Shown here: positions 1 to 64,000 of the stretch, one piece after another
Position numbering within the stretch: position 1 is the first letter of the stretch
Layout of the letters: the number at the start of each line of letters is the position of its first letter
Assembly: GCA_036172665.1 (NCBI GenBank)
Contig: CM069871.1
Span: 62,246,713-62,310,712, forward strand
Origin: Prosopocoilus inquinatus
Lineage: Eukaryota > Arthropoda > Insecta > Coleoptera > Lucanidae
Length of the DNA stretch: 64,000 nt
Direction: 5' to 3'
Made by a program: the position numbers and the translations under genes
The notes under the pieces: generated by a model
What the model saw: only the letters and a program-made list of their open reading frames with translations
What the model was told of the DNA's origin: nothing
Database searches by the model: none

Positions 1-1780
1 CCAATTTTATATACAGGTTGATTCAGAATAAGTTCCCAACTCGTTAACTACACATAGTCCTTGAAGAAAACAAAGCAAATAACAATAGACATCGGGGGAT
101 CTAACTTTGTGTAGTTTTTGAGATAAAATGGATTAAAAATTCACATGTAAACTTGTTGGTGGTCACTGGAATAACAACAGCAACAGACTTTCAAGGAATA
201 AAACACAAAACACGAACATTTAACCTTGAGCTGGAAATTTAAAACGATTTGTGTACGACTCTCTGAGAAAAGATTGCATAATGCGAACAATAAACTTTAT
301 CTTTTTATGATGTAAGTAGGGATACAATAATTTTGTCAGTGGAATCGTTTTCGTGTCAACGTGCGTATCAGTTTACAGAAATTTAGTAAAATTCGTGCTT
401 TTTAAGATTACGTCCTATGAAGAATTGAATGATGTGCTCTTAATGCCAATCGCGGCCCTTCGGGATTTTTTAATTAAACGTATGTACTACCACAGATATA
501 TACTTACAATTGCCTCATGTGCGAGATAATCGAATTAATCGAATTATAGTGAAGCGAATCATGTTTAATTAAACATTACAAATGAAAAATTCACTTTATG
601 GACACCCCAATTGAGGAAATTGCATTTTTGCTGGAGCAAAAAAAATCAAAACAATGCAAATTACAATCCAACGTACGAGATTCATTAGGCTGACATTCAC
701 ACAGAATTTTTGAACGCCCTTGGGTGGTAGCATTCTTTGTTACGGTAGATTTCTTCCTTCTCGCACCGCGCTTGTGGCCACCCTTGTTAGGGATCGCTCG
801 GTGTTCCTCGAGGCCGCGGTTAAGTGGGCGAATGGAATGCCGGGAGACCATGCATACTTGAGTCGACATTGATTCATTCACTCGCTGGTATCTGTTGCGT
901 GCGGTTGAGTTTTGATTAGCGACGTTTGGTTGTGAGGCAATCGCTGTTGGCGGATTTTCGTCCAGCACTATTTTGCTCCAGTAGATTCCTGGTGTCATCG
1001 TTTTGGCGTTTTGCGAGTTGAGTTTTAGTGTGTTGCACCATCAAGCGTGGGTGAGTTTTTCTCGTACGACCTCGTAGCCATTTTGTGCTAATTTTTTCCG
1101 TTTTCGTTTTTCCGTTTTATACTGCAACTAACAGCAGGTACTAGCTCTCCAGAAAGAGCAGCAGATGCTATTTACCCTGCGTAAGAACCTGGTAGGGAGG
1201 TCATCATCCCCCTTGGCTCCGATTGGCGTAACAGTAGGCTGCAAAGATTTTGAGATCGACCTCGACCGGCGTCGACAGCCGCCATTTTTGCCGTCGACAA
1301 GAGCCGGTGCCAACGAGCTTCTTGGCCAGCCCAAATTTCTGATTTTCTAACTCACGCCTTCGGGTTACGCAATCGTCAAGTGAAATTCTCCCCCCCCCCC
1401 TCCAGAATTCCGAAGCCATTGTGTCGCATGGCACACATACATTCTACGTCGGCCCTTGCTGTGTTGATAATTTCAATTTTGATTTGTTTAATTGTTTTTT
1501 AAGAGAATCCTCCACAGTAACATCCACTTTTTTTGGTACTGCAGTAAAATGTTTTCCCCTTGTTGTGCTCTGTAAAAGGGTTTAATGCGTTTTCGGGTTT
1601 TGATTTAAGCGATATTTGTGTTGATTTATTGTAAGCGACGCGTGAATCCTCCGTATGGGCGCTTTTTCGGTCCTCGGTTAGGGCTTGTTTGAATTTTATT
1701 AAGGCATGACTTTGCGCGTCCCCTATCTGGGCGCAGATGCTTATTTTGTTACGTATGTATAATCAACCAGAGCAGAATTA
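1..1780. other. Unassigned sequence upstream of LINE remnant
   Basis: No gene is recognised. The first 420 bases are A+T-rich. From about 720 to 1450 the base composition rises in GC and carries short open frames on both strands (for example 1165-1350 plus and 591-998 minus) that overlap and have no recognisable domain. The end at 1-30 shares a short run (ACAGGTTGATTCAGAA) with 48531-48545, which may be the edge of a common repeat. A poly-C run lies at about 1391-1400. Confidence 0.5.
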
Positions 1781-3990
1781 CTGAAAAATTTAACGCTGTC
1801 CTATGACTTAAAACACGTAATTAAGAACCATACCCGTTCAACAATCAACACTAGTACGTGTATCGATAACATATTTACCAATGTCAGGAAATATAATCGA
1901 TGCAGATATGTCTGACCATAGCGCATTATTCTTCAATTATGAAGTTACATCGAAATTAAATAAAAAATGCATCCGGAAAAGAGTTATTACTAAGAAAAAG
2001 ATGGATCGTTTTCTTACTTTGCTCTCAGAGGAATCATGGGATGATGTATATACAGGTGATAAACAAGTACGAATCCTTTTCCAAATTTTAATGGTGTGCT
2101 TGGAATCTGCTTTTCCAATTATTTCCGTAAAACAGTCCACAAAACAGCAAACCTGTATTGCGTCAGAAGAACTATTACAAGTAAAATCTACACTAGGCCT
2201 AATTGAGGACGCTTATAAGTTATATGGTGGAAATGAATTAAAGACCATCCACAACAACTACAGAAACTTTTACCTTGGTTATGCAAGAGAAGAAAGGAGG
2301 CAAAGTAATCTTTATAAGATCCAGTTTTCCAATTGTAAACAAAAAAACCTTATGGGACATCATAAAACAAGAAACCTCATCAGTTTCAGAAGTTGGAAAC
2401 AACCTATCTGGGGAGGAGTTGACCGATTTTGTCTGTGGGATTGCTGAGAACATTTTAAAAGAATTGCCACCAAGCAGAGAGGAACCGGAATCACTTTTAA
2501 AGAAGGTCTCCGGTTGCAGCCGCTCATGTTTCTTAAACCCAGTCACTAGACAAGAAATTAAATCAATTATACAAAGATTAAAACCAAAACCTTCAACAGA
2601 CATATATGGAGTAAGCATAACACTCTTTAAGAATGCTTCGGAATTTTTAACAGAACCTTTAGCTGATATAATCAATGCCGGTTTTCAGGAAGGTACGGTT
2701 CCTGATGGAATGAAGGTTGCTAAAGTCACAACAGTTTTCAAGAAAGGAGACCGCTGTTCGACAAACAATTACCGACCCATCTCTGTATTGCCTGTAACGT
2801 CTAAAATATTTGAAAATGCATTATATACTCGCCTAAGAGCATTTTTTATTAAGAATAAAATGTTAGACGAATCTCAATTTGGCTTTAAAATACTGAAGCC
2901 GCGGTACTGTCCCTGCTCAACTACATTTGGGAAACTTTTGAAGAACGTTGCGACTTTGACGCTATAATCTTAACAAAAGCATTTGACTGTATGCATCACA
3001 AGATACTACTTACGAAGCTAGAGCATTACGGGATTAGAAGTACCACTCTCAAATTAATTGAGTCCTATTTTACTAAAAGAAGACAGTCTGTTTAATTAAA
3101 TGGGCAGCTCAGTAAGGTACAAAATATTTCTAACGGAATAGCACAAGACTCGCTCATTGGGCCGCTTCTGTTCATCATCTTTACTAACGACCTCCCGGAA
3201 CAATTAACGGCACATACAGTCATGTTCACCGCCGATGCAACAATATGTTGTAAAGATACCAGTACTGAATATTTGCTGATAAGCATGAATAAAGCAAACA
3301 AATTGGCCACCGAATGGTTCCGTACGAATAAGCTGGAGCCAAATGAAGAAAAGAAAGTGCAAATCTCTTTCACGACCAAAAGAAGCATAACCACTGTTAA
3401 TACTAACTCCACTAAATTATTAGGGATTACTCTGGACACTCGATTGACTTGGAGGACCCATATACAAGAAATTCTGAACAAGCTTGCTTCTATGACGTAT
3501 GCCATCCGCCGAATTAAGCAGGTAATAAACAAGGAAGCAGCTATAACAACCTATTTCGCCCTGTTTCGTTCCCGTGTGTGCTATGGAATTCAAATTTGGA
3601 GCGAGTCGGCACACGCTGATAATATACTCGTTAGCCAAAAAAACGCTATCCGTATAATTGAGGGTGTTCCTAGGCGAATCCACTGCAAACCATTATTCCC
3701 CAAGCTGAAAATAATGACTATGATTTCTGCATATCTCTATCGCTAGCTTCAAAGAGCACGAAGAGAAGCGGACGATCTTCAGAAAAGGCGAGATATGATG
3801 GACACCGTCCTAAGGTCCGGACACTCGATTCACATCCCCCGTCGAAGAATTAACACAACGGGTGCTCAGTGTAGACATATTTACTTATATAACAAGCTCC
3901 CCAAGCCTCGGACGGAAATGACGCTGAAATAATTCAAATTTACAATCAAATACTTTTCCTTAGATAATCCATTTTATACAGTCAATGAAT
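1781..3990 (+). pseudogene. Degraded non-LTR retrotransposon (endonuclease end and reverse transcriptase)
   Basis: This is a 5'-truncated LINE of the jockey/CR1 type, broken into several frames. At 1781-1880 the end of an apurinic-like endonuclease domain reads with the pattern TRSTINTSTCIDNIFTN; a frame change near 1880 leads to the SDHSALFF motif. A second frame change near 2335 leads to the connector and the start of the reverse transcriptase (NYRPISVLPVTSKIFE around 2767-2815), and a third near 2895 leads to motif A (LTKAFDCMHHKLL-like, 2970-3010). An in-frame stop lies near 3093. Motif B is GIAQDSLIGP, and the catalytic box usually read FADD is FTAD at about 3223-3236, so the first aspartate is lost. 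The thumb/tail (LLGITLDTRLTW, about 3418-3453) continues to 3746 and in broken form to about 3990 (LYNKLP-like). It cannot be active. The family call is by motif only. Confidence 0.85.
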
Positions 3991-4647
3991 TTATCTCGAA
4001 CTTTTAGTTTTTCTTTTTTCTTGTGTCTTGTGTCCTAGGGTGTTGGAACCTCCGCGGATGTAACAGAATACACTCTCTCAGCCACGTATTCCCATTATCG
4101 TCGAGTTACGTAACCACTGCTGGGTGGTACCCTTTCCGACAACAACTTTAAGATTTCCCACGACCGTCTCCCTGAGTGTGCACTGTTACGTAACCCTATT
4201 CACTCACTATCACAGTCTTCGAGGGTCCGACCGACTCGGTTCTACAAAGGTAAGTCTTCGAACTGGCACAGGCCTTCCTCCGTTTTCTTCATGGACCGGA
4301 TCTAAACAGCACTGTGTGCTTCCTTGTCACTTTTTTGCAGTGATAAGTGTTTGTAAAAATGTAGCAGCCTGGCTCGCAGAGTTGCTCATGCAAAGAAGAA
4401 AAAATCTTGCGCTTCAAATATGCGAGTCAAAACGCGCATTCAGAAGTAATTGCAGCTTTAATAAATTAAATAGTAAGTTAAATTTGGCCGAATAAGCTAG
4501 CCCTAAAACGTGTTGTGTGTAGCGGCCTATTCATCAATCATGTAAATAAGCGCAAAACAAAAAGTTTACATCAAATATCTGTTACAAAACCCGTAAGTTA
4601 CATCACATAACATTTACTTTTTATTGACACAGTGACAGAGTTTCTAA

Positions 4648-5839
4648 TAGTGCTGGCAAAAACCGGAAAAAATTGAAACCGAATAATCGGTTTCTTTAAA
4701 AACCGGTTTTGGATAAAACCGGTTATCCAAATAATGGTTAAAACCGACTATTCGAATATCCAAAAATCGATTATTCGGATATTCGAAAAACTATCTACTT
4801 GAATATATTCAAAAGCCGACTATTCGGATATTCGCGAAATCTGTAATCAAAAAAATAGCTTTTGGATTACCCGAAAATCTGATTAATAAAAAACAGACTC
4901 GACTGAATTTTAACTCTAAACGCCAATTTTACAATGGCGAGATATTTTTAAAATATAAAACGAATCATAAATTACGTATTACGTTACAGTTTATTGTACA
5001 GAAGGAAATACGATGTACTAGTGGTTTAAAAGTTTGTTATTTCCAAGGCAAGAGCGCCACTAATGTTCCTGGTTTTTATTCAGATGAAGATGTTTTCATA
5101 CATTTCAATTTTGTGCTTCTCTTATCCATTTTAAAGTATTAATTATATTTCTAATTTATCACACATCTAAAACGTGACACACACTCACTAATAATAGTTT
5201 TCGTTTTTTGTTAAATACTAGATATATGTCAATTATTCTTGTTCTATCTAATGAACAACATTCAACAAATTGTAAAAGTAATGCAAATATTTTGTGCTGT
5301 AAAAATTCATTACGGTGCCGAACAACATCTGTACCATAACAAACTTTTATTGAATTCTCCGAAAGACGGTTGGGTACGGTCGAAAAGGCTACTCACAACA
5401 AAAACTAAAATTACTTTAATTCTTCTTCTTCGACTTCTAATAAGTTTTATTTTTTCATATTTTTAATATTTACTCATTTTAAATTTTATTTGAGTTTTAA
5501 ATTTGCTGCCTCAAATTCCTAAGATTATCTTTAAATGGATGAAAAAAATAAATACGTTATTGTGTATACAGTTATTTGAATATCAAGTAGTTGGGCTATT
5601 TGAATATTTTTCATTATTCGAATAACCGGTCATTCGAGTATCCGATTATCCAAAAACCGATATTATTCGAATATCCGGGTATCCAAATAATTGGATATTC
5701 GAATATCCGATTATCCAAATAATTGGATATTCGAATAACCGATTATCCGGATAACCGGTTTTCGGTTTTGTTTAAAATCTTGGATAATCCAAAACCGATT
5801 AACCGGTTATCCAAAAAACCGATTTGGTTGCCAGCACTA
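4648..5839. mobile_element. hAT-like non-autonomous DNA transposon
   Basis: The element is bounded by perfect 12-bp terminal inverted repeats, TAGTGCTGGCAA at 4648-4659 and TTGCCAGCACTA at 5828-5839. It is flanked by an identical 8-bp direct repeat, GTTTCTAA, at 4640-4647 and 5840-5847. An 8-bp target duplication and this type of terminus are the signature of the hAT superfamily. No transposase frame is visible in the 1.2 kb interior, so it is non-autonomous. Both ends (about 4665-4880 and 5575-5825) are packed with short direct and inverted copies of ATTCGGATA/ATCCGAAT and AACCGGTTATCC-like words, which look like transposase-binding subterminal repeats. A short plus-strand open frame at 5239-5466 has no recognisable domain. 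Confidence 0.9.
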
Positions 5840-5847
5840 GTTTCTAA

Positions 5848-8800
5848 GACATAAAGAGTTAGTCAACCCGATTTTAAAAACATATTACGCATCGCATTCC
5901 AATAGTCATCTGTGGTACTTAAACGGTTTCCATTTGGGGCACAAAAGACATTGATTTTCGAAATGTCTCCGAAAAAAAATATTTTACAATTTGACCTTAG
6001 TAAATACGCCCCTAACGGGACGGACACATGAATCACACTATACTATCGAACTTATTTACTAAATTAAATTAAATACATAATGAAAATAAGTAGATTTTTA
6101 AAATCCTTCTTTTAAAAGTATTGACTCTCAAAAATGTAAACATTGCACCGTACGTGTTTAAATTGTAGTTAACAGATTGAAATAACTGATACTCAATACA
6201 TTTTATCGGTCGGCGTCCAATCTAACCAACCTCGTTGGCTCGAAGTTAAGAGCCCTCGAACCGAATCTTACAGTTAACTTGTTGAGGCAACTTGACGTGT
6301 CGTAATTGCAGTTAATTACAACGAATCGCCTAGCAAACTTTGGCCGCACGGGCACAAGTTTCTGCGAGATCTCGTCCTATAAGTAATAAGTAGATCTCCA
6401 GAAACTTTTGCCTGCCGGCGAAATAAAACACGGCCGGGGAAAAAACCGGCGGAAAGCGTCGCCGGGAACAATGCTTTATTATTTAGGAGACGGATGATTT
6501 TTTTTTATTTACGCTCATGAGCTCTACGTAAAATGTCGCCATAAATTGTTTGGGGGTGACGTTTCTTACATTTCCTCTGACGGTGAAAATTTTTCTTTGT
6601 TAACAAACGGAATCATACGCGAATTTATTTAGGAAGTAAAATATGACGCACAAGGAAAATGTGGTTGTATAGAGCGAATTATTTTATACTTCTAAACCCC
6701 GAATTATTCACTTTTTTCACTAAAATCTTAATTTGTAACAGACGCGAGTTATCTTTCTACTAGGTTTAGGGATGGTCAGCCTCAATACTCTTTCACCCTG
6801 AACAACACGATACCATAACCACCACCACCACCCGTTTTATAGAAAACCAAACCTGATTTTTTGACCAAAAAGCCACTCTGGAAAGCATTTTTCTTGTTCG
6901 GTAGCTAGTTTTTGTTAGAAGCTAAAAATATGCTTTCAACGGTGTATTCCTCGAAAAGTCGAAATAGTGCCGTTTTAGTTACCTCAAGATCGTCAGATTT
7001 TTCCCTTTCGTTGTCTATCTGCTTGCGAGTTGTCGTCTCCGAAATTCTTGATGAAGGTAAAGAGTGAACCTTAGAATTAGTAAATGAAAGAGAATGGTAA
7101 GTATTGAATTCAATGCGGAAATTTTCATCGCGACGACCGGAATTGGCAGAGAAATTTATCTCTAATAATCTACTCAAATAAACTCAACGGTTTATTTAAG
7201 TTTTGATCGACATTTTTGATTTAATTTACATCATTTTAGGTGTATTGGTATCTGATTTTGTCATTTTCTATATTTAGGTCGCATTTGAAACAAGTGCCCC
7301 TATTCTACGAAACTGTCTACTTACATATGTATGTATTTGTATCTAACAACAGTGACATACTCTCTGTTCCGTTACTATTATTAAATATTTTAGTAGAGGT
7401 ATTTTAGGTTAGCTTTCCCGATTCACGTAGTAATAGACGTAGTTCGGCGCATAAATAAAATTCCCGCGGATTCAGAGAGCCTTCGAAATGCATGTCTTTT
7501 ATGCAATCCTAGTTCCAAACTTCACAATAAAACTTTGCAGACTCTATGAACTGCATGAAAGGGGCTTTCAGCTTAAAAGACTTTGCGATAGCCTAATATA
7601 TAAAATGTAAATCTCCAAAGAATTCTGATGGTGTTGTATTTACGTACGACACCTTTTCTCGCAGCAAGCAGTACCTTTCGGACAAATCCCCCGCAACACA
7701 TTTGATTATGGCTGAGGAGTTTTCAGAGTTCTGCACGACCATCGACGCATTCCATTGTTGGTTTAAACAAAAACAATTACTAAATTTGTTTGTAAAATTA
7801 GTTTGCGCCCGGTGAGTTTCACAGCCGGATGATATAACACAATTTTGACATAGTTTATGAAATTTAGCGGCGTATGAAATGCAAATCGAAATAAAATTCT
7901 GGGCTGAGAGCGGCGCGGCGGGGGGGCATTGCGTTATTTGCTCGAGCTGTGTTGACTCGTTCGGTGTTTACGAGTCGGTTTTAATTAATTTTAAATTTAA
8001 TTTGGCGCACCCAAGTGTTTTTGTCTATTGATTTATATCATTTACGCTTCGAAATATGTTTTTAATTTAAAGAAACAATCGATGTGTTTACTTATTTTTT
8101 CAATCGGCTTCGAGTGGCTGTCAGAAACTCGATGGTTTTATCAAACAACCGCAAGCAAAATTTGATAATTAATTTTTTGCTTTATTAGGTATTTTTCTGA
8201 ATAGGATTTGCAATTTTACTTTCGTTATAGAAATCCACTCATTTTATTTTCGTTGAATTAAACATGTTAAAACGCGTTTTATTTTACTCCGGGTGACGCC
8301 GTTCTGTCTATGTTTTTTAGGGCTGTTTCAATTTGTTTTTACGATCTTTTTCGCTCGAGCTTCGGACGTTTCCTTAACCTTTGGCCTCTCCTTTTATTGG
8401 TTTTCAATTACGTCACGTTTGCGTTTGGTTGACTGGTCATTTTAGACCCTTTTCTTTTCGTTTGATTCTCTTTTTCCCCTTCTCCTCCTGATCACCTTAG
8501 CAACGGGTCATTCCTAATGGAGAATTCAGGTGATTCACTTGATAGTGTATGAGCTGCTGTTTTGTGTTTTGGATAATTTTCCCGGGACGAACGAAATAAT
8601 ACCCTGCGGCTGCTTTGCCGGCTTTAACGGTTTCACCTGATAGTAAGTAGCGTCTGCACGCTCTTTTGGCCAGTCTGGTGGCTATTTTCTCCAGATAAGA
8701 ACTTCGTTGCCGGCCAATCTGATTTGTATTCTACATTTCCTTTATTCTCCCCTTTTGGGCTCTACCCAACAGTGTCTTTATCAAGCGGATTTTACATCCT

Positions 8801-9738
8801 GCGGTTGGTTTTCCTCGTTGGTTGCTCCCCTTGCGACTTTACCTACTTGCGGCTAGTTACGCCGCAAACAATTGAAATCGCCTTCGACATCGTGTTCTTT
8901 ACTTCCGCAAGGATCTATAGCACCGTGTCTTACAATGCCGAACCCTACGGGTGTCAGATAACAAGATTCGTCGGACATACAGGTCGGACTTTTACGATAT
9001 CTTGCTACTGTTGACTTTTTTTCTCCCATGAACAACCCTTCTAGGATTTTAAATTCTCGTTTATGTATAGCACGACCGGGGTTTCAAAGGTTTGGAATTT
9101 TGTAATTACTATTATCCCCCTTTTGGACCTTTGGTAACCCGTATATTTAATTTGTTTTATCTTTAACTTTAATTAAGTTTTATGACACCCTTTTTCCGGC
9201 CTTCCACTTGGTGATTTTAACTTTTGCTTCTGCGCTTCCTCCTTGGTGCATTTATCTCTAAATTTAGTCACTTGTTTATTTCAATTTTTGCGCTTGTTTT
9301 ATGTATATCTGAATTTGGTGTAAATAAAGCCTACTAGAACTTGAATGTAGCCGCGATTTCTTAATTTTCCCGTGTTTTCCTAAAAAAAATGAGTGGCACC
9401 CTTGTATTAATTTTTCGCGTTGGTTTGATTGGAATCCCGCATATAAAGAGGCGAAGTCAGTCTAAGTTTTTCTTACATTTAACCTCAACAACAATAAACA
9501 ACAATAAATATGGCGGGAAAAACCGTGAAACGACTCGGGTCGACAATCTCCAAGGAACTTATGTAGACAAGTAGGAAATCCACGTGTTTTCTATCTCTTT
9601 CCAAAGAACTCGGAAATAGGCTTCGCAATGAAAGCGGATCTATTGTCAATCAGAAAAGAAAAAACCGTAGTAACATGCTTGCGCTTTATGGTTTTCACAT
9701 ACTTCAGATCACACAAATCTTACAACCAATTGGCATGA
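5848..9738. other. Non-coding stretch with GC-rich islands
   Basis: Apart from the repeat at 6737-6915 nothing is assignable. GC-richer islands at about 6190-6500, 7890-8000 and 8500-9010 stand out from the A+T-rich background and could be conserved non-coding elements or old retroelement leader sequence. A 96-codon plus-strand frame (8724-9014) overlaps a minus-strand frame and matches no family I know. Confidence 0.4.
6737..6915 (+). repeat. Dispersed repeat, copy 1 (pair with 11056-11225)
   Basis: The sequence begins TGTAACAGACGCGAGTTAT and ends near TTCTTGTTCGGTAGCTAGTTT. A diverged copy on the same strand at 11056-11225 has TGTAACGGACGCGGGTTAT and TTCTTGTTCAGTAGCTAGTTT in the same order and spacing. 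Similarity stops after the last shared word. The class is unknown; the TG start could suggest an LTR fragment, but the other hallmarks are missing. Confidence 0.6.
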
Positions 9739-9900
9739 GATGTTTGCAAAACACATCAAAAGACACATAGAGCTCAATTCATTCCAGGTCAAGCTGTTTA
9801 GACGAATCTTGCAGCTGTAGTTTACACGGTTTCTCAAAATTAACGAAAATTAGATGTTAGAAAAATTTTGTGCAAATCGTTTTTGATTGCAGTGAGAACC

Positions 9901-9965
9901 TCGAGCAGCCTCTGGACAGCTGTTTCAGCCCTGCTTGGGGCTTCTTCAGCAGAAACGTAGCTCGA
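9901..9965 (-). ncRNA. Type I hammerhead ribozyme motif, copy 1
   Basis: Read on the minus strand the parts are in order: an outer helix TCGAGC, a proximal stem I strand GTTTCTG, the core CTGAAGA, stem II AGCCC with loop CAAGCA and GGGCT, the core GAA, a short stem III within ACAGCTGT, the cleavage triplet GTC, then CAGAGGC, which pairs with GTTTCTG over 7 bp (two G-U), and GCTCGA, which closes the outer helix. All invariant hammerhead core positions (CUGANGA, GAAA, UH) are present. Cleavage is predicted between 9915 and 9914. The outer stem extends to 9877-9990. Confidence 0.85.
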
Positions 9966-10212
9966 CATTCCCACTGCAGACCAAAAACGACTTGCCCAAT
10001 TTATTCGCAATTGCGATGTAAGAAAGATGAACATATAAAATAGCGACATCTTACTATCGCTTTTTGACCTAACATTGCAGTAGGATAGACAAACTGAAGC
10101 GGGATTTGCTCCTAATGAGTCCCCCATGCAAGGCGGCCATGCTTGCTGTCAAAGCATAATGAAAGATTTTAGAAAAATTTTTTGCAAATCGTTTTTGATT
10201 GCAGTGAGAACC

Positions 10213-10277
10213 TCGAGCAGCCTCTGGACAGCTGTTTCAGCCCTGCTTGGGGCTTCTTCAGCAGAAACGTAGCTCGA
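10213..10277 (-). ncRNA. Type I hammerhead ribozyme motif, copy 2
   Basis: The core, stem II, stem III and stem I are identical to copy 1. The predicted cleavage is between 10227 and 10226, exactly 312 bases from the site in copy 1. The long outer stem is cut on one side because the monomer is joined to an inverted copy just after 10279. Confidence 0.8.
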
Positions 10278-10354
10278 CATTTTATATGTTCATCTTTCTT
10301 ACATCGCAATTGCGAATAAATTGGGCAAGTCGTTTTTGGTCTGCAGTGGGAATG

Positions 10355-10419
10355 TCGAGCTACGTTTCTGCTGAAGAAGCCCCAAGCAGGGCTGAAACAG
10401 CTGTCCAGAGACTGCTCGA
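10355..10419 (+). ncRNA. Type I hammerhead ribozyme motif, copy 3
   Basis: The plus-strand copy has the same core. The 3' strand of stem I is CAGAGAC instead of CAGAGGC, which turns one G-U pair with GTTTCTG into A-U and keeps all 7 pairs. Cleavage is predicted after 10405. The outer stem runs from about 10330 to 10443 (TCGTTTTTG and CAAAAACGA). Confidence 0.85.
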
Positions 10420-10765
10420 GGTTCTCACTGCAATCAAAAACGATTTGCACAAAATTTTTCTAAAATCTTTCATTATGCTTTGACAGCAAGCATGGCCGCC
10501 TTGCATGGGGGACTCATTAGGAGCAAATCCCGCTTCAGTTTGTCTATCCTACTGCAATGTTAGGTCAAAAAGCGATAGTAAGATGTCGCTATTTTATATG
10601 AAAATTAGATGCTTGAAAAACACATCAAATGACACGTGGAGCTCAATTCATGCCCATCAAACTGTTTAGACGTATCTTATAGCGCCAGTTTACGGGGGTT
10701 CTCAAAATTAGAAAAAAATTAGATGTTCAAAAAACACATCAAATGACACGTAGAGCTCAATTCTC

Positions 10766-12696
10766 AATTAATGAAGTTATGTGTTGCAAAGAGATAGCAA
10801 AAGGACGTGGTTACAACAGGCCAATGATAAACCAATATTTCAAACGGCGTGTCAGCGTTAATTCCGGGAGACGCTGCCAAGTTCATGAACTAACCAAACG
10901 CGTACGGGTAGTTGCCGAAACGAAGCAACAAATTGGACTTAACACTTTTTCAATCAATATTCATTCAATATTTATTTCTATTGCTTGGTATTCTAATTAT
11001 CTGCTTTGTTGCTATGGTCTAGATTCAATGACCGATCTTCCTCTTAGTTTCTAAGTGTAACGGACGCGGGTTATTTCTCTAATAATTTAAAGGTTTAGTC
11101 ACCCGAAACTCTTTTGCTCTGATCGACAAAAAAAACACTCCCGTTTTACAGATAACCTAACCTGCTCGTTTGACAAACGAGACACCGCTGTAAAGCGATT
11201 CTTCTTGTTCAGTAGCTAGTTTGAGTTGACAAAATATTTTTCTATAATTGCAGTAACGTTAAACGTAGGAAAATAAAACTTTACGAAACATTACAAAAAA
11301 AGAGGGAGATAGACAAATATTTTTGGTGTAGTAATGATTAGTTTTCAAGCTTTCTTGATTCGACCTACCAATCGTAATCTATTAAATGTTCTCGTAAACC
11401 GTGATTTATAGGTCACAATGATTTCATATACTATAAAAACAAATGTTCAGACTATCGTTCAGAACTGTTTAAATACACCTAAAAAACGCCCTGCGTGGGA
11501 AAGCTTTTGCTTTCTGTTCCCGAATATCATACTTTGGGAAAAATTACAGAATTTAAATAAAAGAAAATTGAATATGGGGATTTAACTCAGAATCGTTCGG
11601 AACGGGAAAAGTCGCGTGCTATTTTCTTAAGCTTATTCAGAGACCACGTAATAATTGCCGCTAATTCAAATGTTAATTGTTTTTATCAACTTTCAAGCTG
11701 TATCTCCCCGCCCTCCCCTTGGACGCTTTTACCAACATACCACCGTTCGTTAGGTGGCGCGATGTTATTGCTTGGGTTTTTTTCTCAAAGGTTGCCACGC
11801 GCGTTTGCTACACTACATGAGAATCGCACTGTCAGATTTCCTTTGCTTAAGAGAAAAATGAAACATAAAATCTGAGATAACATCGTGTTTCATCGAATAC
11901 ACGAAAGTAAAGAAAAATATATTCTTTTTCTTGTGGAAAGAAACCGTCGTTGTTATTCTCACCTTGTGGCTTATTACCTAGAGATTAAATGAAATTAAGT
12001 ATTTTTCCTTTATACACACTGGAATTTCCAATTCTTATAGTAGAATTTATCTAATTTATCATACCATGTGACCACTATTCTTTCTTTTATGTCGCCGCCT
12101 GTGATTCTCTTTCACCCCAAAGGTTCTCAAAATATCAGTTGTTCTATTTCTTTTAGAAATTAGGTTCTCAGAATAGTTCTATTTAAGATTTTTTTGACTT
12201 TTCTGAGAATTTTTGTTTATCTGATAGTAGTAATTAACATTACGCAGATATTATTTCAAAGTTATGGCATTCTTTAACTACTTAAAGATTGTGCTACAAT
12301 AGACATTAAAATCATATAATTAAATTAAAAATTTTGATTTTCAAATAGCAAACCAAATCAGCAAGATTTATACAGTTTGCTGCAGCGAAAACAAAAAAGA
12401 AACTTCAAGTAGTCAATTAAATGCCCGATTTGTTACCCTTTAGAAATCCGATGCTAATTTCGCCGCCCAACTGATGTGCCCCCGCCGTAAAGCCGAATTT
12501 TCCGTCGTAAAACTTTTAATTAAGAAACTTTGATTTCGACATGACTAAATAAAAACTTTCCCCAACTATTCCAAAGATAAAGTTTCCCCGCTTTTATTAC
12601 GGAGGGACATAAAAAAAAATTTATATCGCAGAGGCGGCGAAGCCGCCTGATATTACCCTCAGGACTATCTCTTGCTGGGAATATTTCTGCTTTCAG
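10766..12696. other. A+T-rich non-coding stretch
   Basis: Apart from the repeat at 11056-11225 no gene is recognised. A 103-codon plus-strand frame starts in the tandem repeat at 10743 and has no known domain. A GC-rich hairpin-like island lies at about 12632-12655, just before the candidate first coding exon. Confidence 0.4.
11056..11225 (+). repeat. Dispersed repeat, copy 2 (pair with 6737-6915)
   Basis: The order of words (TGTAACGGACGCG, ACTCTTTTGCTCTGATCGAC, TTCTTGTTCAGTAGCTAGTTT) matches the copy at 6737-6915 with many substitutions and small indels. Confidence 0.6.
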
Positions 12697-12706
12697 TTAA
12701 GACAAC

Positions 12707-14966
12707 ATGCCGCTATTACTTTTCTTTGGTGTAAGTACGTACAGGGAGATTTACAATTTAATATACGAGTGCGAATGTTGAAGCCATTTCAAGTGGTCCT
12801 TTTCTCTTTAATATATTTTTATTAAAATTTTTATTAGAAAAACTATTTTAAATTTAAATCTGAGAAGCGTATCTCGTCTATTTCGTGCGTAAGTATTTTC
12901 TATAGTATCCATTTTCAAATTGGTTTTTAAAGTAAGACGGTAGTAATTTTTTAAATTATTCAGGTGTTCTACAAAATGTCACTCCTTCTTTAACTCTATT
13001 TTTATAATAACAATACAGCAAGGAGCCCCGACCGCTGGAGTCCGCGTATACACATTGGTATGTTATTTAATTATTAATTAAAAAAATACTTATGGCTTAT
13101 GTACACATTTAGGGTTTACGTCACTTGATTATGGTTACAGTAAAGAATTCTATTTTATTCAACTTTTTATTTTCTTTCTGGAAACCTAATCCTAAAGAAC
13201 AGAAATAGAACACGTTTGTAAAGTTTAATTTTGTTACGTGGTAACGAAAGGAGATCCGTTGAAAGTGGGACTGCGCCAACCGAAACTTACCATGCTTCTG
13301 GAAGCAGAGTCGGTCGTTCCCTCGGAGACTATGGTAAGAAGAGGAGCTCCGTAACTGTGCCCGCTTAATAGAGGCGGTGCGGCGTGGGGCAATTTAAAAG
13401 GTATTACAATTAAGGGCGCTACCAAGATACCCACAAATATGGGATACATGGCCGAGAATATATATCCCTGTATGTCTCCTGAAGGTACAACTCACCAGGA
13501 CCATTTTTCCGTTAGTATACCCCAAATCAAATTGATAGGTAAACAAGAAAAAGGAAAACCCAATGGTGATCCCTGAGATACCTCCCAAAAATATATAAAT
13601 ATACATACCAAAAAGAAAAACATTATTACACTATTCGGCCCAAAAATATAAAGTTTATTGAAACACACAAGTACATATTGCTATGCAGTAGGCCTGGCTG
13701 ATAGCTTTTTTTGCTGTTATTTTTTCAACTCAGGGTTTGGTCTCTGAAGGGCTGAAAACCCTCCAACTCTTGCTGTAGATGACCAAAAAATTTATTTACT
13801 TTACACGCGTGAGAATCCGGAATTCACGTTAACCTCATCACTGCAGGTTAGCACCTGTTGTGTGAGTTTGACTTGCGTTTTACGCACAACTGTCTAATGA
13901 TGCTCTGAGTTTGTACTTGTTGCACCAATTAAACACCTGCCTGCAATGAACTCGGGATTCCGTTTTAAAATTTCTTACTTAAATAATTAGCTTAAATGCT
14001 GAAGGAGAAAAATTCTATTTTTAAAATAATAACAGTGAGTACGGCTTGCGCCAAGCCACACGCTTGTTATCATGATTAATTCTTTTTTATTTAACTTTGT
14101 TTTATCCACTCTGGATGATGATAATGGTGCTGTTGATGACCTGGTCCCAACTCCGAATATTATTGTCTTTCTCACAATGAAATCCACTTTCAACTTTAAA
14201 CATTTTACTTTTAGAGAGATGTTTTCCCTTTGAGATTCACTTAAAATCCGTCTGCTCAAGCCCGCGTCGTCGTTTTTTAAGGCTCCTTTCTCCACCACCA
14301 GTTTTACCCCACTCAGACGCTCCATCACGAATCGCGCGCTTCTAGGGACAATTCTGGACTGCAAAATTAGAAAGCCTAACTTGTCAAAACAATCTAAATT
14401 TCAGTTGGTACTAACTGTGACATTCGATAGTTATGTTGTTGTTTACAAACATTTAGAAAATTTTCAATAAATGAACACGTAAGTATACATTTTTGAATAG
14501 TTTACAATTCAATCTGCTTCAATGTTAAAAACAAATTCACACAACCAAAACATTGTTTAAAGAATTCCTAACCTAACTCAAATGTTTGTCCTAGACTTAA
14601 CTATTGTTAACAATAAATTGAAATTAAATATTTCACCTGTCTTACTATAAATAAATCAAAATCTAATTTCTAAACCTAAACACAATTAATGTTTCAACTA
14701 AAACTGATTTTTTCTCCGCAGGTCACTTTGTTCCGCTTAAACGTCGAGCCATCAAAAGGTTTTCTGAGCAACTCGTTCACCGGTAAGTTCATTTGGATTT
14801 CGGCTTCCTTTTGTTTGTTTAAAGCACAGACTAATTGTCTGTTTTTTTAGGCTCTAATTGTTTTTCACTTCCGGAACCAAATTCATCCCGCACTTACACA
14901 CATTCGGCGTCTAAGTGTCCTTTGAGAGTTGCAGATAACCTAAATTCAAGAGTTCCAGTTCACTAA
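12707..14966 (+). CDS. Candidate four-exon gene for a 79-residue protein (unidentified)
   Basis: This is inferred from splice signals and frame. A pyrimidine tract with TTTCTGCTTTCAG ends at 12696; ATG at 12707 lies in CAAC-ATG context with an in-frame TAA just upstream at 12698-12700. Exon 1 coding part is 12707-12730 (MPLLLFFG), followed by the donor GTAAGT. Exon 2 is 13019-13057 (13 codons, donor GTATGT). Exon 3 is 14722-14782 (acceptor TTTTCTCCGCAG, donor GTAAGTTC). Exon 4 runs from 14851 (acceptor GTTTTTTTAG) to a TAA at 14964-14966. All joins keep the frame: 24+39+61+116 = 240 bases. An AATAAA lies near 15012. The product would have a short hydrophobic start and two cysteines; I recognise no family. 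Exons this short can arise by chance, so this is a hypothesis for RNA-seq. Confidence 0.3.
13987..14364 (-). other. Unassigned 125-codon open frame
   Basis: The longest simple open frame in this part is basic and Ser/Leu-rich, without a signal peptide or a motif I know. It lies on the opposite strand inside what would be intron 2 of the candidate gene. It may be chance. Confidence 0.15.
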
Positions 14967-15019
14967 ACCGTTCGCCTAACAGTCTCAAGTATTTTAAATT
15001 AAACGTTCATTAAATAAAT

Positions 15020-16360
15020 TAAACATAACATAGTTCTTATCTTTTATTAAACTCAAGTTTCATACCAGGTTTTCTATTGAACTAAATATAACAGCATTGT
15101 AAAATATGTATGTGCGCAACCCCGAATAGAATTAACGACCTTAAACCTAAGAAACTTATTCAAATTTACATCGCCCAAACCAAAAAGCATTAGCGCATCG
15201 ACGTGAGTACTCGCGTCTTGTTTACAGATTGAGCATCTAAACAAATACCAAAAAGCAAAAGCAAAAGCCGAAATGGCTAAGAAAAGCAAAACAAACAAAA
15301 GCAAAAAAGGAGAAACACTCCAAAATTTGGTAAAATTTTGCTCTCTGAATGAGCCAATCACATTAAGAATTAATATGAGAAATGTAAAAACAAAATTTAA
15401 GGAAACATAGCGGACAAAACGGTACAAACATGTCTCTACGAATGTTAAAAAAACCAAAACTCCCCTGACTACGTTTCGCGACAAGCTAAGCGTCCTCCTC
15501 CTCCACTGGCAAGATGCACGCTCGTGGAATGACGTCGCGCACTCGTATCCGAAGAGCAAGAAAGAAAAATTGGAAAAATCTTCCTCAATTCCCTCCAGGT
15601 CGGAACGTGGATGGAACGGCTGCAACAGCCCGTACACGGTTGAATCTTTTTCTCCCAGAAAAAAGCACGTGAAAAACGTGTCGTCTCTCGAAGTTCAAAA
15701 CGACGCTCACACTCACGGCGTGGCAATGACCCTGCGCCGATTCGGCTGGTGAAAATCTGCCCCTGACTACTTGCTCGCTAAGGAACAATAAGCCAGGAAA
15801 GGGTTCACAAGTTCGACAAATCCGAATAAACGGTCCTCAACTTGTCGGGACAAGAATTAGCGAAATGAATGAATCCGTGCAGCACGGTAGGGTCACTGAT
15901 CCAAAGGCAAAATTGTTTCAAAAACACCCCAATCTCACAACGTTTCTGAGATGTGAAAAACACCTGCACAGCGCGCTTGCCATTGAGTTTAAATCTCATT
16001 GCCTAGTCTATAGTTTGCTTAAAATAATTAAGTTATAAGGTTTTTGTATGGAAATTTGGGGTTATGTTGTCCAATGGTGTAAGTTTTGTATTCATTTTTG
16101 GACATAAAAGGTCTGAAATGCTATAGCGGCAGCATTTCTTGGGCTATAGTCAGTTTAGTTCTACAAGATTGTAAAAACTTTAAAATATTAATATTTAATT
16201 TAGTAACCTGTATATAATTTTGTAAAAATTGATTTTTTGGGTAAAGAACAGACTGGCTTCGATATAATTTGAATAGGGGAATTCTGCCTAGTCATTTACG
16301 TCGGGTCCGTTGCGAACACTAAACAGCTAAACGCCATCTCCTTGTAATTTGGAATAACAA
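15020..16360. other. Non-coding stretch with GC-rich island at 15470-15830
   Basis: The island has overlapping open frames on both strands, of which none is recognisable. It could hold a promoter or first exon, but no start or splice pattern decides this. Confidence 0.35.
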
Positions 16361-16489
16361 CGATTCGGTGTTTATGCTGTAATGTTATTTAAGAACTCAC
16401 TTGCAAGTAAACCGATCTTATTCGATTCGGTATTTTTGCTGCAATGTTGTTTCAGGACAGGACACACATCCTAGTAAACCGACCTTATT
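16361..16489 (+). repeat. Tandem duplication of about 65 bp
   Basis: Two units (16361-16422 and 16423-16489) share CGATTCGGTRTTT, TGCTGYAATGTTRTTT and AGTAAACCGAYCTTATT in the same order. Confidence 0.7.
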
Positions 16490-16769
16490 CGAACAAGAAT
16501 AATTAAATTGTCAATAAGATCGATAACTTTTCTGGGAACAATTACATAACATTGCATGCTGGAATAATAACGATTCGGCTCCTGCTGTAATATATTTCGC
16601 TTTGGTATTCGAGATTGTTCAACTTAAGTTTTAGTATACCTTGATAAGCATTATTGTAGCCCATTCTCCTTGTTGTGAACTCTGAAACGAGGCTTCTTCC
16701 GTTTTGGGTCATTATCATCGACATAAGCATACACGTCATGACATGTATCTTATTGAGGTTGTAAAGTAC

Positions 16770-16995
16770 GTACGGACGGAGTTTGGAAACCCACTTTTCA
16801 TTCCATTTCGTCCCCAATTTTTTTAAATAATCCGTACAATGAAATCTCGATTTCTTTGTTCGAAGCGCGACTGGTTTGGTAGAACAAGCCAGAAGTCGGT
16901 TTGTTTTCAGAAGTTGCCAGAATGGCGTTTATCCTGTATTTTCAGATTGTCGAAAAGGCTTGGCCCTTTTCTCTCTCTCTCTTTCTCTGGTTTTG
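16770..16995 (+). repeat. Dispersed repeat, copy 1 (pair with 52387-52600)
   Basis: Shared blocks in order include AACCCACTTTTCAT, GTCCCCAATT, TCGATTTCTTT, AGCGC, GCCAGAA and a pyrimidine run near TCTCTTTCTC. The class is unknown. Confidence 0.5.
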
Positions 16996-18019
16996 CTCTC
17001 ATTGAACTTCAAATAAATCAATATTAAATTATTAAATCAACTTTACTTGCGAGAATATCTCAAATAAAAATGTCCAGATTTTAAATATAACAATATATTT
17101 AACAAAAACATTTGTTTAGAAAACATTTTCGAAAAAAAAATAAATACAAAAATATGTATATTATACGAAACATGAAATTCAGTATACAATTTAGAAAGAT
17201 TAATAGAAATATATATGTATAATCAAAATTAGTTCTAATACAATTACAAAAAAGAATTAGTTTTAATATGAACATTTTTCGACAAAAGGAAAAGAATGAA
17301 ATTAGTAAAACATCCAGAAATTTTACAAATACCCAAAAATAACTCAAGTTAACAAAATAAATAAATCTCAATGAAATTATAGCGGAAAAAAACAATGTTG
17401 TGTTAGAAAATTGCTTTCCTTTTAATTTAAATTTAAATTAAATTAGTAAAATAGGTTACAGATAAATAGATTACCAGAAAAAATAAACACCCGTGAAGTG
17501 GTAACTTCTTCGCGAAATTAATTTCAAATTGAGGAAATCAAATGATTGAAAAAAATTAAAACTTCAACGAAGAACAAAGTTCGTACGTAATTAGGTCACG
17601 AGTAAACTGCACCAGAATCATCGTATTACGTCTCCTGCTGGGGCTTTTATGGATTTCCATCCCCCTAGAATTCTTACTTAAAAGGGAAATCATAAGTTGT
17701 ATTTGCAATGCAAAAAATATCCTTAATTGAATGCAACAATTAGGTGCAATATTGCACCCGATCTCATTCTTCTCAGGCCGCGCGCCACACGACGTACCGT
17801 GTGCAAAGGAAATTTGAGGAAATGCTGCCTTCGTTACTCGCGTTGACTGTGACTTAATTTATAATGAATTTTTGTAACAGAAGAAGTAATTTAATCGCAG
17901 CATTTATTTTTTTTACAAAAACTCAGTATATACCCAATATTCGATCTTTTACAAGGCTATGTATTTGTTATGCGAAATCAAAGTTACGCTGTCGATAATG
18001 CAGAAATACCTGTGCATAT
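16996..18019. other. A+T-rich non-coding stretch
   Basis: A 98-codon minus-strand frame at 17099-17395 is low-complexity (Phe/Leu/Ile-rich from A-rich DNA). No gene is recognised. Confidence 0.4.
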
Positions 18020-18324
18020 TGTTACAGCAGTGATGCGCAAATAGATCTATTTTTAGTACGGGTCACCCCATCTTACGTCACAGAATGTTATCGCATTTTT
18101 TCGTTGGTTCATGATGATTGTAGTAACTTCCAGAATATAGGGATCTGCTATAAAAGCCCGGCTCACCACTTGAGTTAGTTATAAGTCAGCAAGCGAAGTG
18201 TTCATACCTCGACAAGTGTTGCAGCTCAATACTATTGTGTTTTTAATTGTGTAAAGCCACAGTTTGTAGCTAAAGTATTCTGAAATTTAACAACTATAAT
18301 TTGTGAACCTCCAAATTCGTAACA
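18020..18324 (+). mobile_element. Solo LTR, gypsy-like family, copy 1
   Basis: The sequence starts TGTTACAGCAGTGATGCGC and ends CGTAACA, so it has the TG...CA ends of an LTR, with a TATA box (TATAAAAG) at 18149-18156. The flanks ATAT and GTAT are a 3-of-4 match for a 4-bp target duplication. It is about 40 bp shorter than the two other copies because of one internal deletion after TTCATACCTCGA. No internal retrotransposon sequence is attached, so it is a solo LTR. Confidence 0.8.
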
Positions 18325-18762
18325 GTATAATAATCTGTTTCGTATTAAATCTTTCTCTTACTTACTATTTTTTGTTTCATATGCTAATTTGGTCATTTTT
18401 GTACAAGAAAAACCCATTTCAATTTTCATTTTAAAAAGTCAATTTCATCTTTTGTTTGCGAATGCTAACAACATTTATTAACCTTATCTGTACATGAACC
18501 CCGTACAGTGTCGGTTCTTGTTGAAAATTTGTCACAGTAAAATAATTTTAGGCCTGAAATTAAATTCATTTTATTTTGAAAAACGAATTTGTATGCCAGA
18601 ACCCAGCAATGTGCACAGAGTTATAATATAAATAATAATGAGCTGATTTATGGCAGGCTAGTTCAATATCCTAATAGTTATGTTGAGACGATTGCTAACG
18701 AAAGAAAAATTTTACTTTAATAAAATCATTGAAGTTTGTTCTTGTCCGATGAAAATTGTAAG

Positions 18763-18930
18763 TACAAAGTTTTTTTAATCTCAAACCGGACAGAAAAATG
18801 AAGAGAACACACTCAACGTTTCGCTATAGATTTATAGCTTCGTCTCCTGACGAAGCTATAAATCTGTAGCGAAACGTTGAGTGTATTCTCTTCATTTTTC
18901 TGTCCGGTTTGAGATTAAAAAAACTTTGTA
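18763..18930. repeat. Near-perfect palindrome with 82-bp arms
   Basis: Arms 18763-18844 and 18849-18930 are reverse complements with two mismatches around a 4-base centre (TCCT). The arm contains GCGAAACGTTGAGTGT followed by TTCATTTTTCTGTCCGG and GAGATTAAAAAAACTTT. A single diverged copy of the same arm occurs in the repeat at about 39203-39272, so this is an inverted dimer of a dispersed repeat end. Confidence 0.9.
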
Positions 18931-19809
18931 TTTAATAAAATCAGAAAGCAAGGGCAATATTTTGATTTTTTACCAAGTTAGCATTCATCTTCATCATTCT
19001 TTAAACTGTTATCACGCCAGAGTTCTCTTTTCTATGAAAAACCGAATCCGAAGTGGCCTGGAAGTGAATAAACCCCTTTAGTTTTTAAACCGGTCGACGG
19101 GAAACACAATTCCTTTGACTGATGAAACTTCCCCGCGATAGATCAAGACTCGCCCGAGGAGAACTCCCGAAAAGTATTTAACAAATGTCTTGTCATTTGA
19201 GTTTCGACAGGTTGATTGATTAAGTTCTCGCCTGTGTGGGAGAATTATTCCGTCAGACTCCCTGATCGGAAGGTGTTCCTGTACGCCGACGTTCACATCA
19301 CCCACCATTATCAGCCAATTAGGAGCAGCCCTATTTGCCCTAATTGATGTTAATGGGGCCGTAAATTGCAGCTTATAATTTATTAATAATCAATTTGAAA
19401 TTGTTCGAATTCGTATAATTAATGTAGCTGGTTTATGGCTAGTACAATGCCATTGAATTTCAAAGCTGGAGGTGCAATTAAGTTAAGCTCTCGTGATCAA
19501 ACAAAATCAAATAAAATTGTATAGAGTGAAATCGAATGTATACGTGTAAAAGTGAGATAGCAGCGCGAAAAGGATAAGCGGGGGAATAATCGAACCAGGC
19601 TAATATTCATACATAATAAAAAAAGAAATTATATTTGTACCGCTGGTCCAAATTATGTTCTGTTTGTTAAGTTAATTGTTAATAATGTCAATTTCATTAG
19701 TTCATAAATTAATAAAGCATATTTGATACATTTATGAAAATAAATTTCTTGTGGCAATTACGTACTCATTCACTGAAATTTTTTTACCGCTTTATCTGCC
19801 CTATAATAA
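18931..19809. other. Non-coding stretch with possible conserved block
   Basis: The block 19080-19400 has mixed composition and a 76-codon minus-strand frame with no known domain. It has the look of a conserved non-coding block, which is inference only. Confidence 0.3.
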
Positions 19810-20154
19810 TGTTACAGCAGTGATGCGCAAATAGATCTACTTTTAGTACGAGTCATCCCATCTTACGGTACAGAGTGTTATCGGAATTTCTCGTTGCTTC
19901 ACGATGATTCTAGTAATTTCCAGAACACAGGAATCTACTAAAAAAGCCGTGCCGGTCCGCCAGTGGCGCAGTGATAAGTTAGCAAGCAGTGTTCATACAT
20001 GGAATAGTAGAAAGTACATTCTGTAGAAATGTTATTTGATAGACGAGTATTGCAGCTCATTACTATTGTGTTTTTAATTATGCAAAGCGACAGTTTGTAA
20101 CTACAGTGTTCTGAAATTTAACAAGTATAATTTGTGAACCCCAAATTCCTAACA
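19810..20154 (+). mobile_element. Solo LTR, gypsy-like family, copy 2
   Basis: It has the same family ends as the copy at 18020 (TGTTACAGCAGTGATGCGC ... CCTAACA). The 4-bp flank ATAA is identical on both sides (19806-19809 and 20155-20158). The TATA region is mutated (CTAAAAAAG). It retains the internal GAAAGTACATT segment missing from copy 1. Confidence 0.85.
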
Positions 20155-23100
20155 ATAATAAGTCAATTAAGAACTAAATAACAATTTTGGTTTCATTGTA
20201 TGTACAGTTTCTTGGCTTGATGATTTACTATGATTTTGGACGTAGCTTTAATGAAAATTTACAAAACTTATTAGTGACGTGTACACCGAAGCTCGTTAAG
20301 CATTAAACAACCGAGAATAACATAATTCCCCAAAGGCCGAAAGTATCCGGACATTTCTGCCGCCCGCTTTCGGGGTAGATTGATGATACAAACACGGAGA
20401 GACACGGAGACCGTTCTGCGATCCATTAGGACCACGGCGGCGCATAAGGGGCGGGAGAGTGTCTGACAAAAAAAATATTGCCTCAACTCTTTTACACACG
20501 GGCGGGCGCACTGTCACAAGTTTTAATGGTAACACAAAAAAAGTGATGTTTTAGAATTTTAACGAGCCCCTCATCCGAACTTTTTAATTTATGATTTTGG
20601 TTGCACGTAGCAATGCGTTTCAAAGTTGAAAATGTGTTATTTAAAAAAAAAATGAATTTTCAGTAAACTCGGTATCCGTAAATTAGCAAAAATAAAAATG
20701 AAACTTTCCAGAAAAAAAAAGCTTGAAAGAAAAACAGATGACTTTATGCAATTCGTTTGTTGCGTGTGTTTTCATGAAATCCGGAAACTCCGGGGTTTTA
20801 GTTTTTTTTCTGTATTTACGGAAAATTCACATTGTGAAATAGTGACAATCTCCCAAGTGTTTGAGGAAAGAATATTGCCCCGGATTTGTTCCGTCTTTCC
20901 TGGAAATCTCTTCGATTTTTTAATGTGATTTAAAGTATACTTGGAAATCATAACGGAGCATTCAACAAAGAATCCTCTACTGTACAAGGTGGCTTCTATC
21001 TTTATTCAGCGTGTATTAATGTCTTCGGATAAATGTAAAAAATTAGTTCCGGATTTGTCCGGGATTCCAGATTAACGCAACTCGTCAGAAATTCTCCCCA
21101 GGTTTCCGTGGTAATTTAAGGCGTAGTTTCAAATTGTAAATTGGATTATCACTGAAAATTCGGAAGTGCTTTACCAAGGTCACACTTTTCTCTCGTAGTT
21201 TAGAGAGTTTGTTTTTTTTGAAACCTGGAGAATGTCACTCCGGATTTCCCCGGGCTTACAACTTATAGTTTAAATGTTTAAAAGTGCTTTTCCAAGGTTA
21301 CCACTCTTGTGATGTGAAACTGGAAAGTCTGAAATAGCTTTCTTTTATTATTTGAGAATAACTACTCCCATAACATAATAATTCGTACTGTTTTGTTAAA
21401 TTTTCTAGAGAGTTCAAGATCGCACATCTTTTCTATTTGAAACTAAAGTTCTAGAAATTGGAAAAATTGAGAATTGAGTGCCCAGGAAATAATCGAAAGA
21501 GAGAAAGAGAGAGAGAGAATTATTAAAGAGAGAGATTTAGAATTGTGAGCAAATTTGCAATTGAAAATTCTGTTTTCCGTGATCGTACAGTCATTTTTTT
21601 TAGAAAAGCTTTTGGAATGCAAAAAAAAGTGAAACTGAAAAGCTTTTAAAATGCAAAAAAAGTCAACTAACCGATGAACTTTTCTTTTTCTTTTGATTTT
21701 ACTTTATTTGAATTTTTCATTGAGGTAATTTTTTCAATTGGCCGATTTTTTTTCTATTTGATAATGTAACGAATAACAAAATAATTGGTAGCGAATTTTT
21801 TCTACTATCTGTGATATTGATTTATCATTTTTTATTAACTATTTACAGTTATATATTTTTGATTTTAAAGTTAAAATGTATTCGCATTAAATTAAATTTT
21901 TCATCTTTACTTTAATTGGTACTTACACCATCTGTAGCCGATCATCTTTTGTTTCTCGATAATCGCTTCTCGAAATGTAGAATCTTATTTTGTTTTATTT
22001 TTGTTTTTTTTTGTCTTCAGTTGGTTTAAACTAAATAACTATGGGCGAATGTCTTTTGTTTCTCGATAATAAATCCCTTCTTCGATTTTCCCAATTTTAT
22101 TGGAAATTTCGGTATCGACTGGCCCATCGTTTTTTGTTTTTTTTTTACGTATTTTTTTAAGTATTTTCGCATTTTCTTTACTTTTTTTATGACGACAATC
22201 GTGTCCCGATCTTCAATTATTTTTCTAATTACTTCCACTGCTAGGTGTTAGATATTGATTCTTCTTATCGAGTGAGCGATCGTCTTATGTTTTTCAACAA
22301 GTACATTTAATAGGATTTTTTACTTTTTTGACCTTAGCATTCGATTTTTTTTTTTTAGTTTAATTATGTTTGGAATTTCCTCTATTATTTGTTTTATTCG
22401 ACTCTCCTTTTTCTAGAGAAGATAAAATGTCTTTGCATTTGAGATTTGTTTAATGTCTTTTGTTTAAAAATATTAATTTTACAGAACAGTAATTCGAGAT
22501 TGCCTATATTGGAAAAATTAAGACGAAGAATAAATTGTAAGCAACTCAAACAAAAAAAAAGTTATTAATGTTAATTGCAAATGGTGTTTTACTACAAACA
22601 AATACTTTCTAACAAAAATAGAATCCAAAATAAAGAATAAAAACTTCCATATGCTGAGTAAATCTGGGGACACAATGTATAATACAAGGTATCAATACTA
22701 ATCTTAAACTTACTAAATTTGAAAAAAGAAAGAGTAAGTAAGAAAAGGATTGGATTCAAATTAGATAGATTCTTCTCACATAACGGAAAGGTAATAATAA
22801 TAATAATAATAATATCTATTTGATCGTTACGAGAAAAAAATATAAAACTAAAGGTAGACATAAAAATAAATAATAATAAAGTAACGATCAAGTAATCCGA
22901 ATCAGCTTTACACGTGGGAAAAGCTTCGCTTGAAGTTGTTTCTTCCGCGAGAGCAAACGGAGAGTTCCATATGAGAATTGCGTTGTCAGCTTTTCATATG
23001 CGCAACAGAAAATGAAACTTAAAGACTGTACTTAATATCGATCCATTCACCAAGTGCGCGATATTTAAGAGAAATATATTATTTTCTATGGCGTTGTCGA

Positions 23101-25789
23101 GGAAATAAACTGGCGTTGCAGTTCTCACTTAAGCTTATCATCGATTTGAGAGATTAAATGAAATAGAATGACATAGAAGAAATAAGTTGTCTTAGAAATC
23201 TTTATGCAGAAGCCGAAAGACAAAGGGGAAAATAAAAATACAAGCCACAATAAAAAAATTATAATATGACACAAATCATAAATAAAAGATCATGCAGTCG
23301 AAGAATGACAAAAATTAACGGATGTTATTGAAAACAAAGAAAACAAAAGAAGAGTGGAAAACCTGGAAATAAAGAAAGCCAACAGAAAAAACGAAGAAAA
23401 AATATTTAAAAAATAAGGAACTATAAATAAATACGCAAAAATATAAGTTTCCGATGTAATAAAAAAACAATTATAAATACGAGCAACGGCAATACTTCCC
23501 AATCTAGACATTCCAGTAAAAGTATCAAGACGATTATGGCCTGAAGGGGGTATTTCGAAGGGTTAACCTCAAATGAGTAGTAATAAGTAAAACTTCTTAA
23601 AAAATAATTACTTAATCCCATATAAGAGTTGATGGCTAATAGTATTTCTAAACTATCAGATGTGGCTTGTAGAATTATGATCTAAATATTATTAAGCGGG
23701 GCACAGATATGAACTGAAGCATAGATACGAAGTTGAAGTCACAACGAAAAGTGCTCACAATTTCTTTGAAAACGTATGAGACAATTTAGTTTGAAATATA
23801 TAAGAAAAATTTTATTTCTTTTCCTCAGAGGAACGCGACTCCTGGATTGAGCAAAGTGACATTTGGGGAAGAAATGGAATTACACCGGGAATAATGCTAT
23901 TTTTAGCTCTCTGGAAAACGCTATGATAATGAACGTATTCAAATTTTCTTCGTTTTCTGTAATATTTATATTTAGGAAATATTGAAATTGAATTACTTTT
24001 TCATTTCATTTATTCCCACAAGCATTAATTTTATAAATTATTTCCTAACTAATTTTCTTTCCAAATGAGTTCTCAACTCAAGGCACTCTCGACAGTTTTC
24101 TCTTTTCGGTTAAATCAATTTTCAGCTTTCGCACACAAGCCGAATTACTTCCCCCAGAAGCGACCTGGATTAAGAGAATTTCGTGCGAGTAAACAACGAC
24201 AAGGCGACTACGCACAGGTCGATTTTGTTTGGACAGAATCCTCGGAAGTGACGCTCCAACGGAACCTAATCAGACTTCTCAGAAATTTGTCGCGTTTCTT
24301 CGGAGGCGACTCTTCAAATATTTGTTCGCCTAGGGGGTCCCAACACTGGGCTGCAGGTAAAACAAAAATGTATCCTACAACAAAGTTTAGCAACTAAATG
24401 CTAAAGTTGAATATAAGAAGGAATTATTTCTGTTATATCAAATTTTTAGTTAGTTAAAATAAATTGAAAATAAATTGGAATTGTATGGCATGTATGTGGT
24501 ATACAACGTAGAAGACTGCATCAAAATAATTTTTCAGTGGACATTAATCATCAGATATTAAATATAGTTTTCGTTTTGTTCCTTTCAGCGCTAACAATAA
24601 ATAATCATGAAAATGCGGAAAGCTGATTTTTCAAAAGCTCGTCTCGGTATAATTCAGAGTTTAGCGCGAGCTTAAAGCTCGCGACGTAACTTCCTCGCGC
24701 GACTGACTGAGCTATTCTCATAAGCTGGCTGAATAAAAATTTACGAGGAAGCCCGGAAAATTCTCTTATTTATCGTGGCTCGATTATTTGCGCCCGGCTT
24801 GTCCTCCGCAGAAAGCCAGCGAAATTTTAAATTAAAGCCGTTCCGAAGATGCGCGCATTCGGAACGTACAATGAGCGTGCTGATTAAAATTTAGATTTGC
24901 GCGGAACTCTCCCAGCCGAGCAGTTCGACGATCCTGTCAGGAAAGTGTGAAACTTATGTCAAATTTCTTTCTCTGGAAAAAAAATGTGTTTGGCAAATTG
25001 CATTATCAACACGTAGCAAATAATTCATATAGGAAAAATATCTTGATAAAACAGGTTTAATGAAACCAAACTCATTGGTAATTGAAGACTGTTGTTACGT
25101 CTACACACAATTATTATTGCGTTCAAACCACGTAAACGATAGTATACAAATAATGAGTAGACACACCGCGTAATAACAGCGGCCAGCTCATAAATTCGAA
25201 GAGGGGGTCGTGGAGAAAAAAAATAAGGAAAATTCCAATTTAAAATTGGTTCCGGTAGGCACCAAACGAAGTAAACACATCAAAGGTATCGATGTATCGA
25301 TTAGATCCAACCATAAATAACTTCAATCTTAATTATCTCAGAGACAAGCAAAAAAAAGCAATGATGAAATTGAATCACTCGTAAATTGTCTTAAATTCCT
25401 GGCATTTGTGAAACGAAATTAATAAAAAAGAATTTTAACAAACACACAATTTGACAGTTGAAGGGAAGCAATGTTTCGCAATATTACGATTCGCAACGGT
25501 CATCCGCGATAAAGGCGGGGTGATGTTGACGTCGTTACGTGATCGCACAGAATAGCACGACGGATGCAGATGATCCTTCAAGCAAGCACCAAGGACAGCC
25601 AAATAACTAAACCAAGTCTTCTGAAGGCCGGTGGACTTGAGGACCTTAGTGCTGATGAAAAGCCTGGTACTTGTCCGTAGATCAGAACGCATCGACAAAA
25701 ATCGTCGTTTAAAAGGGCAGCGAAAACTGCCAAGCCAGCCAAAAAAAATTATAAACCATAGTCGGAAAACCACCCTTCACAATAACTAA
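20155..25789. other. Long A+T-rich stretch without a recognisable gene
   Basis: GC-rich islands lie at 20290-20520 and 24650-24960. A (GA)n run lies at 21496-21535 and a (TAA)n run at about 22792-22814. The words CCGGATTT-TCCGGG recur at 21047-21265 and CTTTTGTTTCTCGATAAT recurs at about 21946 and 22052. An open frame at 24065-24397 (110 codons) ends past a plausible donor (CAGGTAAAA near 24356) but has no known domain; 25435-25773 minus is likewise unassigned. Confidence 0.4.
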
Positions 25790-26120
25790 CCCCCATGCAA
25801 GGCGGCCATGCTTGCTGTCAAAACAAGCATGGCCGCCTTGCATGGGGGACTCATTAGGAGCAAATCCCGCTTCAATTTGTCTATCCTACTGCAATGTTAG
25901 GTCAAAAAGCGATAGTAAGATGTCGCTATTTTATATGTTCATCATTCTTACATCGCATTTGCGAATAAATTGGGCAAGTCGTTTTTGGTCTGCAGTGGGA
26001 ATGTCGAGCTACGTTTCTGCTGAAGAAGCCCCAAGCAGGGCTGAAACAGCTGTCCAGAGGCTGCTCGAGGTTCTCACTGCAATCAAAAACGATTTGCACA
26101 AAATTTTTCGAAAATCTTTT
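25790..26120 (+). mobile_element. Hammerhead-ribozyme retroelement, locus 2
   Basis: The element begins with a short minus-oriented piece (25790-25823) joined to an almost complete plus-oriented monomer (25824 to about 26120). The junction makes a perfect 25-bp inverted repeat (25790-25814 and 25824-25848, loop CTGTCAAAA). No clear 12-bp target duplication is visible here, so one end may have been lost or rearranged. Confidence 0.75.
26004..26068 (+). ncRNA. Type I hammerhead ribozyme motif, copy 4
   Basis: The core, stem II (AGCCC/GGGCT, loop CAAGCA), stem III and 7-bp stem I (GTTTCTG/CAGAGGC) are intact. Cleavage is predicted after 26054. The outer stem spans about 25979-26092. Confidence 0.85.
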
Positions 26121-28133
26121 TGTGGTTGTTGAATTGAAATTAATTGCTTTGAGGCGGATTATGGGAAAACTCCTAGCTGACGAAGCTGTTTTGTTGTTTG
26201 GCAACACGTTAATACACGGTAGGTGGATGATTATACATTCAACCCTACTCCGACCGCCCGCGCCGTTTAACTAAGTAAGTTAAAAATCGCCATTTTGTCT
26301 TTAAGATTGTTATCTAAATTTTCCTTTTTTCGTTTCTTAAGAGCGTATTTTTTCGCTCCCCGCTAGTCTCTTTGGGACCCTGTCCAAGTTTGTTTGTGGA
26401 AAATTATCTTCTCCCTTGGGAAGACTTCTGGAATCGTGTTGGATTGGCGATTATATCTCCGATTTGGCTGCCGATTGTCCTTAAGAAAACTTCTCTCTCT
26501 CTCTCTCTATTAGAGTATGCCGCTAGAGGTTGCCCCACGTAGATGCGCAGCGGTAACATCAGTTGATGCAGCATTGACAGAGGGAGGAGAGGGCGCCACA
26601 CGGAACCGATTCAGCGTTGTCAACAGTTTGTGAACGTTGGATTCCAACTAAGTCAATTGCACATTTGTTTTATTTTCTTTTTTGTCCTTCTTTTCTCTTT
26701 TTTTTACTACATCGCCAGTTATTTCATGCGTAAATTTATATCGGAATTGTGTAACATTTGTATAATGTTTTTGTTGAAGGGAAGTTCATGCCTACATTTA
26801 TCTCGAAGTTGTTTAATTTATTGATGAAGGAAAGTTCGTGCGTACCTTTATTTCTGAGTTGTGTAATTTTTCATTGCAGAAAAATTCACGCCGTAGTAGT
26901 CACTTAGTTTATGTATGTTAGCCGAAGCCGGTTTCTATTTTTTTTTCTTACCGTCGTCGCGAATTTGTAGATTCAGCCGGCAGTGTACGGCTTTTGCCCT
27001 GCACAATAATTCGATGGCCATCCGAATGTTTTGCGGCGCTATATGAATTTTTTTCATTCGCGAGCGGATCCGATTTTACCCGCGTATTAATTGGTCGAGG
27101 TACAGTTGCTTGATTGTTGGTGTGGGCCTCAATGATCATCAACATTATCTAACCCTTTAGCTACCAGGGAAACCCCGGTAACATTGTCCCGAACGACCAA
27201 TAAAATGTATTATTTATCTGGCGATATTCTGTTGTTGATTTTATTTTGGCGCATCACCATATATCCTTTCCCGGTTCTTCCTGTGGACAAAGTCCAGCAG
27301 ATGGAGTACCAGAATTTAAGAGAGGGTGGCGCTATATGACAACCGACCCGTTCCGACTGATTATATTAGCCAGGATCTGACACTCCGTCTTGGGATTCGC
27401 CGCTGCCCTGGTTCATCTCTCAGGTGGATTTCAATTGTTGTTGCGGATTTTAGATATAACTTGGTCACGGGGAATTTGTTTTTCTCTTGCCTAAATGACG
27501 GCGTATTAATTGACGCCCAGCACTCAAAGTACAGAATGACACGGATTTTGAAGGGAAAGAAATTTCGCTTCTAATCAGACTTGCGTCACCAGAAGAAGAT
27601 TATGTTAACCAGTTAACACATCAATGGCCTCCATAGAATTTGGCCCGAGCGAAAAGGTAACGCAATCGTCTAGTACAAGTGTTAGATTGTCACTGGTTAA
27701 GAATAAAACGAGACGCGTGGGGTAAAAGGAAGGTCAGGGGAAATTGCTTCTAAAAATTGATTAGAAATGAGTATCTACAATCAACCAACAATATATTGAA
27801 CTGTATTGGCAACTATGACAACCAAAAATGGCTAACATATAAAAAAGTTATGTACAAAAATGCTTTGGCAAAAATCTCTACTAATAATGCTCGAACTGAA
27901 GTTTGTAACTCATTCGATAGGGACAGTGGATTATACGGAAACTGACCTAAGAACTTAGAAAGCGAACGGTCTCTCAAAGGTTAAAATTATCTTGAGCGAC
28001 TGTAAAAACTAATGGGCCGGATTCAGGTGACAGTCCGGGACGTCAGAAATGAATCTAGCAAAGTATTCCAAAAACTGAAAACAAAATTTGGGATACTTAA
28101 TGGAAAAAGAAAGTAATAGGAGTATTACACAGT
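26121..28133. other. Unassigned stretch, possibly old retroelement leader sequence
   Basis: A (CT)n run lies at about 26489-26508. The block 26400-27580 has mixed composition and short open frames on both strands with no recognisable domain. Confidence 0.35.
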
Positions 28134-28540
28134 GTATGGCTGTGTGGTCTCATCCATATGCATGTGATATTAAATCATATGGTACCACCAGCTTGTGTGT
28201 ATGCACCAGACTGTGGCAGCACTAGCTTGAGTAGCTGGCACTAGATTATATGACAGTACTAGCAGATGTGTGTGAGAACAGCACTGACAAAGTCCGGTCA
28301 GACGACTTGGATGGCGCTTTTTACGCCCTGTCCAATCAGTGATGAACGTAACAAAGTCATATTCGCTGAGAGTGGTTTTCTTTTTACGTTTACCCAGTGG
28401 TTGTCGTAACGACCAGGCAAGAGTTGGAGATAACGAAGGACTAAAAGATCGCAAACCGTTTCAGATCCTTCTACAACTACAGATTTGTTTCCTATTCGAT
28501 TGATGTAGCGATGTATTATGTATTAAATACAGTGGCGATC
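28134..28540 (+). mobile_element. Possible LTR end with primer-binding-like site
   Basis: The segment 28521-28540 reads TATTAAATACAG followed by TGGCGATC. Many gypsy-type LTRs end in ...ACAG next to a TGGCGAC-like primer-binding site. The LTR start is not defined (a TGT occurs at 28134) and no gag or pol is found downstream. This is tentative. Confidence 0.2.
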
Positions 28541-30116
28541 AAGCTAACCGGGGCAGATTGACAGTTCTGCAACCCTTACTACCAGCGTTAATAAGGGCGC
28601 AGTTGGCGATTTCGATTAGGCTGATCGCGGCTATACACACCAATGCAATACTACAACGCATCGCTGCGTTAATAAATTAGAAAAAGGCCCAAAATTTCGT
28701 TAATCTATTAAATTCATATTTATTAGGAGTAATTGTTTAAATATTTTTTCACGTAAATCCCAGAATTCCAGCCTCTAAACATGTAAGTTAGAACGTAGCC
28801 CATGAAGAAAGTCGGGGATTTAATTCTGAATTGGTTTAGACGTTTTTTTTTAGAATCAGAACCTAGTTTACAAACTTCGTCCGTATTTCGATAATTTGCT
28901 AATTCTTTCAGTAATTTCGTTAAACCTCATTAAGATGTTTTCTGTACCTGATCCGCGTTCTCCACAATTCAATTTCCTCCGCTCGCACTCCAATTTTCGC
29001 AGCAATTTCCAGTTAAATAACTATTCAAATTACTCGCTTTTGTGCAGCTGCATTTTCTCTCGTCCGAATGCCCGTACGTACCCCCGGATCGAATTATCGA
29101 GAAAACTCTACTAAATGTAAATTCGTCTCAGAAGCGCTGAAAACCGTACACCTGAAAGGAAGTCGCGTTCGAGCCCAAAACAAACGGCGAATAGAAACGA
29201 TAAAAATGCACGTTTTCTATTTATTTTATTTCCCCCTCTGGTGTGGCGGTTTCATCGATATTTTATTCGTGTGCAGGTGGATTAATTGAAAACTTGATTA
29301 AAAACGTTGTGCATTCATTCAATAGTGGCGGGTCTAAATAAATAAACATATAAATTATCGCTTTTTGTTGAAAGGTTTTGAATATTAAATTAATTCACTT
29401 TATCCAAAAATTGCGTCACATCTTTTCCAATTAGCTTTAAAAAAAGGGAAATTTACATACGCACTCACTTTTGGTGATTACATGTAAAATAATATCTCAA
29501 ATTAATTGTCACTTTGTTTCACACGTTTCACACGTTGAAGTGAGATATGATACAAAAGTCTATATTCCAATACTTATAGTTATCGAGACACACAGATGCG
29601 TTCATTTTTTTATTAAACGATTACGTAGACGACTTAACAGGACAAATGTTGCAACTGGAACAATATCCCCCATTGAATCCTGTTAGACTGAAGTTTCAGT
29701 AATGCCCAACTGTAAATAAATCGGGTGAATCGCCATCCTAATGAAATATCTGAAATTTCTGTCAAAGCAGGACCGAGATGCATATTTAAACCGAAACGTA
29801 CTTACGCGTACAAAGTTCGCCTTTGAAGTAGAAATTACATTCGATTCTATACTTACAAGACTTTAAAGTTTACCTTTGAAGTATTAATTAAGCGATGCAT
29901 GAATCGCGCATTAAAAAAAAAAAGTCGCCGTATTGATGGATAGTTTATGTTTCTGGTGTAATATTATTACGCAATTTAGATAATTAAAGCAAGGTCCTCA
30001 TGATTTAAATTGAATTGAATTCAATTCAATTCCTTATTAGTACACCGGCATCAACATGAACAGCATCGTACATCGAAAAAAGAAGGGGGTAGGTATTAAA
30101 GTCAGATTTTTTTTGT
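28541..30116. other. Non-coding stretch with moderate-GC blocks
   Basis: The block 28900-29290 has two overlapping plus-strand frames with no known domain. Nothing else is recognised. Confidence 0.35.
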
Positions 30117-30168
30117 TATAGTGTTAAGAAAAATGTTGTGCAAATCGTTTTTGATTGCAGTGAAAACC

Positions 30169-30233
30169 TCGAGCAGCCACTGGACAGCTGTTTCAGCCCT
30201 GCTTGGGGCTTCTTCAGCAGAGACGTAGCTCGA
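30169..30233 (-). ncRNA. Hammerhead ribozyme motif, copy 5 (one stem I mismatch)
   Basis: The core, stem II and stem III are intact. Stem I strands are GTCTCTG and CAGTGGC, giving a U-U mismatch at the fourth pair but a C-G in place of a U-G at the fifth. Cleavage is predicted between 30183 and 30182. Activity may be reduced. Confidence 0.75.
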
Positions 30234-30440
30234 CATTCCCACCGCAGACCAAAAACGACTTGCCCAATTTATTCGCAATTGCGATGTAAGAATGATGAAC
30301 AGATAAAATAGCGACATCTTATTATCGCTTTTTGACCTAACATTGCAGTAGGATAGACAAATTGAAGCGGGATTTGCTCCTAATAAGTCCCCCATGCAAG
30401 GCGGCCATGCTTGCTGTCAAAGCATAATGCGGTGGGAATG

Positions 30441-30505
30441 TCGAGCTACGTCTCTGCTGAAGAAGCCCCAAGCAGGGCTGAAACAGCTGTCCAGAGGCTG
30501 CTCGA
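30441..30505 (+). ncRNA. Type I hammerhead ribozyme motif, copy 6
   Basis: All parts are present. Stem I is GTCTCTG/CAGAGGC with 7 pairs, and the C-G at the fifth pair is a strengthening change relative to copies 1-4. Cleavage is predicted after 30491. Confidence 0.85.
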
Positions 30506-30672
30506 GGTTTTCACTGCAATCAAAAACGATTTGCACAAAATTTTTCTAAAAACTTTCATTATGCTTTGACAGCAAGCATGGCCGCCTTGCATGGGGGACT
30601 TATTAGGAGCAAATCCCGCTTCAATTTGTCTGTCCTACTGCAAAAAGCGATAGTAAGATGTCGCTATTTTAT

Positions 30673-31014
30673 CTATAGTGTTAAGGTTTGGAAAATCCTA
30701 TGTATTGAGTTTGCATCAAATTTATTTCCGATCGTGCAATGATTAACTGTGTGGCATGTGAACGGCACATCTACTTGTATTGCGTTATCGTCGTCGAAGT
30801 AAAATTTGATTTTTGTATCACAAATGGTCTCACGCCTAAATCTAACTTTGTGGTGCAGTTCACAGACAGTTTTTTTCTGCATACATCTTTGAATACACCG
30901 GCCGTAAAATATCCTACAAATTTCGTTGTTCGGCATTTCTTTTATTGTCTTAAGTAAACAATATCGCCCGGAGTGTCTAATTTTAACGTAAATTGCACAT
31001 TCTTTCGCAAACAT
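30673..31014 (-). CDS. Cysteine-rich ORF, possible last exon of a cystine-knot-type secreted protein
   Basis: This is a 113-codon open frame with nine cysteines (residues 6, 19, 33, 40, 44, 51, 65, 87, 93), a basic middle (KVRFRRE at 56-62) and a C-terminal VDVPFTC. Paired cysteines, the VxVxxxC end and the CELHHKVRFRRE stretch recall the general layout of invertebrate cystine-knot hormones and cytokines (PTTH/Trunk or IL-17 type), but spacing does not match any family well, so the family is not assigned. There is no signal peptide, and a TGA directly precedes the first ATG, so an upstream exon at higher coordinates would be needed. The stop codon lies in the 12-bp target repeat of the hammerhead element; the uninterrupted site also ends the frame (TAA), so the protein end was not changed by the insertion. 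Confidence 0.35.
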   Translation of the reverse strand: MFAKECAIYVKIRHSGRYCLLKTIKEMPNNEICRIFYGRCIQRCMQKKTVCELHHKVRFRRETICDTKIKFYFDDDNAIQVDVPFTCHTVNHCTIGNKFDANSIHRIFQTLTL

Positions 31015-31129
31015 TCACAATTGCGTTTCTTCTTTTGTCGTGGGAAATTAAATTGAATGTTTATTTTAAAACGTCTAGATGATCATTAAATACCGGACGT
31101 TTAGGTTGTAAAAAAGTTGAAAAACGCGT

Positions 31130-31480
31130 GTGCCTGATTTGGGTGACTTAATTATGATATCAGGTGCTTACTTTCTCGTGATAGGTTATTGAAAAGGTCT
31201 AGTAGTGTTTAAATAAAACATTAAAATTAAAATCATTATCCGGAATTTTGTATAAAATTAAAATTAAAGTGATCATCATCATTTTATACGAAATTCTGGA
31301 TAAAGATTTTAATTTTAATGTTTTATTTAACAAAAAATATTTACTGCAATGTTAGGTCAAAAAGCGATAGTAAGATGTCGCTATTTTATATGTTTTATTT
31401 AATATTACTGGACCTTTCTAAGAACGTACTACTAGAAAATAAATACCTAGTATCATAATTAAGTCATCCAAATCAGGTAC
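31130..31480. mobile_element. Foldback (MITE-like) element with an inserted hammerhead-element fragment
   Basis: The ends GTGCCTGATTTGG (31130-31142) and its near reverse complement at 31468-31480 begin long imperfect inverted repeats (GACTTAATTATGAT on both arms), which continue inward to AAATAAAACATTAAAATTAAAATC and the matching arm at about 31300-31328. A fragment of the hammerhead monomer is inserted in the right arm. Confidence 0.7.
31331..31390 (+). mobile_element. Short hammerhead-element fragment, locus 4 (no ribozyme)
   Basis: Positions 31343-31390 match the end of the hammerhead monomer (GCAATGTTAGGTCAAAAAGC ... GTCGCTATTTTATA). The insert is flanked by a perfect 12-bp direct repeat TGTTTTATTTAA (31319-31330 and 31391-31402). 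The right terminus is the same as at loci 1 and 3. Confidence 0.75.
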
Positions 31481-32623
31481 TATGCCCGCCACAAAAATCT
31501 GGGACAACTCTCTAAATGCATTATTGAGTTATTTTATTAGTTTGAATGCAGCTTTAAGCCATTCATAAGCCCTTTTAGAGCTTGTTTCTATGCTTATGTA
31601 AAAACACTTCGTTATATTTACAGTAGGACATATTACACGTTCCAGATTTTTTTGGTGGCATATAACATGTGTTTTTCGACTCTTGCACGACCTAACCATC
31701 CGGTCTTTAATGATAATAAATTTCTGGCGACGTCACATTTTTTTTGGTATGAGGTCCGGCAAATTACAATTTTTGAACGTTTATTATTTCGAAGAAAAAA
31801 TTGACACTTTACCTTTTATGCAATTGGTCTTCTTTACATCAGCTTAAACTCTGTTGGCTCTTGCTGATATCACGCTGCTTTCAAACCCTTCCTTCATACA
31901 TTAGAAGTAAGCAGGGTTGACACTTCTAGTACAATTGTATTTTTCTAGTACATTTGGAAAAAAAAACAACCAGTTCGCCTTTACAGAAGACCCATAATCA
32001 GGAGAGAATTTTTAAAATTTTAGAGCAACTTGTACACAAACACACACCAACCACGGGTCGTGCATAACATATTTGGATAGGCGGCAGACATATTCCCAAA
32101 GCGCTTACTTTGTCTAACACACACGAACAGAAAACAAACAATACACGGCGAACGTCGGCCGCCTACCTAAATTAGCATGCACAAGCCGTCGCTGATACAC
32201 ATTATTAAAATTTACATTTAGTCGACGTCAGACCTCCGTTGCAATAATTGTTCATTCCTTTCAATGCGATTTAAATTATTTTAAGATAAATTACAGACGC
32301 AGTAACACTAACAATTACAATATAATCTGATTCTGCACTGTAATGGATTTTTGCTAGGAGAAAATATTTTATTGTAGTTTTCTTTTAATTTTTTTGTAAT
32401 TAGCATGTGGTATTGTTAAAAGGCAATATGTCAAGTCAAATCTTTGAAACGGATAAAAAACAAAGAAGGAAATGACTCGAAAACTTGAAATCACAATAGA
32501 AAAAACTTCTGTTTTTTTCATATTCTCACCTTAAATAAATCTATCTATCTAATATTTCGTTCTGCCTAGTACGATTTTGTTAATAGCTGTAGTAGATTTC
32601 TGAAAAATAAAATTGGCAATCCT
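31481..32623. other. A+T-rich non-coding stretch
   Basis: No gene, tRNA or repeat boundary is recognised here. Confidence 0.4.
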
Positions 32624-33700
32624 GGGGGTAAGGCCAGTTTTAGCTTTATTAATTTGCGACGCATCTGGAACATTGTCAGTCGTCTTGTAGAGTCCCCAGC
32701 GCCTGGCTGGTGTTTGAGGGGGCTTTCCCCCTTTTGCGCGATATGTCCGCCTGAAGAACGGTACACATTATTGTTGGTTCTTGTTGAGGAAATCTCGGTG
32801 GAGGTGGAGGTTTCCTTAGGACACGACTTGTTATCGGCTATTGCGTGGCCCTGGAGGACTAAAAACTCAACCGAGTTGTCTCAGCCTCTTCTCCGATGTT
32901 AAGGACAGTATGTTTGTGATTGATGCTCTCTTTTGACGCAAATTACTATCGTCGAACTTTTATTCCTTTACAGACTTTAATTGTTGGGCACGGCTTATTT
33001 TTATGTACGGCTACTCTTTACGAACGATTTCATTTTACAACAGCCAATTTTTACGTAGCTTAAATCCTGTGTACGTTTTATCTTTTATTTTTTACTTTTA
33101 CTAATTCGACGATCAGTTTGGGGGGAGCAGATGTGGAGCCGGGTTTCGTCGAGCTAGCCGTAGGTTTTGGTGTTGACGTCTTGACACGTCGACGTAGTTG
33201 AAAATGGATAATGGTCAGAGAATCTCCAAGAAGATTACTCAAATGGGAGATTCTAATTATACTGCGATTACGACCTTATGCCGATTTTGTTTGCGGTAGT
33301 AAGCAACGTTATAGTTTTGGACGCTTAACGCCAGTATTGTTGTTGACATTTAGTAAAATTTTAAACATGTAAAGCACAGGATGACGATGATCAACCATTC
33401 GTTAAGTTTATTTGAATTGAATGAGTCATATTTATTAACATTTTTGATATTAGTAATATAGTTTCAATAGCGTTTAAAGTTTTTAAACACACTTTAACGA
33501 TACCTTGCGTTGTTATTAAAATTATTGCGCAAATCGAGTAATTTCCTTTGATTCTCTCCTCATCTCCGACTATGGTTAGGTGGTGCTCATTTATTTTCGC
33601 GTTTAATTAACACCCACACCCGTCACGACTGAAACCGCTGGCTGTGCTGCAAGTTTATTTCCTCAGCACAAATTTTATTACTATTCAAGTAGGTAGCAAT
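32624..33700 (+). repeat. Unclassified 1.1-kb dispersed repeat, copy 1
   Basis: It shares with 38577-39764 the start (GGCCAGTTTTRGCTTTATTAA, YTGCGAC), the middle (TTACTATYGTCGAAC, CTTTACAGACT) and the end (TTTAATTAACACCCACA, GTGCTGCAAGTT, TAGCAAT). It lacks about 100 bp (matching 39203-39272) present in copy 2. There is no recognisable coding sequence. Confidence 0.8.
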
Positions 33701-34149
33701 AGAGTTTTCAGGATTCAATAATAACGTGCGTTCAAATACTTTGATGCTTGGAGTTGGTTTTGGTTCGGCAAACATGTTCATGTGCATCCGCTACCTAGTC
33801 CAAGGGTGGCCAACTTCTAAATATACAGGATGGAATTGTATTCTTAACAAATGCGTTATGATTTACTAACTAAAATTTTGGCATTTCCGGAACTCTTTTT
33901 CCAGAAACGGTAATAAAATGTGACCCATTAAATACTTATTGCTGAATACTAAAAGGAGCTACGGCAATTTGTTTCTGTGAATTACTTCGAGATCTACACG
34001 TTGATCGCCCACTTGTTGCCCATTCCCATCTAGTCATAATCTTCTGATATATACATTTACGTTTTAAAGTCAAAGCAAATACATTGTCGCGGTAAGAAGA
34101 ATAAATTCCTTAATGAATATCCAAATGGTAGAAACTCTAATCAGACATG

Positions 34150-34490
34150 TAACCAGGTTACTTGGGAGCAATACTGTTCTAATGGCCAGGTATGAACAAT
34201 GACTGAGTGAAGCTGTTGCTAGAAGTAACCAATTTTATGAAGAATGAGCCCCAAGACCCCTTACTTTTGTTTATTGCGTACCGAAAAAAGTATGGGGTGA
34301 GGTTTGTTATACAATTTTACAAAGAATGGCCCAGTTTACTTGAGAGCGGTACTGTTTTACTAGCAAGTGAAGAACAGTTTTAAAATAATGACCAAGTAAG
34401 CTGTTGCTAGAAGTAACCGAGTCAATGTAGAATGAGCGCCAAAACTCTTTTTTTGTTCGTTCCTTACCGCAAAAGTGTGGGGTGGGTTTA
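34150..34490 (+). repeat. Tandem duplication of about 175 bp
   Basis: Units 34150-34305 and 34327-34490 share GAGCRRTACTGTT, AGCTGTTGCTAGAAGTAACC, AGAATGAGC and GTRTGGGGTG in order, with about 20% visible differences. Confidence 0.75.
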
Positions 34491-35590
34491 ACAGTTAATC
34501 TCAATTTATTTTAATATTTATTTTTGTTCACGTGTAAGTAATAAGTAAAGATATACCTTGTTTCTTCTCATATCTTTAGTCAAGGCCATCTCCAAACGTG
34601 AGAATTTTTTAAGGGCTGTTTATTAACCACACAAATCATTTAAAGTATTTCTTTATCTGTATACTCAACAAAAAAAGAAGCATAATGTAACTTTTAAGTA
34701 CAACTCTCGCCGTTTGGTTTCTGAAAATCTTAGCAATAAATTTTCTTTATTCAGACATGCAGAGAGAGAGAGCATAAGTAGCGGCACTCGAGAAGACACA
34801 AAATCCAGCCTAAAAATAATGCGCTAACTTTTCCAGCGCCGGGGAATTTTCAATTCTCGAATATACGACAATACAAAAATGTATGCAGATTCCCAGTTGT
34901 GAAGTGCGGCGGTCCATTATTTATGGTAACGAGCGAAGGCTTCCATATTTCACGGCGTAGAATTTCACGAAAAAATACAAACCAAAGAGACGCGCATGTC
35001 GTTTTGTGTAACATGATGAGATGACAATGCGATCCTCTGCGTGCGTTACATCTACGGTGCTTCGCTTCATTAAAGTTTTAAATTACCTGCGAAATGTTCA
35101 TCACCTGCTTTGGAAGGACAAAGATCGACTATTTTAAATAGAATCGCTGTTTATTGCGGAAGGCAGGACGTTTTAATTTACTGCTGGCAATAAGACAAAA
35201 AATGCCACCGTGCGCAATTAAATGTATAAAGGGTATCCAACGGACTAATTAATAATTAATTAACTGCAAGCTTTACAAGTGCTCTCAGCAAATGCACAAG
35301 TGTCAGAACAGCGTAAATTTCAGGAAGCTCTTCTATTTTTATTTAAAGTTAAGCTCGAATAGTTTTATGCAAGTTTGTTTTCAGGTAAATGTGAGTGATT
35401 GAAAAGTTAGTTTCGACCGAGTTGAAAATTTGCATACGCCGAAACGCTCCAGGATAATAATCACTGAAACGATTGATCTGCGAGTTTACAACTTTAAACA
35501 ACTTTTTCCATACTTTTCTATGTATTTACGGGAGTTACATGCAGTATGAAAGTGGATTCTTGCAATCAGTATAAAAATGTATATATATAC
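34491..35590. other. Non-coding stretch
   Basis: A (GA)n run lies at about 34760-34771. The block 34780-35110 is less A+T-rich and could be a conserved non-coding element. No gene is recognised. Confidence 0.35.
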
Positions 35591-36688
35591 TATACCGGGT
35601 GTCCCACGCCATGTGCTCACCTTTCTAGAATCTTTATTTATTAATCGATTAACCTGAATTTTGGAGACGATAAACTAAATAAAAAATGGAATTTTTTGAC
35701 ATACTGATAGTCGTCATAGGACTTCCGGTTTCGTCGGAAGTGATATCAACTTTCTTATTTTAAATGGAACACCCTATATATTTTTACATATTTAAAATCT
35801 ACGGATCATTACGAGTCCGGATACGTATAACTGTTAATTTTGGTTTCCATGACAACGAAAAGAAAGTTTTTTTATTTTTCAATCTAGAAAGCTATGAATC
35901 GCATTTTTTCGATCTAATGCGATCAAGTATTTCGAAAAAATCACTCCTTTGATGGTATTTTGATTTTTAACATTTTTACAGTATTTGAAATTTTCATTAG
36001 CTCTTAACTCATTTTTTTCGATAGAACCTCATATGTTTCTTAGCTTAATTCAACAGAACATTTTTTTCTGAGTACGCTGATACCAAATACGTCATATTTT
36101 CTTTGAAAGTCATTTGAAATAAAGGGAGTGTAAAATTTCAATAAGACATGCTCTGTTTTATGTAAATTAATTTCAAAGAAAATATGACGTATTTGGTATC
36201 AGCGTATTCAGAGAAAAATGTTCAGTTGAACTAAGCTAAAAAACATATGAGGTTCTATCGAAAAAAATGAGTTAAGAGCTAATGAAAATTTCAAATACTG
36301 TAAAAATGTTAAAAATCAAAATACCATCAAAGGAGTGATTTTTTCGAAATACTTGATCGCATTAGATCGAAAAAATGCGATTCATAGCTTTCTAGATTGA
36401 AAAATAAAAAAACCTTCTTTTCGTTGTCATGGAAACCAAAATTAACAATTATACGTATTCGGACTCGTAATGATCCGTAGATTTTAAATATGTAAAAATA
36501 TATAGGGTGTTCCATTTAAAATAAGAAAGTTGATATCACTTCCGGCGAAACCGGAAGTCATATGACAACTATCAGTATGTAGAAAGATTCCATTTTTTGT
36601 TTAGTTTATCGTCTCCAAAATTCAGGTTCATCGATTAATAAATAAAGATTCTAGAAGGGTGAGCACATGGCGTGAGACTCCCGGTATA
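35591..36688. mobile_element. Large foldback element with about 525-bp arms
   Basis: The arms 35591 to about 36115 and about 36164 to 36688 are reverse complements at high identity, with a central spacer of about 48 bp. Termini are TATACCGGGTGTCCCACGCC and, on the other side, its near reverse complement ending CCCGGTATA. Each arm carries the same 62-codon open frame in opposite directions (35764-35952 plus, 36327-36515 minus; starts MEHPIYFYIF), with one residue different (Thr or Ile at position 23). That identity follows from the inverted repeat and is not by itself evidence of coding. Confidence 0.9.
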
Positions 36689-37394
36689 TATGTTTATAAG
36701 GTAAATTTATCTTCGTTACATTAACGACTGAACAGTGGAAAAGCACCCAGAACAGCATTGTTCAAGAATAAGAGCGAAAAGGATTTGCGTCTATTTGAAG
36801 TTATTCGAAAATCTATCAGTAAAATGCAACATATCTTCTTATATTCTTATTAATTTTCAGACACCTTTCCTCGTTTATTTCTTATTCCACTCAACCTATG
36901 TTTATATACTTCAGTTTGTTGATGAATTTTCTGATAGTACATCTTTGTGTATCTATTTTTTCTTTTTGCTTCTATTACTTTTAACTCTTCTTTTGTCCTT
37001 GTTTTCTTTTTCTAACTTTTTTTATCATTTCTTATACTCTTTCTTTGTTCCTTCATATTCATTTCCTTGTTAATTTTATCCAAACTTCCATTTTTTAAAT
37101 CTCATTTCATGACATTGTTGATTGAACCAATTCTTTTTTTTATTTTCCAATATATGTATATTCCGGAAATGTAATTGAAATTAATCGATGAAGATGGCAG
37201 CTTAGCGCTGCCGAAATACGTACCTACGGATACAAAAATTATTGTGGGCGGAGGTTAATTTCAATTATCTCTTAAATTATATTCACTTTTATTTTCTTTA
37301 ATTTTGTACCTGCTGAATAACGATTTGAATCGCAAGCACAAGCACCTCTATAAGTACTAACATCCATTATAGAATTATTTCTTTTTCGACACTA
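36689..37394. other. Pyrimidine-rich stretch without a recognised gene
   Basis: Positions 36735-37073 hold a Phe/Leu/Ser-rich low-complexity open frame on the plus strand; its purine-rich complement resembles degraded LINE ORF1 sequence but shows no clear motif. A GC-rich hairpin (GGCAGC...GCTGCC) lies at 37196-37213. Confidence 0.3.
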
Positions 37395-37414
37395 GTATTA
37401 CTTAAATTAAATTT

Positions 37415-37620
37415 TGCGTGTTCGTACGGTTAAAAGTTACCGCCACGTCGTAAATATCAATGTCAATGTAAATGTCAATGATTTCGAGTTTTGTTTACGC
37501 AGTCAAGACGTTTATTTCCTCTTAAGTGCCCAGCTGTAGAAAGTTGAAACACGTAGCGTCTATACTTGTCAGTTCATTAACATTGATAATTTTATTGATC
37601 CATCCGCGTTTGTGCTTTAT
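37415..37620 (+). repeat. Repeat related to 38238-38430
   Basis: Shared blocks in the same order are GTGTTYGTACGRTYAAAAGTTACCG, TCGTAAAT, TTGTGTTTAC/TTTGTTTACGCAGTC, CCAGCTG, GCGTCTRTACTTGTCAGTT and ATAATTTTATTG. Confidence 0.7.
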
Positions 37621-37660
37621 TATTTGGTGCTGTTGATGTAACTTTATAATATATAGGGTG

Positions 37661-37843
37661 TTTTTATTTAGTGTTGCCTGTAATCGAGCTTGCTCCGGCA
37701 GCTAACATACATAATCTTTGATCTTTATCATTAGTTCTTTCAGGTCCTGTATGCTTTCCAGTTACATGTCTAGTATATTCCTCGTTTTCTATTAGGGCAC
37801 TGAAGTCATCTAGTAACATTTTTATATCTTCCTTATGTACCTT
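37661..37843 (-). pseudogene. LINE endonuclease fragment (C-terminal half)
   Basis: The minus strand reads KVHKEDIKMLLDDFSALIEN and on through GKHT, ERTNDKDQRLC and SSITGNT. This matches the GDFNA-to-GNT part of the endonuclease domain in insect craniofacial-development-like LINE proteins; GDFNA has become DDFSA. It lies 1.9 kb from the N-terminal half at 39842-39967, with inserted repeats between. Confidence 0.7.
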
Positions 37844-38237
37844 ATTCTACTCCTAAATGTTCATGATTTTTTACATGTTTCATAAGTGAACTTAACGTAA
37901 CGGTTTGGAAAACCACTTTTCAGGGGTCATCCTGTATATATGCAAATTTGTCCTGAGAAGTGCAAAAGACGCGATTTATTTCTCGTGCATTCTGTGTCTG
38001 TTATTCCGCTACACATTTGAAACGACGCTATTGATATGTAATATATTTCTAATTATCTTATTGCGTATCTACGGTATGGACATCAAAGATGCGTTGAAAA
38101 ATACCAATTTGACGTTTGTAGGCATAATTTAAGACTTCAATAGTTAACACCGCCTTCGTGATCCACTTGCCACCTCTTATTGTTCTGGCGAATATTACTT
38201 ATCGAAAGGGGTGTGGCGTCTCTTAAAATGGACGTAT

Positions 38238-38430
38238 GGTGTTGCGTGTTTGTACGATCAAAAGTTACCGACACTTCGTAAATTTCAAGCCTTCCGGGTT
38301 GTGTTTACACAGTCTAGACGTCATTACATCCTCTGGGGTGTCCAGCTGCAGAAACTAGAAACACGCCGCGTCTGTACTTGTCAGTTTGTTTACATTTATA
38401 ATTTTATTGCCATATCTGGTCCGGTTTATT
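38238..38430 (+). repeat. Repeat related to 37415-37620
   Basis: It directly precedes copy 2 of the 1.1-kb repeat and may be part of the same larger element. See the blocks listed for 37415-37620. Confidence 0.7.
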
Positions 38431-38576
38431 ACAGTTTCTGTTACGACGGAGAAACGAAATTGCGTTTATATTTGTCATTTCATGCCGTTGGTCTTCCCTA
38501 TTTCAACTCTTATTCTGTTGGCCCCTGATGCTAATATAATGATTCCGATTCGTGAAAACCGTTCCTTACTTCGCTA

Positions 38577-39764
38577 GGGGTACGGCCAGTTTTGGCTTTA
38601 TTAATCTGCGACGGGCTTGGAGCAAATCAGTCGTCTTGTGGTGTTTCCGGCGACTACTTGGTGTTTGAAGGGGCTTTTGTCCCGTTTTGCGAGTGTTCAT
38701 CCAGGGAACGACAAACAATTTTGGTTCTCGTGAGGCAACTCACTCAGCTTGGCGCTGGAGGACGGAAAACTCATCAGAGTTTTCTCAACCTCGTCTCCAT
38801 CTTATAGCTAAGGACGAATACGTTTGTCCTTTTCGTGCAAGTTACTATTGTCGAACTTTTTTTCCTTTACAGACTCTTTACGTATGGATATTTTTATGTA
38901 GGCCACTTTTTACGTGTGCCTACTTTTTAAGTATGGTGTATTCTTAAATATGACCGATTATTTTACATGCGACATTAGTCTTCATTTCGCTTTAATCTGT
39001 GACGATCGGTTTTGGGAGCAGATGCTGTTTGTATGGCCAAGCAGATGTTTCGGTGTTGGCGTTTCCACATGTCAACATTTGTAAAGATGGTCCGAATATC
39101 CAGGAATGCTCGAGGAGGATGATACAGGTGGAAGGTTCCTATGTGTCATATTGCCCTACGTCTTTATACCGACTCTGACTGTATTAACGATTGACGAAAG
39201 TATCTATCGACAGTGAAACGTTGAGTGTTTTCCCATTTAAAATTCTGTACGTTTTAAGATTAAAAACTTTTTACCTATTGAATTTACATTCTTTTTGGGC
39301 GCCTCACGCCAGTTAGAATACCATTTCAGATTTTATGTTGCTACAGTAAATGTCACGTCCTTATTTTATCTGTAAGGCTTGTGACGGATCCGCCATTGGT
39401 TAATTTTAATTACTTTAAAACTGATTTATGTTTGATTTCGTTTGCAACTAATCGTTCATGTAAAGTTTGGTTAAGATTTAAGATTCGTTTGTTGCAACTT
39501 TAAGGTGCGCACACATTATGTTGGTGTTAAGATTAGCACTCACCGTAACTACGTCGACATGTTAAGTTATTATTACAATTGTTGCATAAATTGAGTCGTA
39601 TCCTTTGCTCCTGTCCTCATCTCCGGTTAAGATTAGCCATTAGGTGTCGCTTATTTATTTTCGTGTTTAATTAACACCCACATGCGTTACGACCGAAGCT
39701 GCTGGCAGTGCTGCAAGTTAATTTTCTCACCAAAAATCTTGTTTCTGTTCAGATAAGTAGCAAT
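38577..39764 (+). repeat. Unclassified 1.1-kb dispersed repeat, copy 2
   Basis: This is the longer copy of the repeat at 32624. It includes 39203-39272, with TGACGAAAGTAT...AGTGAAACGTTGAGTG, the sequence found as an inverted dimer at 18763-18930. It sits inside a minus-strand LINE endonuclease domain, whose N-terminal half resumes at once on its right side. Confidence 0.8.
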
Positions 39765-39841
39765 TTCCTTTATTTTATTTGATACTATATATGCGACTTC
39801 TTGAACTTCTTGCTTCTTGCCACGAGAATATAGCATTACAT

Positions 39842-39967
39842 TACATCCTTTTTATCTATCCTTCTTTGCCCTGACCAACGTATCTCTGGTAAAGCTGCAA
39901 TATCAATTTCATATCTCTTCAATTCCGAAGATATCTCCTGTATTTTTCCTGCTGCTAACATCGTTTT
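39842..39967 (-). pseudogene. LINE endonuclease fragment (N-terminal part)
   Basis: The minus strand reads TMLAAGKIQEISSELKRYEI, then DIAALPEIRWSGQRRIDKKD, the start of an endonuclease/exonuclease/phosphatase domain of a non-LTR retrotransposon, with the metal-binding Glu in ALPEIRW. Upstream (higher coordinates) is a hAT-like insertion and then ORF1-like sequence; downstream it is cut by the repeat ending at 39764. Confidence 0.75.
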
Positions 39968-39979
39968 TATGTTCTAAGT

Positions 39980-40294
39980 CATAGGTTCCCAAACTTTTTG
40001 GGATCGCCGCCCACTTTGAAAGACAAAAATTGTTTAACGCACCCCTACCCCCTATCAGTTACGCAAACCGAAAGACTCGTCTACTGTTCGAGATTGATTA
40101 TCAATAATGCAGAAATTAAATATTCAATAACTTCCTGATTTCAAAATCGTGAAAATTGTTAATTTTAAAGTAGATACATATTTATTATTAATTTCGCCAC
40201 CAATCCCTGGACTGCCTTAACGCTCCCCAATTGCCCGTGATCTCGCAACCGCCCCCCCCCCCCCCCTAGAACGCTTCAGCACCCACTTTACTAC
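39980..40294. mobile_element. Short DNA-transposon insertion (hAT-like) with 9-bp direct repeats
   Basis: The insert begins CATAGGTTCCCAAACTTTTT and is flanked by GTTCTAAGT at 39971-39979 and 40295-40303. GGTTCCCAAACTTTTTGGG is a common hAT-type terminus, and 8 of the 9 bases would be the usual duplication. A run of about 17 C lies at 40250-40266. No clear matching inverted terminus is seen at the right end. Confidence 0.55.
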
Positions 40295-40419
40295 GTTCTA
40301 AGTGCTAATTTCTAAAATTTTATCTGTTTTCTTTTCTCTGTATTTTTTAATTGTCATTCTCTTATCTTCTAATGTATCATTTTTATTTTCATCTTTTTCC
40401 ACATTATCTAATAATTCAT

Positions 40420-41125
40420 GTGCCTTTTTGCGCCAAATCGTACTCATGTTCTTCCTCCCTTCGTTATTATTTTTCTGTTTTTTTTATAAGTGTCTCTTCC
40501 AATTTATCGTTCTTTTAGTTCCATTTCATCTTCTTTCCGTTTACTATTAGTGCCAGATATACCATCTTTACAATTTTGTCTTTATTTCTCAGTTTTCTTG
40601 TTTCTACTTTCAGTTTCTTTTGAACATTTCTTTCTTGTGGTATTAAGTCACTATAAAAATCTTTTTGCTTTTTAATTTACTTTTTGTTCTTAAATATTTC
40701 TACTTGTTCCTCAAACTTTTTCATTTTCAACAACTTTTTCAACAAAACTTAATTTTTTGGAATAGTTACTGCGGTTGCTTCTTTTCTTTCTCCCTGCTTA
40801 TTATTGCAGTTCTAATTATAATTCTATTCCTGTGACTACAATGTTATTTTTACCTTGTTCTTTCTGCATTTATTCTGCTTTAGCTACTTTATCTTCTACT
40901 TCTTTATACTTCTGCTCCCATTTGTCATTCGTAGATTTTAGTTCCTCTCTAAGTGCCTTCATTTCCTTTATTTTTCTTTCATTTGATTTAAATCTTTTCT
41001 TAGATGTTTCAGTTCTTCTAATATTGATTTATCAATTTTTTTGACATTTTCCTCATCATCTGCGCCTTATGACTTTGATTTATTTAGCGTTCGCTGTACG
41101 TTTTTGCTTTTTTGAAATATTTCAT
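40420..41125 (-). pseudogene. LINE ORF1-like coiled-coil remnant
   Basis: The minus strand has long Lys/Glu/Leu heptad-like runs interrupted by stops and frame changes: KKIDKSILEELKHLRKDLNQ (40971-41045), IKEMKALREELKSTNDKWEQ and on (40872-40970), then KEQGKNNIVVTGIE (about 40823-40871), matching the R-x-NNIVI-x-G motif after the ORF1 coiled coil of many LINEs. Further on comes QERNVQKKLKVETRKLRNKD. It is in the right order and strand to belong with the endonuclease fragments at 39842-39967 and 37661-37843. Confidence 0.55.
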
Positions 41126-42953
41126 ACTTTCCTTTTCTCTTTTTGGATTCTGGATTCGTCTCTTCTTGGATTTCGCATCAAAGTATCATTACAAATCAAA
41201 GATCTTTTTTATAAAATCTACATTTAATAATTCATGAGCAAAATAGTACGAATGCATGCGAAAAGAAGCGCAGCTTAACGGCTTGGTTCGTAACTTTTTA
41301 TTACGGTTATCCAATAGTTTAAGGGTAAAAAGTTCTGAACTCCAGCGGGGCACCGCGCACATGAAATATTCGCCGGTCATGACATGTATTTTATGAAGCT
41401 TTTATAAGCAGCCATAAATTAGAAAAGTTATCGGGCAGAGACAGCGAAACCTAAGTTTATTTTTGAAGTATCACCGTTATTAATCTGGATTAACGAGAAA
41501 TGTGTTCGACCCCTTTTTAACTTCCATTTTCTAGATTGAGAGGAGACTCCCGGAGGAGGTTCTTAAAAATTTCATCCCAATTCTAACGAGACTAAGCAAA
41601 ATAATTTATGTCTTTGTGGCAGGTAAAGATAAAAGAATCCTTTTACCGTAAGACAATATCATAAATTGCCAGTCTAATTTAAAATTTAATTTGGATTACA
41701 AAGAAAGGCACGGAGTAGGCTTATGAACGATGTTGATTAAGGCAGAAGTTACACGGATTTCCTGCGCAAACATTTAGTCATAAACCTGCAATATTTTATC
41801 TTAATCAGGCCTTACTACGGTAAGCTTGATTAAGTAGCTCGCCATTAACTTGCAAATTTAAGCGAGAGCTTTTAATTAGCTATTTTGCATATTAGAACAT
41901 GTGGCAGTCAAGGTGTACAGAAGACGCGCGAGGAATTGTTATTTTCGCTTTCAAGGTGATAAAAAAAATTTTCCTTTCATTTATTGATTCGGAAGTTCCG
42001 ACTTGGGGTTGAATTACATTAATTTCAGAGAGCGTAAGCAGAAAGTACAAACTCGGAGATTGATAAAGAAGGTATAAAGCTTATTTTCAATAGTATTTGC
42101 GAGACGACTTCTTAGATAAATATTGATTTAACGTAATTTAATTAGGACTTGTGTTTACTTAAAAGAAAATCAATTCGGCTTATAAAAATGTTCGACCTGA
42201 GATTTTGGTGAAGAGCAAAATAAAAATTTGACTAAGAAAACTGGATAATTTCTGCGTAATCAGAGTAAAGTCGTTGTATTTATTAATCATTGGTTAGGGC
42301 TCTTTTCACCCCCGCGAAGAGCAAATATGTGAGCGGGAATTGTTTTATGGGATTACCGTCGTAAAATTAAACGCACGCACTCGACGCCTGGGAAATATTA
42401 CGCGTGAAGTTCGCTCGCATTATTGCTTCGTGCGTGGAGCCGCAAAAATGAGAGAATTTCCCGAAGTAACGTTAAATATTCGGGGGGCGAAATGAAACCA
42501 GGTCTGCGCTAATTAATTCGTACGTTTTCAATTATCTGCGTTTGGTTTGGACGGCGGAAGTTTTGCAGCAGGTCAAACCGCTAGTTTGTTTAGATTTCGC
42601 TTTGTTTGCGGGGCAGGCGAAATTTTCCGGTGAATGGTTTATTTATTCCGTTTTATGATCGCCCCTTGATGTAATTGGATCGAAATAAATCATGTAGTCT
42701 GCTTTCGAGTCAATCACGTGTTGTGTATGTTTTCATCAATTATTTATCGGCACGAGCTCTCTGCCGATTCTGATGACGTAAATTTATGTTCGAGTTGTGG
42801 TTTGTGATATGTCAATTCTGAATCTAAGGAAACATTTCTCATTAAAATTCTATAATTAGTTTCGCATTATTCTGAGCTTTTCTTTTCTAATTATAGCATG
42901 ATCTTATATATATAGCCGCTTGTGTACCTCGAATTTTCATATTAATATTCAAA
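41126..42953. other. Non-coding stretch with possible conserved blocks
   Basis: No gene is recognised. The block 42300-42780 is GC-richer with little repeat character and could be a conserved non-coding or regulatory region. Confidence 0.35.
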
Positions 42954-42957
42954 TTAT

Positions 42958-43296
42958 TGTTACAGCCGTGACGCGAAAATACATCTATTTTTAGTACGAG
43001 TCACGCCATCTTGCGTTACAGAACGTTATCGTTGGTTTCAGTTGGTTCCAGTAAGTTCGAGAAGACAGAGATGTACTATAAAAGCCGTACTGGCTCGCCA
43101 GTGGAGCACTTATAAGTTAGCAAGCGAATGGTTCATATCTCGAAGAAATAGAAAGTACATTTTGTAAAAATATTACTTGATAGACAAGTGTTGCAGTTCA
43201 TTACTATTGTGTTTTTAATTGAGTAAAGTGACAGTTTGTAATTAAAGTGTTCTTAAATTTAACGACTATAATTTGTGAACCCTCAAATTCATAACA
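42958..43296 (+). mobile_element. Solo LTR, gypsy-like family, copy 3
   Basis: It starts TGTTACAGCCGTGACGCG and ends CATAACA, with a perfect 4-bp target duplication TTAT (42954-42957 and 43297-43300). A TATA box (TATAAAAG) lies at 43077-43084. It is the same family as the LTRs at 18020 and 19810. Confidence 0.9.
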
Positions 43297-43300
43297 TTAT

Positions 43301-45724
43301 ACAAAAAACAATAAACCTTAATAGTTACTTGAACCACTACACCAATTATGGGTGAACGTTTAATGTATGTCATAAGTAAAGCATCGAACAAAATAGCCCG
43401 TCCAGTCTCCCAGATGCCGATTACACATCGTAACACCCCCGGTATAGCGCAGATCTGAATCGATTTCGATTGCTCGATTTAACAGAGACGGGCGTTGTTG
43501 AGTATTCTTAGGTATTCGGAAATCGAATGGGGAAGAAAATACTAAAATTTCGATTTGCCGTGAGAATGTCTTGTCTTTTAAAGCGAGTAAATGATCTCTC
43601 AACATAACAGGTTGTGAAAGACGCTTTCTCTAGGAAAATTTTGAACTCTTCAATATTTACGAAGAGACTCAGCACTCAAATAAATGTCGAATCGTTAAAA
43701 TCAAAATTAATGAGAGGTATAATTTGATCGCTGAATCCCCGTGCCTATCGGAAATGCAGCGAGAAATCGAGCCCCGCCGCGCGTGGAATACAACGCCTCT
43801 GAGTTTGGACCTTCAGATTCGAGGCCTTAGTCATAAGCAACTACACAGAGAAAAATGTATAGGAGTATTTACTACAGTATTGTAGAATATGCTACAATTT
43901 ACGTCTAAAATAGCTCCAGTAACAATTTATAGAAAAAAAACGGCCTACTCACGAGAATTTTAACTTTTTCGAAATCGTTCCTTTTCTAAATACTTAGGTC
44001 AGTTTCCATATAGTCTACTGTTCCTACTGAGTGAGTTTCAAGCTTCAATTCGTTCTGTCGAGTTATTCGCCGAAACATTTCTGCAAATAATTATTTATGT
44101 GGTTGCCATTTTTGTGTGGTTGTCACTGTTGCCAATATAACTCGAAAGGTTGACGTTTGATTGTAAATAACAGGATGTAGTGAATTTTATGCGAGCAGTG
44201 GAACTGCCCTGGTCCGCCTTTCGCCTTGTCTTCAACAGCTGCGTTCGTCTCCGCTCCAAATGTTTTGGAAGGCCATTAGGATAGTTTAATCTCCTTTGAT
44301 TCCAGCGTGATTGAAAGCGACGTTACACTTTTTCGCGTACCAATACTCAACCTATTTTCAAGGGCAGTCGATTCTATCGTTTATAAAGCTTTTTGTTGGA
44401 CTGACTTGGTAAGTTATCTTGTTTCCTTTTTAGAATTTTACTTAGAGTTCCTCGTTCACTGGTAAGCAATTTTTCTCCAGTGCCTCTTTACCGGTATATT
44501 TTTATTGAACCATTCTGAGCTACGAATACGTACCGGACGATTTACAAGCTCTAATTCCCGCTCAAGCTATTCGGCCTGTTAAAGATTTGGCTTCTGTATT
44601 TGGCTCTCGGTGCTGCTCGCACGAGAATTCATCTGGATCCGGCGTGTTATTCTATGCGATCCTTGCAATGTTGACAATTTCTTTATTGTCTTCACCATGG
44701 ATGACCTTTGCGAATCGTATATTACGAAACATTACTTTCATACAGGTTCAAATAATTCAACTCACGATTGTATAGTGTTGTTGATTAATTTCAGTTTACT
44801 TTTTTTTAATCAATTCAATTCAATTAAATTTAATTCAATCTAATCACTAATTTTTTTGCTTACTTTGAACAAATTTTGAACTGTCTAAGTTTTCTGTACA
44901 CCAATTTATGTTTTTGAAATATTTTGAGATATTTTTGTATTTTGCTTTTTATCGATATCGAACTTTGACTTTAACGTTTTTTGATATTATTGCTATTTCA
45001 TTTTGTGCATTTTTGAATTGTGGTGGATATCTAAACCTACACTTATGGTGTGTTTACTTCAGTTGGCGCCAACGGGTAAGTATTTTAAATGTACTTCTGT
45101 TGCGGAATTCTCCTTATTTTTTTGTTCACGACCCCCTCTCTCCGAAATTCTTGAGCTGCCGCTAATATTACGAAGGGCCCAGCTGTGATGACAACAAATC
45201 ATCATCGGGGAATTCAGTACACTATCGTCAACGCGAGTTTAACCACAACAACTACCACTATATTCTAATAATACAAGGTTCTGTCAATTTTTATAAAGTT
45301 ATTTATCTTAGTATAGATTAGAAGACTTTTTAGTTACACGTTATTATTATATTGTAAACATTTAATGTAAAATTTTTCAAAACTATTTTTAGTTGTAAAA
45401 TATCAAAATTTGTGAAAAACAGAAAAATACTAACAATTTACTCATTATGTCGTCGTAATACTTTAGTTTTGAGTCTTTTAGAAATATCTCCTTCTCGGTT
45501 TGGCTTGGACTTATCGCACACCTAGGTGAATAGTGACATTCAAAAAATACCCGATCAAATCTTTTAACACAAAAAAATATTAACATATTGAACGTCATAT
45601 AAACTTAACTGTATACAAGCTTGACATTTCTAGTTGAACTTATTTTTTTACAAGGTAAGAGCATTAATAACAATTTTAGTTATTTGCTTCTGTACTTATG
45701 AGTTGTGTCGGTATTCAACTAGTA
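43301..45724. other. Unassigned stretch
   Basis: The block 44160-44650 is GC-richer and has several GTAAG donor-like sites, but no consistent exon chain was found. An 81-codon minus-strand frame at 43360-43605 has no known domain. Confidence 0.35.
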
Positions 45725-45926
45725 CCCGGTTTCTGAAACGATACATAACTTTACGTAGAGATAAATTCAAGATAAACTCATCATAACTTCTAAACATCGT
45801 TTCTCAAAACTTTATCTGTAGGTACAGTGTATACGTAGCAATGTAAACAATTTATACTTTTCATAAAGTTATCTGTCAAGAACAATTTATGTTTACCTAA
45901 AGTTATTTATCGTTTCAGAAACCGGG
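45725..45926. mobile_element. MITE with about 34-bp terminal inverted repeats
   Basis: The left end CCCGGTTTCTGAAACGATA is matched by TATCGTTTCAGAAACCGGG at 45908-45926, and the match continues inward (ATAACTTTA-GTA) with two differences. At 202 bp without coding sequence it is a small non-autonomous DNA element. The target duplication is unclear. Confidence 0.75.
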
Positions 45927-46188
45927 CCTAGGTGTGAGATCTTGTTATAATGGGATCTAGCTACTTATTTTTTTCCTATTCGTCAATTTCCATTATAAAC
46001 TAGATCGTTTATTTCTCTTGACCTTTCATAGCAGCAGAACAAGCATAGAAAATCAATGTAATGTTTATTGGTGATAAATACACAAGGTATTACACATGTC
46101 ATAAAATAAATGTAAATAAAATTATAGTTACAATATACATATAGTAGACACATAAAACAAACAGACTCATAAAAGACAGTACAAGTAT

Positions 46189-47120
46189 TTTTTAAATGGC
46201 ATATGGATGCTGTAGAAAGTCTTCGAAGGAATAAAAGCCGTTATTCATCAGATACTCTTTGATTGTAGATTTAAATTGTGGCAATGGTTTTTCACGTAAT
46301 TCAGGTGTTAAACTATCAAAAAATTTTATTGCATAATAATTGCTACCATAGCGAAACTTATTTAGTCTATGTTGGGGCACTATTATATTCGAACTTCGTC
46401 TAGTATCGTATTCATAATATGTGTTGAGGTCAATATAAGTATTAATATTTGATTTTATGTGGAGGGATTATGAGGGGAATGTCAATATTGAAAATTTCCT
46501 TACAGCTATCTCTATGACCAATGCCACCCATAATAAGTATAATTCTCTTTTGAAGTAAAAAAATTCTTTTTGCTTCAGAACAATAGCCCCATATTAAAAT
46601 TGCGTACGACATGACTGATTGGAATAGCCCGTAATAGACTGTTAACAAAGTATTCCAAGGAACCGAGTTTTTCGAATAAAGCATATTGTTTTAGTTAGTT
46701 TATTTGCAAGGTATTCCACATGTTCATGCCACTGTAGAGTGGGATCTAAGTAAACACCCAAATATTTGATGGAGTTCATACCATGGAAATTATTTGCCCA
46801 TTTGTCGATATTTTCAAGGAAAAATACATTAATTGTGTTTTGTCGTCGTTTAAACTAAGTTTATTGCTTAAAAACCAATTTTTAATATTTGTTACGTCTT
46901 CCGCAAATGTTAGGGACCCATTAATGAAACTGACATCACTTTTGATGTTATCTTTGAATTAATTACACATTGATCAATATCATTAATATATAGCAACAAC
47001 AAGATTGGTCCTAGGACGGAGCCTTGAGGAACACCAGTTGTAACGTTTATCATATCAGAGTATTTATCTTGAAATCGAACAATGTGCCTTCTATTGCTTA
47101 AGTAAGACGTTATAAGTTAA
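46189..47120 (-). pseudogene. Degraded non-LTR reverse transcriptase (second family)
   Basis: On the minus strand the order is SYLSNRRHIVRF, then VTTGVPQGSVLGPILLLLYI (motif B, about 46990-47050), a region with WFLSNKLSLNDDKTQLMYF, then SVPWNTLLTVYYGLFQSVMS (46442-46684) and a C-terminal tail with YDTRR and VPQHRLNKFRYGSNYYAIKF (46192-46440). Stops and frame changes break it into several pieces, and the FADD catalytic box is not recognisable. Motif B and the tail point to the jockey/CR1/I group; it differs from the plus-strand element at 1781. Confidence 0.8.
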
Positions 47121-47930
47121 CGATAATACAATAGCAATAACAATAGTACGGACAAATGCATATTAAAAAAGAAATTTGGAAAATTTATTAGAAACAAGGA
47201 AAAGCGAAGAAGGAAGATAAGAGAGGTATGCAAATTTGCCAACTATTTTGTGGAATTTATCCTATTGGACATACGAATTGACGTCTCCGAAATTGGAAAA
47301 TTATTAAAAAAAATCATAAACATAATTAACAAAGGAAGAAACCCAAAAGAAAAAGATACTAAAATGCAAAATAAAATTCATAAAGGAAATGATAACAACA
47401 TAAACAAAAACAAGTATAAATCGTGGTTAAGGGAGAAAAAAATGGTCATCGAATTCAAAATCCGTAATTGTAGATGTTATATCAAAGAAAAGCAATTCAA
47501 AAATTTCCGCGAAAAAACAGTACTGCCGGTTCTAATTTTCAGGAAAATATTTTCCAGGCATTTAATTACGCTCGAGCGATTTCAAACGAACAAACAAATA
47601 AACAAGAGCTCAACGTACAAATGATTACACAATTAAACTTTAAGCACACAAAAAAAAAACGATAATAACAGTTAATGCAATATCACGGGATCAAAAGCAC
47701 AATAACAATTCGAATTGTGTTAACAATTGAATTTTTTTTTAAACAACGAGCGGACATTAGAGTTGTAAATATCTGGATGTATGCGAAGACTACTCAGACT
47801 TTACTACAGTATTTTTATTATGTAACACCTGCTAAACTGAACAATGTGATGGAAGTGTATTCAATTTGTTAGAAAGACAGCGACTTTTGATGCTGATTGC
47901 TTAAGAATTCAAAAGAGTAAATAAATTTTC
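47121..47930. other. Purine-rich stretch
   Basis: A 124-codon plus-strand frame (47250-47624) is Lys/Asn/Ile-rich and looks like low-complexity A-rich DNA; no domain is recognised. Confidence 0.35.
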
Positions 47931-48032
47931 TTAAGTTTATGTTATTTCACGGTTTCTACACATTTAGAGCAAGTGCTCAGCTATTGATTTGCTTCTCGGT
48001 GAATGTTAAACACGGGAAATAAGTCTCTAGTA

Positions 48033-48104
48033 GCCGTGATCGTCTAGTGGTTAGGACCCTACGTTGTGGCCGTAGTAACCCAGGTTCGAATCCTGATCAC
48101 GGCA
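48033..48104 (+). tRNA. tRNA-His (GTG), copy 1
   Basis: It is 72 nt, with acceptor stem GCCGTGA/TCACGGC, discriminator A, anticodon loop TTGTGGC with GTG at 48066-48068, A box around TCTAGTGG and B box GGTTCGAATCC. A T-run lies at about 48135. It differs from copy 2 at two positions: A for C in the T loop and A for G at 48096, which makes a C-A mismatch at the base of the T stem. It may still be functional or may be a decaying copy. Confidence 0.9.
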
Positions 48105-48289
48105 ATGTGAGCTCACATTGTCACGGAAGAGACATTTTTATTTTTGCACCATTTCATTTAATAATTTAAATAGTGAATGTGATTTACTTAAGTTTATGCT
48201 GCTTTACGGTTTCTGCACATTAAGAGCAAATTTTCTGCCATTGATTTGCGTCTCAAAGAATGTTAAGCACCTGGAATAAGTCTCTGGTA

Positions 48290-48361
48290 GCCGTGATCGT
48301 CTAGTGGTTAGGACCCTACGTTGTGGCCGTAGTAACCCAGGTTCGACTCCTGGTCACGGCA
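48290..48361 (+). tRNA. tRNA-His (GTG), copy 2
   Basis: It is 72 nt with fully paired acceptor, anticodon and T stems (CCAGG/CCTGG), anticodon GTG at 48323-48325, B box GGTTCGACTCC, and a T-run terminator at about 48391-48396. It is likely the intact gene of the pair. It lies 257 bp downstream of copy 1 in a tandem duplication. Confidence 0.95.
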
Positions 48362-48410
48362 ATGTGTGCCCACAATGTCACGGAAGAGGCTTTTTTGTTT
48401 TTGCATGTCC

Positions 48411-50440
48411 GATTTATTTGGAAGAGATAATTGGCAATGAAGATTTGTTTAATTAAAGAGAAATATACTAGGTGTCCTAGAAAAATGTTTAATTACACTG
48501 GTTCATAGATATTAATACTTTTTTACACAGGTTGATTCAGAAAAGAATACACGCACGTCTGTTTCAAACAATTGGACTACGTTAAGCAACACTATGCGAA
48601 TATAAACTATTTTATCTTAAGGTAAGCCGATACCAACTGTCGGTGTTTGTTCTTCCTAGTCTCCGCGCGCGTGTTCTTATAACCGAGCTGATTTTCTCGG
48701 AGCTTTCAGCCTAGAGAATTTCGTCGGCGCAAGCATTTGGGACGGCCGTCGAACGTTCGCGACTCTGGGCTGGGCTCTGACGCATGTATGATTAATTCGT
48801 CACGCATTAGATCGTCACAATATTTTGACTCACTAAAGTGGAGCAGTTTTCTTATGAGAAACCAAAGCTAATATTTAACTTAAATTAAAAAATAAAATTG
48901 TACAATTCGTAGCTCTCATAAAAGTTAAGTAAACGTGTACTTCGTGAATAAATATTGTTAATTTTAGTAATCAAAACGAATAGTAAAATATAAATCCACG
49001 TAAAGTCTATACAATCCTAGCACGTACCAAACCTAAGTATGCCGGAAATACCTGAGATTTTATCGAAGCCGTAAAGAACAAAAAACGCAGCGAACTCAGC
49101 GCAATAAAAGCGTCTGGAAGGATCAGCACGCCAAAACAAACTAAAACATTTTTATCGCGTTACACAAAGACGGGAAGAAATTACTTGACCCAGGACGATT
49201 TAGGAACATCGACACCCCCAAAAAATAACACGAACGACCAAGTGGACGCCCGGCGCAATTAAGCCGGTAAACAATGTCGTGACGTGAACCCAAGTAGGAG
49301 CAACGAAATATGAATCCACGTGAGCACATAATCGAATTAAAAGTTTCCCAACACCGAAATAAGAGAATTCACCGCCCGTAAACCGTAATTTTCAAAGTTT
49401 GGCTAACAGTAATTGTTTAAATTCGCCTTGACTTTCTTACTACATTTTCCTTCGCCTTTGCAGTTGCAGAAACGTTTTCCCCTCTTGATATCAGATATCA
49501 TAACTCAATGAAATTGAATTAGCAACATCTATTAACGTCTGACTAAATCAGTCTTTATTATATCTCCCCGTAACACAAATAGTTCGACTCTCTCATTAAT
49601 GGGGAACGGATTTAGTTAGCGCTCGACAACATTTAATTTATCTTCTCAATGAAGCTAGATGAAGTTTGTAGGTATGTAGAAGTTTTGGACGTGCCTACAT
49701 GAATGTATTTACTAAATACATAGTTTCATGTGTCTACTACCACCCTTCTCGAATCTTCTTTACATCTACAATCTATTTAAACATAACAAACGACGATGAA
49801 TAAGAATAGTAAATAAACTTTACCAGAACAAGTGCGGCTAATAAAAAAAAAACGAATGGAAAACTCTTTTCTCTTGGCTTGTTTTGTCGGAGGGCGATTT
49901 AATTAGCAAATGACTTCTTCTACCAGAGAAAAATACTTTTGCCTCTAAAACTCGCTCGAGTTAAATCGGATTGTCTCAAACTATCCGTATCATAAACTTA
50001 ACAAAAAAGATAAAAATAAGATGATATGGGGGAAATAAAAAGCAGGACGACCGGAAACGTTCGGTTTTACTTGCGTGGAATGTCCCTGTATAAGGTGATG
50101 TAATAAGATTTGTGCAACGATCTGTGAAATGTACTTCGACTCCCGTTGGATTTTATTAAAGTTCATTTAAAATGTGACACAGATGTAAATATTTGGCAAA
50201 TCTTTATCCTCTGTGAAGAGCTTTGGAAATGTTGCTTGCTCGAATGTACGCTTGCGGTTTCATCTTTCAATATCTATCTGCTTCGAACAACATAGGATTT
50301 GAAATGGTGAATCCTTGTGTAAACGCTGTTGTTGATTCGTTTTTTCAGACAAGGAAAATAACATACCGTGTGTTTTTGGAAATGCGGCCGAAAAGTATTT
50401 CGGTGACAACATAAAACGAATCTAAACAAAGTCAAGAGTT
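48411..50440. other. Non-coding stretch
   Basis: The word ACACAGGTTGATTCAGAA at about 48528 echoes position 12-28. The block 48650-48790 is GC-richer. No gene is recognised. Confidence 0.4.
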
Positions 50441-52300
50441 TAAAACCGGCGGGCGTAAAACCAATCAGCTTGCGTTTTCTTTAAATCAAAAAGAAGACTG
50501 CAACTTTGACACGTGAAACGTAACATTCGTTTCTCATGGGCGAATATGTCAAAAGAAAAGACTGTCGCGCATAAAATAGAAAAAAATAACAGGACAAAAA
50601 CAAATGAAGCTTCGCCGTATTTCAAACCAACCGTCAACTTGCGTTTTTAAAGTATGGCAGATTGCAACTTTGGCACATGAAAATTATATGACAAGAAATG
50701 TCAAAAGAAAAAATTAGCAGTCGGAAAACCTAAAACTAAAATAAACGAACGAAAGCAAGAAATAAAACTAAACAAAACGACTGGCACTATAAAGCTGAAA
50801 CTTTGACAAGTAAAGAATGACATTCGATTTTGACAGACACAGAAAAACATCTTAAGAATGAATGAAAAATATAATCGATAAAAGACAGACGTGTCAAGCA
50901 TACACATTGCGCAGGACAAAGAAAAAAAACGTACATATAATGACAGTGACAGCTTTGACATATAAAAATTATTTAACAAAAAATTATTAATTTCACTGGA
51001 CGAAAGCCGAGGTAAATTTTTTTTTTTTGGCGTTTTCGACAAGCAACAACAAATAAAAAGTGACATTCAACTTTGACAGGTACAGAAACAAATTATGAAA
51101 ATGAATAGAGCTTTAACGGAAGCCGGGGTTGAAACCCGCACACGTCAAACCAATCAAATTTGCTGGCGTTTTCGATAAATAACAAAAGACTGCGACTTAA
51201 ACGAGTAAAAACTGACATTCAACTTTGACAGATACAGAAAAAAATAAAAAAAGACGGAACACAAATGAAGAAAAACAAGCTTTTATTTGTAAAACAAAAG
51301 AAATTTAATTGAATTTAAATAAAATCGAATGTGAGACCGGTAGGTAAACGTCAAACGAATCGCTTTTCGACAAGTAACAAAACCCTGACGAGAGTGACAC
51401 TTAAATATGACAGATGCGGGAAGAATGTGAAAAAAGAAGACGATACAGACGACAGAGTTTAAACAAACAAGAACGTTTAGGGGAATGACGCAGAAAAAAC
51501 AAGTGACAAACGAAATTTGATAGGTGACAAATCAAAAAAAAAAAAACAAATTTCAGTAATTCAAACGCTGATGAAGTTATCAAAGAAAGTTTAGAAGTGA
51601 GACCAGAAAACGCGAAGCAATTATTCCATTTATTGTCAGCACAGACGAGAAATATCAACGACTTTGACAGGCAAAAACGACATTTGATTCTGAGATAGGC
51701 ACAAAAAATTGAAAGAAACAAAAGACAGTAGACAATTACAGTCGCGAGGAAAAAAGGAAATTAATGGAAATAGTGCAAGGCAGGAAATCGCCCGGACAGG
51801 AAAAATGAAGACAAGTTTGACAGGTAAAGGAAAAATTAAGGAAAGGTTGACAGATGAAGGAGAGACGAAATTTCAAATAAAATTCGCACTTCGAAATTAA
51901 CGACAGCAACAAACCTATTCAGTAGATAACGAGCGGCAACAACTTTGATAGGCACACTAGATGGCGGCCGACATTGACAGACGTATTTTAAAGCAAAGCA
52001 AAATCGGTAGAAAAAACTGGAGACGGCACAAATTTAGAACGGCAGAGTTAAAAATGAATCGAAATCATCGCACAATTTTGACAGTTCGGTCAATTTGACA
52101 CATTCGGCTTTACGCACGACAAAAATAGATTCAAACTTCTTCGTACGCGTTCCTCAAGGCTCAGTCTTTTTTTTTAGTCGAGAGCGACGTTTGAATTGTG
52201 TTCACTTTCTTTTGTAATATGTAACCGGCGCCTTTCTTTACTTTGACGGGCAACAAGTTTGACAAGCGCCTGACGTCTGAACGTCAGTAGATTTAGACTA
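50440..52300 (+). repeat. Purine-rich region with iterated TTTGACAG motif
   Basis: The plus strand is A/G-rich and contains at least ten TGACAG words, mostly in the form CTTTGACAG or TTTGACAGGT, for example near 50835, 50943, 51077, 51228, 51409, 51662, 51819, 51848, 51975 and 52079, plus many TTTGACA variants. Surrounding phrases recur (AGTAAAAAC/AGTGACATTCAACTTTGAC, GACAAATAACAAAA), so it looks like a decayed tandem array with spacing of very roughly 100-200 bp. Confidence 0.65.
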
Positions 52301-52386
52301 GCGTACTTTTTTTTGTTTTCTGTGCTCATTTTGAAATAAAAAAATAGTTTCAGAAACCAAGTTGTTAAATAATACAATGTAAAAGG

Positions 52387-52600
52387 TGCGGACCGGGTCT
52401 AAAAACCCACTCTTCATCACTTTTTGTCCCCAATTCTTTCGACAATCCATTGAAATTCGATTTCTTTATTAATAGCGCCCTGTTTTTAGCATGGAAAGCC
52501 AGAAATCGTTTTCCACGAATTGCTTATAATTTTTGGAATTGTCGAAATCGGTCCACTCTTTATCTCTTTCTCAGCTTACTTAACAGTGCTTCCTTACGAT
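52387..52600 (+). repeat. Dispersed repeat, copy 2 (pair with 16770-16995)
   Basis: It contains AACCCACTCTTCATCACTTT, TTGTCCCCAATT, ATTCGATTTCTTT and TATCTCTTTCTC in the order seen at 16770. Confidence 0.5.
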
Positions 52601-53305
52601 AGTTTAAATAAAAATTAGAATCTGCATTTTTTTTAACTGTGGTGGTTTTAACTGGGGTCATAAGTCATATACTTGTCCGGACCTCCTCGCCATTGAAGGA
52701 AAAGCAGTGTCGATTTTTCTTCCCAGCACTGAAGGATACCTGAAGTGAGTACCGACCACCCCCGAGAGAAATATCTCGAGCGCGGTGCGAACCCATCATC
52801 ACATTAACAAAATATATTCAACTATAAGAGAAATTTTCGTATAATAACAAGGAGAATACAAACAGAGAATATGCCGATTTAATTTAATTCATTCATTAAA
52901 TTTTACCAATTACCGTAAAGTTATGGAGAGTGAGAGCAGGGAAGATTTGCTTAAATCAGTTTACCTCAAAAAACCTTTGTCAACAATGATACTTTATTCA
53001 AACCCATCCTCACCGAAAGTGGATGCTTCTGAGTTACACTTTATCTGAATTGACTGATAGAACAAATTTTGAATTTTGAAAGCTTCACGACGAGGAAGTT
53101 TAAGACGCGCGTTACACAGATTAAGCCATACTGCAACCTTTCTTCTTTGAACATATTTATTATGATCTGGTGATGTGGGGCGCAAAAGCTAGTCCCGGAG
53201 TTTCTTAGCAATGCCACCGGAAGCTGCATTTCAAAGCAAAGCAGTGCAATGTAAGCTTGTTTTTTTTAACATGCTACTGTTATTGCAGGCTGACTAATGC
53301 TTTCG

Positions 53306-54291
53306 TTATACAGGGTGCTGCATTTTGAAACGCAGCATAGGAAATCCCATGTTAATTTAAAAGTGCTCGAATATTGGCCTCTCTAATTATTTTACATCAA
53401 AATTCCATATAGGGTTTTTAAAGTGCTTTTCAACCCAAATCTCTCTCTGAAGTTTAAGAATTTTTCATTTTCTCAGTCTCAAGATATTTGAAAAAGATTA
53501 GTATCGAAATTCAATTTATACCAATTATTTACGATTTTATAGCAAATGTCACCTCGAAACAAGTCTCATAAATTCCAAAGGGAATTATATAACATAATAA
53601 TTGCATGAGGATCAGAGAAATCACGACATATTCGAATTACAAAGCCACACATTTTCAGAGATCTGAATATTGTGATCAATATGGGAAACAGATTCAAATT
53701 TGTAGTTATATTTAATTCATAGGTCATCAATGGTTTGCACACGAAAAATGTAATTACTGTAGGTATGGATTATGGGACATTTACCCGTACTAAATGTTAT
53801 CGCCTTGTACTTAGATATATTAATTACTACAAAATTAACAAAATTAGCAGTACACCAGGATTGAAAAGAGTGAAGGTCTGAAGGTCATCTTGCAATAAAG
53901 AACGGTCCTGAATCATTGAAACACACCGAAAAAGTTTTACGTTCATCCGCAAACAATGGAAATTATAATTTTTCAATATTGTTGCAACCTCGTTAATAAA
54001 AATGAGGATCAAAATTGGGCCAAAATAAGAACCTTGTGGCACGCCAGAAGTCACTCTTACGGAGTCGGAAAGTTCAATGTTTTGACAATTTGGACTATAT
54101 TAGTGTGATAACTCTTTAACCATATTAAAAGTTTGCCGCGGACACCGGACAATTGAATAAACTTTCTTAATTAAGAGATTATGTTCCACACGATCATAAG
54201 CTTTTTTGAAATCCGTGTATATCGTGTCCAATTGAAAATCATCATCATGAGATTTCCTATGTTGCGTTTCAAAATGCATTACCCTGTATAA
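53306..54291. mobile_element. TIR-bounded unit enclosing a LINE reverse-transcriptase fragment
   Basis: Inverted repeats of 41 bp, 53306-53346 and 54251-54291, match at 38 of 41 positions (start TTATACAGGGT). The interior holds an antisense reverse-transcriptase fragment. Whether this is a true DNA element or a rearranged repeat is open. Confidence 0.6.
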
Positions 54292-54390
54292 GCTGCACGT
54301 GTTTCATTTAGTATTTTCAAATGAGTCACATTTCGACATAATTTCTAGTTTACTATAATATCTTAATTAAATAAAATGTACTGAAAAAAT
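53845..54390 (-). pseudogene. Reverse-transcriptase fragment, repeat unit A1
   Basis: On the minus strand it reads FQLDTIYTDFKKAYDRVEHN (motif A with catalytic Asp), a broken segment, then MTSGVPQGSYFGPILILIFI (motif B); the catalytic FADD box is degraded to LRMN-V ahead of KLFR. The unit is 546 bp and is repeated almost unchanged, with the same length, at 55125-55670. Confidence 0.75.
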
Positions 54391-55127
54391 TCCTAACCAC
54401 TTTTTCTATTTGTTAAGTATTAGCGACTAACATTCAGTTGTCGGAAGAGGAAAATTCAATAAATATTGACTAAATGATATTAGGTGGTTAACACAAACCA
54501 AATAAACAGCTGAGTAAACATATTAAATTACAAGAACAAAATAAATAAGTTGAATAAAAATTATAGAAGAACATGAGTTTGTGAAATAAAGAAAGTGAAA
54601 TAAATAAATTAAAGTAAATCCTCAAAATGTCCTTCACTGTTTTCAAAACACACATTCGTTCTTAATCCTATGTGTTGTTTAGCGTGTCGAACATGAATTC
54701 GTGAAATACTTTTGTAAGAATCTAATATTCGCCTTCTTAGTTCCTCCTTATTATTTATCTTAATGCTAATCACTGTCTCGATGTCCAAAATACCTACTTT
54801 ATCCTGTTTAGATTATGGATGGTGGTCCCGATATAACTTGCCAAACTTCATCTGGTCAAAGCGAGTGACAATATTTAGTGCCATTTTTGGACTTATTTAA
54901 AAAAAAAATAAAGATAGTGAAGTGTTGAGAGCCACTGAGTGCTAAAGAAATTTTTAAATAATTACATTGTTGTAGAAAATATCTTTCAAATTTATCATAA
55001 AAATATTTGTTTTTGGCTGCCAATGTGTTTGTAGAAGGCACTATTCTGTAATATCTAAATATTTTTAGTATAATTAGTATTCACTTTGTCTTTTAACTCA
55101 ACAGTGCGAGTCAAAATTAAAAACTAG
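54389..55127 (-). mobile_element. Repeat unit B1, possible transposase fragment
   Basis: It is nearly identical to 58917-59653. On the minus strand 54609-54812 encodes a 67-codon fragment ending in NKEELRRRILDSYKSISRIH and, just before the stop, VCFENSEGHFEDLL. This resembles the C-terminal end of mariner-like DDE transposases of insects (R-x-C...G-x-H-x-E-x-L-L-stop). A second minus-strand frame at 54856-55041 (LAAKNKYFYDKFERYFLQQC) is also conserved between copies. Confidence 0.5.
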
Positions 55128-55670
55128 CAGTACACCAGGATTAAAAAGAGTGAAGTTCTGAAGGTCATCGTGCAATAAAGAACGGTCCTGAACCGTTGAA
55201 ACATACCGGAAAAGTTTAAGTTTATCCGCACGCAGTAGAAATTTACAATTTTTCAATATTGTTGCAACATCGTTAATAAAAATGAGGATCAAAATTGGGC
55301 CAAGATAAGAACCTTGTGGCACGCCAGAAGTCACTCTTACGGAGTCGGAAAGTTCAATGTTTTGACAATTTGGACTATATTAGTGAGATAACTCTTTAAC
55401 CATATTATAAGTTTGCCGCGGACACCGGACAATTGATGGAACTTTCTTAATTAAGAGATTATGTTGCACACGATCAAAAGCTTTTTTGAAATCCGTATAT
55501 ATCGTGTCCAATTGAAAACCATCATCATGAGATTTCCTATGTTGCGTTTCAAAATGCATTACCCTGTATAAGCTGCACGTGTTTCATTTAGTATTTTCAA
55601 ATGAGTCACATTTTGACATAATTTCTAGTTTACTATAATATCTTAATTAAATAAAGTGTACTGAAAAAAT
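55125..55670 (-). pseudogene. Reverse-transcriptase fragment, repeat unit A2
   Basis: This is the second copy of unit A. Motif B is GVPQGSYLGPILILIFIND and the catalytic box reads RADK-LKLFR, keeping one Asp. The joint with unit B1 falls in a shared TAGCAGTACACC. The right TIR of the 53306 unit is repeated at 55531-55571. Confidence 0.75.
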
Positions 55671-58204
55671 AACGATAAAAATCTAGATTCTTACGACAAT
55701 TTTTTCATAAAAGATTTTTTCCTTATCTATGTCATTCATGGTCGTCCTCACAATATTCAATGTCACTTCCTCTTGAAATGAGTGCCTTAAGAGCGTTATT
55801 GAGAAAAGAACTTGAATCTTAAAGTGTTGTGTTAAATTTTCTTAACCTTTTTGAAGTCCCTCCAGAAATCTATATTACACGTATTTAATATTTAAATGAA
55901 ACTTTCTTTTTCTGGGCAGAAACAATCAAAATCGTTAAATCGAAAAGGAACCAAGTTATTCCGAAGTAACTCAAGAGTAACTAAACATAAAAAAAAAACG
56001 GCAAGCCAGGCTCCAAATTACTGCATTCTCGAACGGATGCCTCTTATGATAGTTTTGTTCATCAAATTCGAATGATATTATTTTCACTGTCTCACCAGAA
56101 CTAAAGAGCTTTTCTTTTCTGAATTTTTGAAAAATGAGTTATTGGCGATTTACACTTAAATAATTTAAAATAATTGCAAAATGTGGCCGTAAACTTGACA
56201 GAGTATGCTTGAAAGGATACGAGCTTTTAACTTAATAAAATAATAGCAGTAATAGGGAAATCTGAAAGCGCTCTATGTGAGAATTCAGGCTCCTATAATT
56301 GTTATTTTTATAATTGGGTACACTTCATTTAATTAAGGTACTTTATTAAATCAGAACTCCTATCAGAACATGACTCATCGGAAAACACATATTACACATA
56401 TGCAGCTGTAAATTTATGTAATAAAAGAATTAGTCAGCTTGCGATGAGATCAAGGGCATTATGTTAAAAAAAAAACAAGCATGCTTATGCAATGCTTTGC
56501 GGAACGTAAAATATAGTTGGTGAGTCCAGTGTAACAGAAGAAATAATTATGTAAGGGCTCCTGATTCTTACAAGCAAACCTGGGCCTACATTCGCACAAC
56601 GGTTGTTACCTTAAAATGAGTCATCTGGATTTTTTAAGACCAATGCTTAATGCAAAGCCCACCTAGACTGGAAAGTAGGTCAATCAAATTATATAAATAG
56701 GTAGGCTTTGCGGAATTCGTCGAGAGAGTTGTCAAGGTGCACGAACTCCTGTCTTCTAGAAAAGTACCTTTTCAGTTCCTAATGTAATTTAGCTTCTTGA
56801 CACGCCTCTCAATCGTCCTCGTAGAGAAGTTTTCAAAATTCTAATTTTTTTTCAATCAACAATTCTCCTAATTTATTATAATTTAAATACAATGTACTAA
56901 AGATGCATCCACGATCGGCGAGGGTGAGCTTAAATAAAATAGAACCGTTGTTGCTTAAAATATTTAGCATCTAACAAAGGTTTTTAGATTTGACTGATTT
57001 TTGTTAATGTTCTCTTCTTTCTTTCATATTCTAGTTTCAATTTTATGTTAAAGATTCCTCAAAGATTGCTGAAAAATTCCATTGTAATCGAAATGGCCTG
57101 TCAAATTGTTCTTTTTTTAATTTCTTATATTACAGTTAAAACCTTAAAGTCCCTATAATGCAACAGTGACTATTTGGCAATATTATTTTTAGAGTTATCG
57201 TTCTAGCAGAAATAGTAACAATTTGTAGTCGTAACGGTGTTCGCCATAACTTATGGTGTAATGTTGGGAAAACAAACTTCGTTCTGCGAAAACAATTGTC
57301 ACACAATTCCTCCTGAGAAATTCGCACTCACCTGCTGCAATATCAGTAACAAGTTTCGCAGTTGGAAGCGGTTTTCGCGGAGGGCGCAACACATGTTACA
57401 TAAATTCAAGCGGGGGGCAGAACGGCGGCGCGGGAGATAAATCAAACGTGGGCGGAAAACGCGCGCGCGGAAAAAGCTCATGTATATTTAAAATTCGATA
57501 AATTCTAAATTATCGCGCGCGCGAATAACAAATTTCCGTAGGTGACAATAAATTCGCGGATATTGCGAACGCGCGCGCGACAAATAAATTCCGCTGCGGT
57601 ACGTACGCGTTTTTAATTTCATAAAGACCCTTTGTTGGTCCCGAAAGTCCGGGACAATCAACTGTTTGATCAGGTGGTGGCTATAATTTGAGCGAATTGT
57701 TGAAATTTTCGACGGGATTTTAAAACGTTACCGCACAACTGGAAACGAGGGTATGTAACGGTAACACGTTTTGCTGCCGACCATACCTTTCTACTTATTT
57801 GCATATTTAGGACAAAATCAATTTATATTCTGCGTTTTTTTTAAACGAGGTCCTTTTAAATTACCCTTTGTCAAGTAGGAAAAAAAAAATTGGTCCAATT
57901 TCTGCAATAAATATTTACAACGAGAAATTTTTGATTGCAGGTAAGACAGGTTCTATTTTGTCAGTTAATTTTTCATTCAGTATCATTTTTGATACAATTT
58001 TTAAATTGTTTAATAGAACCATAGCTCAAAGTAACAAAAAAATGTAATGAGTAAAGTGTAAAACGGCCTAGAGACATATGAAGTCATGCAAAAGTAGAAA
58101 TAGTTCAAGATTACAAAAATTCGATTTAAAATGAAAGATTTTAAATTTATGAGAAACTTCAGACAATTCAAAAAATGCTCTAGTTTTTAAAATTTCCCAT
58201 TTTC
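55671..58204. other. Non-coding stretch with a CpG-rich island
   Basis: Within 57400-57610 there are three long alternating CG runs (about 57461, 57513 and 57571) in otherwise A+T-rich DNA. No gene is recognised. Confidence 0.4.
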
Positions 58205-58288
58205 TATACCTATATATTTTTTAAATCAAAACACCTTGTAATACCTGTATATAACAAGGTGTTTTGATTTAAAAAATATATAGGTATA
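58205..58288. repeat. Perfect 35-bp inverted repeat (hairpin)
   Basis: Arms 58205-58239 and 58254-58288 are exact reverse complements around a 14-base loop. It abuts the left end of the foldback element at 58287. Confidence 0.9.
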
Positions 58289-60239
58289 TATACCGGCTGT
58301 TTCAAATTGGGTGTGCACTGAAGGGATATCCAAAACCGTAAGAGATACAAATATGGTTAAATGGAAGAAAAGTTGCACGAATCAATGCCTAATTTGTATC
58401 CATCGAGAGAATGATTTTTTTCTTATTTCTTCTTGAGATATTAATAAAAATGTAAAAAAAATCGATTTTCTTTTTCTCTCTGTATCTCTTTTATTATACT
58501 TAATTTTGAAATTCTAATTTAGCTTTCTACAGGCACTTTTTGATTCTGCTTGGAATAGGAGTAATAGAATTGAAGTCAAACGTTTCGTCTTTTCAGGACC
58601 ATCATCAGTTTCTATTTTTTAAATACAGCTTATGTCTTTTTATTATTCTCTTCGATGGTATTTTTTCTCCTGATTGTAATGATATATCACACTTAATAGT
58701 TGATATTAATTTGAAGCTTAAATAATTCAGATTCTATATGAAAATTTTTAATACATAATTTCAAATTTTTGGTTCATTTTCTTATCTTTTTATTACTCTA
58801 GTCGATAGCATTTTTTCTGGTGATTTCAGTAATACTTAATACCTTTTTTCAAGCAAAGTTAGAATATGACAAAAAAAGCTGACAGTTTTGTAATGTTTTT
58901 CTTAATAAGTAAATTTATTCCTAACCACTTTTTCTATTTGTTAAGTATTAGCGACTAACATTCAGTTGGAAAATTCAATAAATATTGACTAAATGATATT
59001 AGGTGGTTAACACAAACCAAATAAACAGCTGAGTAAACATATTAAATTACAAGAACAAAATAAATAAGTTGAATAAAAATTATAGAAGAACATGAGTTTG
59101 TGAAATAAAGAAAGTGAAATAAATAAATTAAAGTAAATCCTCAAAATGTCCTTCACTGTTTTCAAAACACACATTCGTTCTTAATCCTATGTGTTGTTTA
59201 GCGTGTCGAACATGAATTCGTGAAATACTTTTGTAAGAATCTAATATTCGCCTTCTTAGTTCCTCCTTATTATTTATCTTAATGCTAATCACTGTCTCGA
59301 TGTCCAAAATACCTACTTTATCCTGTTTAGATTATGGATGGTGGTCCCAATATAACTTGCCAACACTTCAACGGATCAAAACGAGTGGCAATATTTAGTG
59401 CCATTTTTGGACTTAACCATATTTAAAAAAAAAATAAAGATAATGAAGTGTTGAGAGCCACTGAGTGCTAAAGAAATTTTTAAATAATTACATTGTTGTA
59501 GAAAATATCTTTCAAATTTATCACAAAAATATTTGTTTTTGGCTGCCAATGTCTTTGTAAAAGGCACTATTCTGTAATATCTAAATATTTTTAGTATAAT
59601 TAGTATTCACTTTGTCTTTTAACTCTACAGTGCGAGTCAAAATTAAAAACTAGTCTTTCTCATTCCTATACCAATATATATGTATATATATATAATCTAA
59701 CAAGTTATATTAGAACCAATAGATATTTGTTGGTAAAAATTAATTTTCGCAAGTGCAGTGCATTATTAAAATAACGGTACAGAAAAACTTTAAATAGTTT
59801 ATTATAATTTACACTATAGCTAAGAAAGTGAACTAAAAATTTGAAATTATGTATTAAATAAAATTTTCATATAAAAATCTGTATTATTTAAGCTTCAGAT
59901 TAATATCAACTATTAAGTGTGATATATCATCGTAGTCAGGAGAAAAAATGCTATCGAATAGAACAATAAAAAGACATAAGTTGTATTTAAAAAATCGAAA
60001 CTAATGGTGATCGTGGAAAGACGAAACGTTTGACTTCAATTCTATTACTCCTATTCGAAGCAGAATCAAAAAGTGCCTGTAGAAAGCTAAATTAGAATTT
60101 CAAAATTATGTATAATAAAAAAGATACAAAGAGAAGAAGAAAATCGATTATTTTACATGTTTATTAATATCGCAAGAAGAAATAAGAAAAAAATCATTCT
60201 CTCGATGGATACGAATTGATTTGAAACACCCGGTATATA
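58287..60239. mobile_element. Foldback element containing repeat unit B2
   Basis: The ends TATATACCGG-C-TGTTTCAAAT and the near reverse complement ATTTGAAACACCCGGTATATA begin long inverted arms: 58287 to about 58792 and about 59830 to 60239, with shared blocks such as GAAGTCAAACGTTTCGTC, TTTCTACAGGCACTTTTTGA and ATATCACACTTAATAGTTGA. The 740-bp unit B2 sits between the arms. Confidence 0.8.
58917..59653 (-). mobile_element. Repeat unit B2 (copy of 54389-55127)
   Basis: Nearly identical to B1, apart from a 9-10 base deletion after TTCAGTTG and small indels. The minus-strand transposase-tail fragment is at 59128-59331 and the second frame at 59376-59567. Confidence 0.8.
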
Positions 60240-60560
60240 GTAGTCTCCATAAAACGTGCCAAATTCCGACTGGTAACTCATCTTGTCAAAAAAGTGCAGC
60301 CTGACTATTTTTGAATCATTTTTGTTTAAAATAACATTAAAATAGAAAAATGTTGAGAGCCGTTGATTGCTAAAAAAAATTGCATTGCTACAGAAATTAT
60401 CTTTCAAAATTTGTCACCAGAATATTCGTTTCTAGCTACGTATATCTTTCCACAAGGCACTATTCAGTGATATTCAAACTTTTTTAGCATAATTAGCATT
60501 CAGTTTTTCTTTTAAACTACCAATGTAAGCCAAAAGTATCACCAGACTTTTTCATTCCTT
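60240..60560 (-). mobile_element. Diverged partial unit B3
   Basis: Aligns with 59340-59670 over blocks GTTGAGAGCC, ATTGCTAAAAAAA, AGAAATTATCTTTCAAA, AAGGCACTATTC, ATAATTAG-ATTCA. It follows directly on the right end of the foldback at 60239. Confidence 0.6.
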
Positions 60561-61567
60561 TACTCAAACTGACAATGAGTTATACGTTAATGATTGGCAC
60601 GTTACGTCTAAACCACCCGGTACGTTCACTTGATAAAATAAAAAAAATATATTTAGGACATTAAAATGAAATTAAATAATGCAAAGTCGAAATTCAGAAC
60701 CGCTGCACAGATTATATAATATAATTAGAACAATAAAACTAATTAATAGGTTTAGTTACGTTTATTTATAAAATCGCATAAATTCAAAATGGATTATATC
60801 AATCACAATGCAACTTGGAAACTTGCTACTTCTGCAAACCACTGAAAATACGTTGCAACGGGGACATTTGTTGTTGACACGGTCACTCTTCTTGTTGTAT
60901 CCTGCAAAAGCACTTGAATCGACTATTGAGAAGACAAGTTTAAAACGAGTAAGACGAATTATGTACAAGTAAATTTCACATTAAGAAATAACAAAAGCGG
61001 TATTTTCGTGTACTCTGTAGCGGATTGGGTTTGAAAAGGCGTGGTCAAAAGAAAACTATGCTTTCAAAATTAGTTCATTAGTTACAAAAGGACTCGTCGG
61101 AAGAACATCCTCCCTTCATAATTTTTAAGTTCTCTGCTGAAAATGTCTGCCTTTAACTACGAAATTTCACAAAAATTTTGCGCGCAACAACAACTCTTTT
61201 CGCTTCTTTCTCATACTTTTTCGAAACCCTTTTTAGTCCCGCAGTTGAATTTTCTTTTACGTTCCTGGCTTGTTTTAAAACGCCAGAAATAAACGACTCC
61301 TTTATCTGGATCGCAATAATCTATTCAGCCATTTTAGACCGTACTATTTTTTGATTAAGATTTCGTCCAATTTCCACAATAACATTTGAAGCAACAGCTT
61401 TTTGACTCTTCTGGACATGCAAAACGTGTTCTTTTTTTTATGTTTAAGAAATCTGATAATTATTTTTTATCCTGCGCATATTGTTTTAGTAATAATTGCC
61501 ATTTCAAGACTCACAGAAATAAATAACATGCACTTATACATACACATACGTATAGAATACTAGACAC
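60561..61567. other. A+T-rich non-coding stretch
   Basis: No gene, RNA or repeat boundary is recognised. Confidence 0.4.
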
Positions 61568-61575
61568 ATGTTGAA

Positions 61576-63573
61576 TAAGGTGACCATACTTCCCGATTTT
61601 GGCGAGACAGTCCCGGTTTTTAACAATTTATCCCGTGTCCCGCGGAGTTTTAAAAATGTCCCATTTTCTTGGAAAGAATATACTTCTTGCTTGGTTACAG
61701 AAAAAAATTCAAACAAGTGTTGCAGATTGAAATATGTACCTGGGAGATTATTCGATTCGCTAAGTTTTTTGTTTATTAATTTATTTATATGTTTAAGTTC
61801 TAGGTTTAGATAGTTAAGGTTAACAATTTATCAAATTTCGTGGTGTGCATTTTGTTATTTTATTAGAGAGTGTAGAGTATCTAAACACAAATATTCTGTT
61901 GTTTAGATAGAATAACAGACACAGAGGCGTAGTTACAGGGGTTGCAGGGATTGCAAAACAAACCGGTGCTAAGACGCCATGGACGCCTGTTCGAAGTCTA
62001 AAGTATCTTTTAGCCTGGTTCTCCAAAGTTTCACAAACACGGAAAGTGAATACTTCGTAGTCATATTTTAAAGATTTCAGAAAAGTGTATATTTTCAAAT
62101 ACAGAATAGTCTGAATTAAGTAAAAAAAAAGAACAAAGCAAGAAGAAAAACTAAGAGGATTGAATACAATTTTAAAACATGTGGAAAATGCTAAAAAAAA
62201 ATTTAAGCATCAATTTCAAATGATCGTCGTTTGTAGCGTCTTCTGTTACTCCGAGCCGTAAATTAGAATTGATTCCCAAGCAACTCTAAAACGTTAAGAA
62301 CATTCAAGGACGAAGTCCTCAAAAGAACTTCGAATAAATAAATTTCTTGACTTAAATAATTAAAGCGAAATAATTTACATATCTGTGATTTAGAAACACA
62401 TGTGTTGCCAATTATTGCTTTGAGTCATAACATTGTATTCTTTAATAACCGGAGAACAACTGAAAAACCTAAGAACGACGTTCTTGAAACGATTTTGAAT
62501 AAAAAATACATTTGTGGCACCATCTGTTATCACGAGTCTTTTTTATTTGTGAAATTCTTGTTAAAAAAAAAACAATTTCGAATAAACAAAATTGAAAGAA
62601 GGTCCAAAGAAATTTCAAACATACGTATGTGGCGCCGACCGTTAATCTATAACTGCAATTAATTTTGTATATTCTAATTCCGACAGTTTCGGCTGAAAAC
62701 AAATTTCAGAATGTTAAAAAACAATGTTTTTAAAACATATTTGAATAAAACTCATTTGCTCGCGCCGTCTGTTACCATGAGTCGAAATTTTGTCATTTAT
62801 ATTTGTAGGGAAACAATTTCTAAGCTACTGGAAATCGCTGAAAAAAATTCAAGAAATAATGTTACAAAAAACAATTTCGAATAAATAAAATTGAACAGAT
62901 ATGGTCAACAGAAAGTCATTTTAAACATAAGCAGCGCCATCTATTAATCTGTTCCCTTTGAATTTTGGAAGGCGGTTTCAAAACAGCTGAAAACAAATTT
63001 CTTCAAGAAAGAGTTTTAGAACTCCGCTTAGCGCTAGTTTTCAGGGGAGCTTCTCTAACCTGGAATTTTTACAGCTCTTGTCATTTTTTAGAAAAAGAAT
63101 AATCCAAGAAAAGCAATCAAGCAGTCTTGATTTATTTAGCGCTGAAAGTAAACAGCAAAAGAATTTTCTTTAGTTTTATTTACTGCTTTCCTGAAAAAAA
63201 GGTTTTTGACGTGTAACCCTCTTCTTCCGCGTGAAAGAGATGGTCTTATAGTATATAAAGTTATAAATGCTTTTGAAAATCTTGAAATTTGTTGCTTACA
63301 CAATTGATTACCTTCTAAAAAAATCAGTTAATTCAATTTGTTTCTGTAACCTGTTTGAGTAAGCTAATTGTCAATTTATTTTGCAATCTTGCAATAGCTA
63401 ATATGTACTTTACTCTAATTCATGTACAAAAATTTCAATGAGAGAGGGAGACTACATTTTTGTATAGAAATTAAAGCAAAGTATTGATTATTGAACACTC
63501 TTTAAAAGCAAATTTATTTTATTGGTTGGGTTATCCCATCCCAACTTACCGAAATTAAAATCTGGTCACCTTA
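61576..63573. mobile_element. hAT-like element, non-autonomous, with internal degenerate repeats
   Basis: Ends TAAGGTGACCA (61576) and TGGTCACCTTA (63563-63573) are inverted repeats. Flanks ATGTTGAA (61568-61575) and ATGTTAAA (63574-63581) match at 7 of 8 bases, fitting an 8-bp hAT target duplication. The left end continues TACTTCCCGATTTTGGCGAGA, a terminus common in hAT-like elements. Between about 62200 and 62990 there are about five decayed units of 130-180 bp, each with an AATTTCGAATAAA-like word and a GCGCCATCTGTTA-like word. No transposase is visible. Confidence 0.65.
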
Positions 63574-63581
63574 ATGTTAAA

Positions 63582-64000
63582 GCTTCTTGAGTGATTTAAC
63601 ATCGGTCATATTATATCACATTGTTTTTAGGAAACGTCACATGTGAAATGGAAATTTATAGGAGCTTCGACATTGCAAATTCTACTGCGGTTAAAACATG
63701 ATTTTAAAAGTTTACGACGTGACGTAAAAATTAGAGGTAAACTTCGCGACGAAAAGGATGATGATACCTTTAACAAAATTCGCGCGGATAAACTTTTGAT
63801 GTAACCAATCCAATTTATTTTTACTCGGTGATATCCATTAGGTTTACATGAAAGAGAAAAAATGTTTAAAATAGGTACATTTCGTACATTACATATTACA
63901 TTCAGTGCCAACTGATTTTGTGTATTTTATTAGCGAAGATATTCACGTCGAAAATAGCCTGAACTGCACTCTGTTCTTCGCGTAGGTACATAAAGTTTGC
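63582..64000. other. Right edge of window, no gene recognised
   Basis: A 94-codon minus-strand frame (63627-63911) has no known domain. Confidence 0.4.

Follow-up and report, generated by a model that had tools for sequence, protein, structure and literature searches.

The window, i.e., the whole stretch of DNA that was analyzed (64,000 nt; positions 62,246,713 to 62,310,712 of contig CM069871.1, assembly GCA_036172665.1, Prosopocoilus inquinatus), contains a repeated element with a 312-nt unit (plus-strand 9915-10226) whose RNA corresponds to the minus strand. The unit has a GC content of 43.3%, and a blastn search of the window with it gave matches at four loci and, at E 1e-3, none elsewhere, not even in the reverse-transcriptase region at 1821-3746. 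A preliminary description of the sequence had counted three loci in addition to the first, and these were found at 25790-26119, 30129-30673 and 31331-31389. It had also presented the first locus as head-to-tail 312-bp monomers. This holds for 1.36 units (9857..10281), but the remainder (10279-10599) is a third copy that is inverted and stands head-to-head to the others. The plan of locus 1 is accordingly 1.36 units head-to-tail followed by 1.03 units in inverted orientation; locus 3 (30.1 kb) is built likewise, and locus 2 (25.8 kb) differs in plan from both. Locus 1 is the longest insertion (743 bp; 9857-10599) and the only one in which two ribozyme cores lie side by side in the same orientation, 312 nt apart. 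According to the ORF list, no frame of at least 110 aa lies inside loci 1 or 3; two stop-to-stop frames of 125 and 114 aa, outside the set covered by the domain scan, overlap locus 2. Viral contigs were scanned twice for exact patterns, with 0 matches each time. The features of the four loci are listed below, where sites A and B denote the two places in the unit at which insertion ends recur.

9845..9856, no strand: left 12-bp target duplication of locus 1, GAAAATTAGATG; exact flank match
9857..10281, minus strand: locus 1, arm 1; 425 nt, 1.36 units head-to-tail, left end at site B
9915..9949, minus strand: locus 1, hammerhead core 1; predicted cut 9915/9914
10227..10261, minus strand: locus 1, hammerhead core 2; predicted cut 10227/10226, 312 nt from the core 1 cut
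10279..10599, plus strand: locus 1, arm 2; 321 nt or one lap and a further 9 nt, in the opposite orientation to arm 1, with site A at the right end
10371..10405, plus strand: locus 1, hammerhead core 3, in the inverted arm
10600..10611, no strand: right 12-bp target duplication of locus 1, GAAAATTAGATG; exact flank match
10645..10763, no strand: empty site of locus 1 by paralogy; joined flanks align through the junction, 82.5% over 120 columns
25790..25825, minus strand: locus 2, stub; 36 nt, inverted, forms a near-palindromic turn
25813..26119, plus strand: locus 2, arm; 307 nt, about one lap
26020..26054, plus strand: locus 2, hammerhead core
30117..30128, no strand: left 12-bp target duplication of locus 3, TATAGTGTTAAG; exact flank match
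30129..30429, minus strand: locus 3, arm 1; 301 nt, close to one lap, with site B at the left end
30183-30217, minus strand: locus 3, hammerhead core of arm 1, stem I weakened
30428..30673, plus strand: locus 3, arm 2; 246 nt over 258 unit positions, inverted, right end at site A
30457-30491, plus strand: locus 3, hammerhead core of arm 2
30674..30685, no strand: right 12-bp target duplication of locus 3, TATAGTGTTAAG; exact flank match
31130-31229: empty site of locus F by paralogy, in the opposite arm of an inverted repeat of the host; joined flanks align through the junction
31318-31330 and 31390-31402: 13-bp matching flanks of locus F; exact
31331..31389, plus strand: locus F; insertion of 59 nt, made up of 11 A/T-rich nt at the left and 48 nt of the element up to site A

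Judged from its sequence, the motif at locus 1 fits the definition of a type I hammerhead, i.e., a CUGANGA/GAA/UH core and three helices, of which stem I is open. Read from minus-strand positions 9949 and 10261, the series is CTGAAGA, AGCCC, CAAGCA, GGGCT, GAA, ACAGCTGT and C, and the two starts, like the predicted cut sites, are exactly 312 nt apart, as had been claimed. All six 35-nt cores in the window are identical to one another. The 5-bp stem II, the 7 contiguous bp of stem I and the long outer stem of the preliminary description were likewise recovered at locus 1 (fold z -8.7). Stem III is an 8-nt palindrome, ACAGCUGU, and the Rfam consensus stem III has the same form. A strict descriptor (core; stem II, 4 bp or more; short stem III; stem I, 5 bp or more) matched five times in the window and not once in 150 dinucleotide shuffles; the sixth core, starting at 30217 on the minus strand, was missed at stem I.

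The Rfam type I covariance model, proposed at the outset as a check on the ribozyme, matched in register and over its full length, with every RF00163 (Hammerhead_1) score below the gathering score of 34. In a short-query scan that covered three of the six copies, 9909-9955 on the minus strand scored 23.8 bits (E 4e-4; 101-base query), 26014-26060 on the plus strand scored the same 23.8 bits, and 30177-30223 on the minus strand scored 20.1 bits (E 0.0068). No hammerhead was listed in a whole-window Rfam scan to E 1, and an 851-base scan listed only Hammerhead_HH9 (E 0.89-2.4) and no RF00163, so that the RF00163 matches are seen only with short queries and laxer filters. Plant-type miRNA families that Rfam placed at the inverted arms were all under their gathering scores and were dismissed as a product of the hairpin shape. 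Folding, the other check proposed, gave the long outer stem; the pairing preferred by the program, which models neither the ribozyme core nor loop-loop contacts, was a closed non-hammerhead one, better by 6 kcal/mol (-62.5 vs. -56.5). As a circle, the unit folds into a strongly paired structure (-111.0 kcal/mol vs. -75.9 in shuffles; z -6.3).

Exact matching flanks of 12, 12 and 13 bp bound three of the four loci, and no match of at least 12 bp occurred among random flank pairs (up to 4000). No target duplication was found at locus 2, even in a wider search. Since 1 to 5 of the duplicated letters are shared with the element end, the real duplications could be a little shorter than stated, and each insertion end is uncertain by 1-5 nt. 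Locus 1 sits in a host tandem repeat (9735-10763; units of ~115 bp), the next copy of which is its empty site. Empty-site paralogues of locus 2 or locus 3 were not found in the window.

Elsewhere in the window, inverted repeats also occur. A large foldback at 35591-36688 (538-nt arms, 95% complementary, 22 nt apart) had AT-rich flank matches only and no clear target duplication; none was found at a near-perfect palindrome at 18759-18934 (86-nt arms, 97% complementary, 4 nt apart), and a check for target duplications at four inverted repeats other than those of the element showed nothing clear. Two tRNA-His (GTG) genes (48033-48104 and 48290-48361) lie in a 257-bp tandem duplication, and 53840-59653 holds several long direct-repeat families (97-100 and 81-98% identity, with a spacing of 1280 and ~4520 bp). 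The region at 1821-3746 is likely a decayed non-LTR retrotransposon.

With unit positions numbered along the plus strand, locus 1 spans positions 255 to 679 in ascending order (425 nt) and, after the turn, 439 to 119 in descending order (321 nt); its arms overlap by 3 nt at the turn (10279-10281). Locus 3 likewise ascends from 259 to 559 (301 nt) and then descends from 376 to 119 (258 positions, with an 11-nt internal gap in arm 2), the arms overlapping by 2 nt. In locus 2, the 36-nt stub is joined to an arm that runs from 554 down to 248 (307 nt), its right end lying 7-11 nt beyond the B ends of loci 1 and 3, and locus F runs from 168 down to ~121. The same two ends thus recur: the A end lies at unit position 116-121 in three insertions, namely at loci 1, 3 and F, whereas the B end lies at 255 in locus 1 and at 259 in locus 3. 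In numbering that starts at the 5′ end of the cleaved monomer, site B is nt 54-58 (loci 1 and 3) and site A is nt 192-194 at loci 1 and 3 and 192-197 at locus F; both differ from the ribozyme cut. All outer ends of loci 1 and 3 are RNA-3′-side, which is what priming from two ends predicts for both ends, and therefore counts in its favor.

Statistics on ends and arms were based on the three duplication-flanked insertions and five long arms. The long arms cover 425, 321, 307, 301 and 258 unit positions, and three of the five fall within 11 nt of 312 (P 0.0025 for at least three, under a uniform 100-450 nt null in a test chosen post hoc). A circular template would explain one-lap lengths, since an enzyme that had gone round once would be back at its starting point, although five arms are few. 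None of the six cores is interrupted at the predicted cut; therefore, the template was either ligated there, as a circle or multimer would be, or never cut. Two candidate start signals proved weak. In loci 1 and 3, both start points are located in the two largest loops predicted for the circle (P 0.0087), but 38 of 78 A+T-rich positions are in those loops, so that A+T-richness explains much of the placement, and the loops in the locus 2 fold are shorter than those of loci 1 and 3. A 7-mer, ATCTTTC, adjoins both start sites, but its site A copy is altered in loci 2 and 3.

The unit varies at 20 positions, four of them within the locus 2 turn. At six (40, 61, 120, 180, 203 and 294), the four arms of loci 1 and 3 fall into two pairs, and at all six the arms group by locus and at none by side, so that a single template probably gave rise to both arms of an insertion. 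Within locus 3, the arms have since diverged from each other at positions 140, 172, 265 and 309 and by the 11-nt gap.

The explanation that we consider reasonably probable is target-primed reverse transcription from two ends, with a ligated and probably circular retrozyme RNA as the template and perhaps a Penelope-like enzyme as the catalyst. The unit, the hammerhead motif, the duplications, the empty sites, the inverted arms, the common end points and the agreement of arms by locus are observed; self-cleavage, circularity and the identity of the enzyme are parts of the model that we infer. In this model, the retrozyme RNA would cut itself by means of its type I hammerhead and then be ligated into a circle. 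A reverse transcriptase supplied by another element would cut the target with a stagger of ~12 nt, and copying of the RNA would begin internally, at sites A and B, from both cut ends. Each cDNA would cross the ligated ribozyme junction, often continuing for about one lap, and the two cDNAs would be joined through a 2-3-nt overlap to leave a head-to-head insertion within a target duplication. The leading candidate for the source of the reverse transcriptase would be a Penelope-like element. Such an enzyme was not found among the 10 scanned of the 29 window ORFs of at least 110 aa, and the element itself has no ORF for a reverse transcriptase and GIY-YIG endonuclease, its maximum length being 743 bp vs. 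the 838-842 aa of the rotifer Penelope ORFs quoted in PMC3846280. Locus 2, with its near-palindromic turn and no target duplication, likely reflects self-priming instead. For loci 1 and 3, snap-back self-priming was dismissed, since the unit positions joined at their turns are 72 and 183 nt apart.

An L1-like LINE could have produced similar insertions by twin priming on a multimeric linear retrozyme transcript, the cut ends priming at two points of the RNA and the cDNAs then joining. Twin priming has already been described for L1 (PMC2912911), and the window has disrupted reverse-transcriptase ORFs at 1821-3746, whose RVT_1 scores of 21.2 and 24.6 bits do not reach the Pfam cut-off of 29.6. 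We nevertheless regard this as unlikely: a poly(A) or simple tail is absent at both insertion ends, the unit has no match at E 1e-3 to that reverse-transcriptase region or elsewhere in the window, and a linear multimer would not predict recurrent internal ends or one-lap arms.

Two further explanations were weighed. In one, a foldback composite whose ends are fixed would transpose at the DNA level with the hammerhead as its passenger, and loci 1, 3 and F would have arisen from it by internal deletion; the end points of loci 1 and 3 are indeed equal and in the same order, and a single central deletion of locus 1 could yield the shorter arms of locus 3. By eye, however, there is no terminal inverted repeat between the two ends, and copying of a composite would group the arms by side, whereas they group by locus at six of six sites. 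Gene conversion between arms could mimic that grouping, but the arms of locus 3 now differ at four shared positions and by the 11-nt gap, and we hold a foldback origin to be very improbable. The other explanation, later rearrangement of ordinary head-to-tail retrozyme insertions by DNA inversion or unequal exchange, agrees with the publication of animal retrozymes as tandem repeats (PMC7229834), but at two loci the target duplications enclose the head-to-head unit in its entirety; therefore, the unit most likely entered as one, and we give rearrangement hardly any credence. Returning to two-ended copying, a more specific claim, which we put forward tentatively, is that the scars record the copying of a ribozyme-made RNA circle from two fixed internal starts at one staggered cut, usually for one lap. 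If true, this would be direct genomic evidence of the circle as a transposition template and would indicate a Penelope-like enzyme as the mover of animal retrozymes.

Among known systems, L1 twin priming is described in PMC2912911: 639 of 2068 human- and chimp-specific insertions were 5′-inverted, the 5′ junction of ~70% of these showed microhomology of 2-5 bp, and duplications of 10-17 bp are quoted for inverted insertions from one assay. Two cDNAs from two target ends, microhomology at the turn and a target duplication are shared by our model; in contrast to L1, for which the 3′ terminus of a linear mRNA is the priming point of one end, no tail is present here, and the arms overlap over most of the 312-nt unit, unlike those of L1 twin-primed insertions (PMC2912911).

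Penelope-like elements resemble the element in having type I hammerheads in the family, head-to-head copies and short duplications. Rotifer copies are described in PMC3846280 as often head-to-head, with 8-10-bp duplications in the quoted cases, and the authors favor self-priming on an antisense template, which fits locus 2 better than loci 1 and 3. According to PMC11167929, a purified Penelope-like enzyme cut and extended both target strands in vitro and initiated internally at two RNA sites, and the insertion end points found here fit such a two-site start with both strands primed. Penelope-like hammerheads are minimal variants in the account of PMC7761336, which sets them apart from the present element, and Penelope-like elements encode a reverse transcriptase and an endonuclease, for either of which the element is too short.

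Plant LTR retrozymes, as presented in PMC4918200 and PMC7761336, are non-autonomous, carry hammerheads and form circular RNA; the first two traits are shared, and a circle is proposed here. They are unlike the element in their type III hammerhead, LTRs, primer-binding site and 4-bp duplications.

The element is best read as a non-autonomous, non-coding, animal-type non-LTR retrozyme with a 312-nt unit, a membership that its structure supports. Animal non-LTR retrozymes, as characterized in PMC7229834, have a unit of 170-400 nt, a GC content below 45%, no LTR, a type I hammerhead and, if target duplications are present, duplications of more than 4 bp; here, the corresponding observations are 312 nt, 43.3%, no LTR, a type I motif and 12, 12 and 13 bp. 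The invertebrate stem III of two pairs and a tetraloop cap is also the same. The preliminary assignment to metazoan retrozymes with a 312-nt unit is partly supported, by the hammerhead type, the form of stem III, the GC content and the duplications, but it had missed the inverted far ends and recurrent internal ends, a more informative feature than the head-to-tail repeat. Animal retrozymes may be mobilized by LINEs or Penelope-like elements (PMC7229834), and their repeats are presented in a review (PMC7761336) as having no conserved motif from which the partner element could be deduced; which element moves them, and whether the RNA circle serves as template, is a question that insertion scars could address. 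The main text of Cervera and de la Pena (2020; PMC7229834) nowhere uses the terms "inverted," "twin" or "antisense," and no report of head-to-head retrozyme insertions was found in the open-licence literature, judged by titles and abstract openings. The published animal elements form tandem repeats from dimers to long multimers (PMC7229834), whereas two of the long insertions in the window have a head-to-head plan and end at two recurrent points inside the unit, and the combination of two fixed starts, head-to-head arms and one-lap lengths would be a clue that can be counted in any retrozyme-bearing genome.
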